The position numbers and the translations under genes were made by a program. Below the pieces are notes generated by a model. That model saw only the letters and a list, made by a program, of their open reading frames with translations, made no database searches and had not been told where the DNA came from. Shown piece after piece: positions 1 through 64,000 of a stretch of DNA of 64,000 bases (position 1 is the stretch's first letter; every line of letters begins with the position of its first letter). The stretch comes from Thermoplasmatota archaeon (lineage in GTDB: Archaea; Thermoplasmatota; Thermoplasmata; Thermoplasmatales; Thermoplasmataceae). Location of the stretch: NCBI GenBank assembly GCA_023487205.1, contig JAMDBT010000027.1, forward strand, positions 1-64,000, read 5' to 3'.

Positions 1-155
1 CATCCGCAACATCGGATTGATAAAGGTAGGGAGGGGCACTCCCGAATTCACGCCTGTGGAAAGTGCTACGGCGGCGGAACTCTCAAAAGGAGGTCTACGA
101 GTTGTCACTCTATGAATCAGGAACCCCACACCCTTCAGGGGTGGGAGGATGTCAG
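1..155 (+). mobile_element. right end of an IS200/IS605-family element (tnpB 3' end plus terminal hairpin)
   Basis: The window opens inside a tnpB-type gene. Its last 37 codons end with the GTPEFTPVE signature seen near the C-terminus of archaeal TnpB proteins and stop at 113-115. A hairpin follows directly at 125-145 (CCCACACCC, loop TTCA, GGGGTGGG), then AGGATGTCA, the usual right-end layout of these elements. The element end falls at about 153-155, where an acetyltransferase reading frame on the other strand is cut. Whether the full tnpB is intact cannot be seen because the 5' part lies outside the window. Confidence 0.85.
2..115 (+). CDS. tnpB: TnpB-like RNA-guided nuclease, C-terminal end (partial)
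   Basis: Only the final 37 residues are present, ending at TGA 113-115. The GRGTPEFTPVE stretch is a conserved tail of the IS605 OrfB/TnpB family. TnpB is known as an RNA-guided DNA endonuclease whose guide RNA is made from the right end of the element, here the hairpin region after the stop codon. The rest of the protein, including the RuvC-like and zinc-finger regions, is upstream of the window, so activity cannot be judged. Confidence 0.8.
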   Translation: MRNIGLIKVGRGTPEFTPVESATAAELSKGGLRVVTL

Positions 156-371
156 AATCGAGAACTGATAGCGCTCTCTGGAGGCACGCCACTTCTGGCA
201 GTTTTCAACGAACTCATTCGCTTTCAGTTCGGTTGATAGATCTGTAGAAAGCCAATGGGCGTCGGAGTCCGGATAAGATCGAAAGAGTCCCCGCAAATGG
301 TCGTTGGAAACAGGGACAAGGCGCAGTTTTGCTCCATCAAAGAGATCCATTTTCAGGTGCATAATTTCCAA
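153..371 (-). pseudogene. GNAT-family acetyltransferase, truncated by IS605-type insertion
   Basis: About 73 codons read from ATG at 371 down to about 153. The N-terminal pattern (KLRLVPVSNDHLRGLF, a region rich in W/S/T, then an AFV-like segment and ending FSIL) fits the first strands and helix of a RimJ/RimL-type GNAT N-acetyltransferase. The frame then runs into the right end of the insertion element and stops at 135. The acetyl-CoA binding motif, which would lie further downstream, is missing, so the product cannot be functional. The family call rests on general pattern only. Confidence 0.6.
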
Positions 372-510
372 AGTTTCCCATCATAAAGGACGTTCTTTGT
401 CCTCAGGTAAGGAGGCAATACTGCCACAATCACCAGTATTGGATATAACCGCTCCAAAACGCTTGTAGCCCGGCAGGACAAAAGAATGCGCTTATTCTGA
501 GTAAGAAACC

Positions 511-518
511 ATATATAC
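511..518 (+). promoter_or_regulatory. TATA box for SCP2/ADH/ALDH operon
   Basis: ATATATAC is centred 24-25 nt before the ATG at 539, the spacing expected of an archaeal TATA box driving a leaderless transcript. No Shine-Dalgarno sequence precedes the ATG, which agrees with leaderless initiation. Confidence 0.6.
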
Positions 519-538
519 ATTCTTTATCATATTCACGA

Positions 539-943
539 ATGTCCAAGTTTCCCAGTGATCAGTGGGTTTCGGAGTATGCAGAGAAACTGAACGAGAGTAA
601 GGAGTATGAGGAAGCAGGAAAAACGTGGGAAGGGGATCTTCTCTTCGTTATAAAGCCCGAAGAAGCAGGGAAAGGAGAGGAATGTATCTATCTTGACCTT
701 TTCCACGGAAAGTGCCGGGGTGCAAGATTCATACCTGCTGGCAAGGACCCTCCAAAGACTGCATTCCGGTACATAGGAAAGATGTCCAACTGGCGAAAGT
801 TGATGAATAATGAGATAGATCCTATCAAGGGTATTCTTACTGGGAAATTCAAGCTCGAAGGGTCAATGATGAAGATTATGCGATATTCAAAGGCTGCAAA
901 GGTAATGGTCGACACGGTGTCCAAGGTCCCTACCGAGTATTAG
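539..943 (+). CDS. SCP-2 sterol-transfer-family protein
   Basis: A 134-residue protein with the size and pattern of a stand-alone SCP2 domain: an N-terminal amphipathic helix, an alpha/beta middle, and a C-terminal segment (GILTGKFKLEGSMMKIMRY) that matches the conserved end of the family. Such proteins bind acyl-CoA or other lipids. It is the first gene of a tight operon with an iron alcohol dehydrogenase and an aldehyde dehydrogenase, which suggests handling of a lipid-like alcohol or aldehyde, but this is inference. The start at 539 agrees with the TATA box at 511-518. Confidence 0.75.
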   Translation: MSKFPSDQWVSEYAEKLNESKEYEEAGKTWEGDLLFVIKPEEAGKGEECIYLDLFHGKCRGARFIPAGKDPPKTAFRYIGKMSNWRKLMNNEIDPIKGILTGKFKLEGSMMKIMRYSKAAKVMVDTVSKVPTEY

Positions 944-951
944 GTGATACC

Positions 952-2076
952 ATGTGGTTCTTCAGGTCCCCTGACATTGTTTTTGGCGAGGATTCCCTCT
1001 CCCACCTTTCATCGTTCGGCCCTGTCAAATTCCTCATAGTAACTGACAAGTTTATAGCCAGTACAAAAATTCTTGAACTTGTCAAGCAAAACCTCGATCC
1101 CGGCGCAAAGACGATGGTATTCTCGGAGTTCGGGGAGGAGCCGACGGACAAGGAAATACTATCGAGAATAGGAGAAATAAGATCCTTCTCTCCCGATGTC
1201 ATTATCGGTCTGGGCGGAGGTTCTTCCATGGATACCGCAAAGATAATTTACGCCTTGAACGGCCGCAGGGATATCACGCCCTACGACATTACCCCCCTCG
1301 TCAGCCTCGGAATCAACAACGGTAGCAGGCTCATTGCTATTCCCACGACCAGCGGTACCGGGTCGGAATGCTCCTGGGCAGCTATATTTTCGGATTCCTC
1401 TGAGAAAAGAAAGAACGAGATAGCTTCACCAGAAATACTCCCCGGAATGTCCATTCTGGATCCTGCACTGGTCCTCTCTCTCCCTCCAGAATTGAGCCGG
1501 AATACTGGCACAGACGCCATAACGCATGCAATAGAAGCATACGGAAGCCAATGGCGAAATCCCTATTCTGATGCCATGGCCGAAAAGGCGCTGGAGCTCA
1601 TAGTTGGATCTCTTCCGGTTGTGATGAAAGACCCGACCGATGCGTACAACAGGGGGAACGTGCACATCGGCGCCTCCATGGCGGGGATGGCTTTCTCAAA
1701 CTCGCAGATCGGACTCGTTCACGCGATGGGGCATGCCCTTGGAGGGACGTTCAGAATTGCGCATGGAAAGGCGGTTGGACTGTACCTTTCTCCGGTGATC
1801 AGATTCAACCTGTCCGCCGTCAGGAAAAGATATTCACGATTGAACAGGATCTTCCCTGAGGAATTCAGGGGGAAGACCCTGGACATAACTGTTGAGAACT
1901 TTCTCAGGTCAATTGGACAGGCTGTGTCAGTATCAGACACAGGCATAAAGGAAAGTGAATACCGGTCTCATCTTGAACGGATGGTCGAACTCGCAATGGA
2001 GTCCACAGGAATCATTACGAATCCGGCCGACTCTGATTCTTCCCAGGTTAGGGAGCTGTTTCTGGAGGTGCTGTGA
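952..2076 (+). CDS. iron-containing alcohol dehydrogenase
   Basis: A 374-residue group III (Fe-dependent) alcohol dehydrogenase. The nucleotide-binding glycine loop GLGGGSSMDTAK is near residue 88 and the TSGTGSE motif near 135. The metal-binding region GTDAITHAIEAY supplies Asp and His ligands, with further His residues in LVHAMGHALGG and in IAHGKAVG. It would interconvert an alcohol and an aldehyde or ketone with NAD(P). It starts 8 nt after the SCP2 gene and ends directly against the aldehyde dehydrogenase start (TGA then ATG), so the two oxidation steps are probably coupled. The substrate cannot be named from sequence. Confidence 0.92.
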   Translation: MWFFRSPDIVFGEDSLSHLSSFGPVKFLIVTDKFIASTKILELVKQNLDPGAKTMVFSEFGEEPTDKEILSRIGEIRSFSPDVIIGLGGGSSMDTAKIIYALNGRRDITPYDITPLVSLGINNGSRLIAIPTTSGTGSECSWAAIFSDSSEKRKNEIASPEILPGMSILDPALVLSLPPELSRNTGTDAITHAIEAYGSQWRNPYSDAMAEKALELIVGSLPVVMKDPTDAYNRGNVHIGASMAGMAFSNSQIGLVHAMGHALGGTFRIAHGKAVGLYLSPVIRFNLSAVRKRYSRLNRIFPEEFRGKTLDITVENFLRSIGQAVSVSDTGIKESEYRSHLERMVELAMESTGIITNPADSDSSQVRELFLEVL

Positions 2077-3579
2077 ATGGCGAATTCGAAAAAGTGGGGA
2101 AACATAATAGGGGGAAAGGAGGATCTTGAGGGGGATAACCACATCCTGACAAGTCCTGCGGACGGATCAGAAATAGGAGAGGTTGTTTATGCTTCGAAGG
2201 CAAAGGTGGAAACTGCCATTGATTCTTCTGCGGCTGCGTTTGAGAACAAATGGCTCCACACTTCACTTCGCGACAGGAAGAGCCTTCTGCAGAAACTCGC
2301 GCACAGGGTCATGGAGAGATCGGACGAATACGCGAATCTGGAGTCACTGAACACGGGGAAGACAATAAGGCAGAGCATGCTGATGGACATTCCACTGGGA
2401 ATAGAACACATCAGGTACTTTGCGGAAGAGAATGAGTTCAGGGAATCAAGGAAGATCAGTCATCCCGAGTATCCTGACACCACGGGGGAGATCCAGTTTG
2501 CTCCAATGGGAGTCGTGGGGGCAATCGCGCCATGGAATGTCCCTTTCCTTATGGCAGTGTGGAAGACTGCCCCGGCTTTGCTGGCCGGTAATACGGTGGT
2601 GCTCAAGCCTTCTCATTTCACTCCTCTTACTGCCCTGGAACTCGGAAAGGATGCTCTTTACGCGGGATTCCCGCCCGGGGCTCTGAACGTTGTAACCGGC
2701 TCCGGGGACGTCGTGGGCGATACGATCGCCAAGAGCCGTAAAATCTCGATGGTCAGCTTTACCGGATCAACAACCACTGGAAAGAGGGTCATGTCTGCTG
2801 CCTCTGCCAGTGTCAAGAAAGTCACGCTCGAGCTGGGTGGGAAGTCCCCCAACATAGTGTTTGCCGACTGTGACATCGATCATGCGTTGAAGGGGGTCCT
2901 GTTCGGATTATACCTGAATTCTGGGCAACTATGTGAATCCGGCAGCAGGCTTCTGGTTCAGTCATCCATCAAGGAAGAATTCGTATCGCGTCTTTCAAAA
3001 CTGCTTGAAGCCATGAAGGCAGGGAATCCCATGGACATGACGACGGACGTTAGCGCTATTTCCAACAGGAAGCAGCTTGACAAGATAACCACAATGGTAA
3101 ACGAAGGAATCGCTGGCGGAGCAACTCTCCTCTACAGGAAGGAAATCCAGGCAATAGTTCCCAGCGGAGGACTTTACTACCCTCCGACCATAATTTCCTC
3201 GCCAAATCTGGGTCTCGAGATTTTGCAGGAGGAGATATTCGGGCCGGTCCTGTCAGTGGTGGAATTCAGGGATGAGAAAGAAGCGATCGAGATCGCCAAC
3301 AAGTCGGATTACGGCCTCGCGGCAGGTGTGTGGTCAAAGGATATCGAGAAAGCAAAACGAGTGGCATCCACCCTGATGGCAGGAACCATCTGGATCAACG
3401 AGTACCATCTCCTGTCTGCAGCGGCTCCAAGAGGAGGATTCAAGCAGAGCGGGGTCGGCAGGGAGCTTGGTCTTGAGGGGATATTGGAGTACACCCAGAC
3501 CAGACACATCTTCGTGAACAAAGGTTTCAATGACCAGGATACCGTGGCCTACGGTCTTGTGATCGCTGAAGGGGAATAG
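2077..3579 (+). CDS. NAD(P)-dependent aldehyde dehydrogenase
   Basis: A 500-residue member of the aldehyde dehydrogenase superfamily. Visible catalytic parts are the Asn of PWNVPF (N154), the general base in TLELGG (E252), and the nucleophile in GQLCESG (C286). The cofactor-binding KPSHFTP and FTGSTTTGK segments and the EEIFGPVLSV motif are also present. It would oxidise an aldehyde, probably the product of the preceding alcohol dehydrogenase, to an acid. The ATG follows the upstream stop codon with no gap. The closest named subfamily (betaine aldehyde-like or other) cannot be fixed by eye. Confidence 0.93.
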   Translation: MANSKKWGNIIGGKEDLEGDNHILTSPADGSEIGEVVYASKAKVETAIDSSAAAFENKWLHTSLRDRKSLLQKLAHRVMERSDEYANLESLNTGKTIRQSMLMDIPLGIEHIRYFAEENEFRESRKISHPEYPDTTGEIQFAPMGVVGAIAPWNVPFLMAVWKTAPALLAGNTVVLKPSHFTPLTALELGKDALYAGFPPGALNVVTGSGDVVGDTIAKSRKISMVSFTGSTTTGKRVMSAASASVKKVTLELGGKSPNIVFADCDIDHALKGVLFGLYLNSGQLCESGSRLLVQSSIKEEFVSRLSKLLEAMKAGNPMDMTTDVSAISNRKQLDKITTMVNEGIAGGATLLYRKEIQAIVPSGGLYYPPTIISSPNLGLEILQEEIFGPVLSVVEFRDEKEAIEIANKSDYGLAAGVWSKDIEKAKRVASTLMAGTIWINEYHLLSAAAPRGGFKQSGVGRELGLEGILEYTQTRHIFVNKGFNDQDTVAYGLVIAEGE

Positions 3580-3591
3580 GCAGTATCGGAC

Positions 3592-5145
3592 TCATTGGAA
3601 GCCAAACACGGGATCTGATACCAGCCTGTTCAGGGACAACTTTCCTTCCGGCAACAGTGAAGTGAAATCCGTTCCAATGCCATGATGATGTGAAAGTGAC
3701 CCGCCATGTTCAACGAACCCCCCGGCAAGTGATTTTCGGAGTTCCAGCAAATCGCCGGATCGGATCGACTTAGCAGGCCCCAGAACAAAGGTGAAATAAA
3801 TAGCCGCTCCAGTTCTGTACAGATGAGAGAGATGTGCCATTATGATCCCCCTGATTCCCAGGCTATGGCATTTCCTGTAAAATTCCTTAACGGTGCTTTC
3901 ATAAAGGCCATGAAGGTTTCCCCACTCTGCTGAAGTTTCAATGGTATCGGGAACCAAGCCCATTCGCCAAAGGCTGTTTCCTATCTCCGGCCGTCCGAAC
4001 CTTTCCTTCTCCCACTGCCTTGCAATTCGTGGCCCGGTGCGTATCCCGGAAGGAATTCTTTTCCACGATTTGTGATCGTTGGATATCACGATCATCAGGG
4101 ACCCTGAATCTCTCCCGATTCCACGGAAGTTCAGCCATGACCTGAGAATCTTCTTGCCCGTGCTCTCGGGTGCCAGCCCGAACATGAATCTGGTTTCTGT
4201 CTCGTCCGAGAGGCGGACAACCGCAGGATGTGTCCCTGTGGAAGAAAGGAATTCAATGCCGTCACGGAAGTGCCTGAAGAAATAGCTGGAATAATAACGC
4301 TTCCCGGGAAGAGGGCTTGCCTTGAGCGTTACCTCACCAATAATCCCGGTCCGTCCCTCCCCGCCGAGCGCCAGGGACTTTCCTGAAATGCCCGTAGACT
4401 CCCTCGGAAGGCCGGAATCCTTCAAATGGAAATCTGACCTGTAAAGATCCACCCCAAGGACTATGCTTTCTATGTCTCCATAGAAATTGGACTCCTGCCC
4501 GGATGCCATGGTCGAGACCCATCCGCCCACTGTGGAATCTGGCATAGACTCGGGAAAGTGCCCACATGTCAATTGTTTCAGATTCAGGAAGTTCTCAAGA
4601 TCAAGACCTTTTACCCCTGGACCGCACCTGACGGTATAGCCATCGATGCTGATGCTGTCAAGATTTGACATGTCAAGAGCTACGGTCAGGCGTCCGCTGT
4701 CTCTCTTGAAGCCTCCGACGACACCGGTCCCTCCTCCCCTGATAATTGCCCGGATATCGTTATCCCTCAACTTTCTTGGCAAGTCACCGAGATCTGCAGC
4801 AGAAGGTTTTGCAACGGCTTTCACGAAGAATTTCCCCTCACTCTCCCGTGCTTCAAGCACCTCCACTGATGACCTGCCAATTGACGCCATGAAAGTGTCT
4901 TTTGCGTCATAGGAAGTAACAATTCCCCTGAGCACCGTTTCCAGCTTGAGTCTCTCATCCTCTGAAATATCTACAATAGGAACGCCTACCGTCCCGTCCC
5001 AGTTCTCGTACGAATTCAGGTCTCCGAAGTTGACTGACAGAATTGATTTCAGCCGTGACTCCGTTTCAGCACTCGCCTGCTTTCCGATCAGGTTTACCCG
5101 CTCGTTCTTCTCCCTCCGTCCCTGAAACTTGTTCGCAGCAATCAC
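3592..5145 (-). CDS. FAD-linked oxidase, alkyldihydroxyacetonephosphate-synthase/GlcD-like
   Basis: A 517-residue flavoprotein of the FAD-binding type 4 (VAO/PCMH) fold. The FAD pyrophosphate loop IIRGGGTGVVGGF is near residue 140, and GHFPESMPDSTVGGWVST is the second FAD-contacting stretch. The C-terminal HHHGIG motif is typical of alkyl-DHAP synthase-like and D-lactate/glycolate dehydrogenase-like members. Archaeal members have unclear substrates; an ether-lipid role should not be assumed. It lies 18 nt after proS on the same strand. The N-terminal 16 residues are basic and poorly conserved in appearance, so the true start could be further in. Confidence 0.8.
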   Translation of the reverse strand: MIAANKFQGRREKNERVNLIGKQASAETESRLKSILSVNFGDLNSYENWDGTVGVPIVDISEDERLKLETVLRGIVTSYDAKDTFMASIGRSSVEVLEARESEGKFFVKAVAKPSAADLGDLPRKLRDNDIRAIIRGGGTGVVGGFKRDSGRLTVALDMSNLDSISIDGYTVRCGPGVKGLDLENFLNLKQLTCGHFPESMPDSTVGGWVSTMASGQESNFYGDIESIVLGVDLYRSDFHLKDSGLPRESTGISGKSLALGGEGRTGIIGEVTLKASPLPGKRYYSSYFFRHFRDGIEFLSSTGTHPAVVRLSDETETRFMFGLAPESTGKKILRSWLNFRGIGRDSGSLMIVISNDHKSWKRIPSGIRTGPRIARQWEKERFGRPEIGNSLWRMGLVPDTIETSAEWGNLHGLYESTVKEFYRKCHSLGIRGIIMAHLSHLYRTGAAIYFTFVLGPAKSIRSGDLLELRKSLAGGFVEHGGSLSHHHGIGTDFTSLLPEGKLSLNRLVSDPVFGFQ

Positions 5146-5163
5146 CCTTAAGCCAAAGGAGGA

Positions 5164-6561
5164 TCAATAGGTCCTGCTGAATGTAGCGAGTCTCCCTTCC
5201 TTGCCGCACACAACACAATTTCCCGCCGATTCCACGTCTATCCTGTAGCCCAGGCAAACCTTTTCTGATTTTTCCTCGATGTGATCAGAACATTCCCTCA
5301 ACCCGCACCAGTAGGAAAGGCTTGGCCCTTTCCAGGCAATGAGGTCGTTCAGCCCTGCGGCTTCCTTTATGATTTTCTTCATCTGCTTGACGGCCTTGTC
5401 AGTAATGATTTCCTTGACACGCCTCAGGGAATCACGCACTGAATCCTCCAGATCCTTCAATCCGACGGTCTTCTTCCCCTTCTCAACCCTCATTGCAATT
5501 GTCGCGGTATTTGCTGCAACCTCTCTTTCACCCACTTCAATCCTTACCGGGACTCCCCTCATCTCCCAATCGTTGTACTTGTAACCCGGGGTGTAGGAGT
5601 CCCTGCTATCCACCCTTGCCCTGATCCCCTTGGATGACAGGATCTTTTCCAGGTTCATCGAGTATTTCAGCGTATCACTTTTCTCGGATGGAATTGGTAT
5701 GATGATGACCTGAGTGGGTGCAAGGTCAGGAGGCAATATCAGGCCCTTGTCGTCGCCGTGAATTCCCACCAGTGCTCCAATTAAGCGCGAACTCATTCCG
5801 TACGTCGTCTGGTGTACGTATTCTTTTTCACCGGCTTCGTTTACGTAAGTTATGTCATAAGGTTTAGAGAAATTGGTCCCATACTGGTGAAATGTTGCGA
5901 CCTGAAGTGATCTGTTAGACGGGAGGAATGTGTCTGCTGCATTGCTGTATTCGGCACCTGCAAACTTATCCCATTCCGGTCTACGATGCAGCACGTATGG
6001 AACGCACAGTATATCGGACAGCGATTTCCAGATGTCAAGATACTCTACAATTTCTGCTTCTGCTTCCTGATAATTTCTATGTGCGGTATGGGCTTCGAAA
6101 AATCGAAATTCCCGGTCCCTGAGAAACGGCCTGGTATGCTTGGTTTCGTACCTGTAAACGCTCACAAGTTGGTATAATTTCAGTGGAAGATCCCCGTGGG
6201 TCCGGATCCACATGGCAAACATCGGATACATTGCGGATTCACTGGTTGGCCTCAACGACATTTCCTCGTCCAGCTTGTCTGTTCCTCCTTTGGTGATCCA
6301 AAATACCTGTTTTTCAAATCCCTTAAGGTGTTCGAATTCAACGTTGAGCTGCTTCCTGGTTATCAAGAGCGGAAAGGAAACCTCGTTCAAACCCTTTGCG
6401 TCGCAGAGGCGCCTCACGTTCTCATCGAAATTCAGTGCAACCTTGAGACCGTAGGGCATCCAGATGTTCATGCCCTTGATTGGGTACCTCTTATCGATAA
6501 GACCCGCAGACTCGACGATCTCGTTGTACCATTCGCTGAAATTTTCCTTCTTGTTTTCCAT
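5164..6561 (-). CDS. proS: prolyl-tRNA synthetase, archaeal type
   Basis: A 465-residue class IIa aminoacyl-tRNA synthetase, the usual length of the short archaeal/eukaryotic-type ProRS without the bacterial editing insert. Motif 2 is visible as VYRYETKHTRPFLRDREF, followed by FFEAHTAH. The GMSSRLIGALVGIHGDDKGL segment is motif 3, leading into the anticodon-binding domain (PTQVIIIPIP). The C-terminal zinc-binding part carries two cysteine pairs. It charges tRNA-Pro in the cytoplasm. An AT-rich TATTTTAT element lies about 20 nt upstream of the ATG, which suggests a leaderless transcript. Confidence 0.96.
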   Translation of the reverse strand: MENKKENFSEWYNEIVESAGLIDKRYPIKGMNIWMPYGLKVALNFDENVRRLCDAKGLNEVSFPLLITRKQLNVEFEHLKGFEKQVFWITKGGTDKLDEEMSLRPTSESAMYPMFAMWIRTHGDLPLKLYQLVSVYRYETKHTRPFLRDREFRFFEAHTAHRNYQEAEAEIVEYLDIWKSLSDILCVPYVLHRRPEWDKFAGAEYSNAADTFLPSNRSLQVATFHQYGTNFSKPYDITYVNEAGEKEYVHQTTYGMSSRLIGALVGIHGDDKGLILPPDLAPTQVIIIPIPSEKSDTLKYSMNLEKILSSKGIRARVDSRDSYTPGYKYNDWEMRGVPVRIEVGEREVAANTATIAMRVEKGKKTVGLKDLEDSVRDSLRRVKEIITDKAVKQMKKIIKEAAGLNDLIAWKGPSLSYWCGLRECSDHIEEKSEKVCLGYRIDVESAGNCVVCGKEGRLATFSRTY

Positions 6562-6668
6562 TATTATAGGGGGATAAAATATGCCAGATTATAAAAATTC
6601 GGAGCCCGCTGTCCCAGAGCAATGTCTTTTCACCAACAAAATACCGTTAAGGTACCCTGCCAGACTGT

Positions 6669-6682
6669 CCCCCTGCAGGGGG
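6669..6682. other. 14-bp perfect palindrome in the proS/aminopeptidase intergenic region
   Basis: CCCCCTGCAGGGGG is a perfect palindrome between the proS start region and the 3' end of the aminopeptidase gene. The rest of 6595-6799 shows no open frame with coding character and no recognised RNA. A role as protein-binding site or transcript end is possible but not shown. Confidence 0.4.
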
Positions 6683-6799
6683 GATTGGGTAAAAAGGTGG
6701 AATTATCGGTGCGCTTTAATTGACCTCAGCCAGTTTGCACAGACTTCCCCACCTTTCGAATCCATGGCTGGTTTCCCAGAATCAGGTACACCACGTCCC

Positions 6800-9175
6800 C
6801 TAATTTCGGGGCAATGATGCAATTCTTCCATAGACTTCCAGGTACTCTAACCCCTTGGCAACACCCGAGGAAATGTCTCCTCCGTTTACCTTCTCCAGAA
6901 GAGACCTCATTCCCGACGGATTCTTAAGGCCTAGGAAAGGAACTGTTACTTCGACAAATTCTGCCACATATACGGTGTTTGCCCACACCTTTCGGAATGC
7001 TTCCAGTTCTTCCTCGTACTTGTCAAGGAAGTGATCCCTGAGCTTTGGGTTCATTGCCAGGGCGTAAAACAAGTAAACAGTATCCTGCTTCCTGACCCTT
7101 CCATCTTTGGTCATTTCCAGTGCCTTTTCCATACTCTCCTTAGACTGGACCCATCCAAGTGCGCTCACTGATTTGACCCTGTCCTCCTCTATGGCTAATG
7201 AAGCCATCTTGTTCCCAATGGTAACCGGATCGTCTTTCATTCTTGCATAGGAAAGTAGAATCGCACGCCTTACGTTTGGATCTTGATTTTCCAGTTCGTC
7301 CAATTTAAGGGACATCTGACGTGCATAATCGTCATCCAGCCTGGCAAGTGCAGTGGTGGCGTCTTCCCTCACCATTCCAAGCGTAGGCTCTTCACCCACT
7401 TTCCGGTCCCCTATTCTTGCCAATTTCTCTTTTAGATATGATATTGCAAACTGTTTGAGACCCGCGTCTGACACCCGTATAAGTGAAAGGGAGCCAAGCT
7501 GCTGTACAAAAGCCCTGATTACAAGCGACTCGTCAGAAACTGCAAAAAGTTTGATCCTATCAAAATATTGGCCGTAACTGATGACTCCAGACTGGAGGAA
7601 CGCGTAAGTGTCATTAGCTACCCCCCATGAGTCCATTCTGCTGAGCATGGACAGGTTATTGGCAATGTTCCTGTACATCTTCTCTTCGTACAGAACTCTA
7701 TAGAATCCACTCTGCTGCCAGTTCAACTTCACGAAGTCTTTACTGTTGATGCGCATTTCATTGCCTTCGAAGAGAAAAGATTCTACCCCACTTTTTCTTA
7801 CAACAGTGACGGGTATGGGCCAGGTCTGCTGGTAGTCTATCCCTTCGTAAGTGTACCTTCCTTGTTTCAGCACAAGTTGATCTCCCTCAGCGGTGACTTC
7901 GATTATAGGATACCCGGGAGTATTCACCCAGTAGTCTATCATCCTGTCTAAGTCCTTCCCGCAAGCCTTGGTTATACTCTTCCAAAGGTCAGATCCACTG
8001 GCGTTGGAGTAGGAGAATCGCTTAAGATAGTCCGATACACCCCTGCGGAAATTGTCCGTTCCAACATATCCCTCTATCATTCTCAGAATCGCTCCACCTT
8101 TACCATAGCTTATTTCATCGAAAACCTGCATTATTTCTTCCGGAGTCTTCAGGTTTGTATGGACAGGATGAGTATTCTTCAGCGAATCACCTCTAAGTCC
8201 TCGGCTATACATATCCAGTAAGAAATCATCCCATTCGTGAAAGTCCGGATAAACGAAGTCTGCCACTTTATAACCCATCAGTTCAGCAAAGCTTTCGTTC
8301 AGCCAGATGTCGTCCCACCATTTCATCGTTACAAGATCGCCGAACCACTGGTGTGCTATTTCATGGCCTATGGTCATGGTCACCCTGCCTTTCAGGTAAC
8401 TCGAAGTGGAATCATCGAGAAACAGGACAACGTTCCTGAATGTAATCGCACCCCAATTTTCCATCGCGCCAAATGCAAACTCGGGCACTCCAACGAGGTG
8501 CATTTTAGGCAACGGATATTTGACGCCGAAATAGTCCTCAAAAAATTCCGTTGTCTTAGCAGCAACTTCCAGCGCCATGTCCGAGGACGATATCGTGCCC
8601 CTCGGTCCTGCCAGAACAAAATCTCTTCCCTTGCTGACAATCTTCCTGCTTTCAAAGTCTGCCACCCCGATATACAGGAGGTAGGTGGACATAACCGGAG
8701 TATCGAGAAATTCGTAAGTCTTTAACGTACCTTCTTCCCGTATGTTCTTAGGCGAAGAATTGGAAATCACTTGGTTAGGATCGGCGACTTTCACGGACAA
8801 TCCAAAAACAGCCTTGTAAGCTGGTTCATCTTTGCAGGGAAATACCATCCTGGCTCCAGTTGATTCGAACTGGGTAGTGATCATCCTGCCGCCCTTTGAG
8901 TCAGCGTAATACATTCCGGTGAGCGTCTTTCCGACGTTACCAGAAAATGTGATTTCGATATTCTTGGACATTGATTTGTTTTCTATTTTCAATTTGTTGT
9001 TTTCTACCTTGAACTGGAGTCTAACACCGGATGCTGTGACAGACTTATAGTCCAGCCCTACTGAATCCAGGACAATTTCATTTTCGGTTTCAGAAAAAGT
9101 GATTCTCTCCTTGCCGGTATAGCTGAGATTACTGTTCGTCAAATCAAGAAAAATGTCGTATCTCTCAATTTTCAT
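6800..9175 (-). CDS. M1 family aminopeptidase, tricorn-interacting factor F2/F3 type
   Basis: A 791-residue zinc aminopeptidase. The exopeptidase motif GAMENWG precedes the zinc site HEIAH (H271, E272, H275), with the third ligand E294 in NESFAE, spaced as in the M1 family. The length and overall order (beta saddle, thermolysin-like catalytic domain, small beta domain, C-terminal helical domain) fit the tricorn-interacting aminopeptidases of Thermoplasma, which trim peptides released by the proteasome and tricorn protease to free amino acids. F2 and F3 differ in specificity and cannot be told apart here. A TTAAATAA element about 25 nt upstream of the ATG suggests a leaderless message. Confidence 0.93.
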   Translation of the reverse strand: MKIERYDIFLDLTNSNLSYTGKERITFSETENEIVLDSVGLDYKSVTASGVRLQFKVENNKLKIENKSMSKNIEITFSGNVGKTLTGMYYADSKGGRMITTQFESTGARMVFPCKDEPAYKAVFGLSVKVADPNQVISNSSPKNIREEGTLKTYEFLDTPVMSTYLLYIGVADFESRKIVSKGRDFVLAGPRGTISSSDMALEVAAKTTEFFEDYFGVKYPLPKMHLVGVPEFAFGAMENWGAITFRNVVLFLDDSTSSYLKGRVTMTIGHEIAHQWFGDLVTMKWWDDIWLNESFAELMGYKVADFVYPDFHEWDDFLLDMYSRGLRGDSLKNTHPVHTNLKTPEEIMQVFDEISYGKGGAILRMIEGYVGTDNFRRGVSDYLKRFSYSNASGSDLWKSITKACGKDLDRMIDYWVNTPGYPIIEVTAEGDQLVLKQGRYTYEGIDYQQTWPIPVTVVRKSGVESFLFEGNEMRINSKDFVKLNWQQSGFYRVLYEEKMYRNIANNLSMLSRMDSWGVANDTYAFLQSGVISYGQYFDRIKLFAVSDESLVIRAFVQQLGSLSLIRVSDAGLKQFAISYLKEKLARIGDRKVGEEPTLGMVREDATTALARLDDDYARQMSLKLDELENQDPNVRRAILLSYARMKDDPVTIGNKMASLAIEEDRVKSVSALGWVQSKESMEKALEMTKDGRVRKQDTVYLFYALAMNPKLRDHFLDKYEEELEAFRKVWANTVYVAEFVEVTVPFLGLKNPSGMRSLLEKVNGGDISSGVAKGLEYLEVYGRIASLPRN

Positions 9176-9265
9176 GGACAGTGAAAGGGTAGAAATTATT
9201 TAACTTAACTCCACAACGGCTTGCTCTAGGCACAATAGACCGCAGGTACTAAGAAGCATCTCAGA

Positions 9266-9316
9266 ATGAAAAATGCATTACCATGTCACAGTTGCGAATT
9301 TGGAATACATACCTAA
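9266..9316 (+). CDS. possible 16-residue peptide ORF with a CxxC pair (very tentative)
   Basis: ATG at 9266 opens a 16-codon frame (MKNALPCHSCEFGIHT). It is listed only because it lies 420 nt upstream of a ThiF/PqqD gene and has two cysteines, so it could be a modified peptide. No clear TATA box or ribosome-binding site precedes it and such short frames occur by chance. The rest of 9180-9414 shows no gene. Confidence 0.12.
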   Translation: MKNALPCHSCEFGIHT

Positions 9317-9414
9317 AAACCGAAAAAAAATGATTTGCCTGACACACCTGTGAATGCTTCATATTGTCACCTATTTGGTGGACCGGATAGAACTCAGCCT
9401 GTAAACGCCGCAGG

Positions 9415-9662
9415 ATGAATGCGAACATTCATGCGTAATATTGTTATTGTTTAAGCAATGACGGAGGCCCTCCAAGTGCGATTATATCCTAAAGAGGATC
9501 AGGAGGTTCTTCTTGAAAAGCAATTTGGTTCATGTAGATGGGTAAGGAATCATTTTCTTGAAATCAGAACGAAATACTAATCCGAGCACAAGAATGACAA
9601 GAGAAAAGGCCTCACCGCATTCGATACCATGAAGATGCTCACCAGCATTAAGAAGGAGGTAA
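9415..9662 (+). pseudogene. tnpB 5' fragment with left-end-like hairpin (IS605-type relic)
   Basis: ATG at 9458 begins a frame with the typical TnpB N-terminus (MTEALQVRLYPKEDQEVLL, then FGSCRWVRNHFLE). It stops at TAA 9578-9580, but the same frame continues beyond the stop with TnpB-like sequence (LTAFDTMKMLTSIKKE) to about 9662, where similarity ends. Just upstream, 9415-9432 forms a 7-bp perfect hairpin (ATGAATG, loop CGAA, CATTCAT), as expected of a left end. The remaining four fifths of the gene are gone and the ThiF gene follows at once. Confidence 0.8.
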
Positions 9663-9707
9663 CAGTCGGTACAGATGAGACGACTGCAGAACCGTACCGG
9701 TCACGGT

Positions 9708-9716
9708 ATTATATTC
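9708..9716 (+). promoter_or_regulatory. TATA box for ThiF/M50 operon
   Basis: ATTATATTC is centred about 24-26 nt upstream of the tandem ATGs at 9735 and 9738. This supports a leaderless start there instead of the in-frame ATG at 9675, which would lie upstream of the promoter and inside tnpB debris. Confidence 0.5.
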
Positions 9717-9737
9717 GGTATACGTCTCACGGTAATG

Positions 9738-10862
9738 ATGAGCAAGGCCATCACTATTCCGAAGATCAGAGGACCATATTATAACCCGCGGCTGACTAAA
9801 GATAAGACAATCAGATTTGGAACTCAATATCCGCTTGAGATGGAGATTAATGACTCCAGGAACGGAGAAATCTGGAAAATTCTTGGATTGATCGATGGAA
9901 AGCGGACCACTCTCGAAATCATTGGAGAGCTGGAAGGGGAAATTAAGGACGCCAATGAATTGACACTAAACCTTATCGAAAATCTCTCGCGTCAGGGGAT
10001 CGTGTATGATGCCAACTCAAAAGAAACTACTGAGGGACTTACTCCAGCAGAAATACAAAGGTATGCCAGGAACACACGTTATTTCTCCTGGATAATGCCC
10101 AATGATCGAGAGTTCAACTATTCCCCTCAAGTCAAGTTGAAGCATGCGAAGGTGACGGTACTCGGGGTTGGAGGATTGGGTTCATCTGTTGCCGCAAGTC
10201 TTGTTGCAACGGGTGTTGGCAACATTCACCTGCTTGATTACGATAAAGTTGAAAGCTCAAATTTGAACCGGCAGGTATTGTACTCAGAGGAAGACGTTGG
10301 AAAATCGAAAGTCGTTGTGGCATATGAAAAACTGAGCAAATTGAACTCTTCAGTCCATATTACCTATGAAGAGCGAAAGATTAGTGGGGTTGGTGACTTC
10401 GTTGAGCTTCTTGGCAGTACTGATATCCTAGTCCTGGGCGCGGACAAGCCAGAAGCGATTGGAATTTGGTGCAGCGATGCTGCACTTCAGGTAGGCACCC
10501 CCTGGATCTCTGGAGGATATTTTGGCCCTAAGTTCATCTGTGAAGGCTTTATCCCGCACGAGACGGGCTGCTTGGAGTGTTACACTATCGGTCTTATGAA
10601 TAATCAGTCCGAGGTAGTAATAGACCTTCGTGACGAAAACTACAACGCGTCCATTGCACCCACTTCTACGATTTCAGCTCAGCTCGTGGCGTTGGATGTG
10701 ATTCATTACTTGATTGGCTTCAGGACACAATTCTTTGGAAGGAGATACATTGCCAACGCGCTATCGGTAGACCTGTCTCTATTTCAGGATATAAAGAAAG
10801 TCCCTTCCTGTCCCAAATGTGGAGAGTCTGGATTGTTCAGTAAACGGAGAGGTCGGGTATAG
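9738..10862 (+). CDS. PqqD-like domain fused to ThiF/HesA (E1-like) adenylyltransferase; putative RiPP enzyme
   Basis: About 374 residues. Residues 25-95 resemble a PqqD-like/RiPP-recognition winged helix (a DSRNGEIWKILGLIDGKRT stretch followed by two helices). From about residue 120 it is a ThiF-type fold: nucleotide loop VLGVGGLGSS, then LLDYDKVESSNLNRQ, and a zinc site of two pairs, C278/C281 and C358/C361. ThiF-like enzymes adenylate a peptide or protein C-terminus; those with a PqqD-like N-terminus occur in peptide-modification pathways such as TOMM and microcin C7-like systems. No sulfur-carrier protein gene is nearby, which argues against a plain thiamin or MoCo role. The next gene, an M50 peptidase, starts 4 nt after the stop. 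The start follows the TATA box at 9708. Confidence 0.8.
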   Translation: MSKAITIPKIRGPYYNPRLTKDKTIRFGTQYPLEMEINDSRNGEIWKILGLIDGKRTTLEIIGELEGEIKDANELTLNLIENLSRQGIVYDANSKETTEGLTPAEIQRYARNTRYFSWIMPNDREFNYSPQVKLKHAKVTVLGVGGLGSSVAASLVATGVGNIHLLDYDKVESSNLNRQVLYSEEDVGKSKVVVAYEKLSKLNSSVHITYEERKISGVGDFVELLGSTDILVLGADKPEAIGIWCSDAALQVGTPWISGGYFGPKFICEGFIPHETGCLECYTIGLMNNQSEVVIDLRDENYNASIAPTSTISAQLVALDVIHYLIGFRTQFFGRRYIANALSVDLSLFQDIKKVPSCPKCGESGLFSKRRGRV

Positions 10863-10866
10863 CTTA

Positions 10867-12084
10867 ATGGACCAGATACAGCCAGGCAGCAGACTAAAAT
10901 TCCGTAAACTTGAGATGAGGAAGGAGAAACTGGGTTTAGTGGTAGGCGTAAAGGAGACCGGCGAATTCATCTCTCTCGACAGTCTGGGAGAGTATACTCT
11001 CAGGTTGTTGATGGATGGGCTAAGCGTGGGCGAAACAGAAACTGCACTAAGTGCCCAGGGTCACGAAGCTAACGTCAGGAGCTTTGTGAGCAGCATCAAG
11101 GATCTTGGGTTTGCTGAGATTTCGGATTCCACAAACGGGGGAAATGCAGACTGGGACGTCAGGTCAGAGAACGAACTCGGCGCTCATAGGCTTCCCTTTC
11201 TAGTAATACTGATCGCATGGATTATTTTCATTTCGTATGCCGTTTCAAGAATAGTCTATAATCCGACTATAATGTACTCTGCCATTGGTTCACTGTGGAA
11301 ACTGAATTTTGTGGTATTTTACCTCCTAATTTACGCTATCTTCTTCCTTGACGGCATGATTCACGAGAGTTTTCACTATCTGACCGCAAAGCTCTTTGGG
11401 GTTCCAGCAAAGATCGGCTTGAGTGTCAGGTTATTTGAACCAGTGCTTCAGACCGATTTGCATTCTCTCTGGGGAGTCAACAAGAAGAAGAGATACATAG
11501 TTCTACTATCTGGACTAATGTGGGATTCCTTTGCCCTCTCCCTATTCATACTTGCAAGGAGTTATTTTCAATTGAGCCCAATAATAAACACAATTCTCAG
11601 CGGTTTCATTTTTCTGAACATTATGGTGATCATATCTGAATTCTTTTTTTTCACGAGAACAGACGTCTATTTTGTTGTGGAGACGGCCCTGGACTGTAGC
11701 AATCTTAGGGGGGATTCGATGAATTATCAGAAATTCGTATGGAGGAATATTTTCAGAAAGTTCCAAGGAAGCAACCAGAAACCCCCGTTATCAAACCCCC
11801 TGAAGGACCTGTCGTCCAGAGAAGAATCGATTGTAAGGACATACAGCTGGTTTATGATCTTGTCTTCGGTGATTGTCATCGTATTCGGATATCTCATTTC
11901 TTTCTGGGGGGTAGTGGGCATTTTAATTGGCACCTTCCAGCAACTAATCATTGGAATATTGATTCGGAATAGTTTTGACCTCATAATTGGAGCTGCCGGA
12001 TCTGGAATTTTTCTATTTAACATCGCTTTTCCAATCTACTTCTATCTCAAACAGTGGAAAAGAACCAAGTCCCTGGTGAATTGA
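10867..12084 (+). CDS. M50-family (S2P-like) membrane metallopeptidase with PqqD-like N-terminal domain
   Basis: A 405-residue membrane protein. Residues 25-95 look like a second PqqD-like winged helix. About six or seven hydrophobic segments follow from residue 113. The zinc motif HESFH (H166, E167, H170) lies in a membrane segment after an FLDGMI lead-in, and RTDVYFVVETALDCSNLR looks like the second active-site segment (DxYF...NL) of M50B peptidases found beside modified-peptide genes (YydH-like). It would cleave or help export a peptide at the membrane. An in-frame ATG at 10819 lies inside the upstream gene; ATG 10867, with GGAGAGGT about 10 nt before it, is preferred. The TGA stop is formed by the edge of the downstream IS relic, so the native C-terminus may have been altered. 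Confidence 0.75.
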   Translation: MDQIQPGSRLKFRKLEMRKEKLGLVVGVKETGEFISLDSLGEYTLRLLMDGLSVGETETALSAQGHEANVRSFVSSIKDLGFAEISDSTNGGNADWDVRSENELGAHRLPFLVILIAWIIFISYAVSRIVYNPTIMYSAIGSLWKLNFVVFYLLIYAIFFLDGMIHESFHYLTAKLFGVPAKIGLSVRLFEPVLQTDLHSLWGVNKKKRYIVLLSGLMWDSFALSLFILARSYFQLSPIINTILSGFIFLNIMVIISEFFFFTRTDVYFVVETALDCSNLRGDSMNYQKFVWRNIFRKFQGSNQKPPLSNPLKDLSSREESIVRTYSWFMILSSVIVIVFGYLISFWGVVGILIGTFQQLIIGILIRNSFDLIIGAAGSGIFLFNIAFPIYFYLKQWKRTKSLVN

Positions 12085-12490
12085 CATCCTCCCACGACTA
12101 ATGTCATGGGCTTCCTGCTTTTCCGGCCGGAGTTGCCCCTGCGGGTAGCGCTCCAATCTCCACTGGCGTATATTTGGGGGTACCCATCCCCTGCACATTC
12201 ATACATTCAAAGACAAGGAAAGTGCAGTTCCTGGCCGGATCGGTGGAACGTTTGTGGGCAAGAACTTTTCTCTGCCTTTGCGAGGAGATGCGTTATGCCG
12301 GGATCCGGTACTCTCCACGCGCCCTTCAGCAATACTCTCCTGAACCGTGAATGATGCAGACCAAACACCTACCCGATCCCCTGACAATGGTGAGTGCTTT
12401 GATCGTGCAGTCCATCCTGCGGTGCATGAACATTCTTGCGGCTCCGATCTTGGAAAGTTCCAGATGACCGTTCTCCAGAACCTCAAAACC
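12081..12490 (-). pseudogene. decayed tnpB with right-end hairpin (IS605-type relic)
   Basis: On the minus strand the sequence first reads like the middle of TnpB (a run ending RMFMHRRMDCTIKALTIVRG), then meets stops and frameshifts, and resumes as the C-terminal tail (GTPKYTPVEIGALPAGATP) ending at TGA 12106-12104. The right-end hairpin CCCACGAC/GTCATGGG is at 12091-12110, and the element boundary touches the stop codon of the M50 gene. Much of the gene is deleted, including the RuvC and zinc-finger parts, so it cannot make an active nuclease. Confidence 0.85.
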
Positions 12491-12496
12491 GACCGC

Positions 12497-12567
12497 AGAT
12501 AAGCAATCGATGTGAAAAAAAGAAGAAAAAATTACTACTCTACCCTAAAAACAGACATTGCTTATCT
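12497..12567. repeat. 11-bp perfect inverted repeat around a poly-A/T tract
   Basis: AGATAAGCAAT at 12497-12507 is matched exactly in reverse complement at 12557-12567. The 49 nt between contain an A-rich tract (12514-12532), which is T-rich on the minus strand. The right arm overlaps the stop codon of the small minus-strand ORF at 12562. It could be a transcription end for that ORF, or the two ends of a small mobile fragment. Confidence 0.55.
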
Positions 12568-12654
12568 AGGAACGCCAGATCCGCTGTAACCCGTTATCAT
12601 CGTTGCCTCAATCTTTTCCAATTTCCTGATCTTTATTTCATCCAAGCATTTCAC
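12562..12654 (-). CDS. possible 30-residue peptide (candidate RiPP precursor)
   Basis: GTG at 12654 opens a 30-codon frame ending at TAA 12562-12564. The N-terminal two thirds are charged (K, E, R, with LDEIKIRKLEKIEA) and the tail is small and polar (TGYSGSGVPR), the general look of leader plus core. A TATA-like element (CATATTTAAG, 12684-12693) sits about 35 nt upstream. That predicts a leader of about 9 nt that includes GGGAGG. A U-rich tract follows the stop, so it forms a complete small transcription unit 0.5 kb from the ThiF/M50 pair but on the opposite strand. The frame is short and could be chance; the link to the enzymes is inference. Confidence 0.35.
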   Translation of the reverse strand: MKCLDEIKIRKLEKIEATMITGYSGSGVPR

Positions 12655-12710
12655 CTCCCGCTGAAGAGATGAGGGGTCACGTACTTAAATATGCCGCACG
12701 ACTTTAAGGT

Positions 12711-12794
12711 ACATATATAAGGCTTTCCTGAGGAATTATGACTAACCACCGTACTCTCTATTCCTATTATACACGTTCGGGAGAAACTACTTGA
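12711..12794 (+). promoter_or_regulatory. TATA box and possible 18-codon leaderless ORF
   Basis: ACATATATAA (12711-12720) is a good TATA box pointing rightward. An ATG at 12738, at leaderless distance, opens an 18-codon frame (MTNHRTLYSYYTRSGETT) ending at 12794. The promoter may instead serve a longer transcript that includes the M20 peptidase gene at 12983. Together with the TATA box at 12684-12693 it makes a back-to-back promoter pair. Confidence 0.3.
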
Positions 12795-12840
12795 ACTGTA
12801 CCGTTGTGTAAAGGTTGAACGCATACACCTCCATTAAAAA

Positions 12841-13005
12841 ATGCCAGCAGGTGCATTTCAGAACCCGCTACTGCTCAGGAAACAACCTTCTTTGAGACCT
12901 ACTACCAAAGGTATTCAAAGGATTGTCGCGCAGGGTGTAATTTGGAAGAAACCAATAATAGAAACGCCACACTTAAGGCACTATGCCACAACTGTCTGTG
13001 GATCA
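12841..13005 (+). pseudogene. possible tyrosine-recombinase (XerA-like) fragment
   Basis: One short frame reads TTKGIQRIVAQ, then KKPIIETPHLRHYATT. This resembles the stretch of Xer/phage-type integrases ending in the HxxR box (TPHxLRHxxAT), with one residue lost between His and Arg. Nothing else of an integrase, such as the catalytic Tyr, is present, and the segment overlaps the start of the M20 peptidase gene in another frame. The likeness is suggestive, not secure. Confidence 0.35.
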
Positions 13006-14182
13006 GAAACTGGAGCTGATTAGGGAACTGTATACATGGATGATTCCAATAAAGGCTATCGCGCCCTCTTCCGGTGGCGATGGGGAGAAAGCGAGAGCGG
13101 ATTTCATTTGTGATACGCTAGAATCAATGGGATACAATGATTTCCAGAGAGTCGATATTATTGATGGTGACGGCAAGACAAGATCTAATGTGATACTGAA
13201 GGTGGGAAATTTCCAGAAAACCGTTTGGTTTGTTTCTCACATCGACACTGTCCCTGAGGGGAGTGCTGAATTGTGGAAGTACCCTCCTTTCCAGGCAGTT
13301 GTTGAGGGAAACAGAATTTATGGGCGTGGAACGGGAGATGACGGGCATGCTGTAGTCTTGTCTCTGTTGCTCCTCAAGGATCTGGACAGGCAGCGACTGA
13401 AGTACAATGTGGGCCTTGCATTCTGCGCAGACGAGGAACTGGGAAGCAAGTATGGAATACAGGCGCTTCTGGAAAAGCCTATATTTGGGAAGGACGATAT
13501 CATAATTGTGCCTGATTATGGCACGGAGTCTGGGCTAATCATGGAAGTGGCAGAAAAGAGCATTCTCTGGTTCAAGGTCACAATTCATGGAAAACAGTTT
13601 CACGCAAGCAGGCCCGAGGAGGCGGTAAATTCCTCGCGGGAAGGGATGAAGTTCATTCTGGAACTGGATGAACTACTCCACCAGAAGTATAATGCAAGAA
13701 ACAGCGTGTTCGAACCGGACGTTTCGACATTCGAGCCCACCAAGCACGAGGCAAACGTAGCCAACATCAATACCATTCCGGGACTGGATGTCTATTACGT
13801 GGACTGCAGGGTTCTCCCTCAGTATGATCTGGATGAGGTTCTCTCAACGGTTAACCGCCTGGCAAGGCAATTTGAGGCTAGGAGTAGAGCTACTATTGAG
13901 ATCGGCATAGTCCAGAAGGAACAGTCCGTACCAGGCACCGATCCATCGACTGAGGTTGTTACAAAGCTCTCGAGATCCATTGAAAAGGTGAAGATGAAGA
14001 AACCAACTCCGGTGGGGATAGGCGGCGGAACTTGTGCCCAGTACTTCAGAATGAAGGGAATTCCTGCCGTGGCGTGGATGACTGCAGTGGATGAAGTATT
14101 TCACCAACCCAACGAGTACGTAGTCGTGGATTACATACTCTCAGACCTTGAAATACTGGAGGACTTAATCTACAATCAGTGA
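12983..14182 (+). CDS. M20-family zinc peptidase/deacylase (ArgE/DapE-like)
   Basis: A 399-residue binuclear zinc hydrolase. The first metal His and catalytic Asp are in FVSHIDTVPEG, the bridging Asp in GRGTGDDGHAV, the catalytic Glu pair in CADEELGSKYG, a further ligand in VPDYGTES, and the last His in VFHQPNEYV. The dimerisation domain sits in the middle (KVTIHGKQFHASRPEEAVNS). Family members remove acyl groups from, or cleave, short peptides and amino acids, and the exact substrate is unclear. AATAATAG lies about 26 nt upstream of the ATG as a likely TATA box. It may be unrelated to the modified-peptide genes to its left. Confidence 0.88.
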   Translation: MPQLSVDQKLELIRELYTWMIPIKAIAPSSGGDGEKARADFICDTLESMGYNDFQRVDIIDGDGKTRSNVILKVGNFQKTVWFVSHIDTVPEGSAELWKYPPFQAVVEGNRIYGRGTGDDGHAVVLSLLLLKDLDRQRLKYNVGLAFCADEELGSKYGIQALLEKPIFGKDDIIIVPDYGTESGLIMEVAEKSILWFKVTIHGKQFHASRPEEAVNSSREGMKFILELDELLHQKYNARNSVFEPDVSTFEPTKHEANVANINTIPGLDVYYVDCRVLPQYDLDEVLSTVNRLARQFEARSRATIEIGIVQKEQSVPGTDPSTEVVTKLSRSIEKVKMKKPTPVGIGGGTCAQYFRMKGIPAVAWMTAVDEVFHQPNEYVVVDYILSDLEILEDLIYNQ

Positions 14183-14183
14183 T

Positions 14184-14696
14184 CTAACCGACGTCTTCCC
14201 TGGCTAGATCCCTTAACCTCTGCACGCCGTCAATCTCTTCCACTATTCTGGAAACCTGCTGCGGAACGTCTTCTTGCCATTTCCCGCCTTTCAACATTTT
14301 CTCCCTGATTCTAGTACCGGACCACCTGTCCCGGTTCAGAAGGTTCACAGAGTCAACGCGGTATCTTTTCTCGATAAACAGCCTTCTGACCAGAGGATTA
14401 TTGGAATAAAGGCGGTCGAATTTCGGAGTCAGAGATTCAACATGCGCAACCCACAGGGGGTTTGAGTTAACATCCTCGATTGGCACGAGATAGAAATCAT
14501 AGATCTTGTTTTCCTCAAGAGTCGTGGAAATCATAAGATGTCTCTCTCCGGCCGTGAATGGATCTTTCAGGGTGTGAGAATACTGTGCACTGCCAATACC
14601 GATGATGATTGATTTAGCCTCTTTCAGGATCTCCCTGACCATTTCCAAGTGTCCAAGATGAAACGGCTGAAACCTTCCGACTACCAGGGCACGCAT
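14184..14696 (-). CDS. nadM: nicotinamide-nucleotide adenylyltransferase, archaeal type
   Basis: A 170-residue nucleotidyltransferase making NAD from NMN and ATP. The GRFQPFHLGH motif (the family's T/HxxH site) is at the N-terminus, and SGTRIREKM is the C-terminal ISSTxxR-like phosphate-binding motif. An in-frame ATG four codons upstream exists, but MRALVVGRFQPFH matches the usual family start. The gene precedes the M20 stop tail-to-tail and lies close behind dph5 and eno on the same strand, so the three may be co-transcribed. Confidence 0.93.
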   Translation of the reverse strand: MRALVVGRFQPFHLGHLEMVREILKEAKSIIIGIGSAQYSHTLKDPFTAGERHLMISTTLEENKIYDFYLVPIEDVNSNPLWVAHVESLTPKFDRLYSNNPLVRRLFIEKRYRVDSVNLLNRDRWSGTRIREKMLKGGKWQEDVPQQVSRIVEEIDGVQRLRDLAREDVG

Positions 14697-14724
14697 TGGA
14701 AACAGCATGTGCTGTTTATATAAA

Positions 14725-15486
14725 TCAGGTACCTTCTATCGGATGCGAGAATGCCTCAACAAACTCCTTTTCCTGATCAGAAAGCTTTGACGGGATTATA
14801 AGAGAGCATGGGCTTACGTTTCCCAGTTTGGATACCTGTTTCAGGTTTCCCCTGTATATTCTTTCCTCAGCACTTCCTGCCGCAGAAATAACCAGCACCT
14901 CCATCCTGCCCAGAAGTTTTCCCCCCTCGCGTTTTTCCATTTCCCGCAGCGTGAAGGAAACCTCATCCAGCGGCATGGTCCTTCCTTCCCTAAGATCCAG
15001 CAGCAGGAGCGTATGAAGGTCCATTTCCAGGTTCTTCCGGATCTTCCTGTAGGCGCTTGTTGGAAAGAACTTCTCGCTTGTAAACGGGATCGACACTGGG
15101 GGCCCCATCCTATATGGGTATAGTCCTGCGATCGCCGGGGCGTATGTGATGATTGAACTCGCCGGAATTATTTCCACCGGAATTCCGCGCCTTAAAGCGT
15201 CGTACCTGATCTGATTATGGGTTGTAGCGGAAAGGGGGTCACCGACCACCACAATTGCGACGTCTTCCCGTGATGCCTGATCAAGGATCGCTGTGTCATC
15301 TTCCAGCGAGTTTCTATCCGCAATCTTGATCGAAGAGAATTTCCTGTTAAGGCCAATGACAAATGTTTCATCCATCACAGAAGTATAGGAATCCAGGTAA
15401 ACGTGGTCGCTGTTCTGTATTGCTGAAATCGCATCAAGAGGGATTCCCTGGAAACCGCGAATGCCAAGGCCAACGATTCGAAGCAT
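14725..15486 (-). CDS. dph5: diphthine synthase
   Basis: A 253-residue SAM-dependent methyltransferase of the tetrapyrrole-methylase fold. It opens with [11 protein letters not shown], has the VVVGDPLSATTH loop near residue 85, and ASSIITYAPAIAGLYPYRMG, all typical of Dph5/DphB. It methylates the modified histidine of elongation factor 2 on the path to diphthamide. The start overlaps the enolase stop by one base (TAATG), so translation is probably coupled. The final diphthamide enzyme, dph6, is also in this window at 23465. Confidence 0.94.
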   Translation of the reverse strand: MLRIVGLGIRGFQGIPLDAISAIQNSDHVYLDSYTSVMDETFVIGLNRKFSSIKIADRNSLEDDTAILDQASREDVAIVVVGDPLSATTHNQIRYDALRRGIPVEIIPASSIITYAPAIAGLYPYRMGPPVSIPFTSEKFFPTSAYRKIRKNLEMDLHTLLLLDLREGRTMPLDEVSFTLREMEKREGGKLLGRMEVLVISAAGSAEERIYRGNLKQVSKLGNVSPCSLIIPSKLSDQEKEFVEAFSHPIEGT

Positions 15487-16697
15487 TAACTGGTCAGGTC
15501 TTCCTGGATCCTGACGAGTTCGTTGAGTTTTGCCAGTCTCTCTCCGCCTATGGTTCCGGACTTGATCAGGCTCGACCTGAACGCGACAGACAGATGAGCA
15601 AGAAAGTCGTCAGTGGTTTCCCCGCTGCGGTGGGAAATAACGTTCTTCCATCCCGCCGCTCTCGCGACTTCAACAGCCTCAAGAGTCGAAGTCAATGTGC
15701 CAACCTGATTCACCTTTATCAGGACAGCGTTGGAAGATTTCTTTTCGATTCCCTTTCTTATCAGGGATGCCTTTGTGGTGTAAATATCGTCTCCGACGAT
15801 AATACCGCGTTTTCCTGTCGATTCCGTTATGGAGGCAAAACCATCAAAATCACCTTCTTCCATCGGGTCTTCCAGAAGGAAGAACCCGCGATCCTTGATG
15901 AGTGAGACGGCAAAGTCTATCTGGTCATCCTTCGAAAGTGTGTGATTTCTGTACACGTACTTTCCGTTGTTGTAGAATGAGGTGGCAGCAAAATCACTAC
16001 CCACGCGCACATTCACCTTGGATTCAGAAGTTACCTCCTTGGCTGCCTCAGTTACAATGTCGATTGCAAGGTCGTCGCTGATAGGTGCGGTCCATGCCCG
16101 CTCGTCTCCAACGCCGATACTCTGGTCTTTCAGTTTCTCCTGCAGCTTCTCTCCAATTCGCTTATGCACCAGCGAATTCACAGTGATCGATTCCAGGAAC
16201 GTCTTTCCTTGCGCGGAAACCATGAATTCCTGTATTGTTGTTCCGTTTCTTGAGTGCTTTCCTCCGCCGATGACATTGCCCAGCGGGTCCGGGACACTGA
16301 CTCCCATCCCGCCAACGTACCTGTAAAGCGGGATGCCCATGCCGTTTGCGACCGCCTTTGCACACGCAATCGAGAGGACTGTGGAAAGGTTCCCCCCCAT
16401 AGCCGAGAAGTTCTCGGTGCCATCAATTTCACCGAGCAGAGCGTCAAAGCCCTTCTGGTCAAGTGCATTGAAACCGTTTATTGATCTCCTGACCTTTGAA
16501 TTGAAGAACTCCAAAGAAGCCGCAGCTCCTCCTTTGGGAAATGCGGCGACCTCTGTCTTTCCAGTGCTTGCGCCGGAAGGAGCAGACGATCTGCCCATGG
16601 AGTAGGGAGTGAATATGTCGCACTCTACGGTCTGATTCCCGCGAGAGTCGAGGACAATCCTTGCATTCGAAGCCACTATTTCAAAATCGTCTGCCAT
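15486..16697 (-). CDS. eno: enolase (phosphopyruvate hydratase)
   Basis: A 403-residue enolase, slightly shorter than the bacterial enzyme. The N-terminal [17 protein letters not shown] and [10 protein letters not shown] loops, the metal-ligand stretch [32 protein letters not shown] with the catalytic Lys, and the [11 protein letters not shown] motif are all present. It converts 2-phosphoglycerate to phosphoenolpyruvate. A TTTTAAATT element about 28 nt upstream of the ATG suggests a leaderless transcript that would also carry dph5. Confidence 0.96.
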
Positions 16698-16732
16698 GGC
16701 AGTAAATCGTCCATAGGAATTTAAAACTCGGC

Positions 16733-17251
16733 TCAGAGTTCCTTAAGCAACCTGTATCTCGTACAGAATGAGTTGTAGTTGGCCTTATACTTGATCCACA
16801 CCTGTTTGTATTCGTCACTTACCTTACCGATGACCTTGGCTGGAACTCCGACTGCAACAGACTCGGCGGGAATCTCAGTCTTGCTCTTGACAACAGCTCC
16901 TTCGCCAATCGCTGCCCATTCTCCTACGTGCGCAAAATCCGATACTACGGAAGCCATTCCAACAACTGCCCAGTCGTCCACTATTCCGGTGTGAATCACT
17001 GACCCATGTCCTATTGTTGTGTGCTCCCCAATTGCAGTATGTTCCCCGGGTCTGGCGTGTACAACGCAGTTATCCTCTATCGCTGAGTATGAACCTACAG
17101 AAATTTCTCCGTAGTCCCCACGCAGTACTGCTCCCGGGCCTATCCAAACTTCTTTCCCTATGGTGACAGCTCCGATCACGGTGGCGTTTGCGTGAATATA
17201 ACTCGAATCGTCTATTTTGGGGGTCCTCCCTTCAAATTCAAATACCGTCAT
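16733..17251 (-). CDS. gamma-class carbonic anhydrase-like hexapeptide-repeat protein
   Basis: A 172-residue left-handed beta-helix protein. Hexapeptide repeats run through most of the chain ([16 protein letters not shown] onward). The zinc-ligand histidines of the gamma carbonic anhydrase group appear in VVHARPGEH and GHGSVIHTG. It belongs with the PaaY/YrdA/Cam relatives; many of these bind zinc but not all have measurable carbonic anhydrase activity. A possible 45-residue gene lies just upstream on the same strand. Confidence 0.85.
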
Positions 17252-17310
17252 TGGGGGAGCATAATTTCCGGGATAATATCAATTACAGTCCGATGTGACT
17301 CAAGTGCAAT

Positions 17311-17448
17311 TCACTGAGTGGCGCGTTTTTTTACAATTCCAAGGTCCAGGTCTGGGTCCGTGTTGTGCTTGAATTTGTCATCCTGCACTGAAAGTGTTAC
17401 TGCCTCAATTTGTTCTCCACCAGAGCAAAGACCAACAATCCTAAACAC
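17311..17448 (-). CDS. possible small protein of 45 residues
   Basis: A GTG at 17448 begins a 45-codon frame (MFRIVGLCSGGEQIEAV onward) ending in a charged KKRATQ tail at TGA 17313. The sequence has protein-like composition, with alternating hydrophobic and polar residues and an acidic DPDLDLG segment, unlike random translation. It lies 59 nt upstream of the carbonic anhydrase-like gene on the same strand. No family is recognised and no strong ribosome-binding site is present; a TTG four codons upstream is another possible start. Confidence 0.4.
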   Translation of the reverse strand: MFRIVGLCSGGEQIEAVTLSVQDDKFKHNTDPDLDLGIVKKRATQ

Positions 17449-17540
17449 GAACGTTAACAAGCGGGCAAGTAGAACCCTCCTGCATCCTATTATTCCACAA
17501 GCGTAGGTACACGTAAGATAACTGCCTTATATTCGCTTGA

Positions 17541-19208
17541 ATGATTATCCATGACATGCCTTATTTTCTTGAAGATGAGGAAAGCGTTAATAGAGAATTC
17601 AGGAAGATTCCGGATGGAAGCACCATAGTGATCTCCGGATTCAACATTTCCACTGCGCCGGAATACCTGATGGTTGAACTTTACAGGTCATTCAGGGATC
17701 ACGGCCACCCAAAAGGATTGTTTCTTGAATCGGACTCTCTTCCCGGATCTCCCGGGAGAGGGATAGATCTCATTTCTGAACAAATAGCGAAAAATTCTGA
17801 TGACGGATTCATCGAAGGAGTGTTAGTACCCTTTCTCGGCTGGTCTAAGAATCTGCAGAAACTTGTGGCTACCAATGCCATTTCCGCGTATACATGCAGC
17901 ATTGGATCTGTTTCGCACCTCTTGCGAGAGATGTCTGCCGGAAGGCCCGGCCTGTTGACAACCGTCGGGCTGAATACGTTCATGGACCCCAGGAATGACG
18001 GTCCGGCTCTGAACGACAGGGCTAGGGAAGAACAGAAGATTACTTCCGAGATTGTCAGGATAAGGGGCAGGGACTTCATTTTCCTCACAGCTCCTAAACC
18101 CACGGTTGGATTCATCAGGGGAACCACCGCAGACGAAATGGGGAACATCAGCATGGAGAAGGAGGGGATTTATGGATCAGTATTCACGATGGCTCAAGCA
18201 ACTAAGGCTGCGCCCGAAAGAGGCAAAGTATTCTGCCAAGTCGAAAGAGTTGCGCGCTTCGGGTCCATCAATCCCAAGGCGGTACACGTGCCGGGCCCGC
18301 TGATTGATTACGTAACGGTCGCTCCTGAAAAGTACACATGGCAAACCGGTTCCATAGAGTTTGATCCCAGGATATCTGGGGGAATCATTCCACCCAGGGC
18401 AAGAAATAGAACCTCCAAGATTACGCTTGACGCCAGGTCCGTAGTGCAGAGAAGGGCAGCTATAGAAATCGCGTCAAGGATCAGGAAACTGAAGAGGCCC
18501 ATTATAGCTAACTTCGGAGTCGGGATTCCTGCGGAAGTCCCCGCAGTCCTGGACATGGAAGGAGTTTCCGATCTGGTATACTCGACCGTCGAGGCTGGTC
18601 CCTGGGGAGGTATCCCCCTTTCAGGCGAAGATTTCGGCGTGTCAGTTGGCCCCTTCGCCATAATTCCTCTTCCCGATCAATTCAACCTGTACGAGGGGGG
18701 AATGTTTGACCTTGCAGTGCTTGGATTCATGCAGGTGGGAAAGAATGGCGATGTCAACCCCTCCATGCTCCCTGGAAAAATTACAGGCCCTGGAGGTTTT
18801 CCCTCCATCTCCACCGGATCTCCATTCCTCATTTTTGCGGGGATGTTTACCGCTGGACACGCGGATATATCCGTGAAGAATGGACTGCTTACGATAGCAA
18901 AGGATGGCACTGAAAGCAAATTTGTGAATAATGTATACAAAGTCCTGTTTCGTGGAGATTCAGCCATGACTCACGGGAAAGAAGTCATCTTCATCACCGA
19001 AAGGGCCGTTTTCAGACTGGAGAACGGGGGGTTGGTTCTTACCGAGATAGCCCCGGGCGTTGACCTTCAGAAAGACGTGCTGGAAAAAATGGAATTTGAT
19101 CCCGGGATATCGGATCCCATCGGGAGGATGAGCCCTGAAATATTCCAGCCAAGGCGGATGCGGCTGAGTTCAACCGTTTCCAGGGTCCACAATGGTCTAT
19201 TCTCCTGA
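17541..19208 (+). CDS. family I CoA-transferase (acetate/propionate CoA-transferase-like)
   Basis: A 555-residue protein with both halves of a family I CoA-transferase fused, as in YdiF and propionate CoA-transferase. The C-terminal half holds the nucleophile E351 in STVEAGPWGG, preceded by ANFGVGIPAEV, the glycine-rich CoA-binding turn. It moves CoA between short acyl groups, via a glutamyl-CoA intermediate. The acyl donor and acceptor are not evident. It stands alone, with a possible small gene on the other strand upstream. Confidence 0.85.
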   Translation: MIIHDMPYFLEDEESVNREFRKIPDGSTIVISGFNISTAPEYLMVELYRSFRDHGHPKGLFLESDSLPGSPGRGIDLISEQIAKNSDDGFIEGVLVPFLGWSKNLQKLVATNAISAYTCSIGSVSHLLREMSAGRPGLLTTVGLNTFMDPRNDGPALNDRAREEQKITSEIVRIRGRDFIFLTAPKPTVGFIRGTTADEMGNISMEKEGIYGSVFTMAQATKAAPERGKVFCQVERVARFGSINPKAVHVPGPLIDYVTVAPEKYTWQTGSIEFDPRISGGIIPPRARNRTSKITLDARSVVQRRAAIEIASRIRKLKRPIIANFGVGIPAEVPAVLDMEGVSDLVYSTVEAGPWGGIPLSGEDFGVSVGPFAIIPLPDQFNLYEGGMFDLAVLGFMQVGKNGDVNPSMLPGKITGPGGFPSISTGSPFLIFAGMFTAGHADISVKNGLLTIAKDGTESKFVNNVYKVLFRGDSAMTHGKEVIFITERAVFRLENGGLVLTEIAPGVDLQKDVLEKMEFDPGISDPIGRMSPEIFQPRRMRLSSTVSRVHNGLFS

Positions 19209-19282
19209 AATCCATTATATTGATTCGCGTGTGAGATGCAGTGCTATTATTCTGGGGTGCGTCCACTCGTCCGATCAGAAAT

Positions 19283-20110
19283 CTATGCTCCGCCGATTGA
19301 CACAATCAGGTCGGTCAGGAATCCCAAAGTGATTCCAGTGAAAATTCCGCCCATTAGTCTCCCTCCGGGCAAGGAACCCTCGATAGACCTGTACATCACC
19401 AGTGTCACATAAATGAGAGCTCCCGCTGCAAAGGAGAGGAACAGTATCTTTGCAATATCCGATGCCCAGAAAGACCCAATAACGGTGCCCAGGAATGTTG
19501 GCCCCCCTCCGACGAGACCGGCATAAAGCAGGAACCTATTGCTAGGGGTCTCTGACTGCTTAACCAACGGACCCATAATCCCGAAACCCTCCGTTGAATT
19601 GTGTAAACCGAACCCTATCACCAGAACAAGAGCCAGGGAGATCGCGCCTGATGCAAAGGAATTCCCGATTGCCAACCCTTCTCCAAAATTATGGGCGCCT
19701 ATCCCGACTGCAATCATCATGGAGAATCTGTACGGATCAGTAGAGACACGGCTGCCCGGAACACCGTTTCCGTTCCTCGATGGCATGGAAACGTAATGTC
19801 TCTCGTATGCAGACAGGCCGAGGACTCCGAACCCCAATCCGGCAAAGAATACCAGAAGATACTCAATAGCGGTGCCTGGCGACCCCCCCGACGCAGCATA
19901 TGCCAGTACAGAATTCTCCACAAGACTCCAGGAATTGCTTAACACATCATAGATCAGGAAAATGAGGATTCCGGTCGCGATCGCGCTCAGGACGTATCTT
20001 GTCTGGCTCTTCATAATTCTGATCTTGGACGCAGCAAGCCCGAAATATATGGTAAATCCGGCTATCGCACCAAGTCCCACGATGGTGGCGAAACTGACCA
20101 ATAAGATCAC
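19283..20110 (-). CDS. ZIP-family divalent metal transporter
   Basis: A 275-residue protein with about eight membrane segments. Two metal-site signatures of ZIP proteins are clear: HNFGEGLAIG in transmembrane segment 4 and HNSTEGFGI in segment 5. A His- and Arg-containing loop (YERHYVSMPSRNGNG) separates segments 3 and 4. It would import zinc, iron or manganese. The start is a GTG at 20110. A DtxR-type operator lies 40 nt upstream of that start (20151-20164), so metal-dependent repression is likely. Confidence 0.9.
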   Translation of the reverse strand: MILLVSFATIVGLGAIAGFTIYFGLAASKIRIMKSQTRYVLSAIATGILIFLIYDVLSNSWSLVENSVLAYAASGGSPGTAIEYLLVFFAGLGFGVLGLSAYERHYVSMPSRNGNGVPGSRVSTDPYRFSMMIAVGIGAHNFGEGLAIGNSFASGAISLALVLVIGFGLHNSTEGFGIMGPLVKQSETPSNRFLLYAGLVGGGPTFLGTVIGSFWASDIAKILFLSFAAGALIYVTLVMYRSIEGSLPGGRLMGGIFTGITLGFLTDLIVSIGGA

Positions 20111-20150
20111 CTAAAACATGCTAGAATTACGCGTTGTATTGGCATCTAAT

Positions 20151-20164
20151 TTAGGTCAGCCTAA
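20151..20164. promoter_or_regulatory. DtxR/IdeR/MntR-type operator upstream of the ZIP transporter
   Basis: TTAGGTCAGCCTAA is a near-perfect dyad (TTAGG and CCTAA arms) and closely matches the TTAGGTTAGCCTAA-like core bound by DtxR/IdeR-family metalloregulators. It sits between the ZIP gene and purB, 41 nt from the ZIP start codon, where a bound repressor would block that promoter. The regulator gene itself is not in the window. Confidence 0.6.
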
Positions 20165-20266
20165 TGATATACTTGAATGTTATCAACATGATCCCGCGAC
20201 AATAGCCGATTGCACGCGATTTGATCCTAATCCTAGATGAAGCATTTTCATCTTGTAACCAAGGAT

Positions 20267-20283
20267 GGTAATTGATTATTACC
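20267..20283. promoter_or_regulatory. 6-bp inverted repeat upstream of purB
   Basis: GGTAAT and ATTACC flank a 5-nt spacer and end 22 nt before the purB start codon, overlapping the place where a TATA box and transcription start should be. It could be an operator; the evidence is position and symmetry only. Confidence 0.3.
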
Positions 20284-20304
20284 GATTAAGCAATACTCCA
20301 AAGC

Positions 20305-21678
20305 ATGAGCGTATCCCCCCTCGAATACAGGTACGGAAGGGAGAAGATCAAGAACATCTTTTCAGAGAAAAGCCGGCTCGAATACATGCTCAGGGTTGAA
20401 GGAGTCATCGCGCGTTTCCAGGGGGAACTCGGGATAATTCCTGTTGAAGCTGCACAGTTGATATCAAAATCGGTCACAGGAGGAAGAGTTTCGCTTGCCC
20501 GGGTAAAGGAGATCGAGAAGAGCACGAAGCACGACGTTATGGCCATAGTAAACGCTCTCACAGAAGTCTCCGGCGATGGGGGTTCATTTGTCCACTACGG
20601 GATCACCTCCCAGGATGTGAATGACACCGCAACCGCTTTGCAGCTGCGTGATTTTAATCGCTATTTTCGTGAAGACATCATCGATATGGTCATCACTCTT
20701 TCCTCGCTCGTGGCCAGGTACAAGGATACGCCCATGGTTGGAAGGACACATGGCCAGCATGCAAGTCCTATCACCTTCGGTCTGAAGCTCGCGGTATTCC
20801 TTGCGGAAATGATCAGACATCTTGAAAGACTGGATGAGTCCTCAAGACGGGTGCTTGTTGCCAAAGTAATGGGACCGGTTGGAACCGGCGCATCCCTGGG
20901 AACAAAGGCCCTGCAGCTTCAGAAGAAAGTCGCTGACAACCTTTCCCTGGGAATTGAAGAAGCAGCTACTCAAGTGGTTCTGCGTGACAGATATGTTGAA
21001 TTCTTGCAGGTGCTGGCCAACATCGCAGCGTCCCTGGAAAAGTTCTCGACTGAGATCAGGAATCTTCAGAGGCCGGAGATCGGCGAAGTTAGTGAGCACT
21101 TTACTGAGCAGTCACAGGTAGGGTCCAGCGCAATGCCCAGCAAGGTAAATCCGGTTGATTCGGAAAACGTCTCCAGCCTTGCCAGATTCATCCGAACGCT
21201 GGTGACCCCGGAACTGGAAGCTGCAGTAATGTGGCATGAACGGGATCTTGCGAACAGTGCACTTGAAAGATTTACGATTCCGTACTCGTGCATTCTTTCC
21301 GATCACATTCTTGACAAGATGAATGGGATATTCGCCTCGATTATGGTGGACGACCGCAGGATGCTGAAGAATTTGCTTGACGACGATTTCTGCATGTCGG
21401 AGAGTGTTGTTTTGCTTCTCGTGAAGAACGGGTTCGGAAGGCAGCAGGCTCATGAGGCGGTAAGGAAAGCTTCGGTGGAAGCCAGGAAAGCTGGATCAGG
21501 GCTTAAGCAGTACATTCTTTCATCCTCCGTTTTCTCAATGATTCCCAGAAACGACATAGACGTGGCTTTCGATCCGAGAGGGTTCCTTGGATCCGCCAGG
21601 ATCATCTGTGAAAACGTAATCAAGATGGCATCGAATGTCACTGAGACGGCACGGAGGGTGGGAACAAGTGGATACTGA
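20305..21678 (+). CDS. purB: adenylosuccinate lyase
   Basis: A 457-residue member of the fumarase/aspartase superfamily. The signature loop GSSAMPSKVNPVDSEN is present at about residues 273-288, with the upstream VGRTHGQHASP catalytic-His stretch and HYGITSQDVNDT near residue 95. It acts twice in purine synthesis, on SAICAR and on adenylosuccinate. The downstream gene starts within its last codons, so the two are probably translated together. Confidence 0.95.
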   Translation: MSVSPLEYRYGREKIKNIFSEKSRLEYMLRVEGVIARFQGELGIIPVEAAQLISKSVTGGRVSLARVKEIEKSTKHDVMAIVNALTEVSGDGGSFVHYGITSQDVNDTATALQLRDFNRYFREDIIDMVITLSSLVARYKDTPMVGRTHGQHASPITFGLKLAVFLAEMIRHLERLDESSRRVLVAKVMGPVGTGASLGTKALQLQKKVADNLSLGIEEAATQVVLRDRYVEFLQVLANIAASLEKFSTEIRNLQRPEIGEVSEHFTEQSQVGSSAMPSKVNPVDSENVSSLARFIRTLVTPELEAAVMWHERDLANSALERFTIPYSCILSDHILDKMNGIFASIMVDDRRMLKNLLDDDFCMSESVVLLLVKNGFGRQQAHEAVRKASVEARKAGSGLKQYILSSSVFSMIPRNDIDVAFDPRGFLGSARIICENVIKMASNVTETARRVGTSGY

Positions 21679-22258
21679 TGAACCAAAGCACATCTGGTCA
21701 GATCTTATAACGAAATACCTCGGATCGAGAAGCGACTCAATTGCGGGAATAAGACAGGCGCTGCTGGATGGTGGGGAAAACGTCCACAGGCTGGTTTTGA
21801 CTGGATACCTTAACGCACTGGTGGACATGGGAGTCCTTCATCAGACAGTCGTCAGGCCCTCCAGGATATTTTCCACAGAGCTTCCGTCAAGAATGGACAT
21901 ATACGCAGCCGTCGGCGCTGCATGCGCCCAGTCAGATATACCGGAGCAGGCGGACGCTGCACTTATGACACTTTATTTTCTTTTCGAGAGACCGGTATTC
22001 ATGCGGGAAATTGAAAGGTGCCAGGTTGGATTTCCGAGAAACTACAACTCCGTACAGTCACCCATGCGTGTGACGTACATTGAGAAACTGGGAGAGGTGG
22101 GAGTCAAGATCCCTGTGAACAACGCACTGATAGAACCAACCGAGAAGGGGCCCACCAACATTTTGTTCAGGGCTCTCAGGGACCTGAACCTGAAATCATT
22201 TGAACTTCAGAAGTTCCCCGTTTATTCCGGCAGGACCAGGCAGACCACACTTTATTGA
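21668..22258 (+). CDS. conserved hypothetical protein, possibly with winged-helix segment
   Basis: 196 residues from a GTG at 21668, which is preceded at good distance by GGAGGGTGGG; an ATG at 21635 is also in frame but lies deeper in purB. Residues 20-70 (SIAGIRQALLDGGENVHRL, then LNALVDMGVLHQTVV) have the pattern of a helical bundle or winged helix. The rest includes a short hydrophobic segment near residue 100. I do not recognise a family. Overlap with purB suggests co-expression, without showing a role in purine synthesis. Confidence 0.7.
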   Translation: MDTDEPKHIWSDLITKYLGSRSDSIAGIRQALLDGGENVHRLVLTGYLNALVDMGVLHQTVVRPSRIFSTELPSRMDIYAAVGAACAQSDIPEQADAALMTLYFLFERPVFMREIERCQVGFPRNYNSVQSPMRVTYIEKLGEVGVKIPVNNALIEPTEKGPTNILFRALRDLNLKSFELQKFPVYSGRTRQTTLY

Positions 22259-22300
22259 TTCGTCAATGTATATTAGGACATAGTAACTACCGATAAGAAT

Positions 22301-23359
22301 ATGAAGCGAATGGCTGGTGATTCCGCTTTTTCAGGCAGACTTCCCCTGGGTTGCCAGCTTTGTGCAAAGGGAGGGAAGATGGTTCTCTTCATATCCGGTA
22401 TTTGCGATGCGAAGTGTTTCTATTGTCCGCTTTCGGAGAACCGGAAAATGAAGGACGTACTGTATGCAGATGAAATGCCGATCTCCGGGATTCATGGTGC
22501 AATTCAGGAAGCGAGAATGATCGACGCAACCGGTACCGGAATTACCGGCGGTGATCCACTGAAATACTATGAGAGGACATCCGAATACATCTCCGGTCTG
22601 AAGAGTGAGTTCGGCGACAAGCACCACACCCACCTGTACACTATTACGGGGAGCAAGGAAGCCATTGAGGCCGTTGCCCGCGCTGGCCTTGACGAAATAC
22701 GTTTCCACCCTCCAGAGGAGATCTGGCACGTGATGGAAAGATCCGTCTTCAGGGACCGAGTGAAGTGGGCCCGTGACAATAACCTCTCAGTGGGTATTGA
22801 AGTGCCAAGTTTGCCAGATATGCTTGAAGAGACGTCCAAGCTGATCGATTTTGCCAGGAAATACGACCTGGACTTCATTAACCTCAACGAACTGGAATTT
22901 TCAGAGACGAACGCGGGTAATCTGATAGGCCGTGGCTACACCATCAAGAATGACGTCGAATCCGGAGCTACAGGGAGCAGGGATATGGCTTTCAACCTGG
23001 TCAAGGAGAATTCAGACTTTGCTGTTCACTATTGCTCCGCCTCGTTCAAGGACGGAATCCAGATGAGGAACAGGCTCAAGAGAAGGGCAGATAATGTTGC
23101 TCTGCGAACTGACGTAGTAACTGCTGATGGAACCATCATAAGGGGAATCGTGGAGGCGGACGACCTGGATCGAGTTGAATCGATTCTTCTTTCCTCGGGA
23201 GTCCCGGCCAGGTATATTCATAAGAACAGGGCAAGAAAGAGGATCGAATTACCCCCATGGATACTGGAGGATTTGAAAGGGCTCGGTCTTGATGTCTATG
23301 AGGTGGAGGAGTATCCCACGTGGGATTCAATCGAGGTTGAAAGAGTAAAGATCGGTTGA
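22301..23359 (+). CDS. radical SAM protein, uncharacterised archaeal COG2108-like
   Basis: A 352-residue radical SAM enzyme. The cluster motif is GICDAKCFYCPLS (CxxxCxxC, residues 36-43), following another cysteine pair GCQLC at about residues 18-21. GTGITGGDPL is the SAM-binding GGE-like motif. A C-terminal part (from about residue 255) looks like a separate small beta domain. This family is widespread in archaea without an assigned reaction, as far as I know. It stands 40 nt after a gene of unknown function and may be co-transcribed with purB. Confidence 0.85.
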   Translation: MKRMAGDSAFSGRLPLGCQLCAKGGKMVLFISGICDAKCFYCPLSENRKMKDVLYADEMPISGIHGAIQEARMIDATGTGITGGDPLKYYERTSEYISGLKSEFGDKHHTHLYTITGSKEAIEAVARAGLDEIRFHPPEEIWHVMERSVFRDRVKWARDNNLSVGIEVPSLPDMLEETSKLIDFARKYDLDFINLNELEFSETNAGNLIGRGYTIKNDVESGATGSRDMAFNLVKENSDFAVHYCSASFKDGIQMRNRLKRRADNVALRTDVVTADGTIIRGIVEADDLDRVESILLSSGVPARYIHKNRARKRIELPPWILEDLKGLGLDVYEVEEYPTWDSIEVERVKIG

Positions 23360-23464
23360 GTTCCCACTGGCACAACCTGTAGGAATCGGGGAATCATGAT
23401 TCACGATTTGATGACGTTAATCCATGTCTAACCTGTTGGCACAAGCCTGATCCCGGCAAGATTC

Positions 23465-24127
23465 TTACGTGCCCCTCAAGGTCAGAATCCTCAGGCGTTC
23501 GAGTACCAGGTACCCGGACGATCCAGTCCATTTCTTCCGGTTGCTTCCGATCTCAATCTTCCTTCCAGTGACTTCGTAGGAGGTAACAAAGGATTCAAAC
23601 TCTCCTCCTTCCCCGGTCGGGTTGACCCCGTGCTTCTCCCATAGGTTTCGAAGGCGCTGGATATACTCTTCGTCTATTTCGTGACCCAGGTCTTCCTCCG
23701 TAAGTCCCTCCGCGGAAGCAGAAACAATCACTGCGTGGATTCCCCGTCGCAGAAGTTCATTAAGTATGGAAAACTGTGATTTTCTCCACAGCGGGGAGAA
23801 AAGCACAATTCCCGCTTCAGTACATAACCTCTCAATCCTGGTCTTCTGGAATTCAGACGCTACCGCACCTGCCACGCATGCTTCATAGCCCGCGCCCCCA
23901 CACTCCTTGAAGATCTTCTCGAACCTCTCTTCCTGCTCATATGCTGTTTTCAGCCCAAGAAGGCTGGCAGCGAATTCTGAATTCTCTACATTGGGATACT
24001 GAAACATCATTGAATCCTCGTGGGGAAGAATCGTAATGCACAGATCAACATCGAATCCCTGCTCCTGGGCTATGGTGATTGACAGGAACGAGTCTTTTCC
24101 ACCTGAGAATAGTGCGAAGGATTTCAA
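23465..24127 (-). CDS. dph6: diphthine--ammonia ligase
   Basis: A 220-residue PP-loop ATPase (adenine nucleotide alpha hydrolase fold). The PP-loop is FALFSGGKDSFLS at the N-terminus, and the family's GEGGEFESFV motif is at about residue 174, with a central region resembling MJ0570-type proteins. It amidates diphthine on elongation factor 2, the last diphthamide step. With dph5 at 14725 this makes two of the diphthamide genes in the window, not adjacent. Confidence 0.9.
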   Translation of the reverse strand: MKSFALFSGGKDSFLSITIAQEQGFDVDLCITILPHEDSMMFQYPNVENSEFAASLLGLKTAYEQEERFEKIFKECGGAGYEACVAGAVASEFQKTRIERLCTEAGIVLFSPLWRKSQFSILNELLRRGIHAVIVSASAEGLTEEDLGHEIDEEYIQRLRNLWEKHGVNPTGEGGEFESFVTSYEVTGRKIEIGSNRKKWTGSSGYLVLERLRILTLRGT

Positions 24128-24174
24128 TGCGGTAAATATCCGGCAACGGTTTTATAGATTGCTTAAATTGGCGC

Positions 24175-24651
24175 ATGAGTACCATGAATGCAAAAGTTGG
24201 CGAGATGGCACCGGACTTCAGGCTGCTGAACCAAGAGACCAAACACCGCTCACTTTCAGACTACAGGGGAAAGAAGACTGCACTTCTATTCTTTCCTGGC
24301 GCTTTCACCGGTGTGTGCACTAAAGAGATGTGCACCTTCAGGGACAGCATGTCAAAGCTAAATGCGGCAAAGTCAAACGTTGTCGGAATATCTGTGGACA
24401 GTCCGTTTACCCTTGCGCAGTTCAGGAAGGAGAACAACCTGAACTTCGAACTGCTAAGCGACGGGAACCGGGAAACGTCCAGGAAATACGGCGTTCTGGA
24501 TGAGAAGTTTGTTGGCATTGAAGGTTTGTCCGCCTCCAAGAGGTCTGTGTTCATCCTGGACGAGAAAGGGAAGATACTGCACGAATGGATATCCCAGGAT
24601 CCTAAGGTGGAACCTGACTATGATGACGTTCTGAAGAGACTCAACAAGTGA
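24175..24651 (+). CDS. peroxiredoxin (AhpC/TSA, Bcp/AhpE-like)
   Basis: A 158-residue thioredoxin-fold peroxidase. The peroxidatic cysteine lies in FPGAFTGVCTKEMC (Pxxx(T/S)xxC form), with a second Cys four residues on. The conserved Arg appears later in the chain. It reduces hydrogen peroxide and alkyl peroxides with an external thiol donor. TTTATAG about 22 nt before the ATG at 24175 suggests a leaderless transcript; an ATG three codons later is a possible alternative start. Confidence 0.93.
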   Translation: MSTMNAKVGEMAPDFRLLNQETKHRSLSDYRGKKTALLFFPGAFTGVCTKEMCTFRDSMSKLNAAKSNVVGISVDSPFTLAQFRKENNLNFELLSDGNRETSRKYGVLDEKFVGIEGLSASKRSVFILDEKGKILHEWISQDPKVEPDYDDVLKRLNK

Positions 24652-24706
24652 GTCCCCCTTATTTCTATCTCTTTTGCTGATGGTTCATAGCAACTGCGAT
24701 AAGTGA

Positions 24707-24736
24707 ACAGTTAAGACTATCCTGTAGCTTAACTGT
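24707..24736. promoter_or_regulatory. 9-bp inverted repeat upstream of DUF2240 gene
   Basis: ACAGTTAAG (24707-24715) and CTTAACTGT (24728-24736) are exact reverse complements with a 12-nt spacer, ending 7 nt before the ATG at 24744. Its size and place fit a dimeric repressor site or an RNA hairpin in a short leader. No regulator can be named. Confidence 0.4.
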
Positions 24737-24743
24737 AACCCTT

Positions 24744-25199
24744 ATGAAAATAGATCTTGCCAAGCAGGTGATTGCATCCGTCTTCCTTTCAAGAAAAGGG
24801 AAGGACGTCAAGCGCCAGGATTTCGTGCGCGAGCTCGCGTACAAGCAGAACATCCTCAAGGAAGAGCAGGTGAACCTGTTCCTTGACATCTGCGTCAACT
24901 CCGGGATCCTTGCGGAAAGTGAGGAGAAGTTGGCAGCAAACTTCAGCCTTGCAGGCGTTGAAATCCCGCTGGTTTTTGAATTCAAAGCTGAAGAACTCCT
25001 GGTCTCCGATGGCACGTCGCTTATGGACAGGATGCTTGAAGCAGCAGATCAGTCCGGAAAAATATCTGTAGATGAGGCGACGGAAGCTGCCAGACGGCTC
25101 CAGGATTCGATGAAATACATCACCTTTGAAATAGCGCTTTTATGCATAATGAGGGATATGGGAATCGACATTACCACTTTTCTGGAAGAACTGTCCTGA
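24744..25199 (+). CDS. DUF2240-like archaeal protein
   Basis: A 151-residue soluble protein. The N-terminal pattern (helix, then RKGKDVKRQDFVRELAY, then a GILAE turn) and the middle EIPLVFEFKAEELL strand resemble DUF2240, an archaeal family with no assigned function. The C-terminal half is helical and charged. Its stop codon abuts that of the convergent TPR gene. An inverted repeat lies directly upstream. Confidence 0.65.
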   Translation: MKIDLAKQVIASVFLSRKGKDVKRQDFVRELAYKQNILKEEQVNLFLDICVNSGILAESEEKLAANFSLAGVEIPLVFEFKAEELLVSDGTSLMDRMLEAADQSGKISVDEATEAARRLQDSMKYITFEIALLCIMRDMGIDITTFLEELS

Positions 25200-25937
25200 T
25201 CAGGCCTCTCTCAGGCGCTGCGCTATTTTGATGGCTTCCTCAACGTTCTCAAGTTCCATCGCAAGGTCCGAGCCAAGGTCATAAAGATAAGAAAGAGACT
25301 TCCTGAAGTCAGCCCTCTCCTTCTTGTTTGGTATCGATTTGCATACTTGGTCCACCTTGTCCAGAAGTTTGGTTGCGGCTGCAAAGGCACCCTCGGGATC
25401 GGAGTTGGCCCTCATTATCCCGATAAGGCCGTACTGGGCCTCAAAGTAAGTTTCCCAGGCGTTGTCCTTCTCCGCTATTAACGATGCCTCGGCGAATAGT
25501 TTCTGTGCCTCTTTTCTCGTTGAGCTCTTTCCCGAGAGGGAATCAGCCTTGGACATGAGGCTTGTGGCAATAAGGCTACCATCTCCAATCTCCCTGGAAA
25601 GAGACAGAGCAGACTCAAGTGATGAATTCGATGAAGTGGAATCGCCTGCTAGAGAATCAATATAAGCCAGGTTCAGGAGGTCCAGGACTTCCAATTCCTT
25701 CATCCCTATCTTCTTATGTATGTCCAGTGCCCTAACAGCGTATTTCTTAGGATTGTCCATGTTCTTGGAATCCAGGGCTGCGTAGGCCTGGGACATCTTG
25801 TAGAGCAACTCCGCGGTCTGCTCGTCCTCAGAGTCCTTCAGCGAAAGTGCAGACGTATAAGCCCTGACTGCGTCCATGTTCTTTTCTCGAAGCAGGGCCT
25901 GGTCCCCCTGCTTGATCAACTGGTCATACTGATCCAT
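25200..25937 (-). CDS. TPR-like helical repeat protein
   Basis: A 245-residue, all-helical protein. About five pairs of helices with spaced Ala, Tyr, Leu and Gly residues (for example AELLYKMSQAYAALDSKN and EVLDLLNLAYIDSLAGD) fit tetratricopeptide repeats. No signal peptide or membrane segment is seen. Such proteins usually act as scaffolds for protein contacts; no partner is evident from context. CATAAATAGG about 28 nt upstream of the ATG is a likely TATA box. Confidence 0.75.
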   Translation of the reverse strand: MDQYDQLIKQGDQALLREKNMDAVRAYTSALSLKDSEDEQTAELLYKMSQAYAALDSKNMDNPKKYAVRALDIHKKIGMKELEVLDLLNLAYIDSLAGDSTSSNSSLESALSLSREIGDGSLIATSLMSKADSLSGKSSTRKEAQKLFAEASLIAEKDNAWETYFEAQYGLIGIMRANSDPEGAFAAATKLLDKVDQVCKSIPNKKERADFRKSLSYLYDLGSDLAMELENVEEAIKIAQRLREA

Positions 25938-26004
25938 TGGTAAGTCCGGTCAGGATGGGGTGATCCTATTTATGGTATTGTTGGGAGTTTGAGGGAAGCA
26001 GTAA

Positions 26005-26196
26005 AACACATCAGCTTCCGATGGAGTCCGGGTTGAAAATCAGAAGACATTAAGGAAGCAGGAGGATAAACTCAGGAAAAGGCAGATTCAACTATCAAGA
26101 AAGAAGAAAGGATCAAAGAACCGGGAGAAGGCAAGGATAAAAGTTTCAAGGTTACAATTTAAAAAAAATTCCAAACCGCAGGACCGGACTGTCTTT
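26005..26196 (+). pseudogene. internal tnpB fragment (IS605-type relic)
   Basis: One frame reads DGVRVENQKTLRKQEDKL, then RQIQLSRKKKGSKNREKARI, matching the basic helical segment in the middle of TnpB proteins (between the start of the RuvC-like domain and its later motifs). There is no start codon, and both flanks lose similarity, so this is a scrap of about 64 codons between the TPR and HMG-CoA reductase genes. No end hairpin was found beside it. Confidence 0.8.
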
Positions 26197-26203
26197 ACCC
26201 GGG

Positions 26204-27463
26204 CTACTTTTTCCTGAGCTCCCCAAGCATCGTTCTGGCACGCGAAACGGAGATATTTCCTTCCTTTATCATCAATCGTGAAATTTCGTCTATTTCTTCG
26301 TCCCTTGCTCCAGCAGACATTGCAATATTCTTGGAGTGAAGCGTCATGTGGCCCTTCTGTATGCCTTCGGATGCAAGAGCCCTTACTGCGGCAAAATTCT
26401 GCGCCAGGCCTACTGAAGCCAGGACACATGCAAATTCCTTCGCATTGCTCACACCGAGTATCTTTCTTATCACCCTTGCCTTCGGTATGCTTGAAGTAGC
26501 CCCACCAACCGTCCCCACTGCCATAGGTATCCTGATGGAGACTGTGAGGTTGCCTTCCCCGTTGACTGCATAATGCGTCAGCGACCTGTACCCATCCCTG
26601 GACGCGAAGGAGTGAGCGCCTGCTTCGATGGCTCTCCAGTCGTTCATTGTCGCAACCAGGACAGCGTCAATACCGTTCATGATTCCCTTGTTGTGCGTTG
26701 CCGCCCTGTAAGGATCTATCACAGACATGGAGTATGCCTGCATAATTCGATTCACAACTGCTTCTCCGCCAACATCCTCTTTTCTGAAGGTTGCTTGCGC
26801 CTCCGCAATTCTGAGGTCCGAGAGATTGCTCAATATCCTTAAATTGGTGGAATGTCCGGTCTCCGCCTCGATTATCCTCGAAACGTGTTCACACATGGTA
26901 TTAACGACATTTGCCCCCATGGCATCCATTACATCCACGATGAGGTGAAGAATAACCATCGATTCATTCGGGAATTCCCTGACCTGAAGGTCTTTCGCAC
27001 CCGCTCCAGACTTTCGCAAAGTTTCGCTTCTTGTGTTAGCCTCGACCATGATTCGGTCCTTTAAGGAAAGAATCTTCTTCCTGAATTGATCAAAGTCGTC
27101 AACTCCTATTATCTGGATCTGGCCGATCATAAGGGAGTCTGTCGCTTTCGCTGAAAAACCTCCCGTGTTTCGTGCCAGCTTTGCTGCATAGGAGCACGCA
27201 GCCACTATGGAGGATTCCTCAACAGCCATTGGGATCAGGTAGTCCTTTCCGTTGATGAGGAAGTTAGTGGCAATCCCCAGGGGGATTTCAAGTGTGGTGA
27301 TCACATTCTCAATGATTGACTTGGCTTGGGAAATGGGGAGAGGAGACTCCTTTGCCATCAGGCTTGCCTCTTCTGGAGACAGGTTGCACAATGAGGCAAC
27401 GGTCTCAAGCCTCATCGCCGGGTCCATTTCCTTGAATCCTTTAATCGAAGAGCTTCCATTCAC
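26204..27463 (-). CDS. hydroxymethylglutaryl-CoA reductase, class II-like
   Basis: A 419-residue HMG-CoA reductase of the class II (degradative-type) branch, which Thermoplasmatales are known to use. Catalytic residues are visible: Glu in VEESSIVAA, Lys in THNKGIMNG, Asp in NDWRAIEAG and His in TLHSKNIAM. The reaction gives mevalonate for isoprenoid ether lipids. The start is GTG 27463, with TTATTTATG about 25 nt upstream, so a leaderless message is likely; ATG at 27427 is an alternative. Confidence 0.92.
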   Translation of the reverse strand: MNGSSSIKGFKEMDPAMRLETVASLCNLSPEEASLMAKESPLPISQAKSIIENVITTLEIPLGIATNFLINGKDYLIPMAVEESSIVAACSYAAKLARNTGGFSAKATDSLMIGQIQIIGVDDFDQFRKKILSLKDRIMVEANTRSETLRKSGAGAKDLQVREFPNESMVILHLIVDVMDAMGANVVNTMCEHVSRIIEAETGHSTNLRILSNLSDLRIAEAQATFRKEDVGGEAVVNRIMQAYSMSVIDPYRAATHNKGIMNGIDAVLVATMNDWRAIEAGAHSFASRDGYRSLTHYAVNGEGNLTVSIRIPMAVGTVGGATSSIPKARVIRKILGVSNAKEFACVLASVGLAQNFAAVRALASEGIQKGHMTLHSKNIAMSAGARDEEIDEISRLMIKEGNISVSRARTMLGELRKK

Positions 27464-27510
27464 CGGTGAGAATTGCGCCTTTGCATAAATAACCGCACAG
27501 GCTCGTCACA

Positions 27511-27519
27511 AACTTAAAT
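27511..27519 (+). promoter_or_regulatory. TATA box for pyrBI
   Basis: AACTTAAAT is centred about 29 nt before the ATG at 27545 and overlaps the more distal in-frame ATG at 27518. This places transcription start near 27542 and favours the downstream ATG as the pyrB start. Confidence 0.5.
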
Positions 27520-27544
27520 GACATCTTCAGGTATCACCATACCA

Positions 27545-28462
27545 ATGCTAAAAAACAGGAGCCTTGTTTCCATCGAGGATGTTTCCAGTGAAGACCTGGA
27601 GGAAATTTTCAGAGTTGCAGACAGTATGGACGCCTCGATCCGGTCTGGAAAAAAAATTTCCATCATGGACAATAAGATCATGGCAACCCTGTTCTACGAA
27701 GCCAGTACTCGAACGAGACTTTCCTTTGAAAGCGCCATGAACAGGCTTGGCGGATCCGTAATTACGGTGGCGGATACGTCCAGTTCCTCGGTGAGCAAAG
27801 GCGAGACCCTGGCCGATACCATTCGGATGGCTGCATCATATTCCGATCTAATCGTGATCAGGCATCCGCTGGAAGGGGCTGCCAGGCTTGCTTCCAAGTT
27901 TTCTTCACGCCCAATAATCAACGCAGGGGACGGATCCGGACAGCATCCCACTCAGACAATAATGGACCTGTACACAATAAAGAAAGAGCTCGGCAAGATA
28001 GACGGCAAGAAGATAGCCCTTGTGGGGGACCTCAGATACGGCAGGACTGTGCATTCACTGATCCTCGCCCTCGCCAGGTTCGACGTTGAGATTGTCACCG
28101 TATCACCGCCTGAACTCCGGGTGCCTGAACACTTTGTAGCCCGCCTGCCAGCAGGCAGAAAAGTGAAAGTGAAGGATAGTCTTGACGCCGTCGTTTCAGA
28201 CGCGGACGTATTCTACGTTACAAGGATACAGAAGGAAAGGTTCACTGACCAGAACGAATACAAGAGACTCATTGGGTCGTATTCTATCGACAAGGAGACT
28301 GTGAGCAAGATGAAGAAAGGATCCATAATCATGCATCCGCTTCCGCGGATTGACGAAATCAAGGCCGAGGTAGACTTTACCGAGAACGCCAAGTATTTCA
28401 AACAGGCGGCTAATGGCGTTCCTGTTAGGATGGCTCTCATATCGCTGATACTGGGTGAGTAA
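27545..28462 (+). CDS. pyrB: aspartate carbamoyltransferase, catalytic chain
   Basis: 305 residues from the preferred start. The carbamoyl-phosphate site STRTRLSFESAM is near residue 50, SVSKGET is the loop donated from the neighbouring subunit, and HPTQT and HPLPRIDEI complete the active site. It makes carbamoyl aspartate in pyrimidine synthesis. The start at 27545 (MLKNRSLVS) matches family usage and lies just downstream of the predicted transcription start; 27518 would lie within the TATA box. The regulatory chain follows after one base. Confidence 0.95.
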   Translation: MLKNRSLVSIEDVSSEDLEEIFRVADSMDASIRSGKKISIMDNKIMATLFYEASTRTRLSFESAMNRLGGSVITVADTSSSSVSKGETLADTIRMAASYSDLIVIRHPLEGAARLASKFSSRPIINAGDGSGQHPTQTIMDLYTIKKELGKIDGKKIALVGDLRYGRTVHSLILALARFDVEIVTVSPPELRVPEHFVARLPAGRKVKVKDSLDAVVSDADVFYVTRIQKERFTDQNEYKRLIGSYSIDKETVSKMKKGSIIMHPLPRIDEIKAEVDFTENAKYFKQAANGVPVRMALISLILGE

Positions 28463-28463
28463 A

Positions 28464-28925
28464 ATGGATCAGACGCTCAAGATTTCGAAGATAAAAGAAG
28501 GAACCGTTATCGATCACATACCTGCGGGAAAGGGCCTGAAAGTACTGTCCATTCTTGGGATTTCCGAGAACGGCACCAACACAGTCAGCATTGCCATGAG
28601 GGTTCAGAGCGGGCATCTCGGGCAGAAAGACGTCGTCAAGGTGGAGAACAGGTCCCTGGGCAAAGACGAACTGGACAAACTGAGCCTCCTCGCCCCTGAG
28701 GCATCGATTAGCATAATACGAAACTTTGAGATTGTGGAAAAGTTCAAACTAAGTATCCCCGACTCAGTTTCAGGTATTTTCGAGTGCCAGAACCAGAATT
28801 GCATTTCAAAAACCAGGGAACCTGTTACCCCCAGTTTCCAGGTAATTTCCAAGAAACCAATAGTCGTGAAGTGCGTTTTCTGTGAGCGGACGATAGCTGA
28901 GGGGGAAATACACAAGTTACTATGA
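28464..28925 (+). CDS. pyrI: aspartate carbamoyltransferase, regulatory chain
   Basis: A 153-residue regulatory subunit. The N-terminal allosteric domain starts with LKISKIKEGTVIDHIPAGKG, which matches the nucleotide-effector domain, and the zinc domain has C(x4)C (CQNQNC) and CVFC near the C-terminus. It binds CTP/ATP and joins catalytic trimers. The ATG lies one base after the pyrB stop; a GTG three codons upstream is possible but less likely. Confidence 0.95.
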   Translation: MDQTLKISKIKEGTVIDHIPAGKGLKVLSILGISENGTNTVSIAMRVQSGHLGQKDVVKVENRSLGKDELDKLSLLAPEASISIIRNFEIVEKFKLSIPDSVSGIFECQNQNCISKTREPVTPSFQVISKKPIVVKCVFCERTIAEGEIHKLL

Positions 28926-28993
28926 TGGTATTTCCTGCTGGAATTCCCTGGCGATGGCAAACTGAAACGTTACGAAGGCAATCTGCTTCCTGT

Positions 28994-29260
28994 GACCTCC
29001 TCCCACGACTAAAGCCGCGGGCTTCCTGCTTCAGCGACTGCTGGCGGAGTCTCCACAGGCGTGAATTCCCCTCGGTCCGAAGGTACTCTGTCCTCCATGC
29101 TAAGCCACCTGACTTTACGGATGCAGGCACGCATGGAGCAATATGCGATCCGACCTCTTTCACTTCTGTCTGCCAGCGGACAGAAATTACATCCAATAAC
29201 GACTTAAAACGGTTCGCTTTCATCCCACCCATAAATGGTGTGGGATTTCCCGCTCGGAAA
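28994..29260 (-). pseudogene. tnpB 3' relic with right-end hairpin
   Basis: On the minus strand a frame ending at TAG 29011-29009 reads GEFTPVETPPAVAEAGSPRL, the TnpB tail. The right-end hairpin (CCCACGAC with a partly decayed GCCGCGGG arm) is at 29002-29022. A second hairpin-like segment, CCCACCC...GGTGTGGGA at 29225-29247, resembles another type of IS605 right end, so two elements may have been nested. The 28926-29353 interval holds no other gene. Confidence 0.75.
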
Positions 29261-29353
29261 TGTTAAGGTTGAAATTCAGAACAGTGTGAGCAGAAAGTTC
29301 AGATAATGGTTCGAAGACCGGAAGAATATAAATAAAGGAGGGAGTCTGGAAGA

Positions 29354-30145
29354 TTACTCTCCCAGGAATCCAGACCGCATTATCCCGGCCCTTTCTGACA
29401 AACCAAGACTGACCACATGAAGTTTTCTGGAGATTATCTGGTTCACTCTCTCGAATTCGGCCATGGAGTCGGCCGAGTCGAACGTCTTGGTCTGCATCAT
29501 TTCTTCATTGTCATAGACCTTGGGGTCTCCGCACTTTCTCCTTAGCTCGGACAGACCCGCATAGGCGGACTTGCGTCTCTCCGCCTCAGTCTTCGAAGGA
29601 ACAATGACGATGTTGACGTGTGCTATTCTCTTCTCCTTCAGCATCTCGGAGAAAGCTATGTGCATTTTCTGGGCGAATTCACCGCCGAATCCGCTCACAA
29701 GAATGAACGACATAGACCTGGGTATCTCGTTGAATACTGCCCTTGCAAGCAAGTCCGGTGAACTGTTGAACTGTTCCCGGTTCACAAGGATCTCGTTTAT
29801 ACTGAATGGAGTCGGGTTTCCCTTCTTGTAGTGCGTGTCGCCTGCATCCTTGCCCTTATTCGCAAGTTCCACTTTGTAGAACTTGGTTCCTGAAGTTGTT
29901 TTTCCTGTCTTTCGAGACCCCGATGCCCTGCTTGCGGAATCGGCCGGTCCAATTTTTATGGCGTGGAAATTCGTATTCCCGGCCTCAAAGGGAGTCACAT
30001 TGCGCAAGACCCTGCTTCCAGCATTCCCGAAAGCAATCACCGTATTGCCAAACCGTTCCTCAAAGTAATCGAAAACGATCGCCTTGAGGTTATCCACTAT
30101 TTCCTCTCCCGTTGCTATCCTATCCAATCCTTTCAACACTTTCAT
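29354..30145 (-). CDS. divergent FtsZ/tubulin-like protein lacking GTPase signature and C-terminal domain
   Basis: 263 residues. Segments line up in order with the GTPase domain of FtsZ: VIAFGNAGSRVL at the place of the first glycine loop (T1); FILVSGFGGEFAQKMHIAF at the T4 loop; HVNIVIVPSKTEAERRKSA, then AGLSELRRK, at the T5 region; and a helix AEFERVNQIISRKL before the end. The GGGTGTG signature is replaced by GFGGEFAQ, the catalytic T7 loop is not evident, and the C-terminal domain is absent. It overlaps the upstream RHH gene by ATGA and has a GGAGGGA ribosome-binding site. The fold call is by eye and moderate in certainty. Confidence 0.5.
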   Translation of the reverse strand: MKVLKGLDRIATGEEIVDNLKAIVFDYFEERFGNTVIAFGNAGSRVLRNVTPFEAGNTNFHAIKIGPADSASRASGSRKTGKTTSGTKFYKVELANKGKDAGDTHYKKGNPTPFSINEILVNREQFNSSPDLLARAVFNEIPRSMSFILVSGFGGEFAQKMHIAFSEMLKEKRIAHVNIVIVPSKTEAERRKSAYAGLSELRRKCGDPKVYDNEEMMQTKTFDSADSMAEFERVNQIISRKLHVVSLGLSERAGIMRSGFLGE

Positions 30146-30579
30146 TCCCTCCTTCCAATTACCCTCTGGTTTCCTGGTGATCTTGACCTGTAGGGCCTGA
30201 CATTCCGGTCAAAATCTGAGAAGATGTCCTCTTCAGCCTTTTTGTTGTCAGATCTCTCCTGTATTAGATCGAGAAGCAGCCTCCTCTTTTCCGCCTCCCT
30301 GATTAGAGTGTTAACCGCGTCCATGTGGTCGACAAACAATCCCCTCTCAACGGCTTTTGTGATTGTGTCTTCCATTGAAGGGCTTAGTTTTACGTTATCT
30401 GCGGTTAGTGTGGTGGAAAGCTTGTCACTGTTCTCTATGAAGTCAAAGACCACTTTCCTGATGAACTCAGAACGACTGCCAAACTGGGGCTGTCGCTCCA
30501 GGAACTCATCGATGTACAGCAGGTCATCCTCAGCTATTCTGATCGTTAGTTTTTCTTCCACTTTGAAAGACCCCATCAT
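30142..30579 (-). CDS. ribbon-helix-helix regulator (CdrS-like context)
   Basis: 145 residues. Residues 7-50 (KLTIRIAEDDLLYIDEFL, then GSRSEFIRKVVFDFIEN) are a clear ribbon-helix-helix DNA-binding domain. A second helical segment (about 62-100) may be effector or dimer domain, and the tail is basic. GGTTATATACC lies about 20 nt upstream, so it is probably leaderless. It is the first gene of an operon with an FtsZ-like gene; in haloarchaea an RHH protein, CdrS, is co-transcribed with ftsZ2 and controls cell division genes. A similar role here is inference. Confidence 0.75.
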   Translation of the reverse strand: MMGSFKVEEKLTIRIAEDDLLYIDEFLERQPQFGSRSEFIRKVVFDFIENSDKLSTTLTADNVKLSPSMEDTITKAVERGLFVDHMDAVNTLIREAEKRRLLLDLIQERSDNKKAEEDIFSDFDRNVRPYRSRSPGNQRVIGRRE

Positions 30580-30834
30580 GAATTATCATAGAGGTATATA
30601 ACCATTTCGTAACTGTCCATACGATGTCAGTACACAGATGCCAGTATATTGATATAGCAATGTTTTGCTGCAAACGCGCTCAGTGAAAGAATATGGAGGT
30701 CACATACTAATGTTTTATGTCATATTTCCTGACGTGTAGGTCGTGAGTCATGTCAACAGTTAGAACAGCGAATAGACCCCATGAATCAGTTCTCTTCCAC
30801 TGACTGTTTATTAAGTTCCCGGAGATTTCGAGGC

Positions 30835-31455
30835 ATGGGAGATTACGATTACCAGTCGTTACTGAAAAAGGCCGAGGGAACTTTTTCAAAATCGGACAAA
30901 CGTGAAAGCAGGCTCAAGGTCCCGAATCCGGAGGTAATTTATGAGGGAAAGACCACTATTCTCAGGAACTTCGGCGAGATGGTGGAAGTAATCAACCGGG
31001 ATGAGAGGCACATTACAAAGTACCTCATGAAGGAGCTGGGAATAGGCGTTTCAGTACGTAACGATCAACTGGTGATCAACAGGAAGGTTTCCGATTCCCT
31101 GATTGCCGATAAAGTACGTCAATACATGGACACCTTTGTGATCTGTTACGTCTGTTCTGCGCCTGACACTGAAATACGCAGAGTTGGCAGGACAGACGTT
31201 ATGTTCTGCAAAGCTTGCGGCGCTCAGAACCCCATCCGGGGATCCAGGGAAAACCGGGTGGAGGAGGTTACCGTCGAAGAGGGCAAGACCTACCAGGTCA
31301 CGGTTACCGAGGTCGGCAAGTCCGGAGAGGGAAAAGCTAATCTCCACGGCGTCAGCATTATAGTTCCCGGCGGGCACAAGGGCCAGGAAGTCAGGGTGCT
31401 CATCAAGAGGCTCAGGAACGGCGTCGCCATAGGCGAAATACAGCGAACAAAGTAA
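30835..31455 (+). CDS. translation initiation factor aIF2 beta with C-terminal TRAM domain
   Basis: 206 residues. The N-terminal helix and alpha/beta core (ILRNFGEMVEVINRDERH) and the C4 zinc ribbon (CYVCSAPDTEIRR...FCKACGAQNP) are those of aIF2-beta, part of the ternary complex carrying initiator tRNA. From about residue 150 a TRAM domain (KTYQVTVTEVGKSGEGKANL) is fused; this RNA-binding addition is known in some archaeal lineages. TTTATTAAG about 25 nt before ATG 30835 favours this start over an in-frame ATG at 30781. A PIN gene follows after 6 nt. Confidence 0.93.
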   Translation: MGDYDYQSLLKKAEGTFSKSDKRESRLKVPNPEVIYEGKTTILRNFGEMVEVINRDERHITKYLMKELGIGVSVRNDQLVINRKVSDSLIADKVRQYMDTFVICYVCSAPDTEIRRVGRTDVMFCKACGAQNPIRGSRENRVEEVTVEEGKTYQVTVTEVGKSGEGKANLHGVSIIVPGGHKGQEVRVLIKRLRNGVAIGEIQRTK

Positions 31456-31461
31456 ACTCGG

Positions 31462-31854
31462 ATGAGCCAAACCACACTTGTTCTTGACACGAATTCCCTG
31501 ATATATGCAATGAAGCAGAGAATCGACCTGAAGAATTCCGAGATTGGAAAACTGGGGAGTGTCATGATTGTGGTTCCAAGCAGCGTGATCGAGGAACTCA
31601 GAACCCTGGCTGGACATTCAACATATGCGAAGGCTGCATATTCGTACGCGTCAGGCCTACCAGTAATAAAGGTGGATTCAAGGAGGGACGACGGAGTAAT
31701 CGAAGCTGCTTCCCGGACTCAGGGTTACGTGCTTACAAACGACAGGGAGCTCTCCAGGAGATGTATGGACAAGAATTTCGGCGTTGTGCACATAAGGGGA
31801 GGAAAAATCCTGGAAGTTAAGAATTATCGAGCAGCGAATTCCGGCAGCATATGA
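31462..31854 (+). CDS. PIN-domain nuclease, Fcf1/VapC9-like
   Basis: A 130-residue PIN domain. Acidic active-site residues occur in LVLDTNSLIYA near the start, in VIEEL, and in LTNDRELSRR near residue 95. The short form and the SSVIEELR segment resemble archaeal Fcf1/Utp24-type PIN proteins, which are tied to rRNA processing, more than toxin VapC, and no antitoxin gene is adjacent. It lies between aIF2-beta and ribK in what looks like an operon of translation and processing genes. Confidence 0.8.
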   Translation: MSQTTLVLDTNSLIYAMKQRIDLKNSEIGKLGSVMIVVPSSVIEELRTLAGHSTYAKAAYSYASGLPVIKVDSRRDDGVIEAASRTQGYVLTNDRELSRRCMDKNFGVVHIRGGKILEVKNYRAANSGSI

Positions 31855-31914
31855 GAATATGGAGCATCCAGAGCAGTCCGTACATCTTAAATTCGTCAGC
31901 ACGATGGGTAGAGA

Positions 31915-32592
31915 ATGGTTGCTGCTCCTTTTAGCATCCTGCATTATTCCGCGCTGAAGGAAATCAAGAGGCTTACCCTGGGCCGAAAAGAGGACCAGGT
32001 GACCACGCTGGCCCTTGGTAGAATACTTTCAACGAGCCAGCAGACGGCATCAAGGGTGGTTATCGACCTGACCCGGCAAGGCTATGTGGAGCGGGGGCTT
32101 ATGAATCGGAAACAGACGCTGAAACTGACGCAGAAGGGAAATGATGCGCTAATGAGGGAATATAATGACCTCGCCTCGCTTCTTGAGCAGAAGCGGACTC
32201 TGAAGATCACTGGCACAGTCGAGGGCGGTCTGGGGGAAGGCAAATACTATGTCAGCCGCAAGAACTATATTATTCAGTTTAACGAGAAGCTCGGATATGT
32301 CCCTTACCTCGGCACGCTCAATTTGAGGATCCAGCCCACCGAAGTGCCGCTGCTTGAAAGAATGAAAAGTGTTCCCGGAATAAGGATAGACGGATTCACA
32401 ACTGAAGACAGGACTTTCGGGGCCGCGAAGGCGTTCAGGGCCAAAGCCGGAGATATTGACTGTGCCGTTCTCATGCCGGAAAGGACGGTACACTCTGACA
32501 TTATCGAATTGATCTCCAAGGAATACCTCAGGGAGCGTCTGAACCTCGCAAACGGGAATACCCTGTCTGTGGATGTATTCCTCGATTCCTGA
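31915..32592 (+). CDS. ribK: CTP-dependent riboflavin kinase with N-terminal winged helix
   Basis: 225 residues. Residues 1-90 form a winged helix-turn-helix of MarR type (TSQQTASRVVIDLTRQGYVE). Residues 95-225 are the archaeal DUF120 riboflavin kinase barrel (GTVEGGLGEGKYYVS, LGYVPYLGTLNLR). It makes FMN using CTP in place of ATP. The fused regulator arrangement is known for Thermoplasma and other archaea. CTTAAATTC about 27 nt upstream supports the ATG at 31915 as a leaderless start. The DNA-binding half could make the protein self-regulating. Confidence 0.92.
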   Translation: MVAAPFSILHYSALKEIKRLTLGRKEDQVTTLALGRILSTSQQTASRVVIDLTRQGYVERGLMNRKQTLKLTQKGNDALMREYNDLASLLEQKRTLKITGTVEGGLGEGKYYVSRKNYIIQFNEKLGYVPYLGTLNLRIQPTEVPLLERMKSVPGIRIDGFTTEDRTFGAAKAFRAKAGDIDCAVLMPERTVHSDIIELISKEYLRERLNLANGNTLSVDVFLDS

Positions 32593-32597
32593 TATTC

Positions 32598-32879
32598 CTA
32601 AAGCCTTACGTCAATCTTTCCTTCTCTGGTTTCCCTGATGACGTTTTGAAAACGCTTCTCGACTTCTTCTTCCTTGAGACCGCATTCAAGGAGTTCCAGA
32701 TAAGCTTCGTAATTTTCGTTGTCTTCCTGCAATGGTCCTGAGTAAACAGCCACCGACCCGCACGCCTTTTCTCCATCAAAATTCAATCTGTAGTTAAGGA
32801 CACAGGTTATGTCCTGTCCCTGAATTTTCTCTGTCTTCCTGATCAGGTCCGTCAAGACTGCTTCACTTGCTGCCTTCAA
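32598..32879 (-). CDS. hypothetical protein of 93 residues
   Basis: A small soluble acidic protein with an N-terminal helix, a beta segment (ITCVLNYRLNFDGEK) and a charged C-terminal helix. No family is recognised. The start overlaps the end of the upstream heme-oxygenase-fold gene by 17 nt, so the two are translated together and may act together. Confidence 0.65.
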   Translation of the reverse strand: MKAASEAVLTDLIRKTEKIQGQDITCVLNYRLNFDGEKACGSVAVYSGPLQEDNENYEAYLELLECGLKEEEVEKRFQNVIRETREGKIDVRL

Positions 32880-33765
32880 ACTGTTTTGCCCGGGTCAGCC
32901 TGGCCTGAAGGTGCCTGTCAAATGCATCCAACGATCTCAGGAAAGTGGACTGTACGTCCTCTGTCATGTCTAATTCCTTTGCATACTTGGAAATAAGCGT
33001 CAGAGACTCCTGGGATGTGTCGTTGGCAGGATTCACTACAAAATTCAGGAATACCTTGACCTGGTCAGGGACCCACTCATTATCCAGGACCCCCTTGTTG
33101 TAAAGGTCGAATTTGGCTCCCCGGTCCCTCATTGCCTTACTGTTCAGCATGTCCAAGGCGTTAACAGCTGCCATAATCTCAAGCCAGTGGTCAGTCTCCG
33201 AAATCTGGTTCCACAACTTGATTGAATGAATCGTCGGCGGAAGCGCAACACCGTTAACTATTACGTCTTTAGAAACACCCAGGCTCTCGCTCATCCTTAT
33301 CAGTAGGGTCATCTGTGAGGAATTGGAACCGTCAGGGTTGATCAGCTCAGGCATTATCACCTTCCCCTCAAATCTCTGTATTTCAATCTTGTCGGTCTTG
33401 GCTATTACATACGAGCAACTCTTAATCTTCTGCTTGAGGAAGAAATAATACTCAGCAGCAAACCCCAGAAATAGGGATTTCTTCGGCCTCTGCATTGCAT
33501 CAATGAACGGATGGGGCTTGTCACCAAGGAATCTGTCAATAAATTTCTTTTCCATCCAGGTCTTGACATCCCCGTCTGGTATGCTGAAAAACGCAGCCAG
33601 GTTCTTGGAGAAGCCCGCACCATTATAATTGTCCATAGGAACGTATTCTCTAAGCCAACCAACATGGAATGCATCGTTCCTGTCGTTCAACATTTGAAAA
33701 TGCTTTGCCAGCGAGTCAATATCGTGCTTCTTGAAAGTCTCTGCGCAAACCGGACACTTAGCCAT
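32863..33765 (-). CDS. heme-oxygenase-fold (TenA/PqqC-like) protein with N-terminal zinc finger
   Basis: 300 residues. It opens with a zinc-finger-like segment (KCPVCAETFKKHDIDSLAKHF; Cys4, Cys7 and His residues). The remainder is helical, with a pattern resembling TenA/PqqC/iron-oxidase-like proteins (for example LWNQISETDHWLEIMAAVNALD). The reaction is unknown. The neighbouring divergent gene is a second member of this fold. The combination of a zinc finger with such a domain is unusual in my experience. Family assignment is by pattern only. Confidence 0.5.
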   Translation of the reverse strand: MAKCPVCAETFKKHDIDSLAKHFQMLNDRNDAFHVGWLREYVPMDNYNGAGFSKNLAAFFSIPDGDVKTWMEKKFIDRFLGDKPHPFIDAMQRPKKSLFLGFAAEYYFFLKQKIKSCSYVIAKTDKIEIQRFEGKVIMPELINPDGSNSSQMTLLIRMSESLGVSKDVIVNGVALPPTIHSIKLWNQISETDHWLEIMAAVNALDMLNSKAMRDRGAKFDLYNKGVLDNEWVPDQVKVFLNFVVNPANDTSQESLTLISKYAKELDMTEDVQSTFLRSLDAFDRHLQARLTRAKQFEGSK

Positions 33766-33918
33766 CTGTAATTCCTCGTCTCAAATTGTTAGTGAATGCA
33801 ACCGTGGGCATAAACATACGCTGCAAAAGAATATCCCTCATGGTCTATGAAAATACCTTCAAAGAATTTAAATATTCATTCCATGGGAGAGACAAGATCA
33901 GTGCAAAAGTGTTAATCG

Positions 33919-34572
33919 ATGCCCGATTCTATCGAAATTATGGCATTAATTCGAAGGAGCGATCTATGGAATTCAGTCAGCGACATATGGTCTAGAATCT
34001 TGTCGTGCAGATTTATGGTGTCGCTTTCAAGTGGCACTCTCAAGGAATCGCAATTCATCCGGTATTTGCGACAGGACTACCTGTACCTTGCAGATTTTCG
34101 GAAAGCCTTAGTGAACGTTGGCTTCAGGTCCGGGAAAGATCAGGTGTTTGACCTCTTTGTCCGCCATGCTGCAAACTCTATAGAGGTGGAGAGAGAAATG
34201 CAAATGAAATTTCTTGGATCGGGGGTTCCAGCATTGTCAGATAAATCCCCCCTGAACATGGAATATTGCCAGTTCATAATGTACCACTCCTCTGTTGGAA
34301 CATATCCCAACGCTCTTGCTTCTGTTCTTGCGTGCTACTGGATCTACCTGGAGGTGGGAAAAGTCCTTCAGAATCGTGTTCGCCCCGATGATCTTTATCA
34401 TTCGTGGGTATCAACGTATTCTCCAGGTTCCGCCTATGAAGATTCGGTGGAGGAAGTTCTTGAACTCTGCGAATCATTGGAATTAGGGGACCCGGAATAC
34501 AGAGAATTTGTCAAAATATTCCGTCAGGGTTGTGAACTTGAATTAAGGTTCTGGGAATCGGCGATGGATTAG
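33919..34572 (+). CDS. tenA: TenA-family protein (thiaminase II-like)
   Basis: A 217-residue helical protein of TenA type. LKESQFIRYLRQDYLYLADF near residue 40 carries the conserved Asp/Tyr positions and YPNALASVLACYWIYLEVGK near residue 130 carries the family's Glu motif. TenA proteins salvage thiamin by hydrolysing aminopyrimidine derivatives, but other substrates are known. TTTAAATATTC at about 33866-33876 is the probable TATA box, giving a leader of about 20 nt. Confidence 0.82.
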   Translation: MPDSIEIMALIRRSDLWNSVSDIWSRILSCRFMVSLSSGTLKESQFIRYLRQDYLYLADFRKALVNVGFRSGKDQVFDLFVRHAANSIEVEREMQMKFLGSGVPALSDKSPLNMEYCQFIMYHSSVGTYPNALASVLACYWIYLEVGKVLQNRVRPDDLYHSWVSTYSPGSAYEDSVEEVLELCESLELGDPEYREFVKIFRQGCELELRFWESAMD

Positions 34573-34573
34573 G

Positions 34574-35098
34574 CTACTTGGGCCTTGAATGCCTCTTGTC
34601 TTCCCCCCTTGTCCTCATCAGGTGGAAAAGCTGGGAAAGCGTGAGGATGCAGAACACAAGTCCAATCATAAGAGCGAGGAAGAAGAATATCTCCAGGTCG
34701 TTGTAGAAAGGAATATTCCAGAACACTAGTATCTGAGGGAAGTTGAGTATGCCCTGGGCAAACCCCAGAATCATCATCATAATTCCATCCAGCATTGTAA
34801 AAAGGAACAGGGAGTTGATCTGGTGGAAAATAGGCATCTGAAGGCTCTCATAGCTGAAGTTGGGCATCAGCGTAACCATCACCACGTACGCAGCAAGGAG
34901 CAATCCTATTATTTCCCCGTAGAAACTGATGGTAGAGTCCTGTGTGAAGTATATGAGTAGGTTTTGGGAGAAGGTACCGAGTGAATGGAAAGTCAGATAC
35001 TGTTCTGTCAGGAAGAATGTAATAAGGAACGAGAGAAGAACAACGGTTCTCACCTTGTACGTGGACTGGAACATCTTAACAATCTTGATCTGCGCCAA
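34574..35098 (-). CDS. membrane protein with four predicted transmembrane segments
   Basis: 174 residues with hydrophobic segments at about 18-33, 55-78, 92-115 and 135-160, a basic N-terminus and a basic C-terminal tail (RTRGEDKRHSRPK). No family is recognised. It converges on tenA with a 1-nt gap. The 35099-35227 gap upstream carries no clear gene. Confidence 0.7.
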   Translation of the reverse strand: MAQIKIVKMFQSTYKVRTVVLLSFLITFFLTEQYLTFHSLGTFSQNLLIYFTQDSTISFYGEIIGLLLAAYVVMVTLMPNFSYESLQMPIFHQINSLFLFTMLDGIMMMILGFAQGILNFPQILVFWNIPFYNDLEIFFFLALMIGLVFCILTLSQLFHLMRTRGEDKRHSRPK

Positions 35099-35227
35099 TG
35101 GGCAGACATCGTTCCAAAGTTAAAAAATCCACGCAGTGTGGACTTGCCCTCTGCAGATTCTCCAGTTGACCGAATTGAAGGAACCAGAATCATTATTCAG
35201 AGAGCGTGATACCGGTTCCGTAGGCAC

Positions 35228-35938
35228 ATGAAGATCTTGGTCTGCAGCGATATTCATGGAAATGTCCATGCGCAGGAAAGAGTGATAAAGTCAGAACAGT
35301 TTGACAAGTCCATATTTCTTGGGGATATCGTAGATTATGGCCCCAAGCCTTCTGAGGCCATCGACCTGATCAGGGATAACTTCGACACGGTAGTCCAGGG
35401 TAACCATGATTATGCAGCGGCAACGGGTAGAGACTGCATGTGTTCGCAGGAGAATCACGATCTCTCGGTATATACGAGAGAGAAAATTACTATGCAGAAT
35501 GTGGGGAAGAATGACATGGCGTACCTGGCTTCGCTACCAAAATCCAAAAGAATTGAGATTGGGGGGCGAACATTCGAGATCAATCACGGTTCTCCCGAAA
35601 ACAGGCTTTTCGGGTATCTTTATCCGTCCAGGGTATCCGGCTCCTCCCTTACGGACGAGAATGGAAAGAGAACGGATTCGGATTACCTCCTGGTGGGGCA
35701 CACCCATCACCAGTTCGCAATTCCCATGGAAGGGATGATGATCATCAATCCCGGATCCATTGGACAGCCCAGAGATGGATTCCCGGACCCTTCTTATGCA
35801 ATAATAGACACGGACAACTGGTCCATCAGCCTTAAGCGAGTGAAATTCGACCGTGATTTGCTGAAGAGGGAGATCATTTCCTCTCTGCCGGAGGGAGCTA
35901 TGCTGGACCGGAACTTGCGTCTATTCGGCTACCGCTAA
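35228..35938 (+). CDS. calcineurin-like metallophosphoesterase
   Basis: A 236-residue phosphoesterase. The binuclear metal site is complete: SDIHGN at the N-terminus, LGDIVDYGP, GNHDYA, INHGSPE and GHTHHQF. The small size and layout fit the YfcE/phosphodiesterase-like group. The substrate (cyclic nucleotide, phosphoprotein or other) is unknown. Its last 4 nt overlap the convergent permease gene. Confidence 0.9.
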   Translation: MKILVCSDIHGNVHAQERVIKSEQFDKSIFLGDIVDYGPKPSEAIDLIRDNFDTVVQGNHDYAAATGRDCMCSQENHDLSVYTREKITMQNVGKNDMAYLASLPKSKRIEIGGRTFEINHGSPENRLFGYLYPSRVSGSSLTDENGKRTDSDYLLVGHTHHQFAIPMEGMMIINPGSIGQPRDGFPDPSYAIIDTDNWSISLKRVKFDRDLLKREIISSLPEGAMLDRNLRLFGYR

Positions 35939-37884
35939 ATTTTCACCTTGATTTTTGCGTTCTTGGCGAATACTATGTCGAAAACAAGGTCCAGGATCAG
36001 TAGAAGAGCAGCTACAAACAACATGACCTCTATCCAGGTTCCGTTGGCAAAGATGGAGACGGCCATTCTCTGGTACCATGCATTGCCTACGTAGTAGGTG
36101 GGGTATACAAACATCGGAATTATTGCAGCCTCCATAAGCATGAAAAACGCCAGGAAAATTCTCATGGCCATGCTTCCCAGTTCAAAGATATCATAGATAA
36201 GGTAGGTGAAGAGGATCGCAATTATACCGAACAACACTACCACAGGTTCCCTGAAATATATGGCTATCGAACTCACAAGGCATCCCAATCCTACCACGAT
36301 TGCAAGATACTGGTACCTGCCGAATTCTCTTAACTTAAGGTGCCGAATCCAGACTGAGGAGAAGCTGATCAGGGAAAGACCGACGAGGACCATGAAGTCC
36401 GTGATTCCAATAAGTAGGTTTGGTCCAACAAGCAACAGTACAACCAGGAACAGAAGCGTGAAAAGCCATGAGAAGGACGAGAAAATGCCGGGAAGGAAAC
36501 CATCTCTACCCATGGCGCCCATATGCCTGGAGGCGGCGAGGAAGGCAGGTGCGAAAGTAGTTACTGAGGCAATCAGAAACACTACTGCCATCGCAATCTC
36601 CCACCCGTATCCACCGAATCTGTTCACCAGATAGATCGCAGGAATAACCAGTTGCTTAACGTTCGTCGAGCCCAGAGGAAGAGCAAGAAAGACAACGGCA
36701 AACAGAATATTGACGAAGGAGGATAGCAATATGGTTAGGATTATTGCCAGTGGAAGATATCGCTCCTTTGGCACACGCCCCGAAAAACCAATGACGCGGC
36801 CCAGAGGCACCTTGCTATTGTCTTTGGACGCCTTGTTCACTGCCATAATCTCCTGGAAACCGAAGAAAATTATGTAAAGGTATCCGGTGTTGATGATTAT
36901 TGCTGGTATGAGCCCAATTCCCGATTGGGTAACTGCAATATTTGAAAGAGACCCATTTGTTCCGAGCATCACAGAAGCTCCCACCAGAACGAAATACATA
37001 ATTGCAACCAGGACCACTTGGACGTAGCCAACGGCTCTCAGCAACTTCTCGTTGGCAAATGCACTGACTAGAAACCAGATGATGAGGAGTAATATGATCA
37101 AGTACTGGATTGCGGAAATTTCTGCGCTCGGATCACCCGCTTGGAGAAGAATGCCCGGAAGAAAGTCGAAGTCAAACAGACCGAAGAGGATTGCTGAATA
37201 AGCGGACAAAGCACTGTTTGCGACCCACAGGGAGAACCTGGTAATGAAATACCTGAGACTCCTGGTCCCAGTCGAATTCCTCACGAAATCCGGACCTCCA
37301 ACCACCTCCAGGTTATTCTTGTTAGAGTAACTGTATGAATTGATATATACAAATCCCAGACCCAGCGAGAGGACCGTTGCCAGTACAAGGGATATGATCG
37401 ACGCCATGGCGTACTGATGGACGTTCTCAGGTATCAGGACAAACAGTGGCGATCCAAGCGTGGACCCTACACCCACCGCAAGGAGCGATACAAACCCGAA
37501 AACCGGTTTATCTCTTGGCGCGAACCGTTTCTTGACGAATGGGATCCTCACGGATGCCGGAAGGGATGAGACGATAACGAGGCTGGCGAGAATCAAAGAA
37601 GCTGAGGAGATTGCCAGAATTGCACTTCCTGCGTTGCCAAAAAAGGAGAAACCATACGTCGATGCCATAACGACACTGGACCATGAGGAAAGGAACAGCA
37701 GAAGAATGCCAATAAAGAAGACAATAGCCTTCCACGCAACGCCAAAGGCGGTACGCCTTTCCCTGAGGAATCGCAGGGAATTGCTATTCCACAGTCTCAG
37801 GATGGCGTTGGCAAATTCTTCCCACAAGCTGGAAATTCCCTTTTCGATTCGTCCTGTGGCACCGCTGTCTGAATCGTCGGCCAA
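35935..37884 (-). CDS. APC-superfamily amino acid permease-like transporter
   Basis: A 649-residue protein with 12 or more membrane segments. The GVGSTLGSPLFV region corresponds to the glycine-rich unwound helix 1 of APC transporters, and IIFFGFQEIMAVNKASKD to the conserved helix 6 region. It is longer than most members, with about 65 hydrophilic residues before the first segment and extra C-terminal segments. It would import amino acids or related organic ions. It starts 3 nt after the end of a small membrane protein gene, so the pair is likely co-expressed. Confidence 0.8.
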   Translation of the reverse strand: MADDSDSGATGRIEKGISSLWEEFANAILRLWNSNSLRFLRERRTAFGVAWKAIVFFIGILLLFLSSWSSVVMASTYGFSFFGNAGSAILAISSASLILASLVIVSSLPASVRIPFVKKRFAPRDKPVFGFVSLLAVGVGSTLGSPLFVLIPENVHQYAMASIISLVLATVLSLGLGFVYINSYSYSNKNNLEVVGGPDFVRNSTGTRSLRYFITRFSLWVANSALSAYSAILFGLFDFDFLPGILLQAGDPSAEISAIQYLIILLLIIWFLVSAFANEKLLRAVGYVQVVLVAIMYFVLVGASVMLGTNGSLSNIAVTQSGIGLIPAIIINTGYLYIIFFGFQEIMAVNKASKDNSKVPLGRVIGFSGRVPKERYLPLAIILTILLSSFVNILFAVVFLALPLGSTNVKQLVIPAIYLVNRFGGYGWEIAMAVVFLIASVTTFAPAFLAASRHMGAMGRDGFLPGIFSSFSWLFTLLFLVVLLLVGPNLLIGITDFMVLVGLSLISFSSVWIRHLKLREFGRYQYLAIVVGLGCLVSSIAIYFREPVVVLFGIIAILFTYLIYDIFELGSMAMRIFLAFFMLMEAAIIPMFVYPTYYVGNAWYQRMAVSIFANGTWIEVMLFVAALLLILDLVFDIVFAKNAKIKVKI

Positions 37885-37886
37885 CC

Positions 37887-38360
37887 TTACCTCAACCTTG
37901 TCTTTATTCCAGCTTCACTGAATGCCTGCCCAGCCTCCCTTAACGAGTAAAAGGCTGCGAGAAGAAGAATAATGGAGAGGATGAAATCGATGAGTGAGGA
38001 CAAGGGGCCGCTCCCGGAATATGAAACCGTGGACCCGACTGAAGAAAGGAAGGTCTGAATACCGCCAGATCCTCCAGTCACGAAGGGAGGAAGTGCGAGA
38101 ATTGCCCCTGCCACTATCAGAAACGCTGAAACTATAAGCTCTCCCAGACCCATGGCAACCAGTTTCCCCGGCTTCCTGACGTTTTCCACTGATACAGTTC
38201 TACCGAAAGCCCGTAGATCATCATCGGAAGAGAGCGTTATTTTCCTCCTCATCCTATCCTCCGCGTCCTGCACACCGTGAGAGAGCAGCATAAGGGCTTT
38301 GATTGAAAGCACAGCTTGGCTCAGAACATCTTCGAATGAATCCTTTCCATTCTGTTCCAC
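37887..38360 (-). CDS. small membrane protein upstream of APC permease
   Basis: 157 residues with a charged N-terminal 65 residues followed by two hydrophobic segments (about 70-93 and 118-138) and a basic tail. No family is recognised. Its stop is 3 nt from the permease start, so it may be an accessory subunit; this is inferred from position only. Confidence 0.7.
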   Translation of the reverse strand: MEQNGKDSFEDVLSQAVLSIKALMLLSHGVQDAEDRMRRKITLSSDDDLRAFGRTVSVENVRKPGKLVAMGLGELIVSAFLIVAGAILALPPFVTGGSGGIQTFLSSVGSTVSYSGSGPLSSLIDFILSIILLLAAFYSLREAGQAFSEAGIKTRLR

Positions 38361-38474
38361 ACTGATCTAACACCTATAATCAGGGAACGATATAATTTCT
38401 ACGCCTGAGAAACACATGCAGAATGGAAATTCACAGATTCTTTGGCTTCCGGCGCAGAGATTTGTACTGGCAAA

Positions 38475-39722
38475 ATGATTTTATGCTCTTGGACCCTGAA
38501 GGAGCAAGTGGCTATAGGTTCCGACAAGCAATTGGAATTCATCTTATTCCTGAATGATCTTATGGGGCACCCATTCAACGCCGTTATCTCGTCGCAGTCT
38601 ATTGCGGAAAGGAAGCCCAGGTCTGAACAGGTAAAAAATGAATTGAAAACGAAACTGAGCCTGGTGGACAGGTACCACGATGATCTCAAGGTGCTTAACG
38701 ATAATACGAATGCGGGCCTTTCACCGTACCAGTTCCCGGAACTTTTTGAATCTGTTTCCAAGTTTTCCGATACCGTCGTATCGCAATTGAAGGAGAAAAT
38801 TTCCGAACAGTCAGGGAAGCGGCTGAGCGAAATAGAATCCCAAAACAGCGCTGACAGAAATAACACCATCAAGTCACTGGATCTTTTCCTTCAGAGCCCG
38901 CGAATACCCACGGACAAGTTCAGCATTAAGGTCACCTGGCAATCGGGAACCTACGTTGCGATTTCCACATATTATGTTTCAGGCGCATCGGAAGTGGTGG
39001 GGGGGAAGAGAGGGCGGCTAAGCAAGCAGGAGGTTAAAGTGCGGGAGGATAATTCAATCGAATACTCTTTTTCCCTTAATGCAGCTGAAGAGGAGCTCTT
39101 TTCAAAACCTCTCTCCTTTTCGTCATTTTCAAAGGGCTACAAGATGCCGGTAAAGCACGCAGTCAGCTGGATCAGCAAGGAGGCACAGGTGGATTACGAG
39201 AAAATGGACAGATATGACCTGAGCGAAGCTGTTCTCACAGAGAGCAACCTGTTCATAGTCTTCAAGGACCAGGACAAGGGTTCAGAGGTGAAGTTTACAA
39301 AGTCCATGCTCGCTGGAAACAAGAGCGTGGATATTGATTATAAGGACTCAGTGCAGAGCGTTAATGTAACGGGGCAGCCAGTCCTCCAGAAGAATCTTGA
39401 GATGTCAGTTGTGTCTGGCCTTGTCGAATCCATTGAGGGCGCTTTGAGGAACATTGAGTCAAGGAGAAACGGACTCAGATCCCTTACTGTTAACGGTGAG
39501 GACATCCTCTCCACCCTTGATGCCGTAAAGTTCGCGGTTGCCATTACGAAACTTGCAATGGTCAAGTTTGGCCTTTCACTGGAGAATATTGAATCCACTT
39601 CATTCGTGGCGAAATTGGTGGATAACGGGCTGACCCGTGCCGCGATTTCCGAGAGAATGAAATCACTTGGCCCGCAGGCTGAAAAGCTATCCAGGCTCCC
39701 CGTCTTCCACTATGGGAAATAA
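38475..39722 (+). CDS. hypothetical protein of about 415 residues
   Basis: A soluble protein with a helical, possibly coiled-coil segment (about 35-115), a beta-rich middle (about 130-290) and a helical C-terminus. No catalytic motif, signal peptide or membrane segment is seen and no family is recognised. An in-frame TTG at 38442 would add 11 residues; the ATG is preferred. The last 36 nt overlap the convergent CinA-like gene. Confidence 0.75.
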   Translation: MILCSWTLKEQVAIGSDKQLEFILFLNDLMGHPFNAVISSQSIAERKPRSEQVKNELKTKLSLVDRYHDDLKVLNDNTNAGLSPYQFPELFESVSKFSDTVVSQLKEKISEQSGKRLSEIESQNSADRNNTIKSLDLFLQSPRIPTDKFSIKVTWQSGTYVAISTYYVSGASEVVGGKRGRLSKQEVKVREDNSIEYSFSLNAAEEELFSKPLSFSSFSKGYKMPVKHAVSWISKEAQVDYEKMDRYDLSEAVLTESNLFIVFKDQDKGSEVKFTKSMLAGNKSVDIDYKDSVQSVNVTGQPVLQKNLEMSVVSGLVESIEGALRNIESRRNGLRSLTVNGEDILSTLDAVKFAVAITKLAMVKFGLSLENIESTSFVAKLVDNGLTRAAISERMKSLGPQAEKLSRLPVFHYGK

Positions 39723-40493
39723 GTCCAGTTTTGTTTCCTTATTATTCAGGAGTTTTCTCAGGAGTTCCACCGTTCTGACAAGGTCTCCTTCCACCGTATT
39801 CCTATCACTCCCTGATGCGGTTATCTGCAATATTACGCCTGGATTCCCGGATTCACTGTTCATGGGATGACTCTTGATGTATACCTTGCCGTCCATTTGT
39901 TTCATTGTCCTGTTTACTACGTCCGCCAGTTTGCTTTCAAGCGCGCCAGGTACACTGTACACCCTTTCCAAATTCACCCAGCCTCTTACGGTGAGACGGG
40001 ACCGAATGGAGTGAATTATCCCGTCGTTTTCGGCTGGAACACCCGGCAATGAAATAATGGTGCAATCATTAAATCTGGTGAGGATGCCGGGCGCTGCGCC
40101 AACCGGGTTCCTGAGAGCCTCCGATCCCCTGGGCATCATGGCCATCTTTAGCCTCTCCTGAGTAAATGGAAGTCCAATCTTCCTGTACCAATCATCCAGG
40201 TATCCGCGTGCCTCGGAGTTTTCCTCCAAAGGAACGCCCAGGAATTCTGCAAGAGACCTTGAGGTGATATCATCGAAGGTCGGGCCAAGTCCCCCCGTTG
40301 TAACGACAAGGTCATGCTCAGTGCCAATACCAAGGGCCCACGCAATTTCTGAAGTATCGTCCCTGACGACCAGCCCCCTCCGAACTTTATATCCGGCAAG
40401 TGTCAACTCCTTGGAAATGATTCTCAAATTCGAATTGATGGTAAACCCGTTAAGAAGTTCATTGCCTATAGAGATAACGACTGCTTCCCGCAT
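39687..40493 (-). CDS. CinA-like molybdopterin-binding-domain protein
   Basis: 268 residues. The MoaB/MogA-like domain is clear: AVVISIGNELLNGFTINSN, LVVTTGGLGPTFDDIT, and PGAAPGILTRF, followed by the SLPGVPAE loop. The C-terminal amidase (PncC) domain of bacterial CinA is absent, as in other archaeal members. Bacterial relatives have nucleotide pyrophosphatase activity; the role here is uncertain. It begins directly after the stop of the PH-like/zinc-ribbon gene. Confidence 0.85.
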   Translation of the reverse strand: MREAVVISIGNELLNGFTINSNLRIISKELTLAGYKVRRGLVVRDDTSEIAWALGIGTEHDLVVTTGGLGPTFDDITSRSLAEFLGVPLEENSEARGYLDDWYRKIGLPFTQERLKMAMMPRGSEALRNPVGAAPGILTRFNDCTIISLPGVPAENDGIIHSIRSRLTVRGWVNLERVYSVPGALESKLADVVNRTMKQMDGKVYIKSHPMNSESGNPGVILQITASGSDRNTVEGDLVRTVELLRKLLNNKETKLDLFPIVEDGEPG

Positions 40494-41168
40494 TCAGTAG
40501 ATCCTGGCTCCACAAGTGGGGCAAAACCGGTAATCCCCGTCCAGTGATTCACCGCAGCTTCGGCATTTCTTGGACTCAGTAGCAGGGAAGGATTTCTCTA
40601 CCGGAGTTATTGCGGTTGTCTGCGCAACGGCCGCCTTTACCTCATCAGCCTCAATAATGTTCTGGTGAAAATTCTCTCCGGATTTCTGTCCTGATTTGCT
40701 CTTCATGTCGATGTTTACCATGCCTACGTTTGTGGTGCCGGCCTTGGCACGGGCCATTTCCACTTTTCTGCGATGTGTTTCCTCATCCTTCTGGCGGAGT
40801 TCTTCAGCCCTCAATCTTTTTGAGTCCTCTATCCACTGCCTTATCTTGGATTCCCACGTTTTCGGGCTGCCGACTTCGAAACGAACGGAATCGCTCTTGT
40901 CGTCCTTCACAAATTCCACCGTTAAGGTCCTTCTGGTAAGCACCTTGACCCTGGGGACTGCAGTTGCCACGTTTGTGATATCATAGAGAGGAACGTTTAT
41001 TATTGTAATTGGCGAGGTTGCCCTTAAGAAACCGCGCCTTCCCTTCCTTTCATAGATGAGTCTCTTGTTCGAAAGATAGAGTGTGCCTGTAGAGAAATCC
41101 TCATCTCCTCTGACAAGTGTTACACCCTCCTTAAGAATTTCATGTTCACCCACTTCATAAACAGGCAT
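40494..41168 (-). CDS. PH/GRAM-like domain protein with C-terminal zinc ribbon
   Basis: 224 residues. Residues 10-110 alternate in short strands (GTLYLSNKRLIYERKGRRG) typical of PH/GRAM-like lipid- or protein-binding domains. A charged helical linker follows, and the last 25 residues form a zinc ribbon (CRSCGESL...YRFCPTCGARI). Function is unknown; such proteins often act as membrane-surface adaptors. CTTTTATAC about 25 nt upstream suggests a leaderless start. It heads an operon with the CinA-like gene. Confidence 0.7.
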   Translation of the reverse strand: MPVYEVGEHEILKEGVTLVRGDEDFSTGTLYLSNKRLIYERKGRRGFLRATSPITIINVPLYDITNVATAVPRVKVLTRRTLTVEFVKDDKSDSVRFEVGSPKTWESKIRQWIEDSKRLRAEELRQKDEETHRRKVEMARAKAGTTNVGMVNIDMKSKSGQKSGENFHQNIIEADEVKAAVAQTTAITPVEKSFPATESKKCRSCGESLDGDYRFCPTCGARIY

Positions 41169-41367
41169 CCAGTTGCAATTGTGAGACCGTATAAAAGTGT
41201 TGTTTGCTTGCCAAGTGTGCCTCCTAATTCATTTTACCCCCGTCAAACACAAGACTCTCAGCTGATTCAACGTATTCGGTTATTTCAAAACCTGGCAATT
41301 AGGAAACGCACATTCAGCCCCCAAAGGGTTCAAGAGGAGAGTCAAGAATATCTTTTGATGAGCGTAT

Positions 41368-41783
41368 GTGGAAGCTGGAATGGTATATTTTGTGGGCTCC
41401 GGCCACTGCAGTCCGGGACTTCCCACCGTAAAGGAAGTAAGGCTGCTAAAGAGCGCAAATGTCGTTATCCACGACAGCCTGGTGACACGGGCCATGCTCG
41501 ACTTGATACCTGAAGGAACAATACGGGTCCCCATTCGTGGAGGTCCGCACGCACACGGTCTTCCGCTTCCTGAAATTGCAGAGATGATCATAGGGCATGT
41601 CCAGGGAGGAGGAACGGTTGTGCGCCTAATGAACGGTGATCCTCTGCAGCGCTTTCCAGAGCACCATTGACGGAGCGAGGGTTCTCATCGTCCTTTGCCA
41701 CCAGCCTTCTTGGCCAGATAAATGACATGAGTAGTGCCGAGCAGACACTACTCTTTAAGCACCACAAGGAGGGTCTAAAACAT
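41368..41783 (+). pseudogene. uroporphyrin-III C-methyltransferase remnant
   Basis: Residues 5-95 match the N-terminal half of SUMT/CobA: VYFVGSGHCSPGLPTVKEVRLLKSANVV, VIHDSLV, RGGPHAHGLPLPEIAEMI, and VVRLMNGDP. The nucleotide loop GxGPGxP is damaged (GSGHCSPG). After NGDP the frame breaks near 41655 and continues in another frame as PLTERGFSSSFA, a motif that normally lies over 60 residues further on. So there is an internal deletion plus frameshift, and no functional enzyme can be made. Confidence 0.8.
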
Positions 41784-41945
41784 TAGGGGGACACATAAAT
41801 TACAGGGAAAGACTCTCATAGATCCCGAAGTAAGATCTGGTAGGATTTTGACGCCACATGTTTGTCGTATTGAACCACAAAAACTCTTGATTCGGCTTGT
41901 TCCCATTGAGAAGAATTTTATCCGTAGACTTGTTCCAGCATCTGG

Positions 41946-42719
41946 ATGAGCATTCCAGAGTTCTACTATCTGACCTTACTTATATTCCTGGGCGCAGTGA
42001 TCACCTCCACCGTGCTTGCCTTCGTTCACATATTTTATGGGTCCAGGGAATTGAGGAGCATCAGGAGCGGCGACTACATAAGCCCCTTCTTTTCAGATAA
42101 TAATGTTAAGATCCTTCATACCATATTGGGTGCGGACTCGTCGGGAGTTCTCATGTTTTCTGCGATCATCGACGCTTTTTCTTTCACGTTTTATGTCTAT
42201 GAGCTTAACGCGTCTGCGCCTTTCAATGGCGGATTTTACGCATACATCCTGATTGTCGTGGCGCTCAACGCGTTGCTTGCGCTCGCAGTCTCGAGAGACC
42301 TGCTGTACAACAAGGTCAGCGGGATACGCTATGAACTCAAAACGTCAACGTCTTCCAAACCGGAGCTTGACTTCATTCCTGATGCATTGTTCAGGCCGCT
42401 AAGGCTTCTGATTTCCAGAAACACACCGTCCGGAGGGCTCACCAAGGTTGGGTTCGTGAGCGGGAACTCAAGAAGGCCGAGGAAGAAGGGGCACAGAATA
42501 GAGTTCAAGGAATCGTTCCAGTTAAGGAACCAGAGCTCCTCGTCTCGTAAAACTATAGCGATCCTCGAGGTGCGCACACCAGATGTAAGTGTCATGCAGG
42601 TAACGCCCTCACTTCCTGCCGGGATTGACCCACAGTCGTCAGTGGAAATCTCGGTCGTTTATTCTGCGGAGGTCACAATGAAGAGGAGCGTTGTAGAGGT
42701 CAACATTGTGTGTGATTGA
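41946..42719 (+). CDS. membrane protein with C-terminal beta-sandwich-like domain
   Basis: 257 residues with three hydrophobic segments (about 7-30, 60-82, 95-118), a basic linker (RRPRKKGHR) and a strand-rich C-terminal domain (about 180-257). No family is recognised. It stands alone between a pseudogene and the thermosome gene. Confidence 0.7.
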   Translation: MSIPEFYYLTLLIFLGAVITSTVLAFVHIFYGSRELRSIRSGDYISPFFSDNNVKILHTILGADSSGVLMFSAIIDAFSFTFYVYELNASAPFNGGFYAYILIVVALNALLALAVSRDLLYNKVSGIRYELKTSTSSKPELDFIPDALFRPLRLLISRNTPSGGLTKVGFVSGNSRRPRKKGHRIEFKESFQLRNQSSSSRKTIAILEVRTPDVSVMQVTPSLPAGIDPQSSVEISVVYSAEVTMKRSVVEVNIVCD

Positions 42720-42852
42720 TTTGGCTCCGTCTTGATTGTTCGATTCTCCATTACCTTCACAAAGCATCCCTTGGTGATCGCTTTCCTGACAATTCCCGCT
42801 TGATGCGGTGCTGCTGTCATGCTCTATGGTGAGCATGCAGGGCTGAGACAAT

Positions 42853-42892
42853 ATTTATATTGAAGGACAAATTCACTGCCCACCTAAAGGTG
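42853..42892 (+). promoter_or_regulatory. thermosome promoter and short leader
   Basis: ATTTATATT (42853-42861) is a strong TATA box, placing transcription start near 42883. The roughly 19-nt leader contains AAAGGTG about 10 nt before the ATG at 42902; CACC and GGTG within CACCTAAAGGTG could pair and hide it. Unlike most genes here, this one therefore appears to have a leader. Confidence 0.5.
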
Positions 42893-42901
42893 TATCTATA
42901 A

Positions 42902-44536
42902 ATGATGTCTGGACAAATGCCAATTCTGATCTTAAAGGAAGGAACAAGAAGGGAACAGGGAAAGGACGCTCAGAAGGGAAACATAGACGCTGCGAAGGCA
43001 ATTGCCGATGCAGTCAGAACAACCCTGGGACCCAAAGGCATGGACAAGATGATGGTGGATTCCATCGGCGATATCGTTATTTCCAACGATGGTGCAACCA
43101 TACTGAAGGAGATGGATGTTGACCATCCGGCCGCAAAGATGATCGTGGAAGTTGCAAAGTCCCAGGATGTCTCCGTTGGCGACGGCACAACCACTGCGGT
43201 AGTGCTTGCGGGAGAGTTTCTCAAACAGGCTGAGACACTGCTTGAGCAGGGTGTTCACTCAACAGTCATCGCGAATGGTTTCAGGATGGCCATGAATGAC
43301 GCGAAAAAGCTTCTTGATACATTGGCCATAAAGTCATCGGACGATAAGACGCTCAGGAATGTTGCCATAACTGCACTTTCCGGAAAAAACACTGGACTTT
43401 CTTATGATTTCCTGGCCGACCTGGTGGTAAAGGCCGTGAATTCGGTTGCAGAAGAGAGGAACGGAAAGACAGTCGCAGAGCATTCCAACATCAAGGTTGA
43501 CAAGAAGAACGGCGGCAGCGTCAACGATACCCAGTTCATAAGCGGGCTCGTGATTGACAAGGAAAAAGTTCATGCAAAGATGGCCTCCACTGTGAAGAAC
43601 GCAAAGATTGCGCTTATCGACTCTGCCCTTGAGATTAAGAAGACCGAAATAGAAGCGAAGGTACAGATAACTGACCCCACCAAGATCCAGGATTTCCTTG
43701 GCCAGGAAGCTGAGACTTTCAAGAAGATGGTTGCAAAGATAAAGGCAAGCGGGGCAAACACCGTATTCTGCCAGAAAGGGATAGATGACGTTGCTCAGCA
43801 TTACCTTGCAAAGGAAGGAATTTACGCAGTCAGGAGAGTAAAGAAAAGCGATATGGAGAAGCTGGCTAAGGCAACAGGTGCTAAGATTGTCACCAACCTC
43901 GATGACCTTAAGGCTGATTCTCTCGGAGAATCAGAGAAAGTGGAAGAGAAGAAGATTGGCGATGACAGGATGACTTTCATTACCGGCTGCGCGAATCCCA
44001 AGGCAGTCAGCATTCTCATACGCGGAGCTACAGACCACGTTGTTTCTGAGATCGAAAGGAGCCTTAACGACGCAATCAGGGTAGTTTCAATTACAAAGGA
44101 AGACGGAAAATACCTCCCCGGCGGAGGTGCCATTGAAGCTGAACTCTCTGTCAAGCTGAAGAACGCTGCGAGCACTGTTGGAGGAAGGGAACAGATGGCC
44201 ATCGAAGCGTTTGCAAAGGCTCTGGAGATAATACCCAGGACACTGGCCGAAAATGCAGGAATGGACCCCATCAACACGCTGTTGAAACTCAGGAGCGAGC
44301 ATGAGACTGGTCACACTTCATATGGAATCAATGTGTATGATGAGAAGGTCAGCGACATGAACTCTGCGGGAGTGTTCGATCCCCTTAGAGTCAAGAAACA
44401 GGCATATGAATCCGCGGTTGAGGTTGCGACAATGATTCTCCGCATAGACGATATAATAGCATCCAGGAAGTCGTCCGGTGGAGAGGGTGCCGGGGCTCCG
44501 GGAATGGGTGGCATGGGCGGAATGCCTCCATACTGA
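42902..44536 (+). CDS. thermosome subunit (group II chaperonin)
   Basis: A 544-residue chaperonin subunit. It has [32 protein letters not shown], the nucleotide motif [12 protein letters not shown], and the GGM-rich flexible tail ([14 protein letters not shown]). It forms a double-ring ATP-driven folding machine. Thermoplasmatales usually have alpha and beta subunits; which one this is cannot be told by eye. The gene stands alone under a strong promoter. A second ATG directly after the first is an alternative start. Confidence 0.97.
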
Positions 44537-44935
44537 AGTTCTCCAAGTTTTAATTTCCATTTTACTTTTCTATAATTTTTTGACTTCCAGTATCTGGCGT
44601 TCCCAGGTATGGAATTATCATATTCTTAATTTTATGGCCGCGGCGTTGATATCCTTTTCCGCCTCGTACAGGTATTGAGCACGATTCGAAGTCCACTACA
44701 ATGGGAAACGGGGAAGCCTCGACGAGATTCGGAACAGTTTCGGTCTCTGGCAACATGATGTGGCTGGTGGATAAATCCAGAGTCAGCAATAATGGAGAAG
44801 ATGAACTAGAGCACCCGGAATAGGGTGATTCTCAAGAAGGGGTGTGCTTTAAGGGTAGAAATACGGACTTCCAATGGCCATTCAAGTCTAGAAGAACCTT
44901 ATTTAGTTATGCCACAATCACGTGCAGGTGGGTTT
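44537..44935 (+). other. intergenic region between thermosome and sucC
   Basis: The first 45 nt after the thermosome stop are rich in T runs (44549-44580), fitting a transcription terminator. A 40-codon frame from ATG 44701 to TAG 44823 has no ribosome-binding site and no recognised motifs. A CTTATTTAGTTA element at 44898-44909 is the likely sucC TATA box. Nothing else is recognised. Confidence 0.5.
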
Positions 44936-46042
44936 TTGAACCTTTATGAGTACATGGGGAAACAGATATTTTCTAAGTTTGGGATTCCGGTGCCAGAAGG
45001 GTACGTTATTCACGGACCTGAAGAAGTGCGATCCATGGACAAAGACGTTGTCGTAAAGTCCCAGATTCTTATCGGAGGACGGGGAAAGGCTGGAGGCATT
45101 AAGTTCGCTTCCAACATTGATGAGGCCCGCGCTGCTGCATCGACTCTTCTCGGAACCAAGATAAGGGGATATTCCGTGAATACCCTGCTGGTAGAAGAGA
45201 AACTTTCCATCGCCAAGGAATACTACGTCAGCATTTCCCTGAACAGAACAGAGCGGAAACCGCTGGTCATGGCTTCTGTTGCCGGGGGTGTCGAGATTGA
45301 GTCGGTTGATCCTAAGAAGATTGCAACAAGAATAATAGACCCCCTCACAGGTTACTCAGACTATGTTGGAAGAGAATTGACAGGTCAACTCGGGCTCGTT
45401 CCAGAGGAAGCTTCCCAGTTCAGAAACTTCCTGAAGAGGCTGTATGAAGTCTTCGAGGCGGAAGACTGCGAACTCGTCGAGATAAATCCACTAGTAGTGA
45501 CCTCTTCTGGAAAGATGGTTGCCGCAGACGCAAAGGTGGTAATAGATACGGACTCCCTGTTCAAACACACCGAATACAATGTCACCGACCCTGAGAAGAC
45601 TACACTTGAACTGGAGGCTCAGGGTAAGGGATATTCCTTCGTGGAAATGGACGGCGACATAGGAGTGATAGCAAACGGCGCGGGCCTCACCATGGCCACG
45701 CTGGATGCCCTGACACTGCACAGGGGAAAACCCAGGAATTTCCTCGATTTAGGAGGAACTGACTCCGTGGATACTGTCGTCAATGCGTTTGAGCTCGTAA
45801 TGAAGGCGAATCCGAAGGTGATTCTCGTCAACATCTTTGGCGGTGTCACGAAGTGCGACACGGTAGCAACCGGAATTACCACTGCAAAGACCAGGCTCTC
45901 CATAGGGAAGCCAATAGTGGTGAGACTGAGCGGGGTTCGCGAAGTAGAGGGCAGGGAAATACTTCAAAAGGATGGGATCCAGGCATTTTCACAGATGATG
46001 CCTGCAATCGAGGCCGTTGTGAAGGCAGCGGGGGTGAACTGA
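44936..46042 (+). CDS. sucC: succinyl-CoA synthetase (succinate-CoA ligase) beta chain
   Basis: 368 residues from a TTG start. It has the ATP-grasp fold (KSQILIGGRGKAGGIKF), the VEINPLVV metal-site motif, and the C-terminal NGAGLTMATLD and NIFGGVTKCD motifs. The TTG at 44936 is chosen because AGGTGGG precedes it, the TATA box at 44898-44909 puts transcription start near 44929, and LNLYEYMGK is the usual family N-terminus. ATG 44909 would lie upstream of that point. It works with the alpha chain that follows directly, in the citric acid cycle. Confidence 0.94.
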   Translation: MNLYEYMGKQIFSKFGIPVPEGYVIHGPEEVRSMDKDVVVKSQILIGGRGKAGGIKFASNIDEARAAASTLLGTKIRGYSVNTLLVEEKLSIAKEYYVSISLNRTERKPLVMASVAGGVEIESVDPKKIATRIIDPLTGYSDYVGRELTGQLGLVPEEASQFRNFLKRLYEVFEAEDCELVEINPLVVTSSGKMVAADAKVVIDTDSLFKHTEYNVTDPEKTTLELEAQGKGYSFVEMDGDIGVIANGAGLTMATLDALTLHRGKPRNFLDLGGTDSVDTVVNAFELVMKANPKVILVNIFGGVTKCDTVATGITTAKTRLSIGKPIVVRLSGVREVEGREILQKDGIQAFSQMMPAIEAVVKAAGVN

Positions 46043-46897
46043 ATGGGGGCAATTGTGAACAAGGATACGAAAGTGATAGTGCAGGGAATTACGGGACACC
46101 AGGGGAAATTTCATTCCGGAGAGATGGTAAAGTTTGGCACAAGAGTAGTTGCTGGCACTTCACCTGGAAAAGGCGGAACAGAACTGAACGGAATACCCAT
46201 ATTCAACACCGTAAAGGAAACGCTTCCCCTTGGACCAGATGCGACTATGATTGCAGTGGCCGCACCGTTCGTGATGGACGCAGCCCTCGAGGCAATTGAT
46301 GCTGGCATTCCCACAGTATATATCCTGACCGAACACGTTCCCTTTCACGACACAATGGAAATACTCTACCACTGCAAGAGGAAGGGAATAACGCTAATAG
46401 GTCCCAATGGTCCCGGTATAACCGCCGTGGGCGAGTGCAAGATTGGCATTATGCCTAATCACATATTCAGAAAGGGAGACGTTGCGGTGGCTTCACGCAG
46501 CGGAACGTTGACATACGAAATTGTTGACGCAATAACGAGGAGTGGAATGGGTGAAAGTAACGTAATCGGACTCGGTGGAGACCCCGTCGTCGGAATGACC
46601 TTTATTGACGCGCTAAAGCTGTTTGAGGCCGACCCGAACACCAAGAAGATAGTACTCGTGGGAGAGATAGGGGGAATAAATGAGGAACTGGCCGCTGAAT
46701 ACATAAAAGAACACGTCAAGAAGAAGGTTGTTGCATACATTGCAGGAAGAAGCGCCCCGCCAGGGAAAAGAATGGGACATGCTGGCGCCATTGTGGAAGG
46801 CGGAAGAGGAACTGCTGAGTCGAAAATCAAGGCATTCAACGAAGCTGGCGTAAAGGTCGCGGATTATCCTGCGGATATTGCCATCCTCCTGGAGTGA
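46043..46897 (+). CDS. sucD: succinyl-CoA synthetase (succinate-CoA ligase) alpha chain
   Basis: A 284-residue CoA-binding subunit. It has the CoA-binding fold (VIVQGITGHQGKFH), LIGPNGPGI, ASRSGTLTYE, GGDPVVGMTF and the phosphohistidine loop GRSAPPGKRMGHAGAI. The ATG follows the sucC TGA with no gap. Together the two chains interconvert succinyl-CoA and succinate with nucleotide phosphorylation. Confidence 0.96.
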   Translation: MGAIVNKDTKVIVQGITGHQGKFHSGEMVKFGTRVVAGTSPGKGGTELNGIPIFNTVKETLPLGPDATMIAVAAPFVMDAALEAIDAGIPTVYILTEHVPFHDTMEILYHCKRKGITLIGPNGPGITAVGECKIGIMPNHIFRKGDVAVASRSGTLTYEIVDAITRSGMGESNVIGLGGDPVVGMTFIDALKLFEADPNTKKIVLVGEIGGINEELAAEYIKEHVKKKVVAYIAGRSAPPGKRMGHAGAIVEGGRGTAESKIKAFNEAGVKVADYPADIAILLE

Positions 46898-46903
46898 GTC
46901 TGT

Positions 46904-47815
46904 ATGAAGAGAGATATAGTTTCTGCTTTCGACATGAAGGACGATCTCGAGGACATTATCCAGCTATCGATCAATCTTAAGAAGAACAGGTATGAGTCTT
47001 TTGATGAAACGAGAAATCGGGTTCTTGCGATGATATTTGAGAAACCTAGCACCAGGACCAGGGTCTCCTTTGAAACTGCAATCGATCAGCTTGGAGGGCA
47101 TGCAGTATACCTTAACCCCAACGACATGCAGATGGGCAGGGGAGAGACGATTCCTGATACGGCAAGAGTGCTCTCAGGATTCGTGGATGCTGTGGCCTAC
47201 AGAGCCTTCAGACACGAGAATGTTCTTGATCTTGCAAGGAATGCCAGCATACCCGTCATAAACGCTCTTGACGACCTGGAGCACCCTGTCCAGATTGTTG
47301 CAGATTACATGACGTTTCTAGAGAAGAAGCGTTCATTCTCTGGGAAGAAGCTGGCTTACGTGGGCGACGGAAATAACGTGGCAAATTCACTGATCGTCGG
47401 GGCGGCTATTCTCGGGATGGACATCTCCATCGGATGTCCCAAGGGGTATGAACCTGATTCAAGCATTCTGGACCGATCAAAGGCGATCGCAAAGGATTCC
47501 GGGTCCACGATCAGCATTGTTTCTGACCCGGGAGAGGCAGTATCTGGCGCTGACGCCGTGTACACGGATGTTTGGGTTTCCATGGGCGAGGAAAAGGAAA
47601 GGACGCAGAAAGAGAAACTTTTCTGGCCTTATCAGGTTTCAGAAAAATTGATGGATAAAGCTGGAAGAGACGCAATCTTCATGCATTGCCTGCCTGCTCA
47701 CAGGGATCTTGAGGTCTCTGCTGGCATAATGGACAGCTGGAAGAGCGTCGTTTTTGAACAGGCGGAAAACAGGCTCCACACGGAAAAGGCAATTCTACTC
47801 ACCGTGCTCGCTTGA
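46904..47815 (+). CDS. argF: ornithine carbamoyltransferase
   Basis: 303 residues. Carbamoyl-phosphate motif KPSTRTRVSFE near residue 47, MQMGRGETIPDTARVL, HPVQI, and the ornithine-binding HCLPAHR near residue 263 are all present. It makes citrulline for arginine synthesis or works in arginine breakdown. It starts 6 nt after sucD and ends at a clear stem-loop, so it may share the sucCD transcript. Confidence 0.95.
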   Translation: MKRDIVSAFDMKDDLEDIIQLSINLKKNRYESFDETRNRVLAMIFEKPSTRTRVSFETAIDQLGGHAVYLNPNDMQMGRGETIPDTARVLSGFVDAVAYRAFRHENVLDLARNASIPVINALDDLEHPVQIVADYMTFLEKKRSFSGKKLAYVGDGNNVANSLIVGAAILGMDISIGCPKGYEPDSSILDRSKAIAKDSGSTISIVSDPGEAVSGADAVYTDVWVSMGEEKERTQKEKLFWPYQVSEKLMDKAGRDAIFMHCLPAHRDLEVSAGIMDSWKSVVFEQAENRLHTEKAILLTVLA

Positions 47816-47838
47816 ACCGGGGTCTATTTACCCCGGTT
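47815..47838 (+). terminator. stem-loop after argF
   Basis: A perfect 9-bp stem (AACCGGGGT and ACCCCGGTT) with a 6-nt loop begins at the argF stop codon and is followed by an A/T-rich stretch. It is probably a transcript end or 3' stabiliser for sucCD-argF. The downstream AAATTTATTTT also serves as TATA region for the next gene. Confidence 0.6.
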
Positions 47839-47873
47839 GCAAAAATTTATTTTGAACCTGATAATCCAACTAT

Positions 47874-48188
47874 ATGCCCAGGGAAAAGAGGACATCAAAC
47901 GTAGACCGGATTATTTACCGGAAAAGACAAGAGAATGTCCTAAAGGACATTCCTGCTGTCCTTGTTCCAGTCTGGCAGATCAAATTGCAGGAACGTTTTG
48001 GAATCAATGTAGACCGGGAAATTGCGTCGTATGTGGTACTCGCTGCTCATGAGAGGGGGACTTGGAAAAAGCACAGGGCCATAAAGAGAATCGAAAAGCT
48101 CCTGATATCCAGGGGGGAGACTCCTGAAGTATCCATAGAGATGGCAAAGAAGATAGTCAGCATGGCCGTGGGTGCTTCGGAACCCTGA
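47874..48188 (+). CDS. hypothetical basic protein of 104 residues
   Basis: A small basic helical protein (MPREKRTSNVDRIIYRKRQ at the start), with no recognised domain. A TTTATTTT element about 25 nt before the ATG suggests a leaderless start. The following methyltransferase gene starts within its last codons, which points to co-expression and perhaps a link to RNA or ribosomes. Confidence 0.7.
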   Translation: MPREKRTSNVDRIIYRKRQENVLKDIPAVLVPVWQIKLQERFGINVDREIASYVVLAAHERGTWKKHRAIKRIEKLLISRGETPEVSIEMAKKIVSMAVGASEP

Positions 48189-48780
48189 ATTGAAAGCGAG
48201 AAGGGTCCTGGAAAAAGAGCTTTCAGGCATTTTAGGGCAGAGCAACCGCAAGCTCAGTCTGGAACAGTATTCTACTGACGTGACATCTGCCTCGGAATTG
48301 CTGTTTTCCGCATACAATGACGGGAATTTGGAAGGGAGAAGTGTTATTGATCTGGGGGCGGGAAACGGAATCCTTGCTGTTGGAGCTGCATTGCTTGGAG
48401 CGGCCTCGGTAACTGCTGTTGAATATGATCCTGCGTTGGATCAGATTCTCAGGAAGAATGTTTCAAACTACCAGGTGGAGGTCGTTATCTCCGACGTGGC
48501 ATCAATTCGTGGACGGTGGGATACAACCGTTATGAACCCACCATGGGGATCCCAGGCAAGAGGCGCGGATAGACCGTTTATAGGTAAGGCAGTGGAGATC
48601 TCGAATCACATATACGCAATACACAACCATAAGTCCGCAGAGTTCCTGAAATCTTATTACTCATCTCGATGCAAAGTCGTCAAGGACAAGAGGATCAGAA
48701 TTCCTCTGGAAAAGCAGTTCTCACATCAAGGGGTGGAGAAAATGTACGTGGATGCAATCCTGATTTCAGCACATGTGTAG
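48172..48780 (+). CDS. METTL5-like N6-adenine methyltransferase
   Basis: 202 residues. LEQYSTDVTSASELL is the typical lead-in of the METTL5 family, VIDLGAGNGILAVGAALLGA the SAM-binding motif I, and NPPWGSQ the catalytic (D/N)PPF/W motif for adenine N6 methylation. Eukaryotic METTL5 modifies 18S rRNA; archaeal members probably act on rRNA or DNA. The start is GTG 48172, overlapping the upstream gene; TTG 48190, just after that gene's stop, is a possible alternative. Confidence 0.88.
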   Translation: MLRNPELKARRVLEKELSGILGQSNRKLSLEQYSTDVTSASELLFSAYNDGNLEGRSVIDLGAGNGILAVGAALLGAASVTAVEYDPALDQILRKNVSNYQVEVVISDVASIRGRWDTTVMNPPWGSQARGADRPFIGKAVEISNHIYAIHNHKSAEFLKSYYSSRCKVVKDKRIRIPLEKQFSHQGVEKMYVDAILISAHV

Positions 48781-48857
48781 TTCCCTTGACTTCGCCTTAG
48801 AATTTGTCACTTTGCCGAACCTGCATTTATTACGTTCGGCTCGAAATTCACAAAAGA

Positions 48858-48869
48858 ATACATATAGAG
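48858..48869 (+). promoter_or_regulatory. TATA box for tRNA-His
   Basis: AATACATATAGA is centred about 26 nt before the tRNA 5' end, so transcription would begin almost exactly at the mature G-1 position. Confidence 0.55.
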
Positions 48870-48889
48870 ATTTTCATTCTCTGCCGGAT

Positions 48890-48962
48890 GGCCGGGGTGG
48901 GGTAGTGGATATCCTTGGGGACTGTGGATCCCCGGACCCGGGTTCAATTCCCGGACCCGGCC
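48890..48962 (+). tRNA. tRNA-His (GTG)
   Basis: A complete cloverleaf can be drawn: acceptor GCCGGGG with ACCCGGC (one G-A mismatch at the inner end), D-stem GGGT/ATCC, anticodon stem GGGGA/TCCCC around loop CTGTGGA (anticodon GTG), and T-arm CCGGG/CCCGG around TTCAATT. The extra 5' G at 48890 opposite C at 48962 is the G-1:C73 pair that marks histidine tRNA. No intron is present and CCA is not encoded. Confidence 0.93.
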
Positions 48963-49146
48963 TACTAATCCTGTTTTAATGTCGAATCGCCAAATACATT
49001 TTTAAAAGTTGAATTATGAACTTTCATTATCTGATAATGCACACGCATGTAAATTCTCAGGTCAGCCTTCAGCCCTTACAGAGTCAGTCTCACCCTCTTT
49101 ATGAACGTGTCCATTGGGTCGGAGCCGCACATACCTTCACAGCCTA

Positions 49147-49168
49147 TCAACTAAGAATTGACAGTCTC
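49147..49168 (+). repeat. 22-bp repeat, left copy
   Basis: TCAACTAAGAATTGACAGTC plus TC differs at two positions from the copy at 51754-51775, in the same orientation. The two copies bracket 2.6 kb of transposase relics and a truncated transporter gene. The interval 48963-49230 holds no gene. Confidence 0.6.
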
Positions 49169-49232
49169 GTTTTTACGGAATTCTTGAATCGATCCGCAGG
49201 GATCATTATTACGATCATTCGTCAGACGTGGA

Positions 49233-49620
49233 AATCGCGTCCCTGCTGAGATAATCTCTCGTATTCCACAATACTCGCCTGGATGCTGCGGAGGTGGTGA
49301 AGAAATACTATGCAAAAGACACCGTTGAGCGGGCATTCAAGTGGATGAAGGGAATATTCTCCCTCAGGCCGGTAAGGTTGTGGTTGCTCTCGCATGTCTA
49401 TGCACACATAAAGATCTGTTATATGGCATATGCAATCCTCGCAACTCTGCAATACAGGATCCGGAAGACGGGGATATCCGGGCCGGATGCCCTTGACATT
49501 ATCAGCAGGGGCTATACGGTTCAACTGAAGGACCAGGAATCAGGTCTCGAATGGAGAGCGGAAGTGGAATTATCAAGGAGGCAGGAAGATATCAGGAACC
49601 TGGTGTATACAACTCGGTGA
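49233..49620 (+). pseudogene. IS1634/IS4-type DDE transposase, C-terminal remnant
   Basis: The frame reads VFHNTRLDAAEVVKKYYAKD, then TVERAFKWMKGIFSLRPVRL, the region around the catalytic Glu (YREK-like: YYAKDTVERAF) of IS4-superfamily transposases, followed by HVYAHIKICYMAYAIL. A stop codon interrupts just before it (near 49249), and the N-terminal two thirds with the two catalytic Asp residues are absent. Confidence 0.8.
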
Positions 49621-49624
49621 AAAG

Positions 49625-49891
49625 ATGGGTAATATGATTTCCATGGCACTCCCAAGTGATTTCATTGCCGTGGGGCAGTCAGTTAACAACACATTGAAGA
49701 GTGTGGGGAACAGTGTTGGCCCTGTTGTGGCGACTACGATCATGGCGCAATATACTGTTGCCGGCACCGGTTTACCGTCAGGAATTGCTTTCAATGTTAT
49801 GTTTCTGCTGTCGATAATCACATCGATCCTGATCATAGCGATCACTCTGTTTATCAGCAACTACAGGGGAATTGTGCAACACACTTATTAG
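49625..49891 (+). pseudogene. MFS transporter (EmrB/QacA-like), C-terminal remnant
   Basis: 88 codons of sequence like the last membrane helices of drug:H+ antiporters (AVGQSVNNTLKSVGNSVGP, then a long hydrophobic segment IITSILIIAITLFI). It follows the transposase remnant without the preceding ten or more helices, so the gene has been cut by rearrangement. Confidence 0.7.
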
Positions 49892-49945
49892 ATCCGGAAA
49901 ATTCATTAATTATTTTGGCTATTCTCAAGCGGAGGTTGCTACTTT

Positions 49946-50518
49946 ATGGATAATCCTTCTTCTCAGGCGATGACAGGTAGCCGGCAAAATTATGTACTTT
50001 TCGCTGACCGCAAATTCATTGGGGATGCCTGTATGAATATGCGTCCTAAATTGCGCTTTGGAAGCTTCTTAAAACTTTCAGTCGCGCTGGGTTATGCTCC
50101 AACAACGATTCACGTTAAAGACGTTGCAAACGCTATGCTGAGGGATCTTAGAATACATTTTTTTGCAAACGGGGAGAAAATAGTAACTGGAGGTGTACCA
50201 ATGACTTCAAAAAGTTGGATCATTGAGCAACCATCACTCGACTTCGGCTTTTTCCGTGTTTTTCACTTGTTAAGGATGGGCACTGGGATAATAAAAGAAC
50301 CATACAGTGTCTTTATAGTTTCCGAGGAACCTGGAAATGTTAGGAAATCCTATGAATTATTCGGGTCCATTCGGTCTCTAGCGAACAGAGAGCCTATTTC
50401 AGATGAAGCTTTTAATGTCAAACTTGCCTTTATCCGACAGGAAATAAGGCAAAGAGTCGGGAATCTGGAAGGCCTTGACAGCAACCTCTGGCCCCACTTC
50501 AATAGTAAGGGACATTAA
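49946..50518 (+). CDS. hypothetical protein of 190 residues in IS debris
   Basis: An open frame preceded by GGAGG about 12 nt before the ATG. No domain is recognised; composition is mixed and soluble, with a basic N-terminal half (NMRPKLRFGSFLKLS). It lies between the transporter remnant and a decayed transposase, so it may be cargo carried in with them or a truncated gene. Confidence 0.5.
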   Translation: MDNPSSQAMTGSRQNYVLFADRKFIGDACMNMRPKLRFGSFLKLSVALGYAPTTIHVKDVANAMLRDLRIHFFANGEKIVTGGVPMTSKSWIIEQPSLDFGFFRVFHLLRMGTGIIKEPYSVFIVSEEPGNVRKSYELFGSIRSLANREPISDEAFNVKLAFIRQEIRQRVGNLEGLDSNLWPHFNSKGH

Positions 50519-50525
50519 TAATTGA

Positions 50526-51710
50526 CTATATAGGGTGTGTCAAGTCTCTGTTGAGACCTTGTGATGCCAGTATGACGTTTTTCAGCAGTCCTTCGTGCGT
50601 CTTGAACCTCCTCTTCATGAGTTCCGATCTCATGGAGAAGTGGTGTTCAGCCACGTTGTTCGTCATCTGCACCCTGTCATCTTCCAGATACCTGAACACC
50701 TCTCCCCTGTTCCTCCTGAGAAAATCCAGGAACTTCCCCATGATTGGATCTCCGGAATACAGGTCCCTGACAAGCTCCAGTATCCCGGACGTCGCCTCTT
50801 TCTCATGCAGGCCGGAGACCATCCTCGCAACGGGATCGGCATTCTTTCCCAGCTTCTCCAGGTTATCCTGTGTCCGGAAGGACATGTAGTTTATCAGGTC
50901 TACGGCGCTTCTGAGTTCCTGCAGCCTGTCTGCATCATTAAGATCCTAGAGGATGTGGAACAGGCACCTCTGCCTGGCTATCCTGATCCTCATGGATCGG
51001 GAAACGCCCTTCATTGCACCGTCGTGATGGTGATCATGGTTCCGGGGGAGGCCAAGGCGCTTCAGCGAGTCCAGCATGAGTGCCAATGTTGCATTCTCTC
51101 CCAGTTACCCCAGTATGGACTCATGGAATCTTCCCGTGATGGAATCCTTGAGAAGGAACCTGTATTTCCTCTCGCCATTGATGCTCACGTACTGCTCGTC
51201 GTAGGAGAAGTATCCCGATGAGGGCATCTTCCCTCCATCCGGTATTTCGGGGATGGATGCCCTCACGGTTTCATGCGAAACGGAAATGCCGAGGAATATG
51301 CCGCACATCTCAGCCGCTTTCCTGAGGGACGAGAGCACTCGCGATCTGGCGGTCTTCTTCATCAGATCGTCGGGAAAGTGCTTTCCGTATCCGTATCCTG
51401 GCGGGCGCGCTTCGAATGAGTATGAGCAGTCCCCGCAGATGTATTTCTGGATCCTTACCGTGTGACCCTGGATCTCACGCATGTATGTGCCGTTCCTTGA
51501 AACGTTACGCGAAAAGCACTTGGGGCAGACGGGACAGGAATAATGCAGTACAGGAGTTCCGTCTGCCAGGAACCTGATGCCTGTGGGCTGTTCCTCCAGC
51601 TTCAATGGCGATGATGCATGATCACCGGAATAGTCATCGAGGTTTGTGGTGATCACGACCCTCCGTATGCCCGGAATCCGGTGTATCCGCATGGAATATA
51701 ATGCACTCAT
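50526..51710 (-). pseudogene. DDE transposase (MULE-like), full length with two in-frame stops
   Basis: A single frame of 395 codons is interrupted by TAA at 51107-51105 and TAG at 50948-50946, without frameshift. It holds a zinc-ribbon start (SCPVCPKCFSRNVSRNG, CGDCSYSF), a YDEQYVSINGERK block with the first catalytic Asp, HDGAMKG and QRCLFH resembling the second Asp and CxxH of MULE/IS256-like enzymes, and TNNVAEHHFSMR with the final Glu. Apart from the two nonsense codons it looks intact, so decay is recent, unless the stops are read through. Confidence 0.8.
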
Positions 51711-51753
51711 TATATTTCATGATTGCGGTCACGAGGCTGAAAATCGCAGAATT

Positions 51754-51775
51754 TCAACTAGGAATTGACAATCTC
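51754..51775 (+). repeat. 22-bp repeat, right copy
   Basis: TCAACTAGGAATTGACAATC plus TC, matching 49147-49168 at 20 of 22 positions in the same orientation. It lies 44 nt upstream of the decayed transposase start. The 51776-51952 interval shows no gene. Confidence 0.6.
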
Positions 51776-51952
51776 ATCTGAACGGCTATTAAATATTATT
51801 TGTCGTCATTCACATAGCCAGTGCTTACGGCGTAAGTTTTCGAGGACTGCCAATCTCAGTCGTTCAGGGTGTGTTCTCAGCTTTCCTGTCATGGGAGGAT
51901 CTCCTTTCTCAGATATGCCACTTGATCACCGTGTTTGGTCTATTGTGTACGG

Positions 51953-52708
51953 TCAATATCTTATGGCGCTGAATACCGGCCCATCAGCAGTATCGTGCAC
52001 CTGGAAATCCACTCCAAATGTCTGATTCAGGAACCGTGGAACAAGAACATCTGAGGTTCTTCCCTGACTTATTATCCTCCCGTTTCTTAGCAACAGCGTG
52101 TAATCCGCAATCCTGGAGACGGCATGCAGGTTGTGCGTTACAATGATCACTGACACACCGGAATTCCTAAGCTTCTTCAGTACATTCAGTACGAGCAGTT
52201 CGTTGTCTATGTCGAGGAAGTTGGTGGGCTCGTCAAGCAGCATTATCTGCGAACCCTGGTAAAGAGCCCCCGCAAGTGTGACAAGTCTTCTCTCTCCTCC
52301 GCTGAGCTTGCTGAAATCCTTGTCGACGAGGTGCCCTATCCTGAAGGTTCTGAGGGCAGAGTCCATTTCTGCTTTGCTTGCATTCCTGGAATATCCCGAA
52401 ACTTCCATCACGTCTCTGACTGTGAAGCTGATGGGATCATAAATTTCCTGGTGGACAAACGAAACTGCTCTGGATATGTCTCTGGAACTGTACTCGCTAA
52501 GGTTTTTTCCATTAATTAGTACCTCTCCATTCAGAGGCTTCAAGTCTCCATGCAGGATTTTCAACAGCGTCGTCTTCCCTGAACCATTCTTTCCCATTAT
52601 TGCAAGGATTGATCCGTGGTCCAGGGACAAGGAAACATTCTCCATCTGCAGCGATGGTCTTCTGAAGGACAGGCTGTTTGCTTCAACTCTCATTTCTGGC
52701 ACCTCCAA
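51953..52708 (-). CDS. ABC transporter ATPase, iron-siderophore/cobalamin type
   Basis: A 251-residue FecE/BtuD-like ATPase. Walker A GKNGSGKTTLL, Q-loop VHQEI, signature LSGGERR, Walker B IMLLDEPTNFLD and switch THN are all present. The last gene of a three-gene importer operon: binding protein, permease, ATPase. Its start overlaps the permease end by 26 nt. The transported chelate (iron-siderophore, haem or cobalamin) cannot be told from sequence. Confidence 0.94.
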   Translation of the reverse strand: MEVPEMRVEANSLSFRRPSLQMENVSLSLDHGSILAIMGKNGSGKTTLLKILHGDLKPLNGEVLINGKNLSEYSSRDISRAVSFVHQEIYDPISFTVRDVMEVSGYSRNASKAEMDSALRTFRIGHLVDKDFSKLSGGERRLVTLAGALYQGSQIMLLDEPTNFLDIDNELLVLNVLKKLRNSGVSVIIVTHNLHAVSRIADYTLLLRNGRIISQGRTSDVLVPRFLNQTFGVDFQVHDTADGPVFSAIRY

Positions 52709-53759
52709 GCTTGTTTAAAAAATATAGAAAGAACGGAACTCCCGCTATTCCGGTAACGATCCCGATGGGTATTACAATCCCGGTTACTATTGATCGGGCA
52801 ATGTCATCCGCCAGCAGGAGGAATATCGCACCAAGGGCGGCAGAAGAGGGAATAACGTACTTGTTGGATCCTCCATAAATGGACCTTGAGATGTGTGGAA
52901 TTACGAGTCCGACAAAACCTATAAGCCCGCTGATCGAAACCGCTGCGGAGACGCTGAGGGCGACCAGGAAGAAGATATTTCTCTTGACAGATTCCACGTT
53001 AACCCCCACGGCCCTTGCGTGCGCCTCTCCCATCTGCATCGCATTTAACTCACGATAGTAGTTTCCAATCAGGATTGATGAAATCAATACGATTACGACA
53101 ACAAGATCAAGTTCTGGCCAGGTAATGTTCTGAAGTGAACCAAGGAGCCAGAAGAACGCCTCTCCCTGGAGAGTTATGTTTGTAAAGATGAGAAGTGCAA
53201 CTATTGATGAAATGAGCAATGAGAAGGCCACCCCGGTGAGGAGAAGATACGTCGGATGCGCCATTCCGCCTCTGAAGGAAAACATATAAACAAGTGTTAC
53301 AACCGCCATCGAAGACAGGAAGGCAAAGGCCTGAACGGTATAGAATCCGTACAGGGTAAGACCGAACACTATGGCCGTTACGGCTCCCAGTGAAGCTCCG
53401 CTGGAAAGGCCTATGATGTAGGGTTCCGTGATGGGATTTCTGAAAACGCTCTGGATCGCTGCTCCCCCGATTCCGAGGCTCGCACCTACCACAACTCCGC
53501 CTATTACTTCCGGCTCTCTGAGATACACCACTATTTCGTATTGGGTGAAGTCAAAATTATGCGGGATAAATTGCCCCAGAAACGGTATCTGGGTGCCATA
53601 AATCTGTGCCACATATAGAAAAGGTATCCGTACAGGGCCGACGAAAGTGGAGAAAATCATTACCAGAACCAACAAAAGGTATGATCCTAAAATAAAATAG
53701 ACCTTCCCCAAGGTCTTCTTTTCAGGCTCCAGGGGAGAGTCCTCTTCGTTCATTGCCAC
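52683..53759 (-). CDS. FecCD/BtuC-type ABC permease
   Basis: A 358-residue protein with about ten membrane segments. The family hallmarks are clear: a helical segment REPEVIGGVVVGASLGIGGA early on, then GAAIQSVFRNPITEPYIIGLSSGASLG, and AVSISGLIGFVGLVIPHISR in the C-terminal half. It forms the homodimeric channel for a type II importer. It begins 4 nt after the binding-protein stop. Confidence 0.94.
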   Translation of the reverse strand: MAMNEEDSPLEPEKKTLGKVYFILGSYLLLVLVMIFSTFVGPVRIPFLYVAQIYGTQIPFLGQFIPHNFDFTQYEIVVYLREPEVIGGVVVGASLGIGGAAIQSVFRNPITEPYIIGLSSGASLGAVTAIVFGLTLYGFYTVQAFAFLSSMAVVTLVYMFSFRGGMAHPTYLLLTGVAFSLLISSIVALLIFTNITLQGEAFFWLLGSLQNITWPELDLVVVIVLISSILIGNYYRELNAMQMGEAHARAVGVNVESVKRNIFFLVALSVSAAVSISGLIGFVGLVIPHISRSIYGGSNKYVIPSSAALGAIFLLLADDIARSIVTGIVIPIGIVTGIAGVPFFLYFLNKLGGARNES

Positions 53760-53763
53760 AGGC

Positions 53764-54762
53764 TCAACCGGTAATCACCGGATCAGGGTTGCTTCCGAGA
53801 CTTAACGGAAACGCAGGAAGCCTTACCGATACGTTGTATGATACGTAAATCATCCACTGTATTGCGTAGATGTCCCTGAAATTTGGTTCAGTGAATATGT
53901 CCTCACTGGGTATTGTAAACACTTTGCTATTCTTCACCGCAGGGGTTGAGTTGAACGGACTCACGTCTGTTGCGTTTAAAGGCACATACTGATCAAGGAA
54001 AATAACCTGCGGGGAATTGTTTGCAATATCCTCAGGGGAGATGGTGTAGAAATTGCTGCCATACGGAGCTGCAATGTTTTTCAGCCCTGCATACTGGAAA
54101 TACTGGTTTACAAACGTATCATATCCCGCAGTCCATATCCCGCCACCGGAGTCCATGTAATAAAATGCGTTAAGGCCAGTGTCATTAATAGACGAGGAGG
54201 AGTTCTTGAGCGCTAAGAGTGATTGGTTCATCCAGGAATTCAGCTTGGACGCATTCACAGCATTGCCAGTTATTTCTCCGAGGAATGCGTTCTGTTGCTC
54301 TATCAACTGGAAACTCGAACCACCACCGGCATCCAGGTACACATAGTCGATCCCAGCGCCGAGAATCTGGTTTACGGCCTGCGTTCCGGAATAATTATCA
54401 AACGATATCACGACCTGAGGGGTCAAATTAATGATCTGCTCCACGTCCAGGCTTGGGTAATCCGTGATGTTTGGAAGCGATTGGCCTGGAGGATAGTTGT
54501 CATAGGAGGTTCCAGCCACTAGGTACTTGTAACTCCCCAGAGCATACAGTGTGGCGGTCGCAGCCGGGTCCAGGGAAACAATCCTTGTAAATCTATACGA
54601 TGAGTCATTTCCGTTGGCCATAGTGAGGACTTGACCCTTCTGTACTTGAGGCTTTTGCTCATAGTAATAGAAGCTCAAACCACCAATTACAACTATTAGG
54701 GCTATTACCACCGCAACCAGCACTCTTGCATCTCTTAATACTCCCAACGATCGTTTGTTCAT
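53764..54762 (-). CDS. membrane-anchored substrate-binding protein (BtuF/FepB-like)
   Basis: 332 residues with one N-terminal membrane anchor (about 13-32) and an extracytoplasmic TroA-type domain: RIVSLDPAATATLYALGSYK, YLVAGTSYDNYP, then NLTPQVVISFD, and a second lobe with IWTAGYDTFVNQYF. Many Asn-x-Ser/Thr sites suggest N-glycosylation. Archaea commonly anchor binding proteins this way. A small dyad GTAAA-G-TTTAC at about 54796-54806 lies some 35 nt upstream and could be an operator. Confidence 0.88.
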   Translation of the reverse strand: MNKRSLGVLRDARVLVAVVIALIVVIGGLSFYYYEQKPQVQKGQVLTMANGNDSSYRFTRIVSLDPAATATLYALGSYKYLVAGTSYDNYPPGQSLPNITDYPSLDVEQIINLTPQVVISFDNYSGTQAVNQILGAGIDYVYLDAGGGSSFQLIEQQNAFLGEITGNAVNASKLNSWMNQSLLALKNSSSSINDTGLNAFYYMDSGGGIWTAGYDTFVNQYFQYAGLKNIAAPYGSNFYTISPEDIANNSPQVIFLDQYVPLNATDVSPFNSTPAVKNSKVFTIPSEDIFTEPNFRDIYAIQWMIYVSYNVSVRLPAFPLSLGSNPDPVITG

Positions 54763-54904
54763 GAAAATCTACACGTAAAGCGTCTTGACATATGTAAAGT
54801 TTACCTACTATATTCAAAGTCGGCATATCACAAATATACCAGGCAACTAGCTCCGCCGGACATCTCTGGTACTAGAAATCAAATTGATTAATTTTGCGAT
54901 CATC

Positions 54905-55260
54905 TGAGCAGAAAGCCAACTCCTTCATGGGCGGGATGAATGCGGAACCTATATGATGAAACATGGCATGATTATTCAGGCACGAGACTCCTCTCCGAGA
55001 AAGTCGTGCACGAAAACCCCCATGATACGATTGATCCGAAAGGACTTCGCCATGAGGTTTGGAACATCCCGGTTCCGCAGTCCATGCAGAGGAATGGATC
55101 AGCGACGTATCCAGATTGCATGCAGACAGGGATGCATGCAAAGGGAGCACTGATACCCCTAAAGACGCAACTCCCAGGACTGGAGAGACGCCAAAACTCG
55201 GTAATGAGTTCCCGCAAAACCGTCTGGACCGTGAGGGATGAAGACGAAAGCGGAGCAAAA
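54905..55260 (+). other. possible tnpB/IS605 debris
   Basis: 54909-54945 resembles, in opposite orientation, the hairpin segment at 29220-29255 (a CCTTCATGGGCGGGATGAATG core). A downstream frame containing GSTDTPKDATPRTGETPK recalls some TnpB tails. No catalytic motif is seen and the frames are broken. No other gene is apparent in 54763-55331. Confidence 0.35.
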
Positions 55261-55331
55261 GTGAGAACCTCCTATCACTTGCGATGGAGAGTATGTCAGG
55301 GAGCAAAATTAGGCGGGTTGGTCGAAGAGGA

Positions 55332-55550
55332 TCAGATCTGGACGATCCTGACGACGTTGCTTCCTCTTACAACCACGGTACCCAACTTCTTTTCGGTGTT
55401 CTCTGCATTTTCCTGAACATCATCCAGTACCATGTTCATATACTCATCATATCCAACAAGGACACCAACAAAGGCCCTGTTGTCCTTCAGCAGCAGCGAA
55501 ACTTTCTTGTTCAGGCTCTCTTCGAGCATTTTCATTGGTAGAGTTGCCAT
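55332..55550 (-). CDS. LSm (Sm-like) RNA-binding protein
   Basis: 72 residues. Sm1 motif KKVSLLLKDNRAFVGVLVGYDEYMNMVLDD and Sm2 motif GTVVVRGSNVVRI span the protein. It forms rings that bind U-rich RNA. It is the last gene of an operon with csl4 and a small coiled-coil gene, so RNA processing is a shared theme. Confidence 0.95.
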   Translation of the reverse strand: MATLPMKMLEESLNKKVSLLLKDNRAFVGVLVGYDEYMNMVLDDVQENAENTEKKLGTVVVRGSNVVRIVQI

Positions 55551-55561
55551 ATTTTCATACC

Positions 55562-55723
55562 TCAGTTAAATTCGTCCTCGTCGACTTCTCCCTCTTTATT
55601 CATCAGGGCTCGTATGATCCCCTTGAGGATCTCTTTCATGTCTTCAATTTCCCTTCGCATCGAAGAAACTTCATTGGATAATTTCTCAAATTGTTCGATC
55701 TTTCCGGTTGTACCAGTTTTCAC
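55562..55723 (-). CDS. small coiled-coil protein between csl4 and the LSm gene
   Basis: A 53-residue protein from GTG 55723, with GGAGGG about 8 nt upstream. Heptad-like spacing (IEQFEKLSNEVSSMRREIED, then MKEILKGIIRALM) indicates a single coiled-coil helix, ending in an acidic tail. A GTG two codons earlier (55729) overlaps the csl4 stop as GTGA and is an alternative start. The LSm start follows 11 nt after its stop. No family is recognised. The tight arrangement implies co-expression with exosome and LSm components. Confidence 0.7.
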   Translation of the reverse strand: MKTGTTGKIEQFEKLSNEVSSMRREIEDMKEILKGIIRALMNKEGEVDEDEFN

Positions 55724-55725
55724 GG

Positions 55726-56316
55726 TCACTTCCCTCCTATAATTATGTCACCGTAATCCGAGGGCATCTTTCGGATTTCCTCGTTGTCACAGTTTGTGCA
55801 GATTAAGCTGTTATTTTTTTTCACAAGCCTTGTCCTGCACCGGCTGCAAAAAGCAATTACGGTACCAAATTCATTGCCCCGGAGACTCAGCTCAAGAGAC
55901 ATACCTGTTCTGAAGACCTTTGCCCTTACGTAATCTCCAACCCTTACGGGAGGAGGAGACCTCTGATCCGGGCTGTTACGATCGCTGAATACTCTCAGGT
56001 TTCCCTGCACGTTCAATTCGAAAAGACTGTTGTGATCAACGACCAATGCTCCCACTGCAACTGTATATCTGCCGCGGTCACCCTTTATGACCTGGCCAAA
56101 CACAGTGTCACCTACTCTGGGGATTATCTTCTTCTTCCTTGAATCCACGGAAATTTCGAGATTGTCGTCATCTTTACGAATTGTGCCGCAGACCAGGGAG
56201 ATAAGTTCTCCGTCCTCTTCCGACACGTTCCTGCCTGGAACGAATTCCTCGGATGTTGCCAGCGTTTCCCCGGGCAACACAAACTGTGGGGGACTTCCCT
56301 TAGAATCCTCTACCAA
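55726..56316 (-). CDS. csl4: exosome RNA-binding subunit Csl4
   Basis: 196 residues in three parts: an N-terminal domain starting VLPGETLATSEEFVPG, an S1 RNA-binding barrel (about 65-140, RVGDTVFGQVIKGDRGRYTV) and a C-terminal zinc ribbon (CSRCRTRL...CTNCDNEEIR). It caps the archaeal RNA exosome and helps recruit substrates. It heads an operon with the coiled-coil and LSm genes. Confidence 0.94.
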   Translation of the reverse strand: MVEDSKGSPPQFVLPGETLATSEEFVPGRNVSEEDGELISLVCGTIRKDDDNLEISVDSRKKKIIPRVGDTVFGQVIKGDRGRYTVAVGALVVDHNSLFELNVQGNLRVFSDRNSPDQRSPPPVRVGDYVRAKVFRTGMSLELSLRGNEFGTVIAFCSRCRTRLVKKNNSLICTNCDNEEIRKMPSDYGDIIIGGK

Positions 56317-56506
56317 ATGATCACCAATCTTAGAATCGCCAATAATGCCCGCGGCATATTTTATTCATCGTTAATAAGGTTTGGATAGTCTGAGAACCAC
56401 TGGATTAATGCACGCAGAGATATGCCACGCGGAGCATCAGAAACGCCAAATTGAATAGTCCGTCCTTAATCACCGTAAGTTGTTTCAGGACACGTCGTTC
56501 TTCGCT

Positions 56507-58003
56507 ATGGCACGGACAGGAATTATGGAAAACGGGAAGAAATATCCGCTCATCCTGACAATTGACGAAGTGAGAAAAATAAGGAGCGCCATTGGGTATG
56601 ACTCACTTAAACTCGCCGGGAACGTGAATATCGTCGAAGCTGGCGATCTTGTTATAGTTCCGGATGCTCCGAGACTGATTCTGAGGCCAAGGAAATTTCT
56701 CTCAACCATCCTAATGATCAGGAGGAAGTACGGATTTAAGTCCCTGATATACGCACAGGGTATAGCCGACCCGTACCTGCTTCCCAGCCTTGTATACGCG
56801 GGGGTCAGTGTTTTCGATGATTTATATCCACGAATGGACGCTCTTAATGGAATTGCGTACGGCCCGCTGGGAAAATACGCGACAGAAACCGACTCAACCG
56901 AACAGAACCTGCGGTTTACCGGGGAGATTGTTGGGGATCTTGCAAGGGCAATCTCTGACGGAACGCTTCGCGAGGTCGTAGAAAAGTTTGTCATGTCATC
57001 GAAGAGTTCGGAATTATTGAGGATATTGGAGAAGGAGTATTACGCGGAAACTGAGGAAACGTTTCCTGCCAGAACTCCCCAGATCAGGGCTAATTTGGTG
57101 GATTCCCTATCCAGACCTGATCTTGTAAGATACAGGGATTATGTAACAAACAGGTACATGAAACCACAGTCAAAAACGGTGGCATTACTCATCCCATGCT
57201 CTGCAAGGAAGCCCTATTCATCTTCACGAAGCCACCGGTCTCTCATAGAAAGACTCGGTGCCCTCAGGAAATTTACACACGAAATAATCATTACCTCCCC
57301 CGTCGGGGTTGTGCCACGTGAATTGGAGGAAACCTATCCACCGAGATTCTACGATGTGCCCGTCACCGGCAACTGGTATGAAGATGAAAAGGTAATGATA
57401 GGCAACATGCTGAGTACCTATTTTTCGAGAAACAGGTACGACCACATCATTGCGCTGGTCAAGGAAGATCTGAACTTTATTTCTGATTTCCTCCCGAACG
57501 GTTCGGACCTTATCAGCGGAAGGATAGACCGTACCGAGGATCTGGATAAGTTGGTCAAGAAATTGGACGAATTCGCACCACAACGCCCGGTCTCACATGA
57601 CGAAAGGATGGAAAGAATGAGCGCCATTGCGAGATACCAGTTTGGTGACTGGATTGGAAATTATATTGAAAATTTCAGGATTATCAGGAGCTACAACCAG
57701 TACATGTTCACAGAGAACGGTGAACCAAGGCTCGTGTACAATGAGCCAAAAGGGTCATTTTCCATACACAAATCCTTTGCTGGAGCATTTATCAAGGAAG
57801 GAAAATTCGTAGTCAGCATAGAGGATTTCAAGCCAACATCTAACGTGTATGCGATTGGTGTTGTGGACGCTACAAGAGACGTGAGGCCCGAGGGAGAGGT
57901 GGTTGTTTCCCATTCCGGGGAACCAAGGGGAACCGGAATCGCGAAAATGCCCATGGAGGCCATGATCCAGCTCGAGAAGGGAGTTGCGGTGAAAATGCGA
58001 TGA
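56507..58003 (+). CDS. arcS: archaeosine synthase ArcS
   Basis: About 498 residues. The N-terminal part resembles an archaeal TGT-like domain (IYAQGIADPYLLPSLVYAG). The ArcS-specific PCSARKPYSSSRSH motif is near residue 235, and the C-terminal region (about 415-498) has the PUA-like fold (VVDATRDVRPEGEVVV, RGTGIAKMP). It converts the preQ0 base in tRNA position 15 to archaeosine. The ATG at 56507 (MARTGIMENGKK) is preferred over a TTG at 56480. Confidence 0.9.
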   Translation: MARTGIMENGKKYPLILTIDEVRKIRSAIGYDSLKLAGNVNIVEAGDLVIVPDAPRLILRPRKFLSTILMIRRKYGFKSLIYAQGIADPYLLPSLVYAGVSVFDDLYPRMDALNGIAYGPLGKYATETDSTEQNLRFTGEIVGDLARAISDGTLREVVEKFVMSSKSSELLRILEKEYYAETEETFPARTPQIRANLVDSLSRPDLVRYRDYVTNRYMKPQSKTVALLIPCSARKPYSSSRSHRSLIERLGALRKFTHEIIITSPVGVVPRELEETYPPRFYDVPVTGNWYEDEKVMIGNMLSTYFSRNRYDHIIALVKEDLNFISDFLPNGSDLISGRIDRTEDLDKLVKKLDEFAPQRPVSHDERMERMSAIARYQFGDWIGNYIENFRIIRSYNQYMFTENGEPRLVYNEPKGSFSIHKSFAGAFIKEGKFVVSIEDFKPTSNVYAIGVVDATRDVRPEGEVVVSHSGEPRGTGIAKMPMEAMIQLEKGVAVKMR

Positions 58004-58123
58004 TGCTTTTTGAAGACGTATTTCATTCCATCTCCCATGATGGGAGAAACACATGGAACTCCATTTCTGGCGAATGTGAAATTGCCCCAAAATTGTTAAA
58101 TACGGACTAAGAGTGGCAAGAAT

Positions 58124-60940
58124 ATGAATCCAAAGGTGGTCGCCCTCGCGGTCGTGCTGGTGATCATAGTATCGGGCACATTCTATTACCTGAGGGTTGA
58201 CTACCCATTCGGCATTTCGCAACCTCCGGTGGATATCAAGAATGTTTCTTTGTTTCAAAACGAGATTTTGCCAACCGACAAACTCGGATACGGGGTAGCA
58301 AACGCGACCAACCTGCAGATCGGCAGCAAGGTCACCACGGTCGTCCAGGGGTACGTGCATAACCGAAGCAGCACGCTGCCAATTGCCAACTCAGAGCTAT
58401 TTGTTGCAGCATACCCCGCCGAAACTTCGAGCCCTACCACGCAATCGGGATTCTATACATTTGAAGTTCTTTATGCTGTCTCGGGGACGTTTTCCTTTAA
58501 GGTTCCCGGGTACAGGACAATGTCTTTACAGGAGAGCTGGAGCGGCGGAACCTCGTGGCTCAATCTCTCTTTCAGTCCTGCCCAAAAACATCTTATTCAG
58601 GGCACCACGGTATACCAGAACGGGAGTATCCTTCCAAACGCCGAAATTCAATTCATTGGCGCTTACGGTCAGGATGCAACCGTGTCCGGACCCAGCGGAA
58701 GATTCAGCATCGAACTGTACAACGATTCCTACCTAATGACAACGAATATGTATGGTTTCCAGCCGGGCCTGACTCCATACGTGCTAAATGTAACTGGCCC
58801 AGGCACTTATACGCTCGTGTACCACCAGTCCGGCACATTATTCAACGTGTCTGGCAGGTTGTTGTACGTAAACGGGGCCGGAATAGCTGGAGGGAATGTA
58901 TCTTACCAATTGGTGAAGGTAATAACCGGACCTAATGGCTACTACTCAATCAAGGTGCCGTATGGAGCTGACATTCTTCAGGGAAGCGCAGCGGATTACG
59001 CAAGCAACTCTACAAATGTGTTTGTGAACAGCAACTTGACTGGCATTAACATTGTTCTGAACGTGCGCGACCCCTTTGTGGGACCGCCGGGGTCGACAGG
59101 CTCATGGAGTCCATTGGTGGGCGGTAACGTTTCCGGAATGAAGCAGTCAACAGTAGTTCCCACATCCTACAGTCAATACGGCATGGTTGGCACGCTGATT
59201 AATAACAGTACTCACCTACCGATCCAGAACCTGACATTTACCATCATCATTGAAGTCAACTCGGTTTACTTCTATAAGGTGTCCCAGACGAATCTTTCAG
59301 GTGAATTTGGTCTGGACGTGAGGTACAAGGGCACATACGATTTCTATTTCAATTCGGTAACGTATCTCAGAAACCAGACCCTGGTACCCGTGGCCGCGAA
59401 CGGTTCCCTGTTTTCGGTGAATCTTATTCCAAGCGGTAAGATCAGCTTGATTTATGTCAATGGGACTGTGACAAACAGGGCAACGGCCCTTCCGCTGGAT
59501 AAGGCGGCCGTTACTTTTGCTAACCCTGCCAACGCATCCTACAATTATTCCACTTTGACAAACGCTACCGGAAAATACACGTTGCACATTTCCGTCGGAG
59601 TCTACAACGCATCGGCTTCTCTCCTGGGCTTCCTTCCCAATTACACCGTGAGGGCTTTTAACTCCAATTCAATCCTTAATTTCGCCCTCACGCCAATATA
59701 TCCTTTGGGAATTGGCGGCAACAATACTAACTGGAATCCATCGAACGGCACGGGCATACCGGGAGTGACAAATAAAAGCGTCACCTCCAACCTTACCCGG
59801 GACGGCAACATTACGGGCAAGCAGAATGAATCCATTTTCCTGAAGCTTGTAAATGCTTCCTCCGTCCCGCTGCCATATTTGCAGTTTGCCTTCTTCACAG
59901 AGGTTAATGGAGTCTATGCGAGGGTTGTGAACGAGACCAATGCCACCGCATATTCGGTCATAAAGACACCATATAACGGCACATATCCTTTCGTGATTGA
60001 GGCGCTGCAATTTGTTTCAAAGGAATACAATGCCTCGTATGGCCAGTATTCCCTGACTGTTGTAATGAAGCAGAGACCTCTAGCCTGGGCTTCAGATACC
60101 TTCCAGAATAATTTTAACAAGACGGTAAACCTGTCTGCGACAAATCTCTCCGTTCCACTGAATTCCCTTATTCTATCAAATTCAATTGTGCAGCCTTACA
60201 ACGGTACCGGCTATGGCTACGAGACCAAATCGCTGACCGGGACGGATTACAGGTACCTCCTGGGAAACGCTTCGTCGTACGTTTTCAACTATACAAATCT
60301 GCACTTCGCGCCCTACCAGTGGGTATTCTCGATGACGGTACCTACTGCAGTTAGTATGGTTTCCGAATTACAACCTTATGAGATCATAATCAATTCTAGT
60401 ACTGGCCTGAAGTCGACTGTCACAATAAGTGGAACGTCCGTGAACAACCAGCTGATCCCTACCGGCACTAATACCAGATATTCGCCCATGCTTTCCCAGT
60501 CCACCTGGAACGTTCACTTCAACCTGCCTGGGGGTACCCTTCTGAATTCCACTGCCGTGGCCCTGGCTGCGGCTAAACCAAACAAGACGCTTAATTTCAA
60601 CCTTACGACTGGTAGTGTGACTTTTACCAAGATTAGTGCTTCTTCGCTCTCGAACGGAACTGACGATGTCAACTACACAGGCACTATTTCCGGGGAATTT
60701 TACGCTTACTTTGTGAACATAAGCCTGGTGTTCTCAGGCAATACCGGCATCTACTTTGACTTGAATCCAGTCCCCACTCCGGCCGTGATTAATACTGGAC
60801 CCTCTTACACGCTCTTCAATCTAACAAACCCCCTGCTGATTTCCTCAAGCACACAGGTTACCATTAACGCCGGAGCAGTCAGTGGCTCCGTGTTGACAAG
60901 CACAGCGAACATTTATTACTACTCCAGCGTATTGACATAA
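58124..60940 (+). CDS. large surface protein with repeated carboxypeptidase-regulatory-like domains
   Basis: 938 residues with one N-terminal membrane segment (about 4-24) and a long extracellular part rich in Asn, Ser, Thr and Tyr with dozens of N-x-S/T sites. At least five repeats of about 75-100 residues begin with a pattern like GxVxNxxxxLPIxNxxVxF and contain GxYxxxVxxG, fitting carboxypeptidase-regulatory/Ig-like beta-sandwich modules. No C-terminal anchor is seen. It may be a cell-surface glycoprotein or adhesin held by its N-terminus. It precedes the MoxR/DUF58 operon by only 21 nt, so it may be part of the same unit. Confidence 0.75.
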   Translation: MNPKVVALAVVLVIIVSGTFYYLRVDYPFGISQPPVDIKNVSLFQNEILPTDKLGYGVANATNLQIGSKVTTVVQGYVHNRSSTLPIANSELFVAAYPAETSSPTTQSGFYTFEVLYAVSGTFSFKVPGYRTMSLQESWSGGTSWLNLSFSPAQKHLIQGTTVYQNGSILPNAEIQFIGAYGQDATVSGPSGRFSIELYNDSYLMTTNMYGFQPGLTPYVLNVTGPGTYTLVYHQSGTLFNVSGRLLYVNGAGIAGGNVSYQLVKVITGPNGYYSIKVPYGADILQGSAADYASNSTNVFVNSNLTGINIVLNVRDPFVGPPGSTGSWSPLVGGNVSGMKQSTVVPTSYSQYGMVGTLINNSTHLPIQNLTFTIIIEVNSVYFYKVSQTNLSGEFGLDVRYKGTYDFYFNSVTYLRNQTLVPVAANGSLFSVNLIPSGKISLIYVNGTVTNRATALPLDKAAVTFANPANASYNYSTLTNATGKYTLHISVGVYNASASLLGFLPNYTVRAFNSNSILNFALTPIYPLGIGGNNTNWNPSNGTGIPGVTNKSVTSNLTRDGNITGKQNESIFLKLVNASSVPLPYLQFAFFTEVNGVYARVVNETNATAYSVIKTPYNGTYPFVIEALQFVSKEYNASYGQYSLTVVMKQRPLAWASDTFQNNFNKTVNLSATNLSVPLNSLILSNSIVQPYNGTGYGYETKSLTGTDYRYLLGNASSYVFNYTNLHFAPYQWVFSMTVPTAVSMVSELQPYEIIINSSTGLKSTVTISGTSVNNQLIPTGTNTRYSPMLSQSTWNVHFNLPGGTLLNSTAVALAAAKPNKTLNFNLTTGSVTFTKISASSLSNGTDDVNYTGTISGEFYAYFVNISLVFSGNTGIYFDLNPVPTPAVINTGPSYTLFNLTNPLLISSSTQVTINAGAVSGSVLTSTANIYYYSSVLT

Positions 60941-60961
60941 GCCTGCACGGCGCTGAGAAAC

Positions 60962-61489
60962 ATGGAGGAAAAGGGAGTATTTGCGAGACTGTTCGGGTTT
61001 GGAAAAAGGAAGCCTACATTCTCCGTAAACACCGAGATCAGGATCAGGACGGTAGGAGATATCCCGCCGATGATTGAGGCCAAGAGATTGATCGGCAATG
61101 GGGACGCAAATGCCGCCATAGTTTTCATATTTAATACCGCTAAGAAGGACTATGCCAGATTCTTTGGAGTAAGAATCGACCAGAATGAGCCCAATCGCCA
61201 GTTTCTCATAAAATCGTTTACCAGCTTTGGCATAAGGATTCCTGAAGAGGGAAACCTTGACAACACAGTCATTCAGGAAAGCGTCAACAACCCGCCTGCC
61301 ATAAATGACAAGCAGATTAACCAGTTCAGCGCGCTCAGAAAACTGACCACGTTTTACATCGAACTCTATGAGGGTGCGAGGTTTTCCAGTGGATTCAAGG
61401 GAGATCCTGAGCTTATTGTGGAAAGAATCTCTGACGTATACAACTATATGGACATTCCGAAGTTGTATTTCTCAGAGGAATATCAGTGA
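60962..61489 (+). CDS. hypothetical protein in MoxR/DUF58 operon
   Basis: 175 residues, soluble, with a basic N-terminus (FARLFGFGKRKPTF), then an alpha/beta and helical part (IEAKRLIGNGDANAAIVFIF). No recognised domain. Its TGA overlaps the next GTG start (GTGA), which shows tight coupling. In related operons this position often holds a DUF4129-like protein, but the match here is not clear. Confidence 0.75.
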   Translation: MEEKGVFARLFGFGKRKPTFSVNTEIRIRTVGDIPPMIEAKRLIGNGDANAAIVFIFNTAKKDYARFFGVRIDQNEPNRQFLIKSFTSFGIRIPEEGNLDNTVIQESVNNPPAINDKQINQFSALRKLTTFYIELYEGARFSSGFKGDPELIVERISDVYNYMDIPKLYFSEEYQ

Positions 61490-61986
61490 ATCCAAATATG
61501 ATCAACACTGGCACCCTAACGTCGTATCTGTCTAGCGATCTCTCTGCCATTGCCAACAACCCGCTGACTGATCTTAAGTTTATGATCCCGGTGATTATGC
61601 TTGTCGTTGCCGCAATCGCTATGAGGGGAGTTTCCAAGAGGTCTAAGGTCGATGCCACTCCAACGCTCACGCAGAAGATCGAGCCGTTCCATACACCAAG
61701 GGATAAGTTCAACATTGAGGTGAGAAGGATAATGTCGGATGATTACGACTATTACGTCAGGTTGATAGATGACAGAATGAAGAGGGTAGAGGAAATGAGG
61801 AGAAGCTTTGTCCGCTATAAGAAAATGTATTACGTAGCCGCCAGGGGACTTACTTCACCCAGCAAAAGGAGGAAGACCAGGGCGGAGAAATTGCGGAAGG
61901 ATGCTTTCGCAGACATGCTGGAGATAGCAAAAGAAATGGCGAGATGGGGAGCAGCGCCGATCGTTACGGAGGAGTTCACCCAATGA
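61486..61986 (+). CDS. membrane-anchored protein in MoxR/DUF58 operon
   Basis: 166 residues from GTG 61486. One membrane segment (about 29-46) separates a short polar N-terminus from a strongly basic, helical cytoplasmic part (MKRVEEMRRSFVRYKKMYY, SPSKRRKTRAEKLRK). No family is recognised. Its stop overlaps the MoxR start as ATGA. Confidence 0.75.
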   Translation: MNPNMINTGTLTSYLSSDLSAIANNPLTDLKFMIPVIMLVVAAIAMRGVSKRSKVDATPTLTQKIEPFHTPRDKFNIEVRRIMSDDYDYYVRLIDDRMKRVEEMRRSFVRYKKMYYVAARGLTSPSKRRKTRAEKLRKDAFADMLEIAKEMARWGAAPIVTEEFTQ

Positions 61987-62948
61987 GCATCCCGAAAGCT
62001 GACCTTGAAAAAGTCAGAAAAACGGTCATAAGCGTTCAGAGATATATCGGGTCGAGAGTGATCGGATCCGAAAGAATTGTAAGGTTCATGTTCGTTGGCC
62101 TTTTCTCGGACAACCACATGCTTCTCGAAGGATTCCCCGGGTTGGCCAAGACAATGCTCGCCAAGGAATTTGCTGGCGCCCTGGGTCTGGATTTCAAGAG
62201 AATACAGTTCACTCCCGATATGCTTCCATCGGATGTCACGGGGAGCCTGATTTTCAACCTTGAGACCAGAAAGATGGAATTCAGGAAGGGGCCGGTTTTC
62301 TGCAACATACTGCTGGCTGACGAATTAAACCGTACACCACCGAAGGTTCAGTCTGCGCTCCTGGAGGCAATGGAGGAGAAGCAGGTTTCGCAGGGCGGCG
62401 AAACCGAATTGCTTCCGCTACCGTTCTTCGCCGTTGCCACGCAGAATCCCATTGAGCAGGAGGGCACATTCCCGCTTGCTGAAGCGCTCCTGGACAGGTT
62501 CCTGTTCAGGTATTTCATGAGGTATCCTACCAGGGACCAGGAACTTGACATACTCAGATCGCAAGTCGTCGACGAGGAGATGGAGACTAAGCCCCTGGGG
62601 CCCGATGAAATCAAGCGGATAAAGGACCAGGTTCCCAAGGTCTTCGTGTCCGAGGACATGATAAGCTACATAGTGGACATAATCAGGAAGACACGGGACA
62701 ACAAGAAAATTTACATCGGAGCCAGTCCCAGAACAGCGGCAAAGTATCTTCGGGCGGTGAGAGCCAACGCGCTCATCAACGGAAGGGATTATGTGATCCC
62801 GGAGGACGCTAAATTCATGAGTTCCGAACTCCTTAATCACCGGCTCATCCTGAATTCCGAGGCGATAATCGAAGCCGGATCGGACCTCCCCTCGACCGTG
62901 AATGGAATAATTGATGAGGCAGTATCGTCCGTCAGGGCACCACAATGA
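61983..62948 (+). CDS. MoxR-family AAA+ ATPase
   Basis: 321 residues. Walker A LEGFPGLAKTML, Walker B ILLADELNRTPPKVQSALLEAMEEKQV, sensor 1 VATQNPIEQEGTFPLAEALLDRF, and sensor 2 near ASPRTAAKYLRA are all typical of MoxR. These ATPases act as chaperones that mature or activate partner proteins, usually with a DUF58 partner, which follows here with an ATGA overlap. ATG 61983 is chosen because it overlaps the upstream stop. Confidence 0.95.
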   Translation: MSIPKADLEKVRKTVISVQRYIGSRVIGSERIVRFMFVGLFSDNHMLLEGFPGLAKTMLAKEFAGALGLDFKRIQFTPDMLPSDVTGSLIFNLETRKMEFRKGPVFCNILLADELNRTPPKVQSALLEAMEEKQVSQGGETELLPLPFFAVATQNPIEQEGTFPLAEALLDRFLFRYFMRYPTRDQELDILRSQVVDEEMETKPLGPDEIKRIKDQVPKVFVSEDMISYIVDIIRKTRDNKKIYIGASPRTAAKYLRAVRANALINGRDYVIPEDAKFMSSELLNHRLILNSEAIIEAGSDLPSTVNGIIDEAVSSVRAPQ

Positions 62949-64000
62949 TCAAGAAGTCTGGCTATCTCTTTCTCGGCACTTTAATGCTCGGCATTTTCGA
63001 AGGCATGCTGATGGGGTTTGTGTACTTCCTTATTTTTTCATCCATACTTTTCTTCAGCGTAGCATCAGAGATCATACTGTTCAACGTTTACACAACGTCT
63101 GGCCTAAGGTCCATGGACGTTGCCCGTTTCGTAGACACAAATTACGTTCGCAAGGGCGGAAAACTTGGCGTGAGGTTAAAGTTCCACAATAAATCGTCGA
63201 GGAAAATCGCATTCCATTACTACGATACTCTTTCTGACGTCTTCACAATTTCCGGACCCTCCGAAGGGTATATTTCCCTCTCCGGGGGAGAAACCAGGGA
63301 AATAGATTATGCACTTTCCGCGTGGGCTGTGGGAAAGTACGCGGTTGGGCCAGTAATTGTTTATTCAGAAGATCCAATGAAACTATGCGTGAGTTCATAC
63401 AAACTCGAGAAGTCCATAGACGTCAAGGTGTCGCCTTCCCTCTCGGAAATAACCAACTCGCGTAGCGGCCTGGTAAGCAACATCAAGTTTACCTCGGGTA
63501 TCCACAAGTCACGCGTGATTGGGCAAGGGTACAACTTCTACGGGGTTAGACCGTACGTTATTTCCGACGAATTCAGGTACATCGCGTGGAGCAGGTATGG
63601 CATCCAGACCGGGGAGGACATCTACATCAAGCAGATGGAGGAGGAAAGGCAACTGGACGTTTATTTTGTTCTGGACTACAGTGAATCCTCGAATTTTGGT
63701 TATAAGACAAAGAGGATGTATGACAGGATGATCGTAAGCAGCATCAACGCGGCGTATATGGTTCTCAAGAACAGGGATGGGGCCGGGTTCTTGCTGTATT
63801 CCTCCGTTCATGACGCGTTTATCCCTGTCACAAGGTCTGATGAGTCCATCAGGAAGCTGGAGACCAAAGTGGCAGAAATCCGACCCGAAGGCAGGTTCGA
63901 TCTCATGAGGTGCCTGCAAAGGGCGGGTGAGGAGATAAAGAAGAATGCACTAATCATTCTTGTTTCTCCGATGTTCAATGCGGATCAGTTCAGATCACCT
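62945..64000 (+). CDS. DUF58-domain protein (partial, runs off the right edge)
   Basis: At least 352 residues, open to the end of the window. Two hydrophobic segments at about 8-40 are followed by a beta-rich region. The DUF58 core (EFRYIAWSRYGIQTGEDIYIKQMEEER) is near residue 212, followed by a von Willebrand A-like start with the metal-site motif VYFVLDYSESSNFG. It pairs with MoxR ATPases; in bacteria the pair often goes with transglutaminase-like or VWA proteins at the cell envelope. The ATG at 62945 overlaps the MoxR stop. Confidence 0.9.
   Translation, partial: MIKKSGYLFLGTLMLGIFEGMLMGFVYFLIFSSILFFSVASEIILFNVYTTSGLRSMDVARFVDTNYVRKGGKLGVRLKFHNKSSRKIAFHYYDTLSDVFTISGPSEGYISLSGGETREIDYALSAWAVGKYAVGPVIVYSEDPMKLCVSSYKLEKSIDVKVSPSLSEITNSRSGLVSNIKFTSGIHKSRVIGQGYNFYGVRPYVISDEFRYIAWSRYGIQTGEDIYIKQMEEERQLDVYFVLDYSESSNFGYKTKRMYDRMIVSSINAAYMVLKNRDGAGFLLYSSVHDAFIPVTRSDESIRKLETKVAEIRPEGRFDLMRCLQRAGEEIKKNALIILVSPMFNADQFRSP

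Follow-up and report, generated by a model that had tools for sequence, protein, structure and literature searches.

A 64-kb stretch of Thermoplasmatales DNA (hereafter the window, meaning the whole stretch analyzed) very likely encodes a minimal RiPP pathway, comprising a ribosomal precursor peptide, an RRE-fused ThiF/E1-like adenylyltransferase (P0001), and an RRE-fused HExxH membrane peptidase (P0002). We place this full account at a probability of roughly 0.88; no product, transcript, or activity data are available. Assignment to a RiPP pathway as such is also very likely, with modification of the core inferred. Computation shows the genes with their domains, the leader family, the conserved co-occurrence, the variable core, and the insertion. 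The two enzymes and a missed peptide gene form a previously unannotated cassette that probably activates and trims a short peptide, its chemistry and product being inferred. The same module and leader tag are found in soil bacteria, and the system is likely to represent a cross-domain route to modified peptides.

RRE-fused adenylyltransferase and membrane peptidase

P0001 (9735..10862, forward strand; 375 aa, with the start codon at 9735 or 9738) consists of an RRE (residues ~1–100) and an E1 domain (~127–360) carrying R179, K192, and D237 and the cysteines C279/C282/C359/C362. It matches Pfam ThiF at 8.3e-46, and its GxGGxG motif, SNLxRQ stretch, GK/RxK stretch, and CxxC...CxxC pairs are kept in a paralogue and an orthologue. 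The profile of these three proteins aligns without a break to PaaA 4–229 across the RRE and E1 parts (138 bits), its best overall match is MccB, and among PDB entries MccB and PaaA match best. The Pfam PqqD model (PF05402) found no match anywhere in the genome at E<=0.001, including both N-terminal domains, and stronger methods were therefore applied to the N-termini; the L023 E1 homologue reached 19.4 of 23.4 bits, short of the gathering score. With hhalign, the N-termini of the P0001 group matched 20 archaeal PqqDs at 96%. On the PaaA alignment and hhalign, the N-terminal domain of P0001 is RRE/PqqD-like, with leader binding inferred. R179-K192-D237 align with MccB and have the spacing of R167-K180-D225, the residues required by EnfB (PMC12250964). 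P0001 thus meets the criterion for RRE-ThiF (TLAT) enzymes, namely an RRE joined to a ThiF adenylation domain in which the ATP/Mg residues are conserved, while catalysis itself is inferred. On plasmid records, its top matches fall among bacterial E1s of the same module (33–37%), followed by E. coli MccB (31.8%). P0001 is closest to MccB/PaaA and to homologues from actinobacteria that are unannotated; the module E1s form one clade with only weak support (84/86). An AF2 model of P0001 from a two-sequence alignment was discarded (pLDDT 42.6). A TATA-like element, TATTATATTCGG (containing TTATATT), was read by eye at 9700..9720 on the forward strand, ~25 nt 5' of the start, and suggests that the transcript could be leaderless, a possibility inferred from sequence alone.

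P0002 (10867..12084, forward strand; 405 aa) combines an RRE (residues 1–86) with a helical, membrane-type C-terminal part, in which HESFH (166–170) and RTDVYF (T265-D266) are found; its model is mainly helical past residue 100. H166, E167, H170, and D266 are invariant across three P0002 homologues. The Pfam M50 score is below the cut-off (14.7 of 27.2 bits), and the protein is only tentatively M50-type, by its retained HExxH and downstream Asp; zinc binding is an inference from the motifs. Against archaeal PqqDs, the P0002 N-terminus reached only 49% in hhalign. The AF2 model of residues 1–86 shows the RRE topology beta-beta-beta-beta-alpha-alpha-alpha-beta (pLDDT ~53–76 per block), and its top Foldseek matches in the PDB are almost all RiPP RREs, including lasso B1/TbiB1 with leader peptides, ThcOx, PbtF, PqqD, MccB, and SuiB. 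The Foldseek E-values are modest (0.016 upward), and the best of them carry high Foldseek probability. An RRE is thus present in both the modification enzyme and the peptidase, in P0002 chiefly on the Foldseek evidence, with leader binding again inferred. P0002 matches daptide_HExxH at 1.6e-8 (34.1 bits against a curated cut-off of 300), and a distant homologue from the same phylum (L027) matches the daptide (2.7e-45) and YydH/LiaK (2.9e-10) models. By sequence, P0002 is related to the daptide and epipeptide (EpeP-type) intramembrane proteases.

A sequence-only reading of this region had described two adjacent genes with ThiF-like and M50-like catalytic parts, which held for the ORFs, domains, and motifs alike. 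The PqqD-like N-termini that it proposed held as RRE-like domains through the PaaA alignment, hhalign, and Foldseek; Pfam PqqD itself did not detect them. Position 9708, where its interval began, lies in the putative promoter (TATA-like box) and is not coding. Its case was incomplete without a substrate. It missed the precursor ORF at 12562–12654 (reverse strand) and a second cassette; a likely substrate is now identified as described below.

The predicted precursor peptide gene and its relatives

The predicted precursor gene (12562..12654, reverse strand) is an ORF of 27–30 aa that closely follows P0002 in opposite orientation. Its sequence by parts is (V)KCLDEIKIRKLEKIEAT-MITGYSGSGVPR, where the leader ends at about ...EAT and the core, approximately MITGYSGSGVPR, closes in ...VPR. 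Translation from the GTG at 12654 yields MKCLDEIKIRKLEKIEATMITGYSGSGVPR (30 aa), whereas the TTG at 12645, which stands 5 nt 3' of GGAGGTGA, would start the 27-aa form MDEIKIRKLEKIEAT-MITGYSGSGVPR. In five copies (window, C31, G077, G138, and G129), GGAGGTGA precedes a TTG/CTG codon by 4–5 nt, and the true start may be that TTG/CTG codon, as judged from sequence alone. A TATA-like promoter element, CATATTTAAGTACG, was read by eye 5' of the gene (12676..12695, reverse strand) and is identical in the C31 copy. The start codon of the precursor is GTG or TTG, never ATG, and some relatives use TTG or CTG. We infer that such genes escape notice because of their non-ATG start and short length.

The precursor family shares the leader motif [IV]x[IV]Rx(L/A)(E/D)(K/R)xE(T/A)T, whose strict form has one occurrence in the window and none in 60 shuffles. 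A bacteria-only profile, trained on precursors beside ThiF-M50 pairs of Streptomyces, Nocardia, Actinacidiphila, and Nonomuraea, put the window ORF at the head of the 2327 six-frame segments in the 64 kb (E 1.3e-6; runner-up 0.33). Run on 3200 archaeal segments, it likewise gave the C31, G077, G448, and C13 peptides as its leading hits. The bacterial peptides had originally been selected with the archaeal motif, and the two sets are thus independent in sequence and not in selection. Across the order (117 genomes), a profile of five peptides gave E<=5e-13 in just the two enzyme-bearing genomes (next value, 0.0097). At the level of the phylum, a nine-peptide profile matched five of 380 genomes, each of which has related M50 genes; all five were training genomes, and the result shows merely that no other sampled genome has such a peptide. 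Of nine peptides compared with NCBIfam, none had a good match. ORFs immediately 5' of P0001 are either a TnpB relic (PF12323) or lack the leader motif, and no tandem precursors turned up when the surroundings of the cassettes in the window, G077, and G448 were searched for repeats. A ribosomal precursor with a conserved leader and variable core is encoded beside the enzymes, which meets the RiPP criterion. The ORF at 12562–12654 is very likely a substrate of the cassette, an inference made without transcript data.

The same genome contains a second complete cassette on contig C13, with E1 and M50 proteins 34% and 30% identical to those of the window. Directly 5' of its E1 gene are three tandem mini-ORFs, each with its own TATA-like box and downstream stem-loop. 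Their leader, MAKKIAISIRPAEKWETT, is the same in all three, and their cores all differ (FYITEMPFDAK, IFITNMNGVDVK, and YYITPLIEDCK). In the G077 orthologue (Thermoplasmata archaeon YP2.bin70), the enzymes are 59–64% identical and the peptide MIYLEEIKIRNLEKFEATIFSGPPLNIDCPR is found at the corresponding place; the stretch between cassette and precursor shows no IS sequence. I-x-I-R-x-x-E-K-x-E-x-T is common to the window, C31, G077, and C13 precursors. All six Thermoplasmatales cores end in K/R, five of the six precursors having a D-x-(P)-K/R C-terminal pattern, and most archaeal ThiF-linked cores except that of the window contain D or E. No exporter, immunity, or regulator gene adjoins the archaeal cassettes, apart from an MFS gene in G448. 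A DNA-pattern search of genome contigs recovered the G077 locus alone, probably owing to strict patterns, and a search of viral contigs and phages for related loci returned nothing. Two further relatives, L024 and L025, are rSAM-M50 fusions with a similar leader; profiles trained without their peptides failed to find them convincingly, and this loose-motif match was not accepted as proof of common M50-RRE recognition and is kept only as a lead.

The module reaches beyond this archaeal group to Actinomycetota and, in divergent form, to Bacillota. When plasmid records were searched with P0002 by tblastn, the full-length relatives (23–27% identity) came from Actinomycetota, and Priestia gave a partial match. 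An E1 homologue ("ThiF family adenylyltransferase") is adjacent or one to two genes away in 11 of 12 inspected bacterial loci, and an unannotated ORF with the leader motif is present in nine bacterial loci, e.g., MSMKKKKLEVKIRKLEKIETTINRGGASG in Nonomuraea and a tandem pair in Streptomyces. Four of these nine loci (L095, L096, L098, and L099) carry one identical peptide and are hence not independent. The window core lacks D and E, as do four of seven bacterial cores (L090, L091, L092a, and L093), which belong to one Nonomuraea (INRGGASG), Nocardia, Actinacidiphila, and one Streptomyces. The cores of relatives finish in K, R, S, A, G, or V.

Insertion of the cassette and IS200/IS605-type elements

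The cassette lies within an insertion (9176..12982, no strand assigned) between an aminopeptidase gene (6800–9175) and an M20 peptidase gene (12983–14182). In two same-genus genomes the site is empty and the flanking genes are only ~80–90 bp apart, the synteny of ProRS, aminopeptidase, M20, and NMNAT being otherwise kept. GC content is 44.5% in the cassette compared to 48.5% in the window. Gain in this lineage is a simpler explanation than two losses and is likely, with only two sister genomes available. An IS605 OrfB/TnpB N-terminus relic is located at 9458..9580 on the forward strand (PF12323 at 9458–9577, 2.9e-12). An IS-derived block lies at 12082..12732 on the reverse strand; its aligned pieces share 85–92% identity with a portion of the IS200/IS605-type element on C31. 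The block encloses the precursor gene together with TnpB-relic-like sequence, and an element end abuts the P0002 stop.

Between the window precursor and its near-copy on C31, the leader parts differ at 1 of 54 nt and the core parts at 9 of 39 nt, with flanking relic DNA 85–92% identical; the leader is thus kept and the core changes. The C31 copy sits between an intact-looking TnpA (PF01797, 4.7e-35) and TnpB-relic-like DNA, and sequence matching the C31 element ends recurs at 28992–29266 of the window. The placement within the element and the recurring ends therefore make it plausible that the precursor is cargo of an IS200/IS605-type element, as inferred from the sequences. In this view, precursor copies would multiply and their cores diverge through tandem duplication on C13 and through the IS200/IS605-type element on C31, and an IS605-borne precursor hints at a route for core spread and diversification. 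The window precursor, sited in IS-relic sequence, could also be decaying. The flanking IS605-type relics noted in the sequence-only reading were confirmed, and its suggestion that the cassette was acquired is supported by the empty sites. Its preference for a modified-peptide pathway over thiamin or molybdopterin synthesis is likewise supported, as relatives recur with peptide precursors and not with ThiS/MoaD carriers. That reading knew of few such clusters in this archaeal group, which agrees with the literature searched, in which none is described; the module is much wider than the group.

Predicted pathway, rival explanations, and known systems

Leader binding, step order, chemistry, cleavage, export, and biological role (signal or antagonist) are inferred. 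The leader would be bound by the RREs of both enzymes, and P0001 with ATP would adenylate a precursor carboxylate, most probably the C-terminal one of the core, in the manner of MccB and EnfB. A peptide nucleophile would then capture the adenylate with an expected net loss of water, probably yielding a ring or C-terminal lactam, after which P0002 may cleave the leader/core junction at the membrane and help release a product of ~10–13 residues. Among known RRE-ThiF enzymes, MccB and EnfB activate the C-terminal carboxylate, and PaaA and GrcB activate a Glu side chain. The window core and four of the seven bacterial cores lack D/E, so that the C-terminal carboxylate is the sole candidate common to all and its activation is favored; by analogy, we lean modestly toward this site. 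The window copy, lacking D/E unlike most archaeal cores, could be inactive. A C-terminal Lys/Arg-lactam was considered from the K/R core ends and is possible, but it remains speculative because relatives elsewhere do not end in K/R. The proximity of P0002 to daptide and EpeP-type intramembrane proteases makes leader removal coupled to release its likeliest role, and a leader peptidase function is likely by analogy.

Several rival explanations were weighed. One is that P0001 is an E1 of the ThiF/MoeB/UbaA type with a housekeeping or sulfur-carrier role and ThiS/MoaD/SAMP-like proteins as its targets, and that P0002 is an unrelated site-2-type protease. The E1 domain does match the ThiF, MoeB, and UbaA models (1e-34 to 1e-23), but these scores are well under the curated NCBIfam cut-offs (e.g., 116.6 vs 275 bits), and in the PDB the protein matches MccB and PaaA best. 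Moreover, P0001 has an RRE, and a separate E1 exists on contig C28. No ThiS/MoaD/SAMP partner is encoded nearby, in line with the sequence-only reading; the ThiS-family genes of the genome are elsewhere (C25:108742 and C7:2770). The partner gene is absent from most of the order, the site is empty in sister genomes, and the E1-M50 pair recurs with peptide precursors, which together all but exclude this reading. It is nearly as hard to maintain that the precursor-like ORF is a chance frame or an IS605 piece, such as a TnpB start, with the real substrate elsewhere. The ORF does sit inside an IS-derived block without an ATG start, but G077 has a related peptide in the matching position without visible IS sequence in the interval, the ORF is distinct in sequence from the TnpB N-terminus (PF12323), and neither the bacteria-only profile match (E 1.3e-6) nor the absence of the strict motif from 60 shuffles fits a chance frame.

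Two other rivals accept the RiPP module and differ in one step. P0001 may activate an Asp/Glu side chain to form a PaaA- or GrcB-like lactam or thiolactone. The closest continuous RRE+E1 match is PaaA, a Glu side-chain enzyme, and the D-x-(P)-K/R ending in five of six Thermoplasmatales precursors keeps this route open, but no acidic residue is found in the window core MITGYSGSGVPR or in four bacterial cores, and we regard it as unlikely. Alternatively, with the same E1 step, P0002 may act at the C-terminus or destroy the peptide, since the M50 proteases TglG/TmoG of pearlin trim C-terminal residues from a carrier peptide (PMC10885120). This is very unlikely: the cores of ~7–13 residues vary as whole units, and the sequence affinity of P0002 is to daptide and EpeP-type proteases, EpeP being thought to cleave and export its product (PMC10885120).

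The reading of a precursor modified by P0001 and trimmed by P0002 was compared with the closest known systems, among them the enterofaecin type. EnfB (PMC12250964) is also an RRE-ThiF-like adenylyltransferase fusion with identical R/K/D catalytic spacing, and enterofaecin has its own short precursor (21 aa) with an N-terminal (V/I)RKA leader motif and an activated C-terminal carboxylate. The window differs in its I-x-I-R-x-L-E-K-x-E-(T/A)-T leader, the absence of a WWIVI core, its archaeal host, and an RRE-M50 partner in place of the four transporters. MccB, the top sequence match among solved structures, shares the E1 fold, an N-terminal peptide clamp/RRE, and matching cysteine pairs, but the C-terminal Asn that it modifies is missing, the window core ends in Arg, and no microcin C neighbor genes occur at the locus. 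PaaA aligns continuously across RRE and E1 (4–229), whereas the window core has no adjacent Glu pair or any acidic residue and no PaaB/PaaC was seen. GrcB of the GRC-type thiolactone RiPPs likewise joins an RRE to a ThiF enzyme driving ring closure, but the window lacks radical SAM enzymes and a conserved core Cys. The match of P0002 to daptide_HExxH (1.6e-8) recalls the daptide HExxH protease and EpeP/YydH/LiaK; nevertheless, it is far under the cut-off, no daptide or epipeptide modification enzymes were recognized among the locus ORFs, and no radical SAM gene was recognized among ORFs around the cassette, leaving the epipeptide criterion unmet. Therefore, the locus fits the RRE-ThiF (TLAT) RiPPs as a kind and is not a microcin C, pantocin, daptide, or epipeptide system.

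The main texts of PMC12250964, PMC7470986, and PMC12710340 (RRE/ThiF RiPP reviews and mining) contain no archaeal case or the word "archaea," and the archaeal products that PMC12144867 characterizes are lanthipeptides of haloarchaea. The open-access literature searched, preprints excluded, describes no module that pairs E1 and M50 enzymes with this leader, and the system is possibly its own RiPP class. A bolder reading, which we hold more doubtful than credible, is an undescribed RiPP class across Bacteria and Archaea, defined by an E1(RRE)-M50(RRE) pair, an IxIRxLEKxETT leader, and C-terminally cyclized short peptides, whose Thermoplasmatales precursors travel and diversify as IS200/IS605-type cargo; if true, archaea would gain mobile, fast-evolving peptide signals or antagonists. 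In any case, this compact two-enzyme system comes with a likely substrate, a paralogous control cassette, and natural core variants. The nearest counterparts are the pairs of Streptomyces, Nocardia, Nonomuraea, and Actinacidiphila, annotated, if at all, as a ThiF adenylyltransferase plus a hypothetical or site-2 protease family protein. Both of their enzymes align full-length with those of the window and they share its leader motif, with tandem precursors in one Streptomyces pair, whereas their cores are different and often contain Cys. These bacterial relatives are expressible, and the leader motif allows "ThiF adenylyltransferase + hypothetical protein" pairs to be searched for missed peptides.

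Tandem precursors and an orphan copy in the same genome

Three precursor ORFs lie in tandem on contig C13, which carries the paralogous cassette (L006 7418-7507, 7639-7731 and 7863-7952), and each is followed on its 3' side by a near-identical copy of the stem-loop GGGAGnTnTTAnCTCCC, the first two with a T-rich tail. These stem-loops may be terminators or a common RNA element. On contig C31, a precursor gene whose core is divergent lies as an orphan inside an IS200/IS605-type element (L048 8476-9786; TnpA PF01797 and a TnpB relic), and no maturation enzyme was found within the surrounding 16 kb. A short element of ~275 bp in the window (28992-29266), both of whose ends match the C31 element, appears to be a non-autonomous (MITE-like) derivative.

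Related loci in other Thermoplasmatota

Two other Thermoplasmatota loci encode radical SAM/SPASM-RRE-M50 triple fusions of ~830-850 aa (L024 4191-6692, minus strand; L025 498-3062, plus strand), each directly preceded on its 5' side by a mini-ORF with a LETI(D/E)xKWLEKLEM leader. Fusion and mini-ORF could represent a second archaeal RiPP type. Another genome harbors a more divergent E1-M50 pair (L027 5601-8265), for which no precursor was found; its M50 protein matched the protease models daptide_HExxH (2.7e-45) and YydH/LiaK (2.9e-10). In the related cassette of genome G448 (L023 5616-6929 and about 5124-5260, both minus strand), an MFS transporter, possibly the exporter, sits between the precursor (RKLVVQFRKLERIETSDITGPRNMGGIS) and the M50 gene.

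Relatives on bacterial plasmids

The cluster on a Macrococcus armenti plasmid (L103) comprises ThiF, arginase family, isochorismatase family and M50 genes, a make-up that suggests additional tailoring in some relatives. On a plasmid of Priestia koreensis, a mini-ORF (MKSMKKIVVRKLATVTVPQLRPGT; L094 2982-3267) is repeated in tandem as three identical copies upstream of ThiF, ABC substrate-binding protein, M50 and MFS genes, and its leader is similar to enterofaecin's (V/I)RKA motif.
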